Translations under genes and position numbers: made by a program
In this document: one piece after another, positions 1-40,210 of the stretch
Position numbering within the stretch: position 1 is the first letter of the stretch
How the letters are laid out: each line of letters begins with the position of its first letter
The notes under the pieces: generated by a model
Seen by the model: only the letters and a program-made list of their open reading frames with translations
Told to the model about the DNA's origin: nothing
The model's database searches: none
Source of the DNA: a virus
DNA length: 40,210 bases
Reading direction: 5' to 3' (one strand)
Virus record (IMG/VR): IMGVR_UViG_3300022924_000024
Span: 1 to 40,210 of that record

Positions 1-144
1 ACGTTGAGGAGAAGAGATGAGATGAGATGAGATGAGCAAATATTACGACGGAATAAAAGTCCACCCCCGACCATACAAAGGCGGCGAGATATATGCTGAG
101 ATTGTCCCTGCCGGACAGCCCTGGTATCGACGGCTATTGCCACA
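1..144. repeat. Left copy of terminal redundancy
   Basis: The first 144 bases match 40072-40210 except for one 5-base unit. This copy begins inside the last codons of the ribbon-helix-helix gene (stop TGA at 18-20), whose full form is at 39885-40091, and runs into the 83-residue gene. This is what a circular or circularly permuted genome looks like when assembled to a linear contig; a true short terminal repeat is also possible. Confidence 0.9.
16..35 (+). repeat. GATGA pentamer tandem repeat, four units
   Basis: Four GATGA units sit between the stop of the ribbon-helix-helix gene and the start of the next gene; the right-end copy (40087-40101) has three. The final ATG (32-34) is kept in both versions, so copy number changes only the distance between the GAGGAG ribosome-binding site and the start. 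Each upstream ATG reads Met-Arg-stop. Confidence 0.85.
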
Positions 145-283
145 CGTAGGTAATTGGTGGTTTGAAATCAGCTCACAAGAAGGTCATCATATCGAACTTG
201 ACGGCGGTGCTTATACACTTTCCGGAGCGATACGAAAAGCTATGAACATGATTGAGAATGAAGTGGAGGAAAGTTATGAGTAG
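32..283 (+). CDS. Hypothetical protein (83 aa)
   Basis: This small soluble protein of unknown function is rich in Tyr, Trp and Gly in its first half (HPRPYKGGEIYAEIVPAG, then NWWFEISS) and ends in a likely helix. The start is the last ATG of the pentamer array; GAGGAGAAGAG upstream serves as ribosome-binding site. It follows the ribbon-helix-helix gene and overlaps the next microgene by 8 bases, so it belongs to the first rightward operon. No family recognised. Confidence 0.75.
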   Translation: MSKYYDGIKVHPRPYKGGEIYAEIVPAGQPWYRRLLPHVGNWWFEISSQEGHHIELDGGAYTLSGAIRKAMNMIENEVEESYE

Positions 284-386
284 TTTCAACCTAATGATCG
301 GCATGTGCCTACTCGTAGGGCATGACTGGATCTACACTGACACTCACCGCGTCTACCTCACATGCGATCTAGCGGAGAGAATGTAA
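276..386 (+). CDS. Small Cys/His microprotein (36 aa)
   Basis: ATG at 276 lies five bases after a strong GGAGGA and overlaps the end of the previous gene by 8 bases. The product begins MSSFNLMIGMCLLVGHDW, then DTHRVYLTC near residues 22-30. The arrangement Cys-x(3)-GHDW ... Arg-x(3)-Cys resembles small phage proteins with a short Cys/His core, but only two cysteines are present, so metal binding is doubtful. The ribosome-binding site and tight packing make it a likely real gene of unknown function. Confidence 0.55.
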   Translation: MSSFNLMIGMCLLVGHDWIYTDTHRVYLTCDLAERM

Positions 387-387
387 A

Positions 388-438
388 ATGCCGGGCGGTA
401 CCTCGACGCGCACCCTAATACGAGAATTGTTGTTATGA
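388..438 (+). CDS. Possible 16-residue leader peptide
   Basis: The frame MPGGTSTRTLIRELLL begins one base after the previous stop, has GGAG about 11 bases upstream, and ends in TGA overlapping the ATG of the next gene (ATGA). The downstream gene has no good ribosome-binding site of its own, so this minicistron may deliver ribosomes to it. It may equally be chance. Confidence 0.3.
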   Translation: MPGGTSTRTLIRELLL

Positions 439-743
439 ATGTTCTAAAAAGCATCAAAGATTCGTCAATGGTTCTGTTTTGGTGTCCTGGATGTGACGAA
501 CCTCACCAAATTGACACCACTCATTGGGAGTTTAATGATAACTTTGAAAAGCCGACATTCTCTCCATCATACCTCACCTGGCTCGATCCAAACCCCAACG
601 CCCTGCCTGATGCCAAATACAATAAGTATCGAACTGGAATGCGTTGTCATAGTTTTATAAAAGACGGAATGATTCAGTTCCTTGAGGACTGTACGCACGA
701 TTTAGCCGGTCAAACGGTTGCGATTCCGGAGTGGTCGCTATGA
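435..743 (+). CDS. DUF6527-like zinc-ribbon phage protein
   Basis: The 102-residue product has the layout of a widespread phage family (DUF6527, assigned from memory): a Cys-x2-Cys knuckle in FWCPGCDEPHQI (about residues 15-26), FEKPTFSPSYLTW (about 37-49), then RCHSFIKDGMIQFLEDCTHDLAGQTV near the C-terminus. The cysteines and histidines suggest zinc binding; function is unknown. Length is typical for the family. Translation may be coupled to the short leader ending at 438. The gene overlaps the next one by four bases (ATGA). Confidence 0.75.
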   Translation: MNVLKSIKDSSMVLFWCPGCDEPHQIDTTHWEFNDNFEKPTFSPSYLTWLDPNPNALPDAKYNKYRTGMRCHSFIKDGMIQFLEDCTHDLAGQTVAIPEWSL

Positions 744-952
744 ACGCCGTCGATCGCGACGCCGCCCAACACCTCGTCGGTTACTGCGAGAACTGCGCCG
801 CCTGGCATCAATTTGAAGCCGTAGATCGCGATAAGGGTTGTCCTATCCACCACACACAGTGGTCCTCACAACACAGCCTGCAGATCACGACTCAGCGGAC
901 ATTCACCCCCGGCAAAGCGAAACGATTGACTAAAAAGGATTCTGTCGCTTAA
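740..952 (+). CDS. Small CxxC protein (70 aa)
   Basis: I choose ATG 740 rather than GTG 731: it forms an ATGA overlap with the preceding stop and has GGAG 8-9 bases upstream. The product contains GYCENCAAWHQF and GCPIHH, i.e. Cys-x2-Cys followed by Cys and paired His, a possible small zinc knuckle, and has a basic C-terminus (GKAKRLTKK). It is the last gene before the tRNA region. No function can be assigned. Confidence 0.65.
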   Translation: MNAVDRDAAQHLVGYCENCAAWHQFEAVDRDKGCPIHHTQWSSQHSLQITTQRTFTPGKAKRLTKKDSVA

Positions 953-958
953 TTAGTA

Positions 959-967
959 TGCTATACT
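959..967 (+). promoter_or_regulatory. Extended -10 promoter before tRNA/sRNA locus
   Basis: TGC at 959-961 is joined to TATACT at 962-967. No convincing -35 box lies 16-18 bases upstream. The same TGC-TATACT form occurs in the strong lysis promoter at 20946-20974. Confidence 0.5.
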
Positions 968-973
968 GTTATT

Positions 974-1083
974 ATGATTTTACGCACAAACAATCAGCCG
1001 AATAAATGGATTTCCGTCTAGGGGCTTGATTTAGTTTTTTGTTTAGAATCATATTATAACCCCGTATATCGGGGATTTTTTGT
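974..1083 (+). ncRNA. Candidate short terminated RNA
   Basis: Between the promoter at 959-967 and the terminator at 1060-1081 lies about 100 bases without a credible gene; there is only a 15-codon frame from 974 without a ribosome-binding site. The 5' end ATGATT (974-979) is complementary to AATCAT (1047-1052) just before the terminator, so the RNA could fold into a closed stem. It may be a small RNA or a leader/attenuator upstream of the tRNAs. No known family recognised. Confidence 0.3.
1060..1081 (+). terminator. Rho-independent terminator
   Basis: CCCCG (1060-1064) pairs with CGGGG (1070-1074) around a TATAT loop, followed by A and six T (1076-1081). It separates the first rightward operon from the tRNA genes. 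Confidence 0.75.
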
Positions 1084-1086
1084 TAT

Positions 1087-1163
1087 CTGGGTTCGGACGC
1101 AAGGCGTGTCGCCACCTTTGGAGCGTGGACATCAGGAGAGTTCGATTCTCTCAGCCCAGACCA
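1087..1163 (+). tRNA. tRNA, probably Pro (UGG), irregular
   Basis: The acceptor stem CTGGGTT/AGCCCAG (7 bp, one G-T) is followed by A73 and an encoded CCA (1161-1163). The T arm is perfect (GAGAG-TTCGATT-CTCTC). The D arm is short (GAC...GTC). The anticodon stem CCACC/CGTGG has a C-C mismatch next to the loop TTTGGAG, giving anticodon TGG (Pro). Base 8 is C rather than T and the variable loop has seven bases. It is certainly tRNA-like; the amino-acid call is tentative. Confidence 0.65.
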
Positions 1164-1166
1164 TAT

Positions 1167-1241
1167 CCTAATGTAGCTCAACGGTAGAGCGTTCCACTGT
1201 TAATGGAATGGTTGCAGGTTCAAGTCCTGCCGTTAGGGCCA
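1167..1241 (+). tRNA. tRNA-Asn (GUU)
   Basis: This is a canonical cloverleaf: acceptor CCTAATG/CGTTAGG (one G-T), D arm GCTC...GAGC, anticodon stem TTCCA/TGGAA around loop CTGTTAA (anticodon GTT), T arm GCAGG/CCTGC with TTCAAGT loop, G73 and encoded CCA. It starts three bases after the preceding tRNA and is probably cotranscribed with it. Confidence 0.93.
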
Positions 1242-1244
1242 TGT

Positions 1245-1321
1245 ACGCTTGTAGACAAATCGGTAAAGTCACCAGTTTTTGGAGCTGGAGTTTGTAGGTT
1301 CGAAGCCTTCCGAGCGTGCCA
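1245..1321 (+). tRNA. tRNA-Gln (UUG)
   Basis: Acceptor ACGCTTG/CGAGCGT is followed by G73 and encoded CCA. The D stem has three pairs (GAC/GTC). The anticodon stem CCAGT/GCTGG encloses TTTTGGA, giving anticodon TTG. The T stem GTAGG/CCTTC has one T-T mismatch. It could support translation of the Gln-rich tail repeats encoded at 19824-20780, but that link is speculative. Confidence 0.85.
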
Positions 1322-1428
1322 AGATATTATCCCCTTATGCTTGCAAAAGTATAGTAAAATTGATACGCTATATATGGTGTTCAAACCGCTTTATGTATAC
1401 CAGGTCAGGTCGTCTCTCGGCACTGACC

Positions 1429-1457
1429 TTGCTCTTTCTAAAGACCTTATGTATTAT
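1429..1457 (+). promoter_or_regulatory. Candidate promoter for a small RNA
   Basis: TTGCTC (1429-1434), a 17-base spacer and TATTAT (1452-1457) with TG immediately upstream. The predicted start is near 1464, only about 80 bases before the terminator at 1505-1541. Confidence 0.4.
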
Positions 1458-1463
1458 ACAAAT

Positions 1464-1541
1464 GTCGCCTCTTGCGATCGTAGACGGATGCCGCCCGTCT
1501 GCACAAAATAGCACTATGTGTCCTCGCACTGGTGCTATTTT
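1464..1541 (+). ncRNA. Candidate small RNA (about 80 nt)
   Basis: The predicted transcript has an internal hairpin AGACGG/CCGTCT (1482-1487 with 1495-1500) and ends in the 10-bp terminator stem. No coding frame with a ribosome-binding site fits. Promoter, compact fold and own terminator argue for an independent small RNA, but all three are sequence predictions. Confidence 0.35.
1505..1541 (+). terminator. Rho-independent terminator
   Basis: AAAATAGCAC (1505-1514) pairs with GTGCTATTTT (1532-1541), a 10-bp stem whose 3' arm supplies the T run. It ends tRNA/small-RNA transcription just before the virion promoter. Confidence 0.75.
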
Positions 1542-1551
1542 AATTGCCTTG

Positions 1552-1560
1552 TGATACTAT
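1552..1560 (+). promoter_or_regulatory. Extended -10 promoter of the head operon
   Basis: TGA (1552-1554) followed by TACTAT (1555-1560). The predicted start gives a leader of about 20 bases with no ribosome-binding site, ending AAACATAAAC before the ATG; a near-identical leader word occurs at 5367-5378. Confidence 0.5.
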
Positions 1561-1586
1561 TATTTTATAGACATTCAAACATAAAC

Positions 1587-2009
1587 ATGGGAATCAAAAA
1601 GATGAATATTTTACAGCAAATTTTGGAAGGTTTTGTCGGCGGTGGTGCTAGCAAGAAGTCGGCTCCGGCTGCGAAGCAAGCCATGCCGCTTGCACACCTC
1701 GCACAGCCGATTCCGGTCGGTCAGTCACTGACACCCGAGAATATCGCAGCACTTTCTCCTGACGTTCAAGGTCTTGCACAGATATACAACACGAATCCAC
1801 AGGACCCACGTGTCGCTGGCGTTGATCCTGCTATGTTCGGGTACGCGCCTGACGAAACAGTCGCTCCAATGAAGCCGTGGAGCAGCCCAATCACCGGTGC
1901 TTTTGATCCTCGTCGTAATGTCCGTAAGGGCGGCACAGTATATTCACCAGGGGCAGGACCTTTTATCCCAAGTAAATCGCGTCCGGGCAATGGTTCAGAG
2001 TACCAGTAG
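1587..2009 (+). CDS. Hypothetical protein (140 aa), first virion-operon gene
   Basis: The start is ATG 1587, directly after the short promoter leader; ATG 1602 is the alternative. The protein is rich in Pro, Ala and Gly (ASKKSAPAAKQAMP, AQPIPVGQSLTPENI, KGGTVYSPGAGPF), so it is probably extended or disordered. Lying immediately upstream of the portal gene, it may be a small head or connector-associated protein; no family is recognised. It is followed by a separate promoter for the portal gene. Confidence 0.65.
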   Translation: MGIKKMNILQQILEGFVGGGASKKSAPAAKQAMPLAHLAQPIPVGQSLTPENIAALSPDVQGLAQIYNTNPQDPRVAGVDPAMFGYAPDETVAPMKPWSSPITGAFDPRRNVRKGGTVYSPGAGPFIPSKSRPGNGSEYQ

Positions 2010-2020
2010 AGCCTTCTTTG

Positions 2021-2029
2021 TGCTACTAT
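2021..2029 (+). promoter_or_regulatory. Extended -10 promoter before the portal gene
   Basis: TGC (2021-2023) plus TACTAT (2024-2029) lies 38 bases before the portal ATG. The intervening leader has no clear ribosome-binding site. Confidence 0.45.
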
Positions 2030-2066
2030 TAAATCAACAACATAACCGAGTTAAAACCAAAACAAT

Positions 2067-3956
2067 ATGAGCAAGCTGAAAGACCCGAAGAAAGTATTCA
2101 AACTCCTCACCGAATCCAAGTCTTTTATGGAGGAACATACTTCTGATTTTTCACGTAATCAGCGGTTAAAGGATGGTAAACCTAAAGAGAATATTCCACC
2201 AAACTATCCTCGCGTTACCGACAAGACTCTTTCAAAAATGATTAATGACACACCAAAGCGTGTGTTTCAAAAGACTCCTGATTTTGAGGTTGACACTGGC
2301 GCCACTGCGTTTGAAGACGTCGTCGCGGAATATATCCTTAATGAAGAATTTATCAATGGTGAAGACAACGGTTATTCGTTCTATCAAAAGCTTATTAACA
2401 CCGGTCGTGATGCTGGTGGATTCGGTTCGTGTGCTATTTACTCACCGTTCGAGCTTGTCAACGGCTCATATCGAGTTGGATTCGTTCCTGTTTATTGGGG
2501 CGATCTTTTCCTTGAGGCATATACCACAAGCATAAACGTCTCTAACTTCCACATCATTCGTCAGTGGAAGACCGAACAAGATATGAATAATATTCTTGAT
2601 GATACAGACGATGATACCGATGACGGCTGGGATCGTGATGAAGTCAAGGCAGTTGTCGATGCCCACGCCACAACCCCTAAAGACTATACTAATGTCGACC
2701 AGATCGGTTCATCTGACCTGTACGAAGTCTACACCTACATTAGTAAAGATGAGTTTATCACTTTTAGCACCGCTGGTGGTGATAGGATTTTCCGACAACG
2801 CGACAACAAGAGTAAGCGTAAACGTGTTGTTGGTCTGTATTACGACTTCGACGGTGACAAACCACTTGGACGCTCAATGGTTGACATTGGTGGGGATCTT
2901 CAGGACCTTATTGACTCTGATATGCAGGCGTATCAATTTAACCGCGCCCTTTCACTCCAACCTCCAGTTGTCGTTTCGGGTGATCTTGACGGTGGTGATG
3001 GAATCTACATGCCAAATAACGTCCTCGTCTCTGATGATCCTGCGACGTCTGTTAAGGAGCTTACGATTTCAACGACTGCGATCGAGAAATATCCTGAGCT
3101 ATATGCGCTTCAAAAATCTCAACTTAATGCGCTGATCCCGAACGCTTCCGACACGACTATTTCGAGCGAAGCGACTGGCGGCTTTGCCTCAAGCAAGACA
3201 TCAACTGGCATTAAACAAAACCAAGCTACTCAGAACCTATCTGATAACTTCTTCTTCAAGAACGCTGAAGCTTTCCTCGGTACTTGGGCTGAAAATGGAC
3301 TCAACATTTACATGGGTGAGTTCGACGGCATTATCGAGATTCAACTAAATAACGTCTATGCGCAAAAAGCACGCGCTATCGATCCTGATAAAGTCTCACC
3401 AACTGGACTCGTTCAGCTTGATTGTTCTGTCGTTACTAAGATCAAGGTTAAGGTTTCAGCCGGAAGTACACGAGACGTCGCCCGCGAAGAAGACAACGCT
3501 CGTCTTGCTGCTATCATTAACATGGAAGGTCAAAGCAAGGAAGTCGCAGCCATGATCGGTCCAAACGCAACTAAAGAGATTGTGAAATCTATGATTAAGA
3601 CAAGTGGTGTATCAAATTCCGGTGATATCATCGAAGCAATTGATAAAACTCCTGCGCCTGAACCAGAAGGACCACCACAAAAACCTATCTCTGAAACTCT
3701 CAGTTATAAAGATGCTCCAGAAGATATCCGTCGCCAAATGGAAGCGGACGCTGGTATGACACCTTCTGCTGAAGTTCCTGATAGTCAGATCAAAAACGCG
3801 CAAAAGGATCGAGAGATTGCTATTGCTGAAGAGAAGCTTCGACTAGAGGCTGAAAAGCACGAAGACGGTACAACTCTTGACTTGCTAAAATCTGCTGAGT
3901 CAGCTAAACTTGCACGAAGAACAGCAGCGTCGAAAGAAGCTAAACCAGTAGCATAA
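2067..3956 (+). CDS. Portal protein
   Basis: At 629 residues this has the size and position of a phage portal, the dodecameric ring at the capsid vertex through which DNA enters and leaves. Supporting features are an N-terminal helical region followed by an alpha/beta clip-like middle (VYWGDLFLEAY, HIIRQWK), a central helical part around DLQDLIDSDMQAYQFNRALS, and a long charged C-terminal tail rich in Ala, Glu and Lys (AIAEEKLRLEAEK). It precedes the capsid gene by two genes. No single diagnostic motif exists for portals, so the call rests on size, context and overall pattern. No ribosome-binding site precedes the ATG. Confidence 0.8.
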   Translation: MSKLKDPKKVFKLLTESKSFMEEHTSDFSRNQRLKDGKPKENIPPNYPRVTDKTLSKMINDTPKRVFQKTPDFEVDTGATAFEDVVAEYILNEEFINGEDNGYSFYQKLINTGRDAGGFGSCAIYSPFELVNGSYRVGFVPVYWGDLFLEAYTTSINVSNFHIIRQWKTEQDMNNILDDTDDDTDDGWDRDEVKAVVDAHATTPKDYTNVDQIGSSDLYEVYTYISKDEFITFSTAGGDRIFRQRDNKSKRKRVVGLYYDFDGDKPLGRSMVDIGGDLQDLIDSDMQAYQFNRALSLQPPVVVSGDLDGGDGIYMPNNVLVSDDPATSVKELTISTTAIEKYPELYALQKSQLNALIPNASDTTISSEATGGFASSKTSTGIKQNQATQNLSDNFFFKNAEAFLGTWAENGLNIYMGEFDGIIEIQLNNVYAQKARAIDPDKVSPTGLVQLDCSVVTKIKVKVSAGSTRDVAREEDNARLAAIINMEGQSKEVAAMIGPNATKEIVKSMIKTSGVSNSGDIIEAIDKTPAPEPEGPPQKPISETLSYKDAPEDIRRQMEADAGMTPSAEVPDSQIKNAQKDREIAIAEEKLRLEAEKHEDGTTLDLLKSAESAKLARRTAASKEAKPVA

Positions 3957-3970
3957 CGAGGAGGCAAATA

Positions 3971-4297
3971 GTGGCGGGACAATTACCTAGACCAGATGAA
4001 CCAGCATACGATGGCGGCGTTGTCGTTAAATCGACTACGTACAATAAATCTAAGACGCTTAAAGCTAGTGGGCTTAATAAAGTTCGATTGGCTATTGATG
4101 CCCTTGAAAAAGAGGCCGTACTTCGTGGCACGATCGAAAGGATTAAGCTTGATCCTAAATTCATCAAAAAAGTTACTACGCTTTTTAAAGATAACCCATC
4201 GCCAATCGACTTCCAGATCTTCATTAATAAAGAGGTTAACGCAGAACTTCGTAAGGTTACACTCCAGCTAAAAACATTTTTGCAAAATAACAAATAA
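3971..4297 (+). CDS. Hypothetical protein between portal and capsid (108 aa)
   Basis: It starts with GTG 3971 behind a strong AGGAGG (3959-3964). The N-terminus is Pro/Gly-rich (AGQLPRPDEPAYDGG); the rest looks helical and basic (LIDALEKEAVLRGTIERIKL, EVNAELRKVTLQLKTFL). Its place suggests a head-assembly role such as a capsid chaperone or connector accessory. No family recognised. Confidence 0.65.
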   Translation: MAGQLPRPDEPAYDGGVVVKSTTYNKSKTLKASGLNKVRLAIDALEKEAVLRGTIERIKLDPKFIKKVTTLFKDNPSPIDFQIFINKEVNAELRKVTLQLKTFLQNNK

Positions 4298-4302
4298 TTT
4301 AC

Positions 4303-4331
4303 TTGACTTTGTATAGTGCTTGCCGTTATTA
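4303..4331 (+). promoter_or_regulatory. Promoter of the major capsid gene
   Basis: TTGACT (4303-4308), 17-base spacer, TTATTA (4326-4331; TATTAT one base later). It is one of the better -35/-10 pairs in the rightward block, fitting a gene needed in large amounts. The transcript would begin with the structured leader at 4353-4414. Confidence 0.65.
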
Positions 4332-4352
4332 TTGAGGTAAGCAATTTTGTTT

Positions 4353-4414
4353 GGATAGCGTCACTAGGGTTCGCAACCTAGCCACCAAAAGGCGATATGG
4401 CGTATACGTTATCC
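4353..4414 (+). promoter_or_regulatory. Structured 5' leader of the capsid mRNA
   Basis: GGATAGCG (4353-4360) pairs with CGTTATCC (4407-4414), seven Watson-Crick pairs and one G-U. It encloses CTAGG/CCTAG (4364-4368 with 4377-4381) with a TTCG-containing loop, and a second possible stem GCCA/TGGC (4381-4384 with 4398-4401). The fold resembles a three-way junction. The capsid ribosome-binding site AGGAG lies about 30 bases downstream, outside it. The first inner hairpin plus CCACCA resembles the 3' end of a tRNA, but no complete tRNA is present. Confidence 0.45.
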
Positions 4415-4458
4415 CGCTAATAACACAAACAAATCAACACTTTTTTAGGAGAATTATT

Positions 4459-5280
4459 ATGGCATTTACAACTGCCGAAGTTTATAGCGCAAAGCTTGAC
4501 CAAGTTTTTACACTTGATTCAATGACAAACGACCTTAACAACGACAATGGGTACTCTTTCACAGACGCTCAAACGATCCGAGTTGAGACACTGACCACTG
4601 AAGCATTCGTTGCTTACTCACGTACACAAACACTCACCAGCGCGATTGCTGACGTTACCAACGTTGCAAACACGACTGCTGTTTACACCGTTTCACAGTA
4701 CAAGAAAAACTTGAAGCACTTCGACTTCTTCGACGAACTTGAGCAGCCTGCTGCAACAGTTGCGAAGTTCGAGATGGCCGTCACAAACGAACGTTACACA
4801 CCGATGATTGACGCTTACCGTATCGCTGTTCTTACAGCTGCTGCGACTGCGAACACTCAGAAGTTTGTTGCTACAGCGAATGGTTACACTGACTTCCTTA
4901 AAATGAATGCTTACCTTACGAACGCTAACGCGCCTCGTAGTGGACGTATTGTTTACGGAAACACGAAGTTTGAGACAAACATCAAGCTTGACCCTCACTT
5001 TGTTCCTTACACATCTGAACAACTCGCGAAGCTTCGTGACGGTTCAATCGGTTACATCGACAACGTGAAGGTTGTGATCCTTCCAGACTCTTACCTCCCA
5101 GGTGTCTTTAACGCAGTTGAAGTTCACAAGGACGCCGTATTCGGTCCTCGTGGTATCAAGAAAGCTGTTATTAAAGAAGTTCCTGCGAAACCAGGTAAGA
5201 ACGTTGAGATCTACGCACGATACGACTTGTTCGTTCTTGCGCAGAAGACTCTCGCGATCTCTGCAATCACTGCAAGCTAA
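4459..5280 (+). CDS. Major capsid protein
   Basis: The start is ATG 4459 after TTAGGAGAATTATT, giving 273 residues; the frame is open further upstream but crosses the structured leader. The sequence is an even alpha/beta mix without signal or membrane segments: a helical KKNLKHFDFFDELEQPAATV, helical repeats of Ala/Thr, then a beta-rich C-terminus (GYIDNVKVVILPDS, NVEIYARYDLFVLA) like HK97-fold capsid proteins. It has its own promoter, leader and terminator, as expected for the most abundant virion protein, and sits between the portal and a scaffold-like gene. I assign the capsid role by context and fold pattern. Confidence 0.8.
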   Translation: MAFTTAEVYSAKLDQVFTLDSMTNDLNNDNGYSFTDAQTIRVETLTTEAFVAYSRTQTLTSAIADVTNVANTTAVYTVSQYKKNLKHFDFFDELEQPAATVAKFEMAVTNERYTPMIDAYRIAVLTAAATANTQKFVATANGYTDFLKMNAYLTNANAPRSGRIVYGNTKFETNIKLDPHFVPYTSEQLAKLRDGSIGYIDNVKVVILPDSYLPGVFNAVEVHKDAVFGPRGIKKAVIKEVPAKPGKNVEIYARYDLFVLAQKTLAISAITAS

Positions 5281-5301
5281 TCTACTTAACAGATTGAAAT
5301 C

Positions 5302-5329
5302 GAACCCCTGTAATGGGGGTTCTTTTTTA
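5302..5329 (+). terminator. Terminator after the capsid gene
   Basis: GAACCCC (5302-5308) pairs perfectly with GGGGTTC (5316-5322), loop TGTAATG, followed by six T. Confidence 0.85.
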
Positions 5330-5332
5330 TGC

Positions 5333-5362
5333 TTGTATTTATATACTCAAGTACTGTATTAT
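5333..5362 (+). promoter_or_regulatory. Candidate promoter before the scaffold-like gene
   Basis: TTGTAT (5333-5338), 18-base spacer, TATTAT (5357-5362) preceded by TG. It lies just after the capsid terminator and would restart transcription. Confidence 0.45.
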
Positions 5363-5422
5363 ACGTTCAAACATAAACGCTTCTCAAATAAAAAAATTAA
5401 ATAAAGTAATAGGGGTAAAAAC

Positions 5423-6391
5423 GTGGCTACACAAGAAGAATCAGATAAACTATTGCAAGAATTAACGGAGGATCATAGTGATTTGGAACCAATTGAAGCA
5501 AGCAGTGACGATAAAGACAACGGAGCTGGAGGGGATCACAGTGACGATAAGTCCGATGATGCGCCTGCTGGAGATAAAGATGATTCTGATAAAGAAGATT
5601 CTGATCGAACCGATGATGCTGCTGACGATGAAGATGGATCGGACGATTCAGAAGACGGAGCTGACGCAGACAAATCTGATGATAGCGAAGACGCCGACGC
5701 TGAACGAGTGGGTAAAAAAAAGGACGCAAGTAGCCGAATCCAGCAACTTGTCCAAGAAAAAAAAGACCTCGAAGAACAAAAGCGCCAGCTCGAAGAAAAA
5801 TACTCGAAAAAAATAGCCGAGGAGCAAAAGCAACAAGATCTTGCTGACGACCCTATCTATAAACTAGAGGACTTTATTGGCACTCTTGGTGAAGACGGTG
5901 AGGTTCTCAGTGATGCTGAGGCTAAGGCCCGATTCCAAGCATGGGAAGCCGATAAGAAACTTCGTGATTATCAAAAGGGTCAAGTGATGAAGGAGCAGGC
6001 CGAGACGCTGGTTAAACTTCAAAGCGAAACAAAAGAAGCGTTTGAAAAGTTCCCTGAATTTAACCAGAATTCAGATAAGTATGATAAAGATTTAGCCGAG
6101 ATTGCTAACGAAGCCTTTTCAGCTGGTCTTATCTTCGCGACTGGACACGAAGGGGATAATAATTATATAATTGGAAGTAGGATCAACCCTGGCCAACTCC
6201 TTGAAAAACTACACAATAAGTGGGTTCAACAAGAGAAGCCAGTCACTAAGGTCAATGACCTCGGTGATGGTGGTGGTTCGGTAATTAGTACCCGACAAGT
6301 CACCAAGAAAACAGAAAAATATGCACCTGGTTTTCAAGGTGAGGTCGAGAAAGAACTAGATAAACTTATTAAAGCGAAGAAAGAAGGATAG
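5423..6391 (+). CDS. Scaffold-like acidic coiled-coil protein
   Basis: GTG 5423 follows an AGGGG ribosome-binding site. The 322-residue protein has a very acidic, Ser/Asp-rich N-terminal third (runs such as DDSEDGADADKSDDSED), a charged coiled coil (residues about 100-140, VQEKKDLEEQKRQLEEKYSKK), a helical middle and a basic C-terminus ending LIKAKKEG. A disordered acidic arm, long coiled coil and basic tail that can bind capsid protein is the usual make-up of scaffolding proteins. Scaffold genes usually precede the capsid gene; here the order is reversed. It could instead be an internal head protein. Confidence 0.6.
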   Translation: MATQEESDKLLQELTEDHSDLEPIEASSDDKDNGAGGDHSDDKSDDAPAGDKDDSDKEDSDRTDDAADDEDGSDDSEDGADADKSDDSEDADAERVGKKKDASSRIQQLVQEKKDLEEQKRQLEEKYSKKIAEEQKQQDLADDPIYKLEDFIGTLGEDGEVLSDAEAKARFQAWEADKKLRDYQKGQVMKEQAETLVKLQSETKEAFEKFPEFNQNSDKYDKDLAEIANEAFSAGLIFATGHEGDNNYIIGSRINPGQLLEKLHNKWVQQEKPVTKVNDLGDGGGSVISTRQVTKKTEKYAPGFQGEVEKELDKLIKAKKEG

Positions 6392-6396
6392 TCATT

Positions 6397-6900
6397 ATGG
6401 CTCAAACTGAAGAAGAAAAAGCTGCTGCAAAAGCAAAACAAGATGAAGCTAAGGCTGCAAAGGAAGCCGAAGCCGACAAGCGAGCCAAAGCTGCTGAAGA
6501 AACTGCAGCTGCAGATGCTGAACGTATTGCAAAAGAAGATGAAGCTAAGGCTGAACAGGCTAAAGCTGACCGTGCTGAGAAGGCTGAGTTAGCCCTTCAA
6601 GCACAAGAAGCTGCGGAAGCTGCCGGTGAAACGACTCCACCACCTGCTGCTACAGCCCAAGCTCCACAGCCTGATGTTGAAATCAACGTGCTTCCTATGC
6701 ACGATATTGTTGAAAAGAATGACGACGTTTACATTTATGAGAACGTCCAACTTCCTAAAACTTACGCCAACGAAAAAGGTGTTAAGAAATTCACAGGTGA
6801 CAACGGTCAGGTAATCTACTACACTCAAGTTCTTGTCAAAAAGTTCTCTGATAACGTAGTTACCGACGGTGCGTCTGAAGAAGCACTCGACGAGGAATAA
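6397..6900 (+). CDS. Ala/Lys/Glu coiled-coil virion protein (167 aa)
   Basis: The first 85 residues are an uninterrupted Ala/Lys/Glu helix, probably a coiled coil. A Pro/Ala linker (TTPPPAATAQAPQP) then leads to a compact C-terminal domain (about 95-167) with VYIYENVQLPKTY and QVIYYTQVLVKKF. It starts five bases after the scaffold-like gene with AAGGA upstream. The layout of extended stalk plus small globular domain fits a minor head or decoration protein; no family recognised. Confidence 0.6.
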   Translation: MAQTEEEKAAAKAKQDEAKAAKEAEADKRAKAAEETAAADAERIAKEDEAKAEQAKADRAEKAELALQAQEAAEAAGETTPPPAATAQAPQPDVEINVLPMHDIVEKNDDVYIYENVQLPKTYANEKGVKKFTGDNGQVIYYTQVLVKKFSDNVVTDGASEEALDEE

Positions 6901-6912
6901 ACCCCTTACGGT

Positions 6913-6952
6913 AAATAGACGCGTTCTCCTGCGAGGCGCGTCTATTTATTTC
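6913..6952 (+). terminator. Terminator after the head genes
   Basis: An 11-bp perfect stem AAATAGACGCG (6913-6923) with CGCGTCTATTT (6937-6947), continuing into a short T-rich tail. Confidence 0.75.
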
Positions 6953-6965
6953 CCCATAGATATAG

Positions 6966-6971
6966 TATTAT
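6966..6971 (+). promoter_or_regulatory. Candidate -10 box of the ejection/tail operon
   Basis: TATTAT (6966-6971) lies 32 bases before the next ATG; the leader carries AAGGA. No -35 box is clear. Confidence 0.4.
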
Positions 6972-7003
6972 AGAGTCAACAATACAAGGAAAATAAAAAT
7001 AAC

Positions 7004-10000
7004 ATGGTCAAAGCGCTGAACTATCAAAACCCACTTCTGAAGCCATTGGATGCTTTGATGCTGCCAAACATTCCTAATGGCAACAGACCGCCAGCACCGA
7101 TTGCCGCACCAATGGTACGTCCGGTCGCTCCCGCTGTTGTTCCTGCGCCCCGACCAGCGCCACTCATTCCCATCAACAGAATTCCTCAATCTAACGGCAT
7201 TGTTAATCCATTTCCTCTTACACCAGCAGTAACACCTATCCAACCACCTCAGATTCAGGCTCCTAAATCGAATATACTTCAAGACATTGTTATGGGGCTA
7301 CTTAGTAGTGGACAAAGGGTTGGTGGTACAGTTGCTCAAGGCGCTGCTGCACTTGCTACTATTCCGGATATTATCCCAGCCGCCTTTGGTGATGAAAATG
7401 CTATGCGAAATGCTCAAGCCAAAAACAAATTTATTAATGACGTACGACAGGCGAAAGCACTTGACGGTGGATCTATGTCATTTATTGATGAAGCTTCTCA
7501 GAAGGGTACGGCCACCCCTCTTGAATTCGCTAAAGATTTTACTGACGCTGGTGTCGAGACAGCTAACCTTATCCCTATCACTAAGGGTGCTGGAGTCCTT
7601 GCCAAGGGTGCCAAAGAAGGGGCAAAAGCGCTTACTAAGGAAACTGCTAAACAAGCTCTCAAAGAGAACGCTATGCAGGCTCTTGTGTATGGTGGGTCTT
7701 CGACTGCCAACGACGCACTCCAGGAGCGCCTTACTCCAGAAGGCACTGCCGCTAACTTCCTTGCTCCACTTGTATTAGGTACTGGATCGGAACTTCTGGC
7801 ACGTGGCGGAAAGGACGCCGCTAAGGTCATTAAAGCTGCTCAGAGCAGCCCAGATGGTCAACGCGGGTCGATAGTCGTTCCTGGCGGCAAAGCTTCACCA
7901 GAGACCCCTGATATTCCTTCATATATCCCTAAAGACAAAGTCGAGGCATACTTAAAGTCTAGCGATTATAAACAAGATCAAAAACTTAAAAAACTTGCCG
8001 CTGAGACAAAATCTGGAGATCCTTTCGATCACCCTGATCTATATGAAAATCCCACTCCTGAGATGAAGAATAATCTCAAGCCTATAAAGCCACCCGTTAC
8101 TAAAACTGATGTTTCTGAAATCGGCTCTCCGAAACCAGTTGCCGCCCCTGTCAAAACAATAGCAGCTAAAAATCCTCTCGCTCCAAAAGCAAAAGTTAGT
8201 AAAGTTGTACCCGAAGAAGTTCCAGTTGTGGATAACGTGGGGACAGCTAAGACTGGCGAGAAGGGTAAATCTGTTGCTAAAGTTAGCAAGGGTCGTACTT
8301 ATGAAAAGACTAGCCAAGCTGCCAGTAAAGGCCGTGGTGCTATCGAAGCGGAGAAAGTTAACTACGATAAGTTTGTTAAAAGTGTCGATTCTAAGTCAGT
8401 TCCTACGACGAAACAAGCTGACACTGCTCGCGCGCTACAAGAGAAGTTTACTCCAGGAACTGCTGAACACAAACAGCTTGGTAAGATTGCTGGACGAAAT
8501 GTCACGGAAGCCGCTCAGACACTAGCGGTCATTGACCGTAATGTCCGTAAGAAAGCCTCTGCCAAAGAGATCACAACCCGTTTTGCCAACAAATTGTACA
8601 CGATCCTTGACGACGATCGAACCGTCAATAAAGCCACATTCAAGCCGGTCGAAGAAGCGAACCGTGCTTTTGAGGTTGCTCGCAAGAATAAGGACAAAGC
8701 ATATAATAAGTTCCAAGCTGATCCTTCAGACACGAATCTCCGCGCCTACGAGCGTGCTAGTCAAGAATTCACAAAAGCTGATACTAAGTCACTCTTTGAG
8801 GAATATAACACCGTCGCGAAGGCGATCAAAGACGGCAAGAGTAAAAATACTGACGCCAAGAAATATCTTGAGACTCTCAAAAAGAACTCCGGCATTTACT
8901 TTATGGACTACGTCGACTCGAACTTGCTTTCAAGTACGCGCGTAATGATAAACAACTACGTGAACACATTAGGTGTTGGTGCTGAAGAAATGTTATTTGG
9001 TAAAGCTGGTGCAGCACTCGGCCGCAAGCTTGTTCCCAACGCCAAAATCGGCGGTGGATCTGTCCGTGGTCAGATTATGGGTGCTAAAGTCGGAGCTAAA
9101 GAAACTATTACAGAAGCAAAACTTCGTCAAAGCGCTCACCAAAACCCTGTTCTAAAAACCATTGCAAATTTCACCACTACAGGTAACACACTCGGTGACC
9201 ACAATATCACTGGTGTCGCATACGCATCTGCTTACGACGCTTATCGTCAAGGACTCAAGGCAAAAGGCTTTAAAGGTGCTGAACTTGAGCGCCGTGCTAA
9301 GGTCGCAACTCTTGCTGACATTGAAGGAAAAGTGCCAGAGGCAAAGCAACAAGCTCTCGCAGACGTTGGTCTTGCTAGCACATTCGATGTAAAATCTCGA
9401 AAGATTGAATCAATGCTTGCTGAGAAATTGTCGAATAAAATGGGTAACTCTGCTGCCGCTAAGATTGCGGCGAAGACTCTGGTCCGTGTCACTATCGGTT
9501 TTCCAACCGTTACCATTCGAGGTGCTATCGGAGGTGCAAAGCGAATGACTCTTGGTATTCCTACTGCTATTCAGGCAGTAACTAATGCCGTCACCAAGGG
9601 CGATCCAAACGTCACTGCTCGTCTTATCAAGAACTCAGTCAAAGAGTTTGGTAGCGGTGCAACGATGATCGGTACTGGCTATGCTCTCGCCTCAACAGGG
9701 CTTATTAGTGGTGCTTATCCAGAAGATCAAGATCAACGAGATGCCTGGAAGCGCGAAGGTAAAACCGATTATTCAATCAACATTAATGGTGATTGGTGGA
9801 ATCTTCCACAAGCACTTGGTGTATTCGCGCTGCCATTCATGATTGGTGCGAATGCTCACGAGAATGTTAAAAACGGCGATCCTGTTAATAAAGACATTAT
9901 TGCAACCAGTTGGGAAACTATCCTTAACCTGTCCCCTGTCGACCAATTAAAGGCTACGATTGAGTTGATGGAAAAGGGCGGAGACGACAAGATCGCTCGT

Positions 10001-11044
10001 GTTGGCTCATCGATTACTAAGGCTGTCACTCCGCTTGGCTCACTCCTTAACCAAGTTGCAAAAGCCTTTGATCCAAACGCTAACGACACCTCAAAGGGTA
10101 ATGCTATCGAACAATTCGTTTCAAAAGTTAAAGATGGTATTCCTGGAATCGCCAATACGCTTGAGGACAAAGAGGTTGAAGGTCGTAAGATCGCCAATCC
10201 TAGTCCAATCGCGCGTATGTTAGGTGCTGTATCTCACGAACAAAAAGACGGTGTCGAAGCAAGTAAAGAGATCAAGGCAGCCACTGTCGCGGCTAACAAG
10301 TCTCTTACTGACAACGGGGCTTTCAGTGACGACATCCGCAACCTTATGCCTGATGACGAGACTAAAGCTCTGTTTGATAACATTAAGAGTGGGAAAAATA
10401 CTGATCCGACTGACAGTAAGAAGATCCACGAAGCTATCGCGAAAAATGTTAATGCAAGTGAAGATACTCGTTTCCTTGAAAATGGGAACTATGACGCTAA
10501 CCTTGCTGTGCTTAAGGTGAAAAAGGACCTATTGGCTGCAGACCCTACGACACGAGAGAAGGCTCTCAAAGAATACGACGAACAGATTGCTCGTGGTCAG
10601 GTCTACAAAGACAATAAAACTCCTTACGAATTAACTCAAGATTATTCAAAAACCTCTCTTAGTGAATGGCGTAAGATGGGTGATCCTGATGCTGATGAGT
10701 ATAATCCCGAGAAATATCAGGCACTTTGGGATCTTGACAGTAAGCTCGCTGCCGCCGGTGGAAGTCGCAATTCTGATGATCCAAAGGCTAACAAATTCTC
10801 TGCTAAAAAGGCAGGGTCTGGCGGAGGTGGTGGATCAGGTAGCGGCAAGGCGAACGCCAAAGCCGCCGCCAACGCCATGATTGCCGCCGCTAAGGGCGCT
10901 CCAGTCCAGAAGCTAGCTTCCGCACCAACCGTGAAGCAAGCAACTTATCGGAAAGTACCCGTCTCATATACCCCGAAAGCATCTCAGAATAAGTTTGCGC
11001 CTATTACTATTTCAGCCCGAAGTAGACAGAGTAAAAAAGCATAA
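7004..11044 (+). CDS. Giant internal virion / DNA-ejection protein
   Basis: This 1346-residue protein is the largest in the genome. A Pro-rich N-terminus (about 1-90) precedes amphipathic and hydrophobic stretches (GLLSSGQRVGGTVAQGAAAL; IGTGYALASTGLISGAY; LPQALGVFALPFMIGANA) that could insert into membranes. A charged Lys/Ala middle follows, and the end is a Gly/Ser linker (SGGGGGSGSGK) plus a basic tail. Phages of this size without a tape measure usually carry large ejection proteins at this site, before the tail-tube genes, so I infer that it is packed in the virion and released into the cell with the DNA. No lysozyme or transglycosylase motif is visible. A tape-measure-like role cannot be excluded. 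Confidence 0.6.
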   Translation: MVKALNYQNPLLKPLDALMLPNIPNGNRPPAPIAAPMVRPVAPAVVPAPRPAPLIPINRIPQSNGIVNPFPLTPAVTPIQPPQIQAPKSNILQDIVMGLLSSGQRVGGTVAQGAAALATIPDIIPAAFGDENAMRNAQAKNKFINDVRQAKALDGGSMSFIDEASQKGTATPLEFAKDFTDAGVETANLIPITKGAGVLAKGAKEGAKALTKETAKQALKENAMQALVYGGSSTANDALQERLTPEGTAANFLAPLVLGTGSELLARGGKDAAKVIKAAQSSPDGQRGSIVVPGGKASPETPDIPSYIPKDKVEAYLKSSDYKQDQKLKKLAAETKSGDPFDHPDLYENPTPEMKNNLKPIKPPVTKTDVSEIGSPKPVAAPVKTIAAKNPLAPKAKVSKVVPEEVPVVDNVGTAKTGEKGKSVAKVSKGRTYEKTSQAASKGRGAIEAEKVNYDKFVKSVDSKSVPTTKQADTARALQEKFTPGTAEHKQLGKIAGRNVTEAAQTLAVIDRNVRKKASAKEITTRFANKLYTILDDDRTVNKATFKPVEEANRAFEVARKNKDKAYNKFQADPSDTNLRAYERASQEFTKADTKSLFEEYNTVAKAIKDGKSKNTDAKKYLETLKKNSGIYFMDYVDSNLLSSTRVMINNYVNTLGVGAEEMLFGKAGAALGRKLVPNAKIGGGSVRGQIMGAKVGAKETITEAKLRQSAHQNPVLKTIANFTTTGNTLGDHNITGVAYASAYDAYRQGLKAKGFKGAELERRAKVATLADIEGKVPEAKQQALADVGLASTFDVKSRKIESMLAEKLSNKMGNSAAAKIAAKTLVRVTIGFPTVTIRGAIGGAKRMTLGIPTAIQAVTNAVTKGDPNVTARLIKNSVKEFGSGATMIGTGYALASTGLISGAYPEDQDQRDAWKREGKTDYSININGDWWNLPQALGVFALPFMIGANAHENVKNGDPVNKDIIATSWETILNLSPVDQLKATIELMEKGGDDKIARVGSSITKAVTPLGSLLNQVAKAFDPNANDTSKGNAIEQFVSKVKDGIPGIANTLEDKEVEGRKIANPSPIARMLGAVSHEQKDGVEASKEIKAATVAANKSLTDNGAFSDDIRNLMPDDETKALFDNIKSGKNTDPTDSKKIHEAIAKNVNASEDTRFLENGNYDANLAVLKVKKDLLAADPTTREKALKEYDEQIARGQVYKDNKTPYELTQDYSKTSLSEWRKMGDPDADEYNPEKYQALWDLDSKLAAAGGSRNSDDPKANKFSAKKAGSGGGGGSGSGKANAKAAANAMIAAAKGAPVQKLASAPTVKQATYRKVPVSYTPKASQNKFAPITISARSRQSKKA

Positions 11045-11048
11045 TTAG

Positions 11049-11057
11049 TGCTATAAT
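11049..11057 (+). promoter_or_regulatory. Extended -10 promoter of the tail-tube genes
   Basis: TGC (11049-11051) joined to a perfect TATAAT (11052-11057), 23 bases before the ATG; AAAAAGGA serves as ribosome-binding site. Confidence 0.6.
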
Positions 11058-11080
11058 TTAGAAAAAGGATTAACACAAAC

Positions 11081-11761
11081 ATGGATGGTCAAAAAATTGT
11101 CAACGAAATCGGTCGAAAACTCAATGGTGAGTTCGAGGTTATTGAAGTTGATTCTGACGATTGGAATACATACGTCAGTGCTTTGAACGAGAATATCGAT
11201 CTTTATAATAAGATGGGTCAGTGGCGCTCATCTTACAACCCGAACTATATTCTTGGAACTGTCTCGACTGATACGCAGTACAAAATTAAAAAAGGGGTTG
11301 TGGCTAATATCGCTGGCACTGCTCGCTCAAATGTTCTTTTTACTGATACAGATGGTGTTGTTCTGGATAAGTATAAGATTGTCGATCAAGACATCTTTGA
11401 TGCCGCTGACTCTGGTTCAGGCGTTGCTACGATCAACTCCCTTGGTCTTCAAATTAAGGCCAAGACTGCAAGTAATAGAATTTTTGGTGCTAATATCGTT
11501 ATTCCAGCTTACATTGCAGTCAAGCCTGTCACGGGTACGGACAGTACGGTAGTCACTGATGACAATTATTGGCTCATTACGAAGACAGCTGCAGATCTTG
11601 CTTCAACATCTCCAGTGTCATTTATTGCGCGAAATTACGACGACCTTAATACACAGGCGACAGCTCGCTTGAGAGACATGAAAAAAGCTAATCGTATATC
11701 ACAGGGTTCTCGCCCTGCTTACGGTGGTTGGAATCCGTTAACCGGACCAGTGGATAGGTAA
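11081..11761 (+). CDS. Tail tubular / adaptor-like protein
   Basis: The 226-residue protein opens with a helical segment (GQKIVNEIGRKLN; YVSALNENIDLYNKMGQWR), continues with a beta-rich central part, and ends with another helix (DLNTQATARLRDMKKANR) and a flexible tail. Helical ends around a beta core fit adaptor or gatekeeper proteins of short-tailed phages, which dock to the portal. It sits directly before the large nozzle-like gene, the usual order. I call it by position and architecture only. Confidence 0.5.
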   Translation: MDGQKIVNEIGRKLNGEFEVIEVDSDDWNTYVSALNENIDLYNKMGQWRSSYNPNYILGTVSTDTQYKIKKGVVANIAGTARSNVLFTDTDGVVLDKYKIVDQDIFDAADSGSGVATINSLGLQIKAKTASNRIFGANIVIPAYIAVKPVTGTDSTVVTDDNYWLITKTAADLASTSPVSFIARNYDDLNTQATARLRDMKKANRISQGSRPAYGGWNPLTGPVDR

Positions 11762-11766
11762 TTCCT

Positions 11767-13809
11767 ATGGCTAGGAACTCTCGCGACCAAGACTCACTCC
11801 AACGGCTAGACATCAATAGCTGGAAAGACGGTGAAGTAAGTAGCTTTTATGCTGCTCGAGTTCCCAATTCCGGACTAAAGGTTGCTGAAGATATTGTCGT
11901 CGCACAAAACGGCACACGCGCTGACCGTGGGTCATTCCTCCCTGCCGATGTCGATCCGCTGCCATTCCCGTTACTCGGCAATCTCTACGTGTACAAACAG
12001 GATGACGAAACAGAGAATATCATCGGTATGCTAGATAATGGTGTCAACGGTGTTGTTTATACTTTGAATGGCACGAGTTGGGACGATCACCCCGAATTTA
12101 CTTTTGATCGAACAGTTAACGCCAGCTTCACACAAAGCACATCGAATGTTGTCATCTGGAATGATGTCAACGCCTACAGCTATTTTGATATTGCCGCTGG
12201 TGTCGTTAAGCGTTTTGCGGCTGTAACAGACCCTGCAGGCGCTCTCACGGCCGTTAAGTCAGGACTTGCTACGACCGGCTTCACAATCTATTACCGCTTC
12301 TCTTATAGGGGTAACGGTGGTGAAACAAATCTATCTCCAGCTTACTCAAATACTCTTGGGCTTCTTCGTGATAATTGGACTTCATCTGACTACTTCACCC
12401 TTACCCGACCAGCTGCCCCTGCAAATGCTATCGATTGGGCGCTCTGGATGGTTATGGTCCCGAGTGGATCAGGTACTCCAGTTGCTTCTGATTACGAACT
12501 TATTAAAGAGTTTATTCCTGTTGCGACCACTGTCATTGTAGATAACGGTAAACTCCAGGCTGATACGATCCGAAGCGCACCAGATGCCAACACTACAGCT
12601 GGTATCATCGCTAAGTACGGTAACAACATTGATGGGCGTATTTGGGCGATCCACGGTCACACTGTTCATTGGGGCGGTGACACTGGTTATGAGCAGACCT
12701 TCGGTGGTTCTAGGGGTAGCGGATTCCACGAAATCGATGACCTTGGGGTTCAACTTCCAATGGCAGTTCAGCTTGGTCGTGATAACTCAGGTAGTACAGC
12801 GATCAACGTCCTCACTTCTGGTGTCGCAGGCCAGGGTACTATTTATGACGTTTACCCGAACACAATTACTGTTGCTGGTACTCAAATCTCTGGCTACGAG
12901 TTTAAACAACGTGAAGGTAATGACGGAACAAACGCACCGTTTAGCGTGATCCGTGCCAATAACAATATGTACTACTTATCGCTTCAAGGCTTTAAGTCTA
13001 CTGGTGTTGCACCGAACATTGTCGGTATTCAGTCAACCAAAATTATCAGTAACGCGATTCGCAATAGGGTTCAATTACTTACACCAGATAACCTTAGTGA
13101 GACATACTCAGCCTATAATGATGAGAAAATCTTCTGGACTGTCGCTTATGGTAGCGAAAAGAATAATCAGATCTGGGTTCACGATATCTTGCACGGAGGT
13201 ATCTGGACACGTTGGAATGTTGCCGCTGACGCAATTATCAATTGGGTTCAGTCTGGTTCTGACTCTGCGAAGCTATACATTGTAAAGGATCAACAACTTC
13301 TTTACTATGAGCCAAACTCGATCGTTCACAAAGACGGCGATGAAATCTTCACCTCTGTTACTGAGTCTGGTAATATTGGTTTTAAAGAAGATAACCGTGA
13401 ATGGGGATATCTCCTTCAAGTCCTGTTCGTCTGTCTCGAACCAGTCGGTAAAGCTACTTTTGAGGTTACTGCTCACACGAAGCGTGGTCCGGTTACAAAG
13501 ACTCGCACAATTGATTTTGGCGGCGTGAGTAATGGTATTGGCTGGAATGCTATTGACCTTAGTAAAAAGTTGGTTGGTACACATAACCAGAAAGTTCACA
13601 ACGAAGTTTACGGGTCATTCGGTTTTGTACCGCCAAAGGATGTTGTAGAGGTATCATTCCGCTTCCGTAAATTGATCCAATATTTCAGTTGGAAGATCAC
13701 AGTTGAAGATGAAAACAGTTTTGTTATGCTTTCTCAAGTCGTCCCTGAATTTACTCAGGTTGGCATGGGACCAGATATGCTGACGAGAACTGGTACAATA
13801 CGCGTATAA
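11767..13809 (+). CDS. Tail nozzle / tubular protein
   Basis: The 680-residue protein is almost wholly beta-rich. It opens with RLDINSWKDGEVSSFYAARVPNSG and contains repeated short blades (IIGMLDNGVNGVVYTLNG; VVIWNDVNAYSYFDIAAG; KIFWTVAYGSEKNNQIWVHD; KLYIVKDQQLLYYEP) like the propeller-like repeats of tail tubular B (gp12-like) nozzle proteins. Size and position after the adaptor-like gene agree. It ends at a promoter for the fibre genes. Its start, five bases after the previous stop, has a weak ATAGG site. Confidence 0.6.
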   Translation: MARNSRDQDSLQRLDINSWKDGEVSSFYAARVPNSGLKVAEDIVVAQNGTRADRGSFLPADVDPLPFPLLGNLYVYKQDDETENIIGMLDNGVNGVVYTLNGTSWDDHPEFTFDRTVNASFTQSTSNVVIWNDVNAYSYFDIAAGVVKRFAAVTDPAGALTAVKSGLATTGFTIYYRFSYRGNGGETNLSPAYSNTLGLLRDNWTSSDYFTLTRPAAPANAIDWALWMVMVPSGSGTPVASDYELIKEFIPVATTVIVDNGKLQADTIRSAPDANTTAGIIAKYGNNIDGRIWAIHGHTVHWGGDTGYEQTFGGSRGSGFHEIDDLGVQLPMAVQLGRDNSGSTAINVLTSGVAGQGTIYDVYPNTITVAGTQISGYEFKQREGNDGTNAPFSVIRANNNMYYLSLQGFKSTGVAPNIVGIQSTKIISNAIRNRVQLLTPDNLSETYSAYNDEKIFWTVAYGSEKNNQIWVHDILHGGIWTRWNVAADAIINWVQSGSDSAKLYIVKDQQLLYYEPNSIVHKDGDEIFTSVTESGNIGFKEDNREWGYLLQVLFVCLEPVGKATFEVTAHTKRGPVTKTRTIDFGGVSNGIGWNAIDLSKKLVGTHNQKVHNEVYGSFGFVPPKDVVEVSFRFRKLIQYFSWKITVEDENSFVMLSQVVPEFTQVGMGPDMLTRTGTIRV

Positions 13810-13818
13810 TGCTATAAT
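13805..13818 (+). promoter_or_regulatory. Double -10 promoter before tail fibre genes
   Basis: Two perfect TATAAT hexamers, 13805-13810 and 13813-13818; the second has a TGC extension (13810-13812). Both overlap the stop of the nozzle gene. Confidence 0.6.
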
Positions 13819-13847
13819 TAAAACTATAAACAAAAGGAAATAAACAT

Positions 13848-14426
13848 ATGGCCGCAGATAAATTAAGAAAAGTAGGTTCAACCGGAGCTGTTCCAAACGT
13901 CGCCTCTGTTAAAACTGGTGGGCGCGCCGTTGGCGTCTTTACTATGGAAGTTAACGCCGGTGGACTCACTGGTTGGGTCAGTGGATCTAGCGTCGACTTC
14001 ACGACATATCGCCTTGTTGGTGGTGTCGTTACTGCTAAAACTGACTGGACTGGACGTGCTGATCCTGGCACAAACACCATCACAGACATGCAGGTTACTA
14101 ACGGAACTGACGTTGGCAACTTGGCAAACGACATCGTCGTCTGTATTGAAACCTCTGCCTGGATTAACGACCTTGTTACAACGCTTTTACAACTATTCAA
14201 TGCTGACGGTACAAAAAAGGCTGGTTCAATTACCAGTTCTATGTTGGTAGATGCTATCATCTCCACAATCAAACTGGCTGATCTTTCGGTTACAATTCCA
14301 AAGATAGCACTTGACGCACGAAAGCAATCTCTCGATATTGATGGTTCAACAGAAATCGTGTTCAGCACCGCCGCAACCGCCCCAACTGCTATCCCTGGCA
14401 AAACAATAATCTGGTTCGCACCGTAA
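13848..14426 (+). CDS. Tail fibre / baseplate-like protein (192 aa)
   Basis: Beta-rich N-terminal half with a Gly-rich turn pattern (VNAGGLTGWVSGSSVDF), a central helical part (INDLVTTLLQLFNAD; MLVDAIISTIKLADL) and a short beta C-terminus ending GKTIIWFAP. An AAGGAA site lies upstream. It heads the run of fibre and receptor-binding genes and may link fibres to the nozzle. No family assigned. Confidence 0.55.
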   Translation: MAADKLRKVGSTGAVPNVASVKTGGRAVGVFTMEVNAGGLTGWVSGSSVDFTTYRLVGGVVTAKTDWTGRADPGTNTITDMQVTNGTDVGNLANDIVVCIETSAWINDLVTTLLQLFNADGTKKAGSITSSMLVDAIISTIKLADLSVTIPKIALDARKQSLDIDGSTEIVFSTAATAPTAIPGKTIIWFAP

Positions 14427-14435
14427 GGATAATTA

Positions 14436-15221
14436 ATGTCTACTTCTGGAAGTAATGACGGTTCAAATGGATACGGATCTTCTCGTGTTCGTGTTGAGTG
14501 GAGCCGAACTGGCGTAGACGTTGGCGGTAACTACTCAGTTATTGAAGCCCGTGAATATCTTATTTTAGGTGGTGGTACATCTGTCAACGCGACTGAATCA
14601 GGTTTTATTCGTATCAACGGAGGTAATAACAACTTCTCACGTGGATCGACTGCTCGAGGTCCTGGCGGGACTCACCAGGTTCATAGCCTTGGTGGTTATG
14701 TTATCGGTCATGATGCCAACGGTAACGCTTCGTTCTCTATTGGTGGGTCATTTACTTCTGGCTTCGCGAGTATGGGTACACTTCCTTATGTTGGTGACAA
14801 CGGCTACAGCCTTGATCGTATCGCCCTCGCGCCTAGTATTTCATCGATCACAGCCGACACTATTACACCGAATTCAGCTCGTCTAGGTGCTGAAATTTCA
14901 AGCTTCGGACATGGCACTGGTACTAACTTGACGATGTATTACCGTCTTCAAGGAGCTGGCGGCTGGACTTCTCTCGGTACACAGGCCGACGCCGCTGGCT
15001 ACAACTACTGGAACGCCACCAGCTTACTCCCAAATAGGACATACGAATACTATGTTAATGCTACTAATAACAACGGTGATAGTGCGAATTCTGGTACTTC
15101 TTCATTCCTTACTCTATCTGGTGCGAAACTTATTACTGTCGGAAGCACTGTCGATCGAACAGTTAAGATGATTTTGCCAAATGGGACTACTACGACTCGT
15201 ATTGTAACTAAGATCACATAA
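14436..15221 (+). CDS. Tail protein with fibronectin-III-like domain
   Basis: The 261-residue protein has an N-terminal beta sandwich (RVRVEWSRTGVDVGGNYSV... SFSIGGSF) of a kind seen in siphophage tail proteins. A domain at about 130-225 has the hallmarks of fibronectin type III (PSISSITADTITPNSARLGAEI, YYRLQGAGGWTSL, LLPNRTYEYYVNATNNNGDS). The C-terminal tail is short. Such domains mediate weak surface binding. The start follows AAGGA and lies nine bases after the previous stop. Confidence 0.65.
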   Translation: MSTSGSNDGSNGYGSSRVRVEWSRTGVDVGGNYSVIEAREYLILGGGTSVNATESGFIRINGGNNNFSRGSTARGPGGTHQVHSLGGYVIGHDANGNASFSIGGSFTSGFASMGTLPYVGDNGYSLDRIALAPSISSITADTITPNSARLGAEISSFGHGTGTNLTMYYRLQGAGGWTSLGTQADAAGYNYWNATSLLPNRTYEYYVNATNNNGDSANSGTSSFLTLSGAKLITVGSTVDRTVKMILPNGTTTTRIVTKIT

Positions 15222-15224
15222 TAG

Positions 15225-15230
15225 TATAAT
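15225..15230 (+). promoter_or_regulatory. -10 promoter element
   Basis: A perfect TATAAT (15225-15230) lies just after the previous stop and 30 bases before the next ATG; no clear -35. Confidence 0.45.
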
Positions 15231-15260
15231 TTAGATAAACAACAAGGAAAAATAAAAATA

Positions 15261-16319
15261 ATGGCCATCTCATCGCTCCCATCACTGAAAATACCAAGTG
15301 CAGCTACGCAGAAGAAGCCGGCCACTTCTACTCCTGCCAAAGCTACTACGTCGACCTATAATCCGACGTTTAAAAGCTATGCAGAGGCGTACCAGGCTTT
15401 CGCCAACGGAGTAAGTTCACCTCAGACAAAGAAGGCTGCTTACGACTACTTGCTTGCGAACCCTCAAGCCAACGTCCCACAACAGACTCCCCAAACTCTC
15501 GCGCCAAGTCAGACTGGTGGCGGGGGTACAGCTTACCCTGATCTTTCAGGTGCTATTTCCATTCTTCGCAGCAACATTGCTGGACTTGATCCTATCTACG
15601 CCTCTAGTGTCGAGAACGCAAACAAGTCTTATGAGACGTCTAACAACGAACGTCTTAGTCGTTTTGCCACTACGAAAGCGCAGTCTGACGACAGCGCGCT
15701 TTCAAACGATCAGACTGTTCTAACAGCACGTAATTCAATTGGTAAGAATACCAGGGTGTCTGCTGATAGCATAGTTTCTATTCTTGGTGCGATCGGAATG
15801 GGCGGAAGTACCACTAATAAAGCTCTTACAACAATTGCTGATAAGAGTAATGATGACGGTAATGTCGCCAGCTACGCTTACGGTAAGAATAAACAAAGTA
15901 TCCTTCAGTCTTGGAACGATTATGTCAATCAAGACGAGAACCAACAAAAGCAACTTGTTGATAAAAAGAACTATGATATTGCTCAAGCAGAGATTGCTCG
16001 TGCAACTGCTAAAAAAGATTACCTTACGCAAATTGCCACTAATGAAGTTAACGGTGGTATCGGAAACGGAAGTGGTGTACTTAATGAAATCGCCGGTCTT
16101 AATACAGATATCGGTAACTTCTCTAAGGTAAACACTACGTATGATGGTAAAACTCCTGTCTATAAAGCACCGGATGTCGGTACTATTCTTGGTCCAAACC
16201 TTCCTAGTTACAGCGTAGCTCCTACAGGTGCTGGAAACCCTCTTGCGCCAAAGATCGTTAAAGTAAACCCTCAAAATGATGGTACAGAAGACAAAACTAA
16301 ATACGGGATAACTTCATAA
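15261..16319 (+). CDS. Putative virion protein with long coiled coil (352 aa)
   Basis: The N-terminus (about 1-95) is Pro/Thr/Gln-rich and probably disordered; residues about 100-270 form long polar helices (SILRSNIAGLDPIYASSVENA; QSILQSWNDYVNQDENQQKQ; AQAEIARATAKKDYLTQIA). The C-terminus is again Pro/Gly-rich. It may be a second internal or fibre-linking protein. No signal or membrane segment. Its stop overlaps the next start (TAATG). Confidence 0.55.
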   Translation: MAISSLPSLKIPSAATQKKPATSTPAKATTSTYNPTFKSYAEAYQAFANGVSSPQTKKAAYDYLLANPQANVPQQTPQTLAPSQTGGGGTAYPDLSGAISILRSNIAGLDPIYASSVENANKSYETSNNERLSRFATTKAQSDDSALSNDQTVLTARNSIGKNTRVSADSIVSILGAIGMGGSTTNKALTTIADKSNDDGNVASYAYGKNKQSILQSWNDYVNQDENQQKQLVDKKNYDIAQAEIARATAKKDYLTQIATNEVNGGIGNGSGVLNEIAGLNTDIGNFSKVNTTYDGKTPVYKAPDVGTILGPNLPSYSVAPTGAGNPLAPKIVKVNPQNDGTEDKTKYGITS

Positions 16320-16714
16320 TGGCTTCTATTAATATCGTACCAGCTCAAATTGACATCAGTCTTCCGAAGGCTGTTACTAAATCTATCGATTACACCTTTA
16401 AGAATATTGACCTCACCCCTATCGATGTCACGACAGCGACTATTCTGTTTACCGTTAAGAAGGTTGAAGCCGATCAGGATGCGACCGATAGCTCGGCTAA
16501 GATTGCGAAAGAACTTTCGATCACTGACGGCGCTAACGGTATGGCTAATCTGTTCCTGACTCAGGACGATACTTTTTTGGAAGTAGGTGATTATTACTAC
16601 GACATCAAGATTGCGCAACCTCACGACGCCGCTCCGACAACTGTAGACGTGGCGCTTATTGGCGTGTTCACTATCACAGCTGACAGCTCGAACCGCGTCG
16701 TGGGAATTGCATAA
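16319..16714 (+). CDS. BppU-N-like baseplate/fibre adaptor domain (131 aa)
   Basis: A single beta-sandwich pattern: IVPAQIDISLPKAVTKSIDY, TTATILFTVKK, GANGMANLFLTQDDT, VGDYYYDIKI, VALIGVFTI. This order of strands, with the Y-D-I-K-I strand and a final G-x-F-T-I strand, is characteristic of the BppU-N type domain that attaches receptor-binding proteins in Gram-positive phages. The assignment is by pattern from memory. Coupled by TAATG at both ends. Confidence 0.5.
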   Translation: MASINIVPAQIDISLPKAVTKSIDYTFKNIDLTPIDVTTATILFTVKKVEADQDATDSSAKIAKELSITDGANGMANLFLTQDDTFLEVGDYYYDIKIAQPHDAAPTTVDVALIGVFTITADSSNRVVGIA

Positions 16715-16941
16715 TGGATGTAATTGTTGGAACTTCAGCCAACGTTGTCGTAGAAGCTACTTCGTCTAGTCCTGTTACTGTTGAGACTAGCGCACCTGAA
16801 CAAACTGTTGAGGTTATCAGCTCGGTTGGTAAGGGTGCGAAAGGTGATAAAGGTGACACCGGTGGTATCGTTCCTATCACAGTCAGTGCAACTCCACCAG
16901 TAGACCCCGATGTAAACGACTTGTGGATTGACATAAGTTAA
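16714..16941 (+). CDS. Small collagen-like tail protein (75 aa)
   Basis: The N-terminal beta-like half (VIVGTSANVVVEATSSSPVT) is followed by a short collagen-like stretch, GKGAKGDKGDTG, and a C-terminus PPVDPDVNDLWIDIS of a kind common at the ends of phage fibre modules. Gly-x-y triplets suggest trimerisation, as in many fibres. It is probably a small linker in the fibre assembly. Confidence 0.6.
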   Translation: MDVIVGTSANVVVEATSSSPVTVETSAPEQTVEVISSVGKGAKGDKGDTGGIVPITVSATPPVDPDVNDLWIDIS

Positions 16942-16946
16942 GCTAT

Positions 16947-16952
16947 TATAAT
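16947..16952 (+). promoter_or_regulatory. -10 promoter element
   Basis: TATAAT (16947-16952) lies 25 bases before the next ATG. TTGACA at 16928-16933 is too close (13 bases) to be its -35 box. Confidence 0.4.
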
Positions 16953-16977
16953 ATTAGCAATTATAGGAGAAATAAAA

Positions 16978-17148
16978 ATGAGTAAAGAAAAAGATATTGA
17001 AGCGAATTTTCCCGATGAAGGTACTACTTTTGTTAGTCAACCCGCCCCTGATGGCGAGCCTGTTGACTCTGAAGCTGTTATCGTTCACGACACCGACGAA
17101 CAAGGTAACGTAATTGGCTGGCACAAAGAAGCCGGAGAAACTGAATAA
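16978..17148 (+). CDS. Small acidic protein (56 aa)
   Basis: ATG 16978 follows ATAGGAGAAATAAAA, one of the best ribosome-binding sites of the region. The product (MSKEKDIEANFPDEGTTF, later VIVHDTDEQGNVIGWHKEAG) is acidic and probably small and flexible. It ends with TAATG at the start of the next tail gene. Function unknown; it is likely a fibre accessory. Confidence 0.7.
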   Translation: MSKEKDIEANFPDEGTTFVSQPAPDGEPVDSEAVIVHDTDEQGNVIGWHKEAGETE

Positions 17149-17654
17149 TGGCATCAACACAATCATGGACTGAATATAATGGCGCATCTGCTGCTACGCC
17201 GACTGCATCACGTGCAGAAGCTAACTGGAAGCGTATCGATGACTCGACGACTCCTTACAGCTCAAGTCCTATCAACAGCACAAATAACGAAAATAGCATG
17301 ACAAAATATCAGGCTCTTGTGTTCGCTGGAACTTGGTCTAGCCTCTCAGTGTTGACATATAAGATCGATAACAACGCTCCTGCAACCGGTTTATCTATTG
17401 TTGGTTCGGTTGTCACCTCTGGTACAACACCATCAACAACTGCCTCTGGTGACTCAGCAATGAGTACAACTGGACTTGCGGCTAACTTCAACAACTCAAC
17501 TACTCCTTATGGTGCAGGTACTTCAAGCTCAACCGCTTCAGGGACAATGTATGCTAACGCACTTCGCACACAACTTCAGACAACTAGCTCATATGTTGGT
17601 GGTCCGGGTGATATTACTACTCGTACTATTACAGCAACCTGGACAGAATCTTAA
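17148..17654 (+). CDS. Ser/Thr-rich tail-associated protein (168 aa)
   Basis: Opens MASTQSWTEYNGASAATPT and continues as a Ser/Thr/Gly-rich beta protein (VLTYKIDNNAPATGLSIVGSV; DITTRTITATWTES). Low charge and many small polar residues fit a surface-exposed virion protein. It is translationally coupled to the preceding microgene. Specific function not recognised. Confidence 0.55.
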   Translation: MASTQSWTEYNGASAATPTASRAEANWKRIDDSTTPYSSSPINSTNNENSMTKYQALVFAGTWSSLSVLTYKIDNNAPATGLSIVGSVVTSGTTPSTTASGDSAMSTTGLAANFNNSTTPYGAGTSSSTASGTMYANALRTQLQTTSSYVGGPGDITTRTITATWTES

Positions 17655-17662
17655 CCAAAAAA

Positions 17663-17678
17663 CCTTAATCCAATAAGG
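17663..17678 (+). promoter_or_regulatory. Hairpin covering a ribosome-binding site
   Basis: CCTTA (17663-17667) can pair with TAAGG (17674-17678), part of the AAGGAG site of the next gene. This may lower translation unless ribosomes arrive from upstream. Confidence 0.35.
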
Positions 17679-17688
17679 AGTCAATCCA

Positions 17689-18051
17689 ATGACGCTTATC
17701 CCTCAAGATACATCCGTACAGGCAGAATATGCCGACGGATATATCCACGACGAAACAACCTTGAACGACGTATCTCCTTACGTCGAGTTCAAGAATATCT
17801 TCGATGATATCCTGCATAAACGACCAGAGGCCGAACATGGACCGATGGTACGCTTTACCGCGTTCTATAAGAATGCTAAATACGACATCGACTGGACGAC
17901 ACTGCCTGATAACGCACGGCCTATTCGTTTCCGAGATGGCGCTAGTTATTTAAGTGGTGGTGAAGAATGGTCTGAGTGGACAGGTATGCGGTTTGGTTAT
18001 CAGTTTAACGATGAGACGGGGAAGAACATCCAAGAAGTCCAGGAGCTATAG
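17689..18051 (+). CDS. Hypothetical tail-region protein (120 aa)
   Basis: A compact, acidic, aromatic-rich protein (YVEFKNIFDDILHKRPE; MVRFTAFYKNAKYDIDWTTLP; EEWSEWTGMRFGYQF). Unlike its neighbours it is not Ser/Thr-rich, and it may be an assembly chaperone rather than a fibre part. It has AAGGAG upstream. No family recognised. Confidence 0.6.
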   Translation: MTLIPQDTSVQAEYADGYIHDETTLNDVSPYVEFKNIFDDILHKRPEAEHGPMVRFTAFYKNAKYDIDWTTLPDNARPIRFRDGASYLSGGEEWSEWTGMRFGYQFNDETGKNIQEVQEL

Positions 18052-18054
18052 CTT

Positions 18055-19338
18055 GTGGCGAACAGATATCTAGTAGCATCTGGAAATTACACCAGTACCT
18101 CTGTCTGGTCTGCAACGTCGGGTGGCGCATCGGGGGCGTCAGTACCTGGTTCATTTGACGACGTATTTATAGAAAATAATTTCACTCTTACGGTAGACTC
18201 AAACTCGAACGCTCAGAGTGTAACTCATAGTTATGGAACTTTGATTGTAAGTGGCAACCGTACATTAGGTATTTCTAGAGCATATACATTTAGCGGAACT
18301 TCTTCAAAGATTGTTAGCATGCACGCTAGCACGGCAAGTTATTTTAACTTTCCGTCAGTGTCTGGATTCCAGCGTGGATTTACGTACGCTGTTGGGGCTA
18401 ACAATATACTAATATCCCCTGGTGTTGGTTCGATAACTGGCTCCGCATCATCAACTTCTCCTATAGTTATTGAAAGCCCTGTTTCAGTTGACTGGCCAGC
18501 TATCAACCTCACCTTCTTTGGTAGCAATGGAACAATTGATATTAAAGGGGCGAACAGTACCTTTACTAACTTTAGTGTTGCATCTGCATCTGGCCAGTTC
18601 ACTTCAAATTTGACGTTTGAAGCAGGTAAAACGTACACTATGCTCGGGACATTCTCTATGTCCGGTGTTACTGGCGTACCATTAATAGTAGACACAACCT
18701 CTTCCGGTAGCCAAGTTACGATATCTAAGTCGTCTGGCTCCGGCACGGCTGACTATGTCACTATGCGGGACAATAGTGCAACAGGCGGGGCCACCTTTAC
18801 TGCTACGAACTCTACTAATACTAGCGGGAACAGTGGCTGGATATTCCCTATACTAAGAACTAAGACGCAAACAGCGACTGCTAGAATTCAGAAGGGTCTT
18901 GCCAAAACCCAGACTGCTACGGCAAGGATTGCAACTCCAACCGAATACTCGAGAGGAAGTTATTCATCAATACCTTCAAACGCTGCATTGCTAACCACTA
19001 ATTATTCTTCGTCAGAGATAACAGATGTGAGTACTGTTGATGGGATCTTTGTAGATTTAATGATTGACGACGTATATGGCATACACCAGTTCAACCATAA
19101 AGGCACTAACAATACTAATCAAATTCACCCAACATGGACCGGCCGAATCGCGAAACCAGCAGCTAGCGTAAACGTAAAAATGGAGATTTATAACCGCACG
19201 AGTGGATTATGGGAGCTTCTCGACACTAATAACAGTGCAGCAGCGAATGCTACTATTACACTACAAGGACATGTGACCACCAGTCTATCTGATTATTACG
19301 ACGCCTTATATTATGTTGCAGTTAGGGTATATCAATAA
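18055..19338 (+). CDS. Beta-helix-like tail protein with KTQTATARI motifs
   Basis: GTG 18055 begins a 427-residue protein. The N-terminal 260 residues have the short repetitive strands of a right-handed beta-helix or similar surface protein (FIENNFTLTVDSNSNAQSV; YGTLIVSGNRTLG; STFTNFSVASASGQF). Two copies of KTQTATARI follow near residues 268-290, the unit massively repeated in the next gene. The C-terminal domain (about 300-427) looks like a beta-sandwich (VNVKMEIYNRTSGLWELL). It is probably a fibre or spike. A short ribosome-binding site (AGGAG) lies within the preceding gene. Confidence 0.6.
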   Translation: MANRYLVASGNYTSTSVWSATSGGASGASVPGSFDDVFIENNFTLTVDSNSNAQSVTHSYGTLIVSGNRTLGISRAYTFSGTSSKIVSMHASTASYFNFPSVSGFQRGFTYAVGANNILISPGVGSITGSASSTSPIVIESPVSVDWPAINLTFFGSNGTIDIKGANSTFTNFSVASASGQFTSNLTFEAGKTYTMLGTFSMSGVTGVPLIVDTTSSGSQVTISKSSGSGTADYVTMRDNSATGGATFTATNSTNTSGNSGWIFPILRTKTQTATARIQKGLAKTQTATARIATPTEYSRGSYSSIPSNAALLTTNYSSSEITDVSTVDGIFVDLMIDDVYGIHQFNHKGTNNTNQIHPTWTGRIAKPAASVNVKMEIYNRTSGLWELLDTNNSAAANATITLQGHVTTSLSDYYDALYYVAVRVYQ

Positions 19339-20945
19339 TGCCTACTTTTGGACCAACTGGCGATAATGGCAATACTAATGCCGTAACGGCTGACCGCATA
19401 TTCTTACTGTCGGCCGCTCCCGCGAGCGGTGGTACTTTAGACAGCTTCACGGCTCGAGCTTGGCTCGCTGGTGCAGGCTCAAAAGGCATGCGAGCTGTCA
19501 TCTATTCAGATTCTAGTGGTGTCCCCGGCACTCTATTAGCCGTATCTGATGATATAGCCGTGACGAATACATCTGAAGCCGCTCAAAACATGGTCTTCTC
19601 TGGCGCTAATAGGATTGTGTTAGTCGCTAGTACCACCTACTGGATCGGTATTCACTTCGAGGCTGGTTCTCCTAATATGACCCTCTCAAGGGCTAATACA
19701 GCTAACCTCACAAGGCTCAGTAGTACCTCGATATCTTTTGCTTCTACTCCAAGCACGGTCACGACAACTACTGCTGCAGGCCCAGTCGACATGTATGCAA
19801 CGTATGTTACTTCATTCACGGGTACAAAAACCCAGACGGCAACTGGTAGAATCCAAAACACTCGTACTAAAACTCAATCAGCTATCGCTAGAGTCGTTGC
19901 TCGATTAGGGACTGATTATTACAATCCAGGCTTCGCCAACATATATACTAAAACTCAATCAGCTGTCGCGAGGGTTAGTAAAAATCTCACAAAAACTCAA
20001 AGTTCTATTGCGAGAATCAGTAAGACACTAACCAAAACTCAGCCCGCTGTTGCGAGATTAGCAAACATACTCACGAAGACCCAAACGGCAACTGCACGCA
20101 TAAGTGGAGGTGTTCAATACACTAAAACACAACCAGCCATTGCTAGGATCTCGCAAAATTATACAAAAACCCAGACAGCTACTGCAAGGATTCAAAGAAT
20201 ACTCACGAAGACGCAACCAGCAGTGGCGCGAATTGCATACATTTATATCAAGACCCAGACTGCTACGGCGAGAATATCTCAGAACTATTCAAAGACCCAA
20301 ACAGCTATTGCTCGAATTCAACGTACACTTACCAAGACACAACCGGCTACAGCAAGAATCCAGATTGTTAGTACCAAAACTCAACCTGCGACAGCCCGTA
20401 TTAGTAAAATATTCACAAAAACACAGCCTACTACTGCCCGTATTTCTCAAACTTTCACAAAGACGCAGTCAGCAACGGCGCGCATCCAACGTAGCCTCAC
20501 CCGTACACAGTCTGCCACTGCTAGGATCGTAGCGCAACCATTCAGACTACAGACAGTAGTAGCGAGAATCAGTAATACCAGGACTCGTACCCAAACAGCC
20601 GTAGCAAGAATTGGCATCGGCGGATTAAAGACGCAAACAGCTATTGCTCGCATTATCGTGAGCCGAACTCGTACTCAGACCGCTACAGCTCGTCTTCAAA
20701 AAAGTGTGGAAAAGACGCAAACAGCTATTGCTCGCATCGCTATGCGTAGCCAAGTTAGTCAACCTGCTGTCGCTCGTATTGCAAACGTTTACCTCGGTGG
20801 TTTATGGTGGTGGAACGGCGTGAAATGGGTATCGAAACCGGTCAAAGTTTGGAATGGTACAACTTGGGTCGTTAAGCCTTTGAAGCGATGGAATGGTACA
20901 ACTTGGGTGACACTATATGGAAGCACGATTATTGGGTCAATATAG
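19338..20945 (+). CDS. KTQxAxARI-repeat tail fibre protein
   Basis: The 535-residue protein has three parts. Residues about 1-160 form a beta-sandwich resembling a carbohydrate-binding domain (MRAVIYSDSSGVPGTLLAVS; TTYWIGIHFEAG). Residues 163-481 hold 22 copies of KTQ-x-A-x-ARI, mostly with a 14-residue spacing. Residues about 489-525 hold three WNG-x2-WV units, a type of terminal repeat familiar from phage tail proteins. It lacks membrane or signal segments. The repeat region is probably an elongated shaft or decoy surface; the terminal units may bind glycan. Coupled to the preceding gene by TAATG. Confidence 0.65.
   Translation: MPTFGPTGDNGNTNAVTADRIFLLSAAPASGGTLDSFTARAWLAGAGSKGMRAVIYSDSSGVPGTLLAVSDDIAVTNTSEAAQNMVFSGANRIVLVASTTYWIGIHFEAGSPNMTLSRANTANLTRLSSTSISFASTPSTVTTTTAAGPVDMYATYVTSFTGTKTQTATGRIQNTRTKTQSAIARVVARLGTDYYNPGFANIYTKTQSAVARVSKNLTKTQSSIARISKTLTKTQPAVARLANILTKTQTATARISGGVQYTKTQPAIARISQNYTKTQTATARIQRILTKTQPAVARIAYIYIKTQTATARISQNYSKTQTAIARIQRTLTKTQPATARIQIVSTKTQPATARISKIFTKTQPTTARISQTFTKTQSATARIQRSLTRTQSATARIVAQPFRLQTVVARISNTRTRTQTAVARIGIGGLKTQTAIARIIVSRTRTQTATARLQKSVEKTQTAIARIAMRSQVSQPAVARIANVYLGGLWWWNGVKWVSKPVKVWNGTTWVVKPLKRWNGTTWVTLYGSTIIGSI
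19824..20780 (+). repeat. 22 imperfect 42-bp repeats encoding KTQxAxARI
   Basis: The protein core is strongly kept (Lys-Thr-Gln, Ala, Ala-Arg-Ile) while codons differ freely between copies (AAA/AAG, ACT/ACC/ACA/ACG, CAA/CAG), so selection acts on the protein rather than DNA identity. The last six copies have irregular spacing. Confidence 0.9.
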
Positions 20946-20974
20946 TTGTACAAGTATATGCTTATTGCTATACT
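20946..20974 (+). promoter_or_regulatory. Strong promoter of the lysis cassette
   Basis: TTGTAC (20946-20951), exactly 17 bases, TATACT (20969-20974) with TGC extension. The spacer and -10 form an inverted repeat AAGTATA...TATACTT (20952-20958 with 20969-20975), which could serve as an operator. Confidence 0.7.
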
Positions 20975-21013
20975 TACTTCATAACAGCATCAAATAAAAA
21001 GTTGAAATAAAAT

Positions 21014-21256
21014 ATGCCAGACGGATCACCAGATATAGCCACGTACTTCTTCACGCAAGGGATACTTGGCGTACTTGTATTAGTCTTAGGGTTCGTTTGC
21101 TATAAACTATACAACAAAGTGCAGTCACTGCAGGATGCACGCCTACAAGACCAGAAAGATGTCACTAAGGATGTAACAACAGTGCTTGCTGCTAATACGA
21201 CTTCTAATAATTTACTGGCCGAGAAAATTGAAAATGGTAAGAGGAGTGGTCATTAA
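21014..21256 (+). CDS. Small single-pass membrane protein of lysis cassette
   Basis: One strong membrane segment (GILGVLVLVLGFVCYKLY, about residues 16-33) is followed by a polar coiled-coil-like tail (VQSLQDARLQDQKDVTKDVTT). The 80-residue size and position at the head of the lysis operon fit a holin, antiholin or spanin-like component; which one cannot be decided. The leader has no ribosome-binding site. The stop overlaps the next start (TAATG). Confidence 0.65.
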   Translation: MPDGSPDIATYFFTQGILGVLVLVLGFVCYKLYNKVQSLQDARLQDQKDVTKDVTTVLAANTTSNNLLAEKIENGKRSGH

Positions 21257-21456
21257 TGAAGCTCTTTAATTTCAAGAAAAAACCTGCGTCTATTCCTATT
21301 GACGCAGAGTTAGAAGCTCGCAAGAAGAAGAACAAATCAGTCGTGATGACTGCTACTAAAGCGAGCAACCAGTTGAATAAATTGATAGAAGAGAACGGTT
21401 TCACCGTTACTATAGCTCTAGCCATGGGTGCTAAACAAGCAAAGGAAGGTAAGTAA
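21256..21456 (+). CDS. Small basic protein of lysis cassette (66 aa)
   Basis: Lys-rich N-terminus (MKLFNFKKKPASIPID; EARKKKNKSVV) with an amphipathic second half (NGFTVTIALAMGAKQAKEG). No long membrane segment. Coupled to both neighbours and probably part of lysis control; function unknown. Confidence 0.6.
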   Translation: MKLFNFKKKPASIPIDAELEARKKKNKSVVMTATKASNQLNKLIEENGFTVTIALAMGAKQAKEGK

Positions 21457-21458
21457 TC

Positions 21459-21854
21459 ATGGATATCAAGACTCTAGCAGTAGTTTTGCTGATAGCACAC
21501 CTTGTGTCAATCGTATTTATTGCACTTGTCCTCGTACTACAGGCAAAACTGTTCAAGAAAAAAGTTCAACCAAGTTTGATTGGCTTCCGTCGCCTGCTCT
21601 TTGTTCTGGCGCTAGTCGTCTTCACAGGTAACTTAGTACCTATCGGAGTCGACGCACTTACAATTTTCAGCCTCGTCGAGAGGAGTAGCAGTACTATTAA
21701 TCCTATCGGCGTAGCTTACAGCGTCTCTAACGCGGTCGTTTTTGGAACTTCAGCTCTGTTAATCTGGTTTTTATACCGAATGGCAGCAACAACCGTCCTT
21801 ATCACGGAACGTGACAAAAAGACAGAACGTGATAAACTAGATCTAAATAAGTAG
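21459..21854 (+). CDS. Multi-spanning membrane protein, holin candidate
   Basis: 131 residues with three hydrophobic segments: about 6-28 (AVVLLIAHLVSIVFIALVLV), 45-65 (LLFVLALVVFTGNLVPIGV), and 85-108 (AVVFGTSALLIWFLYRM), ending in a charged tail (ERDKKTERDKLDL). Number of segments, size, charged C-terminus and position directly before the endolysin make it a good holin candidate. AAGGAAGG lies upstream. Confidence 0.65.
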   Translation: MDIKTLAVVLLIAHLVSIVFIALVLVLQAKLFKKKVQPSLIGFRRLLFVLALVVFTGNLVPIGVDALTIFSLVERSSSTINPIGVAYSVSNAVVFGTSALLIWFLYRMAATTVLITERDKKTERDKLDLNK

Positions 21855-21863
21855 GAGGATCAC

Positions 21864-23099
21864 ATGTTAGAACACATCATCGTTGCACTCGTCGGAGTTG
21901 GAATACTCGGCGCGGCATACTTAGTCGATCTTATCATCGGCGTTACTCGGGTCATTTTCACTGAATCAATCAAGTTTAGTTGGAAGAAAGTCCTTCAAGA
22001 CTTTATCCGAGCATTGCTCATCGGAACATCAGTTGTTGCCTACATCGCCGTATTCGACGCGCTTGCGTGGTATGGCACGCTTACTGGTGCGAACCTTGAA
22101 GTTCTCAACCAGTTCGGTATGGGTGGTCTTATCGCCGCTGTTATTGGTGGATCAGCTTGGTATCTCACTAACGCCGGTAAGAACCTGTTCAATTTCCTCA
22201 ACAGTAAAGGTGTAAAAGTCCAAATCGACTCAACAAAAGCTGACTATGCAGGCATCACAAAGCCTATTCTCGAATTCGTTGAGAATATTAATAGTACACC
22301 AAAAGTTGCTGTTGAAGCTCATAAAGCCTTTGAGACTGAAGGTGGAATTGGCGCTGCTTACTCTGTTCCTATCGGTAGTTACGACGAGTTCCGAAATGCT
22401 GTAAATGGTAACGCTTACGACCTTGACGGCGCTTACGGACCTCAGTGTTGGGACGGCGCAGCCCTCCTTTGGCAGCAAATTGGCCGCTCACTTTCAACCG
22501 GTGGTACTGGTATCGCAGCTGGTTGTTGGAACGTCGAGTCAGCTCGCAATTCAAACGCCGGTGGCGACTTTGATCTGATCTGGAACTTGAACGACGTGAA
22601 GCGTGGTGACGTAGTTGTTCTTGGTGCTAACGGCGCTAACCACATCGCCTTCGCCGACGAGAACTACAACGGTAGTGGTCGCCTCAGCCTTCTTGGACAA
22701 AATCAAGGTAATGGTGCTGGTATCAACGGTAAACCGTTCAACATCATCTCTGTTGGTATGAGTGGATTCTCTGGTGCATTCCGCTTCAAACGTTGGAATC
22801 AAGCGCCGACTCCTACACCTGAGCCGACTCCAGAACCAACACCTGAAACTCCAACTGTTCCAAACAACCCTGAACCAGGACGCGCCATAGCTGTCGGTGA
22901 TACTGTTATCGCCAGTGGTCGTGGCGCCTCAAGCAGCTATGGCGACGGTCCATTTACAGCTGACTTCTCTGATACCGCTATGCGAGTAATCGGGATAAAC
23001 AACGGCTATTACGCGTTGAACCAGTATAACGCCGGTGAGCCAGGCAACGTGTCTGACACAACGGGCTGGTGGTCAAAGGACCAAGTTCGATCCGTTTAG
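21864..23099 (+). CDS. CHAP endolysin fused to a holin-like membrane domain
   Basis: 411 residues behind a strong TAGGAGG. Residues 1-112 hold three likely membrane helices (about 4-30, 47-69, 84-100) instead of a cleavable signal. Residues about 170-311 form a CHAP amidase/peptidase domain: Cys195 in QCWDGA, His260 in NHIAFA, Asn280 in LLGQNQ are the expected catalytic residues. A Pro/Thr/Glu hinge (about 314-338) leads to a C-terminal SH3-like wall-binding domain (about 340-411, ending GWWSKDQVRSV). It cuts peptidoglycan at the end of infection. The membrane domain suggests that enzyme and holin functions are joined or that the enzyme is membrane-anchored. Confidence 0.85.
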   Translation: MLEHIIVALVGVGILGAAYLVDLIIGVTRVIFTESIKFSWKKVLQDFIRALLIGTSVVAYIAVFDALAWYGTLTGANLEVLNQFGMGGLIAAVIGGSAWYLTNAGKNLFNFLNSKGVKVQIDSTKADYAGITKPILEFVENINSTPKVAVEAHKAFETEGGIGAAYSVPIGSYDEFRNAVNGNAYDLDGAYGPQCWDGAALLWQQIGRSLSTGGTGIAAGCWNVESARNSNAGGDFDLIWNLNDVKRGDVVVLGANGANHIAFADENYNGSGRLSLLGQNQGNGAGINGKPFNIISVGMSGFSGAFRFKRWNQAPTPTPEPTPEPTPETPTVPNNPEPGRAIAVGDTVIASGRGASSSYGDGPFTADFSDTAMRVIGINNGYYALNQYNAGEPGNVSDTTGWWSKDQVRSV

Positions 23100-23248
23100 T
23101 GAGTAACGATCCTTTTAGAATAAGCAAGTCACTCCAAAAGCTCATAAATCAAGCTCGCGAAAATAGAAAGCCAAAGGTTGTACAATTATGGAACAAATAC
23201 CGAACCAAGCTGAAAGAGTATCTGAGATCCAAAAAGACACGGAGTTAA
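23099..23248 (+). CDS. Possible small basic protein (49 aa)
   Basis: GTG 23099 overlaps the endolysin stop by one base (TAGTG). The frame (VSNDPFRISKSLQKLINQAR, later LWNKYRTKLKEYLRSKK) is Lys/Arg-rich and helical. It overlaps the next gene by 61 bases in another frame. Without it, 88 bases would be empty in a packed region. Real or not is uncertain. Confidence 0.4.
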   Translation: MSNDPFRISKSLQKLINQARENRKPKVVQLWNKYRTKLKEYLRSKKTRS

Positions 23249-23361
23249 CCGCTCGTCTTCTTGGCGCTCTTGGTTTAGTTGATGCTTCACTGTACGAATA
23301 TGACAACCCTTCCCACATCGATCAAGCGTGGACACGACCCGTTGAAGTGGTAGAAAACTAA
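23188..23361 (+). CDS. Small acidic hypothetical protein (57 aa)
   Basis: ATG 23188 with AAAGG upstream; product MEQIPNQAERVSEIQKDTEL, then LLGALGLVDASLYEYDNPSH. The stop overlaps the next ATG by one base (TAATG at 23359-23363). Likely real by packing; function unknown. Confidence 0.6.
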   Translation: MEQIPNQAERVSEIQKDTELTARLLGALGLVDASLYEYDNPSHIDQAWTRPVEVVEN

Positions 23362-23702
23362 TGCTACGGGAGAACAATCACCACGAGTTTTATGCTCGCC
23401 GTGATATGCTCTCCTATCGTCTCAGCAGTCAACTGCGCAATAATGAGCGTACACAGATAGTGTTACCTGTCGAGATCCACAATGATCTTCATGCAAATGT
23501 GCCAGCAATGCGCGTTCCTAGCGCGTCTGTGGCACGTTTTGCTTTGAGTCACTTAAATGGACTGCCCCGCCGATATAAGTCACTAGACGCAGCGAAAAGC
23601 TTGTCAGACGAGTTTTTTGACGAGCCTCTTGGCGAACACCTGGCTTTGCAACTGCCATTCCTGATACTCGGAACTGAAGCATTGAGGAGAACCCATCTAT
23701 GA
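23361..23702 (+). CDS. Hypothetical protein (113 aa)
   Basis: A soluble protein with a basic N-terminus (MLRENNHHEFYARRDMLSYR) and a conserved-looking core (IVLPVEIHNDLHANVPAMRV; RFALSHLNGLPRRYKSLDA). It lies in the run of small genes after the endolysin, coupled to both sides. No family recognised. Confidence 0.65.
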   Translation: MLRENNHHEFYARRDMLSYRLSSQLRNNERTQIVLPVEIHNDLHANVPAMRVPSASVARFALSHLNGLPRRYKSLDAAKSLSDEFFDEPLGEHLALQLPFLILGTEALRRTHL

Positions 23703-23995
23703 GCAAAGATAAAAACTACGAAGTTGAGAGACAAGCGCGACCAGAAGATAACTTGGCCAATGGGTACTTTGAGTTGCTGAGATCAGTTGAATACGCAGAC
23801 GATAAGAAATACTCACTGACACACCTACAAGCACTTGGTCACTTCTGGGCCGAAGAATGTACCAACCCTTTACGTAGCGAGCGCGGTCAAACCGAGGCGA
23901 AACTAATCACTGATCGCATTACCTTCGAGTGTGCTGCTCGTCTTGGAAGAGTCACCATACTTAGTGCCTTCTATAAAGAAACAACCTCCGCTTAA
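23699..23995 (+). CDS. Hypothetical protein (98 aa), last rightward gene
   Basis: It overlaps the preceding gene by four bases (ATGA). The acidic, helical product (YFELLRSVEYADDKKYSLTHL; LGHFWAEECTNPLRSERG) has no recognised motif. It is followed at once by a bidirectional terminator. Confidence 0.65.
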   Translation: MSKDKNYEVERQARPEDNLANGYFELLRSVEYADDKKYSLTHLQALGHFWAEECTNPLRSERGQTEAKLITDRITFECAARLGRVTILSAFYKETTSA

Positions 23996-24012
23996 TACGG
24001 AGGTCTTTTGTT
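23984..24012. terminator. Bidirectional terminator between converging operons
   Basis: ACCTCCG (23984-23990) pairs perfectly with CGGAGGT (23998-24004). Rightward it continues CTTTTGTTT; leftward it continues TGTTTCTTT, so it can stop transcription both ways. Confidence 0.8.
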
Positions 24013-24054
24013 TCATCACAAGCAGGAAATTGGCATTACGCCTTACTTATTTTA

Positions 24055-24249
24055 CTAGAATAGGACTTTTCTTGAACAGAAATAACCTATTCCAGACAGA
24101 ACGCCAACTGCGATTGAAATTGCAATCCAGTTGAACGGAAGCACACCGGCCAACAGGGTAATGACCCAGAAGATCAGCGCGGCGACTACGAACACAATTA
24201 CGGCTATTAAAAGGCTTGATACGACACGGTTTCCAAAGTTTTCTAACAT
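24055..24249 (-). CDS. Small two-helix membrane protein (64 aa)
   Basis: Two hydrophobic segments, about 10-34 (VSSLLIAVIVFVVAALIFWV) and 37-58 (GVLPFNWIAISIAVGVLSGI), with a short basic end (CSRKVLF). It has its own -10 box and an AGGAAGGAT site and is the last leftward gene. It could be an extra holin, antiholin or superinfection-exclusion protein; nothing decides between them. Confidence 0.7.
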   Translation of the reverse strand: MLENFGNRVVSSLLIAVIVFVVAALIFWVITLLAGVLPFNWIAISIAVGVLSGIGYFCSRKVLF

Positions 24250-24275
24250 ATAGATCCTTCCTTATTTACCCTTTT

Positions 24276-24281
24276 ATTATA
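24276..24281 (-). promoter_or_regulatory. -10 box of the small membrane protein gene
   Basis: A perfect TATAAT on the minus strand 27 bases before its ATG; no clear -35 box. Confidence 0.5.
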
Positions 24282-24291
24282 ACCCTTATCG

Positions 24292-24309
24292 AGTGCTAAA
24301 GCACTTTTT
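24292..24309 (+). terminator. Possible second rightward terminator
   Basis: AGTGC (24292-24296), TAAA loop, GCACT (24301-24305) followed by T-rich sequence on the plus strand. It lies across the end of a leftward gene and would block read-through into the leftward operon. Confidence 0.4.
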
Positions 24310-24835
24310 CTTTGCGAACAGTCACACCAGCTTCAACACGTCCGGCTGCGACATCCTTACGAACGACCACCATAGCAGCATCCCACACTCGTTTGAGGAG
24401 GTCAGATTTGTATTCAGGTGTCAGTTCATCGAAGTTAGCTTCAACAATGGTCGTGAGGCGTCCACCGAGTGACGGTGCTTCGTCGACAACGCTGATAAGT
24501 TCAGCCATGCTAGCGCCCTCGCTCGCAAGCTCCTCGAGCGCAGCAGCGTCCGCAACACGCTTCTCGTCTTCGAGACGTTTGAACTCGTTTAAGGCTGATC
24601 GGCCTTTCGCGATACTGCTCGTCAATTGCTCTTTAGCTGGTTTGTATTTAGCACGAATATTTTTTAGAGATTCATTAAGTGGAGCAGTCAATGACTTTTC
24701 GTCTTTTTCTAGGTCCTTTAATATTGTTTTGAGTCGATCAACTTCATTGCTAGCAGCTTGGAAGTCATCTAGGTTATTGATAGCAAGAGGTGCTTTAAAC
24801 ACCGCGATATCGTTTGTAATTTCGATTTCAGACAT
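24296..24835 (-). CDS. Coiled-coil protein of recombination cluster (179 aa)
   Basis: Mostly helical: residues about 20-100 form a likely coiled coil (DRLKTILKDLEKDEKSLTAP; LKNIRAKYKPAKEQLTSSIA) with a conserved-looking L-T-x-P-L turn. The C-terminal half is mixed. Proteins of this make-up (DUF1351-like, from memory) lie next to SSB-like and RecB-like genes in many phages, as here. An accessory role in recombination or replication is likely. It overlaps the nuclease gene by 8 bases. Confidence 0.6.
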   Translation of the reverse strand: MSEIEITNDIAVFKAPLAINNLDDFQAASNEVDRLKTILKDLEKDEKSLTAPLNESLKNIRAKYKPAKEQLTSSIAKGRSALNEFKRLEDEKRVADAAALEELASEGASMAELISVVDEAPSLGGRLTTIVEANFDELTPEYKSDLLKRVWDAAMVVVRKDVAAGRVEAGVTVRKEKVL

Positions 24836-25394
24836 ATTGATTCTTCAACCTTTCTATTTCGTTTTTAATCATATTGAACCTTGGTAGAATGAATGAGCCA
24901 TAGCAGTTCACAGCGGTAGCAGCGTTGATTTTTACCGGCGCTGATAGTAGTGTCTCACCCTTCTCATTTATGGTGGTATAACATCCATGCTCAACCACTA
25001 AATCATTGTTCATCGCTAAGAAACTGTATGTTTCGATTTGCATGGTTTTTAGGTAGGCAGATGGATTGCTAGTTGTCGTCTTAAAGTCCTCGATCATACG
25101 CAACTTATTGTAATAACGATCCAACGTGCCGGTGAGATAATACCCGTCGAACATTTTGTACGCTAGGCGTAGCTCGTTAACCCAATCATCACTGATCTCA
25201 GCTTCTTTGATAGCGTGAGCAGCTGTACCGCGCTTCATTGCTGCCGTTTCGATATTGCCACCGATATTATAGTAAATCTCTTTAGCGATCCTCTTCGCCG
25301 CTGTCGGCGTTACGCACGACAGCAGGTTAGAGAAGCTGATGATGTAAGCATCATCCGGTACGAGGCTACGATATAGCTCTCTGTGCGGTTGCAT
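24828..25394 (-). CDS. PD-(D/E)XK nuclease, RecB/Cas4-like
   Basis: 188 residues with the ordered motifs of this fold: His60 in RGTAAHAIKEAE, Asp92 in LTGTLDRY, the ED-F-K catalytic triad (Asp103, Lys105 in MIEDFKT) and Q-x3-Y (Gln119, Tyr123 in QIETYSF). This matches exonucleases of the RecB/Cas4 family that trim DNA ends for recombination. No Cys cluster for a Cas4 iron-sulphur centre is visible. It is coupled by TAATG to the SSB-like gene. I infer end-processing during phage recombination. Confidence 0.8.
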   Translation of the reverse strand: MQPHRELYRSLVPDDAYIISFSNLLSCVTPTAAKRIAKEIYYNIGGNIETAAMKRGTAAHAIKEAEISDDWVNELRLAYKMFDGYYLTGTLDRYYNKLRMIEDFKTTTSNPSAYLKTMQIETYSFLAMNNDLVVEHGCYTTINEKGETLLSAPVKINAATAVNCYGSFILPRFNMIKNEIERLKNQYV

Positions 25395-25975
25395 TACTTA
25401 TCAAACAGACCTGGATCAACGTCATCTGTACCTTCGTCGGTGGCTTTGCCACTCGCAAGGACACTCTCCGCAGTATCAGTAGTTTCTGTCTTTTCAACAG
25501 TCTTCCATCGATACTGTGGCTCGTAGGCAGTAACAACACGATCAGGATACTGGTCAGATTCGTTCTCTTTTTCAACACGAAGCCAAGCCATACAACCCTT
25601 TTCAATAAGCTTCTCAAGAATTTCAACACACTTCTTTTGAAGATCAGCTTCATCCTTTGCACCATCGAAGAACTTATTGATCTTTTCTTTAGCAGCTTCT
25701 TTATCTTCAGCGTTGTGGGTATAAAGACCCTTGATAAGACGGAGAGTACCTTCAATCCACTGGATTTCGAGCATCTGGGTGATACGAGCTTGGCGGTCAC
25801 TGACGTCCTGAACGGTCAGTGTAATCATTTTGTACTTATTGTCTTTGCTTTCACCCTCTACGAATGAGATAACTTCAACTTCGTGGATTCCTTCTGGAAT
25901 CGGTGTCGCGTATGGCTTATCGAAGTTCTTAGTGTTATTGATGATGTCCTTGATGTTTGGCGCTTGATCTGACAT
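25394..25975 (-). CDS. DUF669 / SSB-like DNA-binding protein
   Basis: 193 residues. The N-terminal beta-rich half (YATPIPEGIHEVEVISFVEG; YKMITLTVQDVSDRQARITQ) is OB-fold-like and resembles DUF669 phage proteins. The C-terminus is a disordered acidic tail ending DDVDPGLFDK, like the partner-recruiting tail of single-strand binding proteins. It lies between the nuclease and the phosphatase-like gene and has a strong AAGGAGG site. Likely role: protecting single-stranded DNA in replication and recombination. Confidence 0.7.
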   Translation of the reverse strand: MSDQAPNIKDIINNTKNFDKPYATPIPEGIHEVEVISFVEGESKDNKYKMITLTVQDVSDRQARITQMLEIQWIEGTLRLIKGLYTHNAEDKEAAKEKINKFFDGAKDEADLQKKCVEILEKLIEKGCMAWLRVEKENESDQYPDRVVTAYEPQYRWKTVEKTETTDTAESVLASGKATDEGTDDVDPGLFDK

Positions 25976-25976
25976 A

Positions 25977-26279
25977 TTATGCCTCCTTATATTCTGATTT
26001 ATGTTCTTCCATCATACCGCGAACGATTGATAAAAGCTCTTTATTAAATGGACGTGGGTACTCATCTGGTCCAATGTCCCATAATTGAACTTTTGGACCC
26101 TCGAGCTGACCGGCTTCGGTGGTGATTATCCGATCAGCCCACTCACTCAGCATTTCGATCGTCTCGGGTGAGTTGCGCTTTACACCAGCCGCAATGACAT
26201 CGTGACCCCAATACTTGATCTGATGAGCGACCATAACGCTTCGGTTATTGCCTTCATCACAGACTACGAGAATCTTCAT
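25977..26279 (-). CDS. Low-molecular-weight tyrosine-phosphatase-like protein
   Basis: 100 residues starting MKILVVCDEGNNRSVMVAHQ. Cys7-x5-Arg13-Ser matches the phosphate-binding loop of LMW tyrosine phosphatases; ADRIITT and the late acidic segment WDIGPDEYPRP (Asp68 or Asp72 as possible general acid) follow in the usual order. It is shorter than typical enzymes (about 140-160), so it may be a minimal form or a binding protein. PTS-IIB-like proteins share a similar loop and are the alternative. It is coupled by TAATG to the orphan PhoB-type domain, suggesting a joint role in changing host signalling. Confidence 0.7.
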   Translation of the reverse strand: MKILVVCDEGNNRSVMVAHQIKYWGHDVIAAGVKRNSPETIEMLSEWADRIITTEAGQLEGPKVQLWDIGPDEYPRPFNKELLSIVRGMMEEHKSEYKEA

Positions 26280-26554
26280 TATGTAATTTCTCCAGATAGG
26301 TTGATCTTGTAGCCGAATCCTCGACGAGTGGTGATGTACTGAGGGCCGATCTTTGTGCGAATGTATTTAACGTACACTTCGACCGTATTCTCAAACACAG
26401 GATCGTCCCAGATGATGTCAAGCAATTGTTGCTTGCTTACCACCCTATGTTCATTCTCTGCTAAGTAGGATAGAATTTCCCACTCCCTTTTTGTAAGAGG
26501 GATATTCTTACCGTCGACTACTGCATAGAAATTGTCTTTATCTAGTGTAAGCAT
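26279..26554 (-). CDS. Orphan PhoB/OmpR-type winged-helix protein
   Basis: The 91 residues are almost exactly one response-regulator effector domain: LTKREWEILSYLAENEHRVV, KQQLLDIIW, NTVEVYVKYIRTKI and the wing TTRRGFGYKI (together about residues 16-84). No receiver domain with phospho-accepting Asp precedes it. It should bind DNA, and may compete with host PhoB-like regulators or contact the sigma-70 holoenzyme as PhoB does. A strong GAGGAG site lies in the upstream microgene and the start overlaps its stop (TAATG). Confidence 0.85.
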   Translation of the reverse strand: MLTLDKDNFYAVVDGKNIPLTKREWEILSYLAENEHRVVSKQQLLDIIWDDPVFENTVEVYVKYIRTKIGPQYITTRRGFGYKINLSGEIT

Positions 26555-26667
26555 TATTTTCTCCTCTTATTTGGTGATACGAAAGCGGCAACTTTGAACA
26601 ACCAGTGACGATCGTTTCGGGCTTTGATGAAAAGCCAGTTGCCTAGTTTTGTGCGAAGACGACGCAT
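26554..26667 (-). CDS. Basic microprotein (37 aa)
   Basis: MRRLRTKLGNWLFIKARNDR, then HWLFKVAAFVSPNKRRK: about a third Arg/Lys with aromatic residues. Start and stop both lie in one-base overlaps (TAATG) with neighbours, leaving no empty sequence. It may bind nucleic acid or a membrane surface; function unknown. Confidence 0.65.
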   Translation of the reverse strand: MRRLRTKLGNWLFIKARNDRHWLFKVAAFVSPNKRRK

Positions 26668-27029
26668 TATCGTCGTTTCCTTTTCTTGCTACGCTCAATC
26701 GTTGCTTCGGCCGCTTCAGCGCGAGCCTTCCAGATGTCTCGATCATCTGTCCGTGCGATCTCGGCGTCACGAATTTCAATGCGCTTATTCAAGTTTTGAA
26801 TTTTTTTATTCAGACCTTCGTTCAAGCCATGAACACGTCCACCGTCAATTGCCAACTCGATAGCTTTTGCCACGAGTGGATCAAGCTGCTTCTTTTGGAG
26901 GGTTTTGCGGATGTGACGATTACGGTCAGACATACGTTCCATATCAGCACTCATCATTTTCATTGAATCTTCATTTCGATCAAGCTCGCGCTCTAGGTCG
27001 AGATCATCGTCTTCTTGGTAAATAGCCAT
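26667..27029 (-). CDS. Coiled-coil hypothetical protein (120 aa)
   Basis: Acidic N-terminus (YQEDDDLDLERELDRNEDS), a long charged helical region (LNEGLNKKIQNLNKRIEIRD) and a basic end (SKKRKRR). Coiled coil likely. TAATG overlap on both sides. Function unknown. Confidence 0.65.
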   Translation of the reverse strand: MAIYQEDDDLDLERELDRNEDSMKMMSADMERMSDRNRHIRKTLQKKQLDPLVAKAIELAIDGGRVHGLNEGLNKKIQNLNKRIEIRDAEIARTDDRDIWKARAEAAEATIERSKKRKRR

Positions 27030-27382
27030 TATTTAACCTCCATTGTTGCACGACGAGCGCGAAAATCGATCTCACGTGCTTTATTAATACTTGTTGCTTC
27101 ACCAAGAACACGCTTCGCTACACGAAGATGTTGGAATAACTGACGTCGTTGACGACCCCAGATTGTACGATTAGTCGGGTATTGCGCTTCAAGGGCTGCC
27201 TCGTGCCGTTCTGCACGTTCTGCGGCGCGTCGCTGCGCACGATTACCTTCAGGCGCTTCACTAGCCGTGATACGAGTAAGGTTCTTCATGTTGCTAATAG
27301 TTGGTTCAACTTTTTCTTTACCCGAAAGCTGAACAACAGGTGCATTAGCCCTCAGTGCGCGTAGTCGCGCTCCCTTACCCAT
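27029..27382 (-). CDS. Arg/Ala-rich hypothetical protein (117 aa)
   Basis: Strongly basic, with GKGARLRALRANAPVV at the start, RAQRRAAERAERHEAALEA in the middle and WGRQRRQLFQHLRVAKRV later. Helical and likely to bind nucleic acid or another acidic partner. Follows the Sak4-like ATPase with a TAATG overlap. Not assigned to a family. Confidence 0.65.
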   Translation of the reverse strand: MGKGARLRALRANAPVVQLSGKEKVEPTISNMKNLTRITASEAPEGNRAQRRAAERAERHEAALEAQYPTNRTIWGRQRRQLFQHLRVAKRVLGEATSINKAREIDFRARRATMEVK

Positions 27383-28038
27383 TACTTAGCACCCTTTGCT
27401 TCTTTTTTAGTCTCAAGCGGTTTGTAGCCGTAGAATTTACGTGCGGCTGCGTCAACTTCAAAAAGGTTATTCTTGACAGTATCCTCCTTGAACATACCTT
27501 CTGGTGACTTAGCTGCTGACTCTACACCTGAACGGTGAGTCGTAAAGATATAACCATCGAGAGGGTCGTATGACGACTCAAGAACTGTGTTAGTGAGTCC
27601 TTCTAGCACGATCTTTTCAGATAGCATTTTACCAACCGTCTTCATTTCGCGGCGCTTCGTTTCTTCATTGATACTTGAGTGAGCAATAATATAGAATATC
27701 TGCTCGCCAGGCTTTTTAGAAATAAGGTCGAACAACTCAAAAAAGTGGATCGCCATATCTGTAAACTTGCCATAACCACTCTCCTCTGAACGTTCCATGT
27801 TCTCGAACGTCATCAAGTAATTAGCGTCATCAATAATGACAACTGGTTTGTTAATCTTTGGAATATTCTCTTTCAAGAAGGCATAGTCTGCTTTTGCAAG
27901 CGGAAGCTTGTTGTCATTGGCGAAACTAAGTTCCTTCCCTGTCGCGGTAAGCACAGCTGTACTGCCTTCGGGGAGAGTTTTAAGACTATATGTCTTGCCA
28001 CTTCCGCTGTCCCCAATAATCATAATAATCTTTGCCAC
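27382..28038 (-). CDS. Sak4-like AAA/RecA-fold ATPase
   Basis: 218 residues from a GTG start behind AAGGAG. Walker A is GDSGSGKT (9-16), Walker B is VVIIDD (66-71), and an IIAHSS segment (a sensor-like strand) follows. Size and layout match the short RecA-like ATPases (AAA_24/Sak4) that assist single-strand annealing in phages. Neighbouring SSB-like and nuclease genes support a recombination role. It has the best leftward promoter directly upstream. Confidence 0.8.
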   Translation of the reverse strand: MAKIIMIIGDSGSGKTYSLKTLPEGSTAVLTATGKELSFANDNKLPLAKADYAFLKENIPKINKPVVIIDDANYLMTFENMERSEESGYGKFTDMAIHFFELFDLISKKPGEQIFYIIAHSSINEETKRREMKTVGKMLSEKIVLEGLTNTVLESSYDPLDGYIFTTHRSGVESAAKSPEGMFKEDTVKNNLFEVDAAARKFYGYKPLETKKEAKGAK

Positions 28039-28074
28039 TAGGTGTTCACTCCTTTTATTTAATTGGTATGTTTT

Positions 28075-28103
28075 ATTGTACTCTGCTTAATGCTAGATGT
28101 CAA
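28075..28103 (-). promoter_or_regulatory. Strong leftward sigma-70 promoter
   Basis: On the minus strand: a perfect TTGACA (28098-28103), 17-base spacer, TACAAT (28075-28080). It overlaps the end of the VRR nuclease gene and would drive the ATPase-to-nuclease half of the operon. Confidence 0.8.
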
Positions 28104-28108
28104 TGCAT

Positions 28109-28396
28109 TTAAAGCATACAATCTAATTCTTTTCTAGTTTCTTCCCAATTCTCGGGGTAGATAGCTTTGGCATATGACCAATTATCCATCTTTTCAAGGA
28201 ATTCTTTCTGAAGCGGACGGAACGGCGCTTTGGCATTCTTCTTTAATTCAAAGAATCCATAGAAGCCTTCTTTAAAAAACACACGGTCGCTTACACCAAC
28301 AGGTATTCCAGCCACTCCAGGAGTCAGCTTTAGTACGAGACAACCTTTAGATTTGAGGTATTTTACAACTATTTTGTCGAAATCAGATTCTTTCAT
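28109..28396 (-). CDS. VRR-NUC nuclease
   Basis: 95 residues covering a minimal VRR-NUC fold: N-terminal helix (FDKIVVKYLKSKG), GIPVGVSDRVFF with Asp37, FFELK with Glu50 and Lys52, and RPLQKEFLEKM with Gln63. These match the PD-(D/E)XK-type core of stand-alone phage VRR-NUC proteins, which cut structured or branched DNA. It overlaps the upstream gene by four bases. Confidence 0.8.
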   Translation of the reverse strand: MKESDFDKIVVKYLKSKGCLVLKLTPGVAGIPVGVSDRVFFKEGFYGFFELKKNAKAPFRPLQKEFLEKMDNWSYAKAIYPENWEETRKELDCML

Positions 28397-28794
28397 CGCT
28401 TTCTCTCCATTCGTGGTTGCAATTCATAATATTGTGGCTGCCAGGGTGCGGGAAGTGGCTTTTTCCACGAGTTCTCACTAAATGGTTCTGCCGGTGACTC
28501 TAAAAACTCGATACGATCAATCTCCTGTTGAACCTCATTCACCTCGCGCATGAGCTGTCCCTTTACTTTCCTGAGAACACTCAATGTCTGCATTGGCGTC
28601 AAGTCAACCAAGAGTTGTTTACCGATCCAGATGTCGTAGTTGTCTGGCGTATCGATTGCGTCCATTACAAACGGCATGACAGCGTGAACGTCATATATAT
28701 CCATTTCTTGGAGCGGTCGCTTCACAGGTTTCAGTTCAACTGGCTTCTCAAAATCCCGTGTTCTCGCCAAAATCTCCTCAAGTCGAGTACCCAT
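28393..28794 (-). CDS. Hypothetical protein next to terminase (133 aa)
   Basis: Helical middle (TLSVLRKVKGQLMREVNEVQ; QEIDRIEFL) and Pro-rich C-terminus (KKPLPAPWQPQYYELQP). It starts within the end of the TerL gene (TAATG) and may be a packaging or replication accessory. No family recognised. Confidence 0.6.
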   Translation of the reverse strand: MGTRLEEILARTRDFEKPVELKPVKRPLQEMDIYDVHAVMPFVMDAIDTPDNYDIWIGKQLLVDLTPMQTLSVLRKVKGQLMREVNEVQQEIDRIEFLESPAEPFSENSWKKPLPAPWQPQYYELQPRMERKR

Positions 28795-30485
28795 TAGAAC
28801 GTATACCCTCCACCGCCGCCACGACTGCCAAAGCCGTAAAGCCCTGGCGTCGTTCGGACACGGCCAATCTTGCTCCCGCTATAAGGCTTTTTGTTCGCAC
28901 CATCGATCTCACGACTTGCTTGCGCCATATAACAAAGTGCGTCCACAACGTCGCTGTATCCGCCCTTGTGAGTTGGTTTGGTTGACCACGTCTGTTTCGC
29001 AGCGTTCCACTCGTATTCCATTCCACGAAGACACTCAATAAGGCGATCGAGGTGATTGTCGATATAGAGTCGCTTGAACTCTGTACGGAGGAAGTTCAAC
29101 TTATCAGCTGTTTCATTAACCCGCTTCAGCACTTTAAAGTTACGAACACCGAGCTTTTTCAACTCACCGACATAGGTTTCGTTGCGCGCGCCTTTGTGGT
29201 ATTCAGCGTCGAACGGCAAGAAGTGCTGCTGAATGGCGTATTGCTTCTTCGCAATCTCTTGAACGAAGTACTCAACACCTCCATTAACACGACTCGCCTC
29301 AATGAAATCAATGACCTTAATGTCTTGGAGTTTATCAATCTGGAAGAAGATAATGACAGTGTGGTCGGCGTTACCAATGTCCCAAGTCGCATATACCGGA
29401 AGGTCTTTATCGTATTTAACGGACTTGAAGTGACCTTTATTAATCATTATATTCGTAAGTTCACCGAAGACACTTCCGGAGTTTGGACTAATCCAACTGT
29501 TCATATACTCCTGTTGAAAGAATGCTTCATTACCGAAGAAGTCGATACTCTCTTGACGAATCTGAGCTAGCTCCTCTGTAGTAAATAGGCCAGACTGGAG
29601 GGCGTTGACGGTGTGAGTGTACCAGCGAGGGTCTTGTTCGGCGCTGTCATACAGCTTCTTAAAGTGGTTGTCGCCTCGAGGCGTACCGGTCACGACCAAC
29701 CAACCCTTGTTGGCTGAAAGGATAGGTGTCAAGACTTGAATTGTAGTTGGATCGAGAGTACCGTACTCGTCGAGAATGATTCCGTAAGGGTTAGCACCAC
29801 GAAGGTTGTCCGGCTTTGAACCCAGCATGAGACGAATAGTACTGCCGTTTTTCAGCGTGATACGGAAGTCACCTTGTTCAACGCTTGCCACCAATTCCTT
29901 TGGTACGTAATCGATTAGGTTGACCCCGTTATTGTCGATAGCTTCCCAGATCGACTCTTTCAACTGCTTTTCGGAGTTGAAGACATAGAGGTAGTTAGCT
30001 TTCTTCTTGATCGCTTCACGGATCATCAGTCGCCAGTGAAGCCATGTTTTACCAGAACGACGTGTCTGAACGATACAAAAACGCTTAATACCATCATCGA
30101 ATGCTTGAAGCACCGGCACTTGGTAGTCACGAAGTAACATTTCCCCAGCAACCTGAACGACATCGCCATCAGGAAGGTTTTTCGCTTCAGACGCCTTGAC
30201 TGTACGAACTTCGATAGGCGTTGTCTGCACCTCAATCTCACGCACCTGTTTACCGTCGATGCGATCGAGAATAATGTTGACTGCCTTGAGGTCAGCACGA
30301 TACATTGCGAGATAAAGTTGTGCGGCAATAGTAGACGCCCATGAAGTGTCGAGGCTGTCAATCACCATCTTTGGAGTTTCAGACGGCGTGTTCGCCATCA
30401 GCTTAACTTTATCGATAATCGCTTTTTTAGTGTCCTTATCGTAAAAAGACATCTCGCGAGCTACTTCGCTACTATTTTGTTCCAT
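28794..30485 (-). CDS. terL: Terminase large subunit
   Basis: 563 residues. The ATPase has the Walker A-like TRRSGKT (141-147), Walker B GIILDE (235-240) and a coupling motif TGTPRG (about 266-271). The nuclease has WDIG (Asp369), FDAE (Asp426) and YSDVVDAL (Asp512, Asp515). It powers DNA packaging and cuts DNA at the portal. The first 120 residues precede the ATPase and contain a helical block with ADLKAVNIILDRIDGKQV, like a small-terminase segment, an unusual addition. It lies on the strand opposite portal and capsid genes and ends with a Gly-rich tail. Confidence 0.92.
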   Translation of the reverse strand: MEQNSSEVAREMSFYDKDTKKAIIDKVKLMANTPSETPKMVIDSLDTSWASTIAAQLYLAMYRADLKAVNIILDRIDGKQVREIEVQTTPIEVRTVKASEAKNLPDGDVVQVAGEMLLRDYQVPVLQAFDDGIKRFCIVQTRRSGKTWLHWRLMIREAIKKKANYLYVFNSEKQLKESIWEAIDNNGVNLIDYVPKELVASVEQGDFRITLKNGSTIRLMLGSKPDNLRGANPYGIILDEYGTLDPTTIQVLTPILSANKGWLVVTGTPRGDNHFKKLYDSAEQDPRWYTHTVNALQSGLFTTEELAQIRQESIDFFGNEAFFQQEYMNSWISPNSGSVFGELTNIMINKGHFKSVKYDKDLPVYATWDIGNADHTVIIFFQIDKLQDIKVIDFIEASRVNGGVEYFVQEIAKKQYAIQQHFLPFDAEYHKGARNETYVGELKKLGVRNFKVLKRVNETADKLNFLRTEFKRLYIDNHLDRLIECLRGMEYEWNAAKQTWSTKPTHKGGYSDVVDALCYMAQASREIDGANKKPYSGSKIGRVRTTPGLYGFGSRGGGGGYTF

Positions 30486-30720
30486 AATCGATTACCTCCA
30501 CGATGATAGGTTTCACGGCGACTTTGTCACTTAGGAGGCCATCTAGTCGGTTTACAACAATATCCACCATTTTCATATCACCAGCACCAGCAGACTCCAT
30601 CACAGAAAGCACTCCCTTGGTAATACAGTTTAATCCACCTTTTTCAAGCATGGCACGAGTGTCACGTTTTGACAGGTTGATGTGATCAATCATGATTCCG
30701 GTTGGTGAAATATCGTCCAT
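30472..30720 (-). CDS. Small-terminase-like protein (82 aa)
   Basis: Short helical protein with SAGAGDMKMVDIVVNRLDGLLSD followed by a strand-like VKPIIVEVIDYGTK. The hydrophobic-x-Arg-Leu-Asp-Gly segment resembles the end of the DNA-binding region in small terminases and also the N-terminal block of the downstream TerL. It overlaps TerL by 14 bases, the usual place for a small subunit. It is shorter than typical small terminases, so it may act with the extra TerL domain. Confidence 0.5.
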   Translation of the reverse strand: MDDISPTGIMIDHINLSKRDTRAMLEKGGLNCITKGVLSVMESAGAGDMKMVDIVVNRLDGLLSDKVAVKPIIVEVIDYGTK

Positions 30721-30734
30721 GCTTTTACTATACC

Positions 30735-32102
30735 TTAAAACAGATCCATTACGCTTTGCATTTTTTCCTTCGTTTCAACATCAAGTTCAAGTTCTTCTTG
30801 ATGTACATCACCCTTGTAGTATAGCCCAACCTTATATTGTGCGTCACTTACCGTATAGTCCTCAAGCATATAAATTTTCTCTTTATTATCTGAAGTGTTC
30901 TTACGATCGAAGGGGTACTTCATTACAGATGAACGGAACGTTTTAACACCCATTTGTGTGAAGCTATTGTCTTTACACCAGTTCTCGTAGTTCTGCTTCA
31001 GAATATTAAAGTTTTTAAATCCAACCATTCCGAGTTCAATATATTCGTCGATAAATGTTTTTGCTGAGTTACGAAGAATATCATATTCTTCAATCTGATC
31101 GAGAGTTGATTGACTGAGTGGACTAACCCAACCATCTTCTTTACCTTTTTGTGCGTAGATAAGCATTTCACCTAAGAAATCGCTCAAAAATTGTTCATCA
31201 TTTAATAGATTATTACGAAAATTTGGATCTTGATCGAACTTGTTTTTAAATGGTACAACCCTTGCACGGCGAATAATAGCTGATGACTTATCTTTAAAGT
31301 TAGGCATATTGTTAACACAGAAGATATGAAGCGGGTTGGTGTCGATCTCGATGACGTCGTTGGTGTGCATACGGTGAACAGTCCAGCGTTCATGCGAGCC
31401 GATTGATTTGAAGACTTGTGAGTCTTCGATAATGATGTTGTCGGCGTTCTCGCCACAGAGATTTGCAAGTGTACCATTAATGAGCGGCGCGTCGCGCTGA
31501 TCTGTAAGGCGCTCGAGGTTGATGCTGGCGATGTGGTCACCCACAACCTTGTTCATTACATCGATAAGCACAGACTTACCGTTGCTTCCGTCACCGTAGA
31601 AGAATCCAACCATGTCAGGCTTACGTGAGCTAAACATAACAGATAGGGTTGAGAAGATGTCAGCATATACGTCCATATCGCCAACAGCCAACGCTTTGAC
31701 GAATTCATTCTGTCCAAGCTCGACCTCCATATTTGGCTTGATAGGACTGCGGAAAAAGGTTTTGTCAATTGACTCGAGAACGAAATCACACTTATCCATG
31801 TCCCATACCATTCCATCGAAATAGATGAGTTTTGAGGGTGTGGAGAGGATATTATGGCTGCCTAGGAAATAATCAGAGAGATCGCGGATGTGAGCAGCAG
31901 GTATTCCAGAACCAAAGACAGCGTAGCAAACGGATTTGAACTCATCCTCACCAAGTCGTTTCCAAAGGTCGTTATGTTCAATATACGATCGGCCGTAGTA
32001 GTTGGCGATATTAACCTTATCAAGGACAAAGTTAACGAGATCCGATTTTTTCGGTTTAGCGCCGCTAGCATATAGTTCAACCCCGTTTTCTTTGTCTGCC
32101 AT
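30735..32102 (-). CDS. D5-like SF3 replicative helicase
   Basis: 455 residues. A helical D5_N-like part (about 45-150) precedes the SF3 helicase: Walker A GDGSNGKS (170-177), an NLCGENADN segment where Walker B is expected, motif C HIFCVNNMP (259-267) and the arginine segment RRARVVPF (278-285). A winged-helix-like C-terminus follows. It should be a hexameric helicase opening the origin. No primase domain is present and no separate primase or polymerase was found, so priming may use the host. Confidence 0.85.
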   Translation of the reverse strand: MADKENGVELYASGAKPKKSDLVNFVLDKVNIANYYGRSYIEHNDLWKRLGEDEFKSVCYAVFGSGIPAAHIRDLSDYFLGSHNILSTPSKLIYFDGMVWDMDKCDFVLESIDKTFFRSPIKPNMEVELGQNEFVKALAVGDMDVYADIFSTLSVMFSSRKPDMVGFFYGDGSNGKSVLIDVMNKVVGDHIASINLERLTDQRDAPLINGTLANLCGENADNIIIEDSQVFKSIGSHERWTVHRMHTNDVIEIDTNPLHIFCVNNMPNFKDKSSAIIRRARVVPFKNKFDQDPNFRNNLLNDEQFLSDFLGEMLIYAQKGKEDGWVSPLSQSTLDQIEEYDILRNSAKTFIDEYIELGMVGFKNFNILKQNYENWCKDNSFTQMGVKTFRSSVMKYPFDRKNTSDNKEKIYMLEDYTVSDAQYKVGLYYKGDVHQEELELDVETKEKMQSVMDLF

Positions 32103-32160
32103 TGTTACCCCATCTTATTACAATTTATTGTCTTTTGTGTGTTGTGAAATTTAATTCCGC

Positions 32161-32595
32161 TTATGTTGCCGCTTCTTTTTCTTTCATTTTCCGGTAATCG
32201 GCCTCGGTCATGTTGCCTTTTTCGACATTACAAAGTTCGTGTGTAAGTTTGTAATTAATCATAGCGTCTAAGCCGCCTTTTGACAACGGCACAACGTGAT
32301 CGATTGTCATGTCTCCATGAGGCATTTTTAGCCCACAGAGGTAGCAAATATCGCCATCACGCTGCAGCAATTGATAAACGATCAGAGACTTTTCATGTTT
32401 GTGGAAAAGTATGCGAGCAGCAGGTACATGTTCGTACTTTGCTTTAACGTGTTGCTCGAGGATAGGTATTGCCCATTCAAGTGCGCTGATTTCACCCAGC
32501 TGTTTCTGAGAAGGGTACTTCGAGATAGCACGAAGGCGGCGCCGCAATCTCTCGATCCGGTTGACTTCGCGTTGTGGCTGGCTGCCGTGAGGCAC
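32161..32595 (-). CDS. HNH endonuclease
   Basis: 144 residues from GTG 32595. The C-terminal HNH core has CYLCG (Cys84, Cys87), TIDHVVPLSKGG (Asp99-His100), Asn114, and HELCN (His119, Cys122), a complete zinc-stabilised betabeta-alpha-metal site. The N-terminus is basic and helical. In several phages an HNH protein assists the terminase in packaging; the terminase is two genes downstream here. A homing role is the alternative. Coupled by TAGTG. Confidence 0.85.
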   Translation of the reverse strand: MPHGSQPQREVNRIERLRRRLRAISKYPSQKQLGEISALEWAIPILEQHVKAKYEHVPAARILFHKHEKSLIVYQLLQRDGDICYLCGLKMPHGDMTIDHVVPLSKGGLDAMINYKLTHELCNVEKGNMTEADYRKMKEKEAAT

Positions 32596-33038
32596 TATTT
32601 ATTCCTCGGAATCAGATTCACATCGCCGAGTGCAGTATCTTGGATATCATCAAAAGCGACAATCTTTTGGTACTTCTCTCTAAGCTCTAAATACTGTAAC
32701 TTCGAGTAGAAACGAATCTTCTGAGCAAAATCTATACCCAAAGTACGACTAACCATCAATTCTGCGTAAGCTGCTCCACCACCAGACCAGACAATCACGT
32801 CAACATTCTTCCATTTCTGGAAGGCAAAAGATACGAGTAGTTGTAGCATATTGCCATACTTCTCAAATTCGCCATTAATGAGTGTACCGTCGACATCAAA
32901 AGCGACCAACGTTTTTTCCATTTTGCCGAACGGTAGGCCGAGTGCTTGATTCATACCTGGTGTTGATCCGCCTTTATATTGACTAGCCGCTTGGTCGGCA
33001 CTGAAACTGTCGAACATATCTGGTTCTAATTCACTCAT
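32595..33038 (-). CDS. HAD-superfamily phosphatase-like protein
   Basis: 147 residues. Motif I is FDVDGT (47-52), motif II is VIVWSGGG, and motif IV is VAFDDI near residue 130; Lys123 (KYQKIVAF) may supply motif III. These are the core residues of haloacid-dehalogenase phosphatases. The first 35 residues are a polar extension. Small HAD proteins in phages may act on nucleotides or DNA ends; the substrate is unknown. Confidence 0.8.
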   Translation of the reverse strand: MSELEPDMFDSFSADQAASQYKGGSTPGMNQALGLPFGKMEKTLVAFDVDGTLINGEFEKYGNMLQLLVSFAFQKWKNVDVIVWSGGGAAYAELMVSRTLGIDFAQKIRFYSKLQYLELREKYQKIVAFDDIQDTALGDVNLIPRNK

Positions 33039-33307
33039 CAGATAGCTCTCCCTATATATACAGAAGGTTTCGATTGTAATACGAGATTATCGTAGTAGAG
33101 GTTACGCATTCTATTCAAGTCATCTTGAATTTCGATTGGTATTAAGCGAGGCGGTTGATTGAAATCAAAAATATTCTTATTTTTATCAATCTGTTTTTTT
33201 ATCATCGGCCAAGTTTTTGAGTAAAGTCTCATACATTCGTTATACCAAAAAGGTCTATCTAAACACGATTTAATGAATTGAACTTGTTTTTGGTGATATT
33301 TACTCAT
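33038..33307 (-). CDS. Hypothetical protein (89 aa)
   Basis: I choose ATG 33307 over an upstream TTG because GGAG lies six bases before it. The product (MSKYHQKQVQFIKSCLDRPF; later RMRNLYYDNLVLQSKPSVYI) is basic and aromatic-rich. Its end overlaps the HAD gene by TGATG. Function unknown. Confidence 0.65.
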   Translation of the reverse strand: MSKYHQKQVQFIKSCLDRPFWYNECMRLYSKTWPMIKKQIDKNKNIFDFNQPPRLIPIEIQDDLNRMRNLYYDNLVLQSKPSVYIGRAI

Positions 33308-33671
33308 CAAAGTCTCCTCTCATAGTCTGTGGATCTCGATTATTTTTAATACAATTGTCGCTGAACGTGAGCCACTGGATATTATCTACAGTATAACCCT
33401 TTTTGCTGTCGATGCGATCAACACTTGGTGCGGACCAAAGGCTGAAGTCATCTTCATACCACTCCTGCCACATCACCAGGAATATGATGAATTGTGGTTT
33501 CGACTTACACCAGGCCAAAAACTCGTCTTTAGTCATCATGTCCTTGCCCTGCGCACCGGACTTGTTCGTTGAACGTCCCTGGTTGCGCGAGGTCATGTGA
33601 TAGTAGCGGCGACTCCATATAGTGATGAAATCGTAGCGACGCTTTGCTCTTAATGTCTCAGGATTGACCAC
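33300..33671 (-). CDS. HNH-like endonuclease (123 aa)
   Basis: A basic N-terminus (RAKRRYDFITIWSRRYYH), GAQGKDMMTKDEFLAWCKS and then PSVDRIDSKKGYTVDNIQWL, which carries the D-R-I-D ... Y-x-x-x-N-x-x-W pattern of phage HNH proteins lacking zinc-binding Cys pairs. The final Asn in FSDNCIKNN is also typical. GTG start, coupled by TAGTG. Probably a free-standing DNA endonuclease. Confidence 0.65.
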   Translation of the reverse strand: MVNPETLRAKRRYDFITIWSRRYYHMTSRNQGRSTNKSGAQGKDMMTKDEFLAWCKSKPQFIIFLVMWQEWYEDDFSLWSAPSVDRIDSKKGYTVDNIQWLTFSDNCIKNNRDPQTMRGDFDE

Positions 33672-34051
33672 TATTCCCTCTCAAGAAATATTTGATTGTA
33701 GTGACCAATATAAGGATAACTGTTAATGTTACCTGTTTGTAAATTTGGTTCTGGAGGGTTATCAAATCGAACGTCTGTTTGAATAAAACCACCCATACCA
33801 TCTGAATCGATTGATTTGTAGTTCCTCACTACAGTAGCGCCACCCTGAGAAGTTATAACCCTATCGCCAACGTCCCACATATATTTGAGTGTTCGATTTA
33901 TTTTATTCTTGCGATATTGTCGAAACGAAGGTGTTATTTCAAGTAAAAACCTCTCAAACCATTCACTTAATACCATCGATTTCGTAAGTTTAACACGTCC
34001 GAAATACTCTGATCGTTTAGCTTCATGAATTGCTTTTTTAGTATCAATCAT
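33671..34051 (-). CDS. Hypothetical protein (126 aa)
   Basis: Basic helical N-terminal half (KKAIHEAKRSEYFGRVKLTK; FRQYRKNKINRTLKYM), then a small beta barrel-like segment (WDVGDRVITSQGGATVVRNY) resembling SH3/KOW-type folds. Coupled to both neighbours by one-base overlaps. No family assigned. Confidence 0.6.
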   Translation of the reverse strand: MIDTKKAIHEAKRSEYFGRVKLTKSMVLSEWFERFLLEITPSFRQYRKNKINRTLKYMWDVGDRVITSQGGATVVRNYKSIDSDGMGGFIQTDVRFDNPPEPNLQTGNINSYPYIGHYNQIFLERE

Positions 34052-34383
34052 TATTTTGTTAACCTATAAGCAATATACGCTTGAATCTTCAATAAACGAG
34101 CGCGTCTAATGTCACGCTTGAGCTTTTTAATGTCAGAGTTGATGTTAGCCTTAGCTCGATTATAGTCGAACAGCGGTGTATTACGGTGGTGGACCGGGAT
34201 CAAGAACCTGAGTTCGTCCGGAAAGCGACGAGCCGGTATCTTCACTTCTTTTACTTCAATGTGATGAGTCTTGACGATCCGGCTGCGTTTGGTGGTTTTG
34301 AACTCACCTTTTTCATCAGGAAATACGTTTGATTGTTTTGCAATCTCGACATGTTTTGTAGTTGTTATTTTACTTTTACCCAT
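34051..34383 (-). CDS. Basic hypothetical protein (110 aa)
   Basis: Lys/Arg-rich throughout (RIVKTHHIEVKEVKIPARRF; INSDIKKLKRDIRRARLLKI). The C-terminal 40 residues look like a basic helix. Nucleic-acid binding is likely, but no domain is recognised. TAATG overlap with neighbours. Confidence 0.6.
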   Translation of the reverse strand: MGKSKITTTKHVEIAKQSNVFPDEKGEFKTTKRSRIVKTHHIEVKEVKIPARRFPDELRFLIPVHHRNTPLFDYNRAKANINSDIKKLKRDIRRARLLKIQAYIAYRLTK

Positions 34384-34490
34384 TACCTATTCTCCTCTTC
34401 GCTTAAATCACAGTTTTTTATATCTCGGTGCTGAACTGTACAGATCAAAACACCATCATCATCGAATACCAGATAACAGTATTTTGCCAC
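34383..34490 (-). CDS. Microprotein (35 aa)
   Basis: GTG 34490 behind a clear AAAGGAGA (8-base spacing). Product starts VAKYCYLVFDDDGVLICTVQ and ends CDLSEEENR. It overlaps the preceding membrane-protein gene by 32 bases and the next gene by TAATG. The good ribosome-binding site argues it is translated. Function unknown. Confidence 0.6.
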   Translation of the reverse strand: MAKYCYLVFDDDGVLICTVQHRDIKNCDLSEEENR

Positions 34491-34764
34491 GTCGTCTATC
34501 TCCTTTCAATATCATCTTAACGAACACCCAAAGTGTTATTACTAGCACAACGGTCGTAATACTGTAAGCTATTAACTCCTCATTCATGACATTATAGCCA
34601 TTTGGAAGTGGTCCAGTCACAACTTGCGCAACGTTGCCAGAAGGCGGGAAAAGTTGAATTGCTTCAATATTCCCCCAATGCATGACGATGTGGAATGATT
34701 CGTGCAGCACGACGCTTAGGATGAGTCCGACGAACAATACTATAAATGGCAACATATTTTTCAT
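34459..34764 (-). CDS. Mini membrane protein with HExxH motif
   Basis: 101 residues with membrane segments at about 4-20 (MLPFIVLFVGLILSVVL) and 65-87 (ITTVVLVITLWVFVKMIL). HESFH (21-25) at the end of the first segment matches the zinc-binding HExxH of membrane metalloproteases (M50/site-2 type), with another His at 29. There is no later N-P-x4-D-G motif, so an active protease is uncertain. Acidic NEEL (about 61-64) might supply a third ligand. Overlaps its neighbours. Confidence 0.6.
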   Translation of the reverse strand: MKNMLPFIVLFVGLILSVVLHESFHIVMHWGNIEAIQLFPPSGNVAQVVTGPLPNGYNVMNEELIAYSITTVVLVITLWVFVKMILKGDRRRGKILLSGIR

Positions 34765-35201
34765 GATAGTTCTCCCTCTTCGTATAAAGCAATAACCAAT
34801 TTAAGCAATGCAATTTGTGGTGACTGACCTGCCCCTTCGATAACGAGGTGCTTTAGTACCTGTTGTCTCGGAGTATTGTAGTAACCGGCTCGCCAGTTGC
34901 CGTTATTACGGATAGACGCTCGCAATTTAAATGGGAATTTGTTGGGATACTGAGCGCCTTCATGCATCCTATTTAAGAAACGAGGAATTTGAGCTAGCAT
35001 GTAATCTGTGTCGTAGTTGGGGCAAATACTGATAAACGCTTCGTGCGCCGAACCTTGAAAGGTTTTGTTTTCAATAAGGAATGGCATACCTGCGCTTCGT
35101 CCGCTTGATCCTGGTGGATAGCCCCACGCCTGTTTAGTCCGTCCCCACTTGGTTAGTTGAAACACTTTAGCGCAAAGTTCAAATATCTCTAAATCGTTCA
35201 T
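34761..35201 (-). CDS. Hypothetical protein (146 aa)
   Basis: Mixed alpha/beta, with WGRTKQAWGYPPGSSGRSAG near residues 19-38 and PRQQVLKHLVIEGAGQSPQI near the C-terminus. Overlaps neighbours by ATGA on both sides; follows the SNF2 helicase. The function is not recognised. Confidence 0.6.
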   Translation of the reverse strand: MNDLEIFELCAKVFQLTKWGRTKQAWGYPPGSSGRSAGMPFLIENKTFQGSAHEAFISICPNYDTDYMLAQIPRFLNRMHEGAQYPNKFPFKLRASIRNNGNWRAGYYNTPRQQVLKHLVIEGAGQSPQIALLKLVIALYEEGELS

Positions 35202-36400
35202 GCGAATAGTGCGTCCAGGTCGCCTTCGCCGTCATCGGCATATTTTGCATTCCATAACTTAATGCTGAAATCTTCCTTCTCTTTCAAGCAATCGTAGATA
35301 TCACGTTCGATTGATTTGTCAGCTTGAAGGTGATAGAACGTACATACCTTCTCTTGACCACGACGTGAAATGCGTCCACGAGCCTGGATGTAGTCGGCAT
35401 ATGAATACGTCGGAGAATAGAATACGGCATGGTTTGCGTACTGCAGGTTGAGTCCTGCGCCACCGGACTGATAGTTGACAGCAATCACGGCGTTTTTCAG
35501 CTGTGCGCTCTCTGCGTCGGTCGGAAGCGTCTTCACTTGGCCATCAACTTGATAAACTTTCTTTTTGAGTTTCTTTGCAACTGCGATCACATCCTCCATC
35601 GCTCGCTTGTAACCAACGAACACGACAACGTTATCTTCGGTTGAGTCAAGGAACTGTTCGAGCCAATCTTGACGTACTTTCGTGAGACATGCTGCTTGTC
35701 GGCAGTAGTGAGTGAGTTGCGATGCATTCTCGAGCATGAATTTCTCACCATCGAGAACACCAACACGAGTCTTTTTCGCCATCACTTCATTCGCAACACT
35801 AGGGAAGTCGACAGTGATGTCATGTTCAGAGGTGAAGATTTGTGGCGGTTTGATGTCCGCGAACTGCGCCCACCAGTTGTCAAGCTCCTCGGTGTTAATA
35901 TAGGTGGCGATCTCTGGAAATCCTCGGTAGTTTGAGGTGATAACGTATCGTTTCCAGAAGTCTGTTTTGTTCTTAACGAATCCATCCATCTTGGCGTAGT
36001 TCGTAAAGTCTTGATAGCCATTACTTGCTGGCGTACCAGACAGGAGGTAGATATCAGCCTCTGGGTTATCGCGGACGAGTTTGAATGCACCGAGTCCTTG
36101 TTGGCTCTGTGAGTTCTTCACCTTTTGGCATTCGTCAATAATAATTGCGTAGCCTTTGCCCTTGTTTGGTAGTTTGTGGTCGACGTCAGCACGGCCATAT
36201 TGCTGCAGACGGTAGTAAGTTTCAACTTGGATAGGGATATTATTACCCCATTTTTTAGCCTCACGCTCCCAATGTTTCATGGACTTGAGGACGGTTGGCG
36301 CGAAGATTAGCAGTGCTTTAGCACCACCGGCCTGCGCTCGATCAAGCGCCTCCTTCGTCTTACCAGAGCCGACGCCCCATGCTAGAAATGTGAGTGGCAT
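35198..36400 (-). CDS. SNF2-type helicase/translocase
   Basis: 400 residues. Motif I GVGSGKT (9-15), motif II DECQ (89-92), motif III SGTP (121-124) and motif VI QARGRISRRGQ (339-349) define a two-lobe SF2/SNF2 ATPase. The acidic C-terminal tail (YADDGEGDLDALFA) may dock a partner. SNF2-type proteins translocate on double-stranded DNA; in phages they probably remodel replication or transcription complexes. Length is compact for the family, with no added domains. It begins at a TATAATG overlap. Confidence 0.9.
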   Translation of the reverse strand: MPLTFLAWGVGSGKTKEALDRAQAGGAKALLIFAPTVLKSMKHWEREAKKWGNNIPIQVETYYRLQQYGRADVDHKLPNKGKGYAIIIDECQKVKNSQSQQGLGAFKLVRDNPEADIYLLSGTPASNGYQDFTNYAKMDGFVKNKTDFWKRYVITSNYRGFPEIATYINTEELDNWWAQFADIKPPQIFTSEHDITVDFPSVANEVMAKKTRVGVLDGEKFMLENASQLTHYCRQAACLTKVRQDWLEQFLDSTEDNVVVFVGYKRAMEDVIAVAKKLKKKVYQVDGQVKTLPTDAESAQLKNAVIAVNYQSGGAGLNLQYANHAVFYSPTYSYADYIQARGRISRRGQEKVCTFYHLQADKSIERDIYDCLKEKEDFSIKLWNAKYADDGEGDLDALFA

Positions 36401-36624
36401 TATAGTTCCTTGTCCATTAGTTTTTTCAATATATCATCTTCGAGTGGTTGGAATTCATCGATAATAAACATCTGAGCGTGCCGACCTCTTAAGTCTTTAC
36501 GAGTTTTATAGAAGTGGCCTTTGACGAGTCGCATATTCATAGCGAAAGATATCACATCAAACAGCGCATCGGGAACTTCAAGCTCGAAAGTCGTTTCAGG
36601 GTGAACCCATACGATTTGCTTCAT
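36400..36624 (-). CDS. Hypothetical protein (74 aa)
   Basis: Small alpha/beta protein (MKQIVWVHPETTFELEVPDA; RGRHAQMFIIDEFQPLEDDI). TATAATG overlap at both ends of the gene. No family recognised. Confidence 0.6.
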   Translation of the reverse strand: MKQIVWVHPETTFELEVPDALFDVISFAMNMRLVKGHFYKTRKDLRGRHAQMFIIDEFQPLEDDILKKLMDKEL

Positions 36625-36998
36625 TATACTTTCTCCAACTCAAGGCTATAATAAGTGCGGTCAATAGTATTGTAGTCTTCGTCACCATGTGAACCATCCT
36701 CTGTGTCTATCGTCTTCACGAATCGGCCAAGGTAAGTGGTAGAATCATATGCGACTGGAATGTGGACTGTGCCGACGGCTGAGTGCTGCAGGCGGTGAGC
36801 GTCAACGTCTGGCACGCCGAAGGCAGCGAGCGCAATGCGCTGTGTGCCTTTCAGCTGAACCATCACGCCGAACTTGCTATATGCGCGCTGCGCAAGGAAG
36901 CCTTCACGGAACTGAGCGAAGTTGACGCCACGAGTCACGTTGCGGTAGGTGCGAGTTTTGACGCTGATGCCGTCGTGTATGCGAGTCTGGATGACCAT
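36624..36998 (-). CDS. Hypothetical protein (124 aa)
   Basis: Beta-rich, with SVKTRTYRNVTRGVNFAQF, then LKGTQRIALAAFGVPDVDAH and an acidic C-terminus (TIDTEDGSHGDEDYNT). Possibly a small barrel. No recognised family. Coupled to neighbours by TAATG. Confidence 0.6.
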   Translation of the reverse strand: MVIQTRIHDGISVKTRTYRNVTRGVNFAQFREGFLAQRAYSKFGVMVQLKGTQRIALAAFGVPDVDAHRLQHSAVGTVHIPVAYDSTTYLGRFVKTIDTEDGSHGDEDYNTIDRTYYSLELEKV

Positions 36999-37315
36999 TA
37001 TTTAGTCTCCTCTACTACAAAGATTGTCTCAATCTTAGGCCACGATTTACTGAGGTCTGGATAATATTCGCGCTCAGTCTCAAGATCGTCAAGCTGTGAG
37101 TCCGTACCGTCGGCGTAGATCATGAATACATCTTGACCATCTTCGGCGTACCTAAACGCTGTGCGTGTGCTGACAGGCTTAAGACAATCGAGCCAGTTCA
37201 GGTCAGTTTCAAGTTCGTGAGCTTCTTTGTCTTTTTGCACAAAACGTCGGACAAGCTCGATATTCACAGGCGATAAGACGAATGATATCTGTTTGAATGG
37301 TCGGTGGAATGACAT
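36998..37315 (-). CDS. Hypothetical protein (105 aa)
   Basis: Acidic alpha/beta protein (VNIELVRRFVQKDKEAHELE; TAFRYAEDGQDVFMIYADGT), ending KIETIFVVEETK. One-base overlaps on both sides. Function unknown. Confidence 0.6.
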   Translation of the reverse strand: MSFHRPFKQISFVLSPVNIELVRRFVQKDKEAHELETDLNWLDCLKPVSTRTAFRYAEDGQDVFMIYADGTDSQLDDLETEREYYPDLSKSWPKIETIFVVEETK

Positions 37316-37503
37316 TATAGCAGCTCCCCCTTCTCGTTCACGGGCTGACTGGTGATCGCGCTTTTAAAGTTGCTTAACTGCTTCCCCAATTCTGGTTCGG
37401 TCGTAACCCAACCAAGTGTTTTGCCGGCACACAATACTTCGCCGTTTGGCATAACCAAGACACTAAGACTTGCAAGCGTCATCTCTTTTGGTGCTTCTTT
37501 CAT
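37315..37503 (-). CDS. Hypothetical protein (62 aa)
   Basis: Short beta-rich product (LASLSVLVMPNGEVLCAGKT; LGWVTTEPELGKQLS). TATAATG overlaps. Not assigned to a family. Confidence 0.6.
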   Translation of the reverse strand: MKEAPKEMTLASLSVLVMPNGEVLCAGKTLGWVTTEPELGKQLSNFKSAITSQPVNEKGELL

Positions 37504-37619
37504 TATAACTGTCCCTTTATAGATTTAATTCTTGGTGATTCTTTGCGAATTTTACGGTGGCGAAGTTGCTTGCGCATCGGCTTGCGAGCGACGCCCTTGA
37601 GTGGGTTTGAGGCGGTCAC
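37503..37619 (-). CDS. Basic microprotein (38 aa)
   Basis: GTG 37619 follows a strong GAGGAGG and overlaps the upstream stop (GTGA). The product, with GVARKPMRKQLRHRKIRK in its centre, is more than a third Lys/Arg. It ends in a TATAATG overlap. It looks like a small RNA- or DNA-binding peptide; no family is recognised. Confidence 0.65.
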   Translation of the reverse strand: MTASNPLKGVARKPMRKQLRHRKIRKESPRIKSIKGQL

Positions 37620-37798
37620 AATTTATCCTCCTCATCTTGAATAATAGTATTCAGCATGTTTCGAGCGTCTTTGATGTCCTCTAAGCATGTAGCCTGTTCT
37701 GACACCGTTAGACCCTCTTTAGTCAGCATGTTGCGATTATGAACGTTACCGACTAAGTTAAGTACTGTAACAATGTCGTTTGCGTGGAATGTTGACAT
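37616..37798 (-). CDS. Hypothetical protein (60 aa)
   Basis: I use ATG 37798, which forms TATAATG with the preceding stop, rather than an in-frame upstream ATG. Helical, acidic product (MSTFHANDIVTVLNLVGNVH; SEQATCLEDIKDARNMLNTI). Function unknown. Confidence 0.65.
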   Translation of the reverse strand: MSTFHANDIVTVLNLVGNVHNRNMLTKEGLTVSEQATCLEDIKDARNMLNTIIQDEEDKL

Positions 37799-38226
37799 TA
37801 TAGCGCCTCGAGTTCTTGCAAAATTTTTTGAGGTACAGTCTCGAACTTCCAAGCAGTGCCGTATTTATAGCCATCGTGGATGTAAATACCAAGTTCTGCA
37901 AGTTTGTCACAAGCATCTTGAAAGTCGTATTTCCAGCCAGTTAGTTTCAAGTTACGAATATAACGCTCCTGTAATTCGTCACCAGCATTTAAGTCATTTA
38001 GATGCCAGCGTGTCCAGATCTCGAAAAGTCGTAAGGCTTTAGGATCGTTGCCGAAGAATTGGACGAGATCGTCATAATTCTGACCACCACCAACATCATG
38101 CCAACGCTTGTCATATTCTTGAGTCGTGCCAGTGATTGATAGACGACCCTCTTTGTAATTTATCTCAACACTCATCTTAACAGTGTCATTCTTGAAATTT
38201 ACTTGCTTGATAATTTCAGTAATCAT
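37798..38226 (-). CDS. Conserved phage protein with WHLND...GYKYGxAW motif
   Basis: 142 residues. The pattern EGRLSITG, then FEIWTRWHLNDLNAGDELQE, a short variable part and DGYKYGTAWKFETVPQKIL resembles a widespread phage protein family of unknown function, recalled by these motifs and not checked. Members are often early genes, as here near the start of the leftward operon. The terminal Gly-Tyr-Lys-Tyr-Gly-x-Ala-Trp segment is the most diagnostic part. Confidence 0.65.
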   Translation of the reverse strand: MITEIIKQVNFKNDTVKMSVEINYKEGRLSITGTTQEYDKRWHDVGGGQNYDDLVQFFGNDPKALRLFEIWTRWHLNDLNAGDELQERYIRNLKLTGWKYDFQDACDKLAELGIYIHDGYKYGTAWKFETVPQKILQELEAL

Positions 38227-38312
38227 TATCTCTTGCCTTTCAAAGCTAATTTAATTCGATCGTAGCCTTCAGCAACCAGGATGATTGCGACGACTATTAT
38301 TAGTGTTGTCAT
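38226..38312 (-). CDS. 28-residue membrane microprotein, first leftward gene
   Basis: ATG 38312 begins MTTLIIVVAIILVAEGYDRI, ending LALKGKR: one hydrophobic segment (about residues 3-14) and a basic tail. The stop forms TAATG with the next gene, matching the coupling used across this operon. It may be a true microprotein or mainly a translation leader. Confidence 0.5.
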   Translation of the reverse strand: MTTLIIVVAIILVAEGYDRIKLALKGKR

Positions 38313-38346
38313 GGTGGTGTTCGCTTGTTTATGTTAGTGGTGTCGT

Positions 38347-38437
38347 AATTCGACCAGTGTCAAGAGCGAGCTAGAGTGTATAGCAACTAATATATTTATT
38401 ATGTTGTCTCTAGTTCGCTCGTGTGACCAGTCGAATT
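38347..38437. repeat. Long imperfect inverted repeat
   Basis: Arms 38347-38376 and 38408-38437 (30 bases each) match in 24 positions as inverted repeats. The 31-base A/T-rich loop has a further CAAC/GTTG pairing. TTGACA-like words (minus strand) occur in one arm (38358-38363) and at the outer edge of the other (38437-38442). Confidence 0.75.
38377..38385 (-). promoter_or_regulatory. Possible leftward extended -10 in the hairpin loop
   Basis: On the minus strand TGC precedes TATACA (38377-38382). It sits in the loop of the long inverted repeat and 65 bases before the first leftward ATG, so folding or a bound repressor could control it. Confidence 0.4.
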
Positions 38438-38458
38438 GTCAATGTACTCTGCTCAACG

Positions 38459-38522
38459 TCGGACGGTAGGTCACTAGCTCGTTTTATAATGCGGGAGAAT
38501 GTCCGCCGTGGTTGCCGTCCGA
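38459..38522. repeat. Second inverted repeat (TCGGACGGYA)
   Basis: TCGGACGGTA (38459-38468) and TGCCGTCCGA (38513-38522) match in 9 of 10 positions, extended by CAAC/GTTG with one bulged base. Inside lie TATAAT (38485-38490) and a GCGG/CCGC hairpin (38491-38506). Confidence 0.65.
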
Positions 38523-38571
38523 GTTGTTAAGCTTGTATCGTCTTAGGTGTTCATTCCGTGGCGATGTCCTA

Positions 38572-38600
38572 ACAATATATTAAGCTTATTGTAATGTCAA
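38572..38600 (-). promoter_or_regulatory. Candidate main leftward promoter
   Basis: On the minus strand: a perfect TTGACA (38595-38600), 17-base spacer, TATTGT (38572-38577). It would transcribe through both inverted repeats into the leftward operon. Confidence 0.5.
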
Positions 38601-38635
38601 TGCGTTATGTGAAATATGAGGAGAAAATAGGCTAT

Positions 38636-38901
38636 TTGTCATAGTGTTGACCCCTGTTATATTGGTGAAAATGTAGTTATTACATCGTTTTTATGACAGA
38701 TTGGGGCAAAAAATGGGGTTTTGTTGCTGTCCTAAAGGTGTTGTGAGGTGTACAACGGTCTTATGACAGGAAAAAAAACGAGTGTTACTGTCATAAAGAT
38801 GCTGTTTTGAATACAACGATTTTTTTTGAAAAATGAGGGAATTGAGAAGGGTTGGACGCATGCTCCGTCCAGACCCGAAGGGAAATGGTATATTATGACA
38901 G
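38636..38901. repeat. TATGACAG iteron-like repeats
   Basis: Direct TATGACAG occurs at 38692-38699, 38762-38769 and 38894-38901. The inverse CTGTCATA occurs at 38788-38795, with near matches at 38636-38643 (TTGTCATA) and 38727-38734 (CTGTCCTA). Two of them lie in a longer, diverged direct repeat of about 40 bases, offset by about 62, that ends in TACAACG. Confidence 0.7.
38853..38871 (+). other. Short hairpin in origin region
   Basis: TGGACG (38853-38858) pairs with CGTCCA (38866-38871) around a seven-base loop. No T run follows, so it is not an obvious terminator. Confidence 0.4.
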
Positions 38902-38932
38902 TAATTTCAAATGAATATTAAATATTTTTTTT

Positions 38933-38938
38933 TATAAT
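38933..38938 (+). promoter_or_regulatory. -10 box of the first rightward gene
   Basis: TATAAT (38933-38938) follows a T-rich tract and lies 57 bases before the ATG at 38996. No -35 match is evident; the tract may act as an UP-like element. Confidence 0.4.
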
Positions 38939-38995
38939 AGTGTAAGTGGTTATATATCATTTACTTTTGATGTTTTTTTGTGGTATTTTTAGGGT

Positions 38996-39298
38996 ATGAA
39001 AAAAGAGGTCAAAAAGCTAATAAAAATGCCTGTAGAATCTGCGAGTGAATCCCCTCAATCCAAAGAGGAATGGGATAACTACTGGCGTAATGTAAAAAAT
39101 ATACATAAACAAATGTCAAAGGAGGATCGCAGGGCATATAACAAAGCATATTATGCACGTCGTAAGCAGGCTAAAGAAATAGTAAAGATGAAGGAGTTGA
39201 TGGCCAAATATCCTGATGAGGCTAGATATACCTTACATCCTGAGACTCGCCCGACGCCTACAGCTATCGATATGTATCCACGTCGCCTCGGACGCTAG
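38996..39298 (+). CDS. Basic, possibly DNA-binding protein (100 aa)
   Basis: Lys/Arg-rich with a conserved-looking helix SKEDRRAYNKAYYARRKQAK (about residues 41-60), a type often found in small phage and plasmid DNA-binding proteins. The N-terminus is polar. It is the first gene after the control region, so a role in origin or early gene control is plausible. The ribosome-binding site is weak (AGGG). Confidence 0.6.
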   Translation: MKKEVKKLIKMPVESASESPQSKEEWDNYWRNVKNIHKQMSKEDRRAYNKAYYARRKQAKEIVKMKELMAKYPDEARYTLHPETRPTPTAIDMYPRRLGR

Positions 39299-39360
39299 TC
39301 CGCCCAGGCGCTGCCACCTTCCCTATCTGCCCTTATATATACCTATGTTGGTGTGGCTTA

Positions 39361-39388
39361 ACGTCGCACAATATATGTTGTACGACGT
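39361..39388. repeat. Near-perfect 28-bp palindrome
   Basis: ACGTCG (39361-39366) matches CGACGT (39383-39388) and ACAA (39368-39371) matches TTGT (39378-39381), with one mismatch between them. No T run follows, so an operator is more likely than a terminator. Confidence 0.75.
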
Positions 39389-39486
39389 ATGGATAGGCTG
39401 ACCCCTGTTAGTGTGTGGTGTGGTGTACGCAAGGTATGTGTACTATATGTGTATGTATATCATGTGTGGTGTATGCATACCCCTAC

Positions 39487-39513
39487 ACTATATTATGTAT
39501 AGTATTTTTTTTA
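39487..39513 (+). terminator. A/T-rich terminator-like hairpin
   Basis: ACTATA (39487-39492) pairs with TATAGT (39498-39503), followed by A and eight T. The stem is weak but the T run is long. Confidence 0.5.
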
Positions 39514-39550
39514 TTGCGAAATGTTTTGTGTGGTGACCTCTGGTGGTACA

Positions 39551-39619
39551 GGGGTGGGGGGAGGGTATATGGTAATTGCGTGCCGACAGACCCTAATGCA
39601 CCATTTCCCCACCCACCCC
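39551..39619. repeat. G-rich and C-rich complementary tracts
   Basis: GGGGTGGG (39551-39558) is complementary to CCCACCCC (39612-39619) across about 53 bases. The G side continues with further G runs to 39565, enough for a possible G-quadruplex. Confidence 0.65.
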
Positions 39620-39629
39620 ATTCTCACCA

Positions 39630-39657
39630 TGTATACAACTGTTGCAATCTGTATACA
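39630..39657. promoter_or_regulatory. Twin TGTATACA operator-like sites
   Basis: The 8-bp palindrome TGTATACA occurs at 39630-39637 and 39650-39657, 20 bases apart (about two helix turns). TTGCAA (39642-39647) and TACACT (39665-39670) with a 17-base spacer form a possible promoter overlapped by the second site. The ribbon-helix-helix protein two genes on is a candidate binder. Confidence 0.55.
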
Positions 39658-39696
39658 AATGATATACACTAGATTTATAAACAAAGGAGCAGTAGT

Positions 39697-39885
39697 ATGG
39701 ACCATCTAAGAAACCTAAACCCGACCGCAGAAGCAATTGTCGCGATGAATATATGGAGCGAGGAATATAGTAAGCAGGGCGGTGGTTCGATGGATTTCTG
39801 GGACTCACTCTCACTCGGTCGCAAAAGACAGTGCAAAGAAACCGTCGATAGGATTATTAAAGCTAAGAGAAGTGCGGTATTATAA
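39697..39885 (+). CDS. Hypothetical protein (62 aa)
   Basis: Strong AAAGGAG before ATG 39697. Helical product (MDHLRNLNPTAEAIVAMNIW; SLGRKRQCKETVDRIIKAKR) with a central Gly-rich turn. It precedes the ribbon-helix-helix gene with a TAATG overlap, so the two are coexpressed. No family recognised. Confidence 0.65.
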   Translation: MDHLRNLNPTAEAIVAMNIWSEEYSKQGGGSMDFWDSLSLGRKRQCKETVDRIIKAKRSAVL

Positions 39886-40091
39886 TGCCAGTCATCCATA
39901 ACTCAGAGATAATGTACAAAAAGCCCAACGCGAAGTCGTATTTTATCCGCGTTCCTGAGGAGATATACCTCGCTGTCCAAAAAGTTGCCGACGAGCAGCG
40001 CCGCTCGATCACGCTGCAAGCGCAGATCTTGCTCGGCGCTAGCCTCAACCGCGACCTCGTCTCACCAAATGACGTTGAGGAGAAGAGATGA
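39885..40091 (+). CDS. Ribbon-helix-helix (Arc-like) protein
   Basis: 68 residues. SYFIRVPEEIYLAVQKVADE supplies the beta-strand and first helix; RRSITLQAQILLGASL the turn and second helix of a ribbon-helix-helix fold, as in Arc/MetJ-type repressors that bind DNA as dimers. Twin palindromic sites upstream of its operon suggest self-regulation (inference). The stop overlaps the pentamer array preceding the next gene. Confidence 0.75.
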   Translation: MPVIHNSEIMYKKPNAKSYFIRVPEEIYLAVQKVADEQRRSITLQAQILLGASLNRDLVSPNDVEEKR

Positions 40092-40210
40092 GATGAGATG
40101 AGCAAATATTACGACGGAATAAAAGTCCACCCCCGACCATACAAAGGCGGCGAGATATATGCTGAGATTGTCCCTGCCGGACAGCCCTGGTATCGACGGC
40201 TATTGCCACA
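40072..40210. repeat. Right copy of terminal redundancy
   Basis: 139 bases identical to 1-144 except that the GATGA array has three units (40087-40101) instead of four. Confidence 0.9.
40098..40210 (+). CDS. Partial copy of the 83-aa protein gene
   Basis: The first 37 codons of the gene at 32-283 repeated at the right end and cut off by the window end. Not a separate gene. Confidence 0.9.
   Translation, partial: MSKYYDGIKVHPRPYKGGEIYAEIVPAGQPWYRRLLP

Follow-up and report, generated by a model that had tools for sequence, protein, structure and literature searches.

The adenovirus-type triple beta-spiral is a fibrous viral shaft composed of short, 15-residue repeats. In the antireceptors of Streptococcus thermophilus phages, collagen-like repeats lie between domains, as stated in the passage of PMC5601072 that cites Duplessis and Moineau (2001), and domain mosaicism of phage receptor-binding proteins is treated by Smug et al. 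(2023; PMC10684548). The grass antifreeze beta-roll LpAFP has 14–15 residues per turn (PMC5744647). The locus described here lies in a window of 40,210 nucleotides (the whole stretch of viral DNA that was analysed) and encodes a protein carrying an array of 14-residue units. Like the S. thermophilus antireceptors, it has repeats separating the distinct, variable domains of what would be a host-recognition protein; it differs in that its unit has 14 residues, lacks Gly-X-Y triplets and bears no sequence relation to theirs, in that its phages are uncultivated, and in its linkage to two further genes, here called A and B. Compared with the mosaicism described by Smug et al., a single unclassified repeat family here provides the seam that stays constant, and a three-gene cassette goes with it. 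The principle of repeats separating variable domains is already known; the repeat family and the cassette are, as far as searched, new. The reading favoured here, to which we assign a probability of about 0.65, is that the array gene encodes a modular virion fibre (a receptor-binding protein or adhesin) in which a basic repeat shaft spaces swappable adhesin domains.

Table 1. Features of the window and array genes of two near-identical related phages (loci in other IMG/VR contigs are given as L numbers)
Feature	Sequence	Coordinates	Strand	Remarks
Gene A	window	17148..17654	+	168 aa; conserved cassette partner, confident beta-sandwich model
Gene B	window	17689..18051	+	120 aa; conserved cassette partner
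427-aa protein	window	18055..19338	+	269-aa domain, two KTQTATARI units (18862, 18904), 130-aa domain
Array gene	window	19338..20945	+	open ORF, 535 aa: N-terminal domain, 22 units (profile), C-terminal WNGxxW region
N-terminal domain	window	19338..19826	+	about 160 aa; no family match
22 units of 14 residues	window	19827..20795	+	profile of unit; array is residues 164-486
C-terminal tail	window	20796..20945	+	WNGxxW motifs
Endolysin	window	21864..23099	+	context, downstream of cassette
Array protein gene	L080	6902-9502		near-identical to L082 phage
Array protein gene	L082	6889-10731		near-identical to L080 phage

The array gene is flanked by its cassette partners on one side and the endolysin on the other (Table 1). 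Its N-terminal domain has no relatives other than its counterpart in a sister strain and, weakly similar, part of the N-terminal region of L007, and the homologous position in other relatives is occupied by unrelated, swapped domains. The C-terminal tail has relatives in the C-terminus of L008 and in short segments of hypothetical proteins from Rhodobacter phages. The two units in the upstream 427-aa protein act as an interdomain linker; a comparable short protein of 184 aa in L008 also has two units. Where the structural genes begin, positions 1087-1321 of the window hold three tRNA genes side by side (Pro TGG, Asn GTT, Gln TTG).

A strict two-unit DNA pattern had 10 matches in the window and none in 100 dinucleotide-preserving shuffles, one of the ten lying outside the array gene, in the upstream 427-aa ORF. 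A profile of the unit counted exactly the 22 copies reported by the initial annotation, with the consensus KTQ[STP]A[VIT]ARIx4T. Its remark that the last copies are irregularly spaced was mistaken, since the spacings run 14, 27, 14, 14, 14, 16 and then 14 to the end; the irregular copies are thus units 2 and 6, and two late units have altered letters (RLQTVVARI and VSQPAVARI). At the DNA level, TRF detected one stretch of 2.2 copies alone, so that the repeat is essentially visible as protein only. The annotation's further point, that codons differ while the peptide is under selection, is borne out by comparison between the window units, in which the core KTQ-A-ARI has pN 0.147 and pS 0.845 (ratio 0.17), positions 11-13 have a ratio of about 0.8 (0.82), and synonymous sites are near saturation. 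Recent tandem duplication was rejected as the origin of the array because the similarity of units is independent of their distance within it; together with the low core ratio, this points to old units under purifying selection and not to recent expansion. The sister phage (L002/L009), 95.9% identical to the window in DNA, likewise has 22 units, with an array pN/pS of 0.12 between the two; no change of repeat number was therefore found between these strains, and differing copy numbers are confined to more distantly related phages and to the pair L080 and L082, in which domains have been inserted.

Among 156 strict units from 10 phages, chosen with a pattern that itself fixes K/R1, T2 and Q3, the consensus is K1 T2 Q3 [STP]4 A5 [VIT]6 [AS]7 R8 I9 [AQST]10 x11 x12 x13 T14, and 354 units picked by profile keep T2 in 85%, Q3 in 90%, R8 in 93% and I9 in 80%. 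Exceptions in length are of +1, +2 or +3 residues (+13 in the window) and are located at positions 10-13. R8 is lost in seven of nine units of length 16, as against 13 of 237 regular units (Fisher p 2.6e-7). Across many loci the arginine of these 16-residue units is usually replaced by N, H, A or S (7/9). Five arrays have a diverged unit, x-T-[QI]-x-G-K-[SAVI]-R-I, with glycine at position 5 in 94%. Comparison of neighbouring units by mutual information yielded no more than weak signals. The array is strongly basic: residues 163-486 of the window protein carry a net charge of +53, the mean over 437 units is +1.92 per unit, and D and E make up 0.6% of unit residues.

In about 30 array proteins the arrays lie between or beside globular domains, the layout being a domain, the array and a short tail, and further domains are inserted between units in seven loci (L011, L055, L075, L079, L080, L082 and L095). 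The exchange of these domains is clearest in L080 and L082, whose DNA is 98.1% identical across the 6.9 kb that lead up to the array gene and 98.8% identical across the 3.1 kb that follow it. Within the gene, the whole stretch between the start codon and the first units has been replaced, leaving two N-terminal domains with no relation to each other. Between its units L082 also carries a Gly_rich_2 domain (PF21722, E 1.9e-15) and a second domain of about 170 aa, and L080 has neither at that place. The converse is seen in L079 and L003, where N-terminal domains 97.7% identical are flanked on either side by DNA of about 55% identity; the shared block begins a little way past the start codon and ends at the first unit, at 87-100% identity per 60 bases and mostly 95-100%. 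Replacement and insertion of domains beside near-identical flanks mark the array as both the constant frame and the edge of exchange, and it is in the N-terminal and inserted domains, rather than in the repeats, that the protein is variable and adhesin-like.

These features are those of a receptor-binding fibre as judged from sequence, in which a variable, exchanged and apparently adhesin-like domain stands beside a conserved stalk. In the mechanism proposed, the 14-residue units would form a basic spacer shaft bearing adhesin-like domains, usually one N-terminal domain, sometimes more between the units, and a short C-terminal tail. The repeat array is constant and selected and the domains are interchangeable; the break points of exchange lie at the start codon on one side and within or beside the first units on the other, and genes A and B travel along with the array gene. 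The protein would be located on the virion and bind the host surface. Its earlier label of tail protein found no support in the sequence, and profile searches returned no match that names it a tail fibre; as the array gene of siphovirus-like relatives precedes the head-completion and tail genes, it might instead be a head fibre.

The repeats themselves may have a glycan-binding role, an option that the initial annotation had raised. The charge of the units suggests a different arrangement, in which they are themselves the binding surface, a polycation that attaches through avidity to anionic polymers of the host surface, while the terminal domains play an accessory part. The high charge per unit occurs beside N-terminal parts that are mostly neutral or negative, and few letters of the unit are better conserved than K1 and R8. 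Set against this, the loss of R8 from most 16-residue units suggests that this residue has a structural role, some arrays have a lower charge (+0.83 per unit in L017 and +1.14 in L047), and it is the domains that vary between close relatives. We regard this arrangement as unlikely.

The initial annotation could name no fold for the unit, and the searches bear out that it lacks a named repeat family, with none in Pfam, PHROG, NCBIfam or PDB accounting for it. Every match of the array in Pfam and NCBIfam searches fell under the curated cut-off; the best PHROG, phrog_25538, reached E 9.9e-6 over the array with no stretch passing singly and has no known function, and none of the PHROG matches pointed convincingly to a function; the array protein as a single sequence matched no PDB chain; and a literature search for the unit peptide found none. 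Glycine makes up 2.1% of the unit, which is not organized in the Gly-X-Y triplets of collagen-like repeats. Resemblance to the grass antifreeze beta-roll (LbR_Ice_bind, PF21300) extends to coil length and to matches of two diverged arrays at E 0.0014 and 0.0032, with 18-19 bits against a cut-off of 30; the window array protein has no PF21300 match, the NxVxG motif is lacking, and AlphaFold2 gave no roll. The triple beta-spiral is similar in repeat length, in a Pro/Gly/Ser position and in a tolerant loop position, but gave no profile match.

When the array profile was searched against PDB with hmmsearch, it matched coronavirus HR1 at E 1.6e-7 overall but about 1 per domain, together with designed helical repeats and a trimeric autotransporter stalk (E 0.011). 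Such matches could indicate a continuous trimeric alpha-helical coiled coil of two heptads per unit, and the 3-4 spacing of T2, V/I/T6, I9 and L13 is in keeping with one; the matches to coiled-coil trimers nevertheless follow from 14 being two heptads. Proline stands at position 4 in 18% of units, threonine is frequent (21%), the heptad is interrupted in positions 10-13 by insertions of 1, 2, 3 or 13 residues, AlphaFold2 assigned no helix, and G5 occupies most diverged units, all of which makes a coiled coil very improbable.

AlphaFold2, applied to ten units as a single chain with a gapless alignment of 43 rows, returned pLDDT 29 and pTM 0.11 with no secondary structure, although a single-chain prediction cannot test a trimer, so that this value neither proves disorder nor excludes a fibre. 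Disorder had been named beforehand as the outcome that would count against an ordered repeat, and by charge-hydropathy the array lies marginally past the boundary towards disorder (R 0.164, boundary 0.127). Both values are what an intrinsically disordered entropic linker would give. Such a linker is nonetheless hard to reconcile with the exact 14-residue register, with T2, Q3, A5, R8 and I9 kept over hundreds of units while synonymous sites are near-saturated, or with isoleucine and valine at about 17% of residues, and we consider it an improbable account of the array. Of the solenoid shaft first proposed, the shaft role is upheld by the placement of arrays between and beside globular domains in about 30 relatives and by the swaps at their edge, whereas the solenoid fold is not, given the pLDDT of 29. 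Our preferred guess for the shaft fold is a beta-stranded fibre, perhaps trimeric.

In the window and most relatives the cassette has the order A, B and array gene, the array being last. Between the window and the main group, gene A is 67-90% and gene B 50-65% identical; in the matching comparison the MCP is 30% identical and was found only in two overlapping loci of one contig, and nothing was detected in the relatives for the portal, the scaffold, the 1346-aa protein or the endolysin. A search with gene A gave 48 IMG/VR loci (L060-L107) from uncultivated phages, 33-90% identical, a count of loci and not of independent lineages since several IMG/VR contigs are near-duplicates. Where at least 5 kb lay downstream, 22 of 30 gene A loci had the array downstream on the same strand and none had it upstream or antisense; five more (L086, L094, L096, L100 and L105) have the diverged 14-residue array, bringing the total to 27 of 30 and leaving L070, L087 and L097 without one. 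Conversely, nearly all array contigs that hold the upstream side have gene A; L058 has a relative of B and lacks A. The window cassette follows tail-type genes and precedes lysis, the siphovirus-like relatives have it ahead of the head-completion and tail genes, and it appears, from gene order and partial profile hits, to be common to podovirus-like and siphovirus-like phages. With a diverged array, it is also present in L086 (208,933 bases) and L096 (193,745 bases), possibly jumbo phages.

Neither A nor B matched Pfam, annotated phages or, convincingly, PDB. The gene B family has the sequence EAEYADGFILDETELND...NARPIRFR, and no relatives are known outside these phages. Gene A was modelled by AlphaFold2 as a beta-sandwich (pLDDT 90), whose best Foldseek matches in PDB are weak ones to chaperone-usher pilin subunits (E 0.01, TM about 0.4); its match to Gp173 of Bacillus phage G (TM 0.58, E 0.046) is also weak. 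Pilin subunits of this type accept a donor strand, which raises the idea that the units are docking peptides, each completing or binding one gene A beta-sandwich in a donor-strand-like manner, so that the array would be decorated with A. No other gene of the cassette is as tightly linked or as conserved as A, the array alone has no fold in AlphaFold2 and lies slightly on the disordered side, and diverged A goes with diverged units. The Foldseek matches are weak, however, strands already occupy both ends of the A model, and joint divergence is also expected from joint inheritance; we find docking distinctly unlikely. Were it true, the A-B-array cassette, passed between phages of unrelated morphology, would let them assemble a decorated fibre resembling a pilus. 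On the modular-fibre reading that we prefer, A and B are probably attachment or assembly partners of the array protein.

Pattern and protein searches found the KTQ array in about 20 further IMG/VR contigs, the patterns missing diverged units. In 84,980 GTDB species genomes, the two-unit pattern had no match and the one-unit pattern had 27 isolated matches, none with adjacent units; a cellular origin of the array was rejected on these two scans, neither of which yielded any array. With Patescibacteria considered as a possible host, gene A was found in none of 380 of their genomes in a search run without a positive control. Among 50,697 annotated phage records, the C-terminal WNGxxW stretch was the sole part of the array protein with matches, and genes A and B and the repeat units had none. 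On present sequence data, the repeat family appears to be unclassified and confined to uncultivated phages.

The array and its partners thus define an unclassified, viral-only repeat family and a three-gene cassette across phages whose virion genes are otherwise unrelated. They also offer a natural example, at near-base resolution between near-identical genomes, of adhesin domains exchanged at a repeat seam. Gene A provides a marker for finding more such phages and, in time, their hosts.
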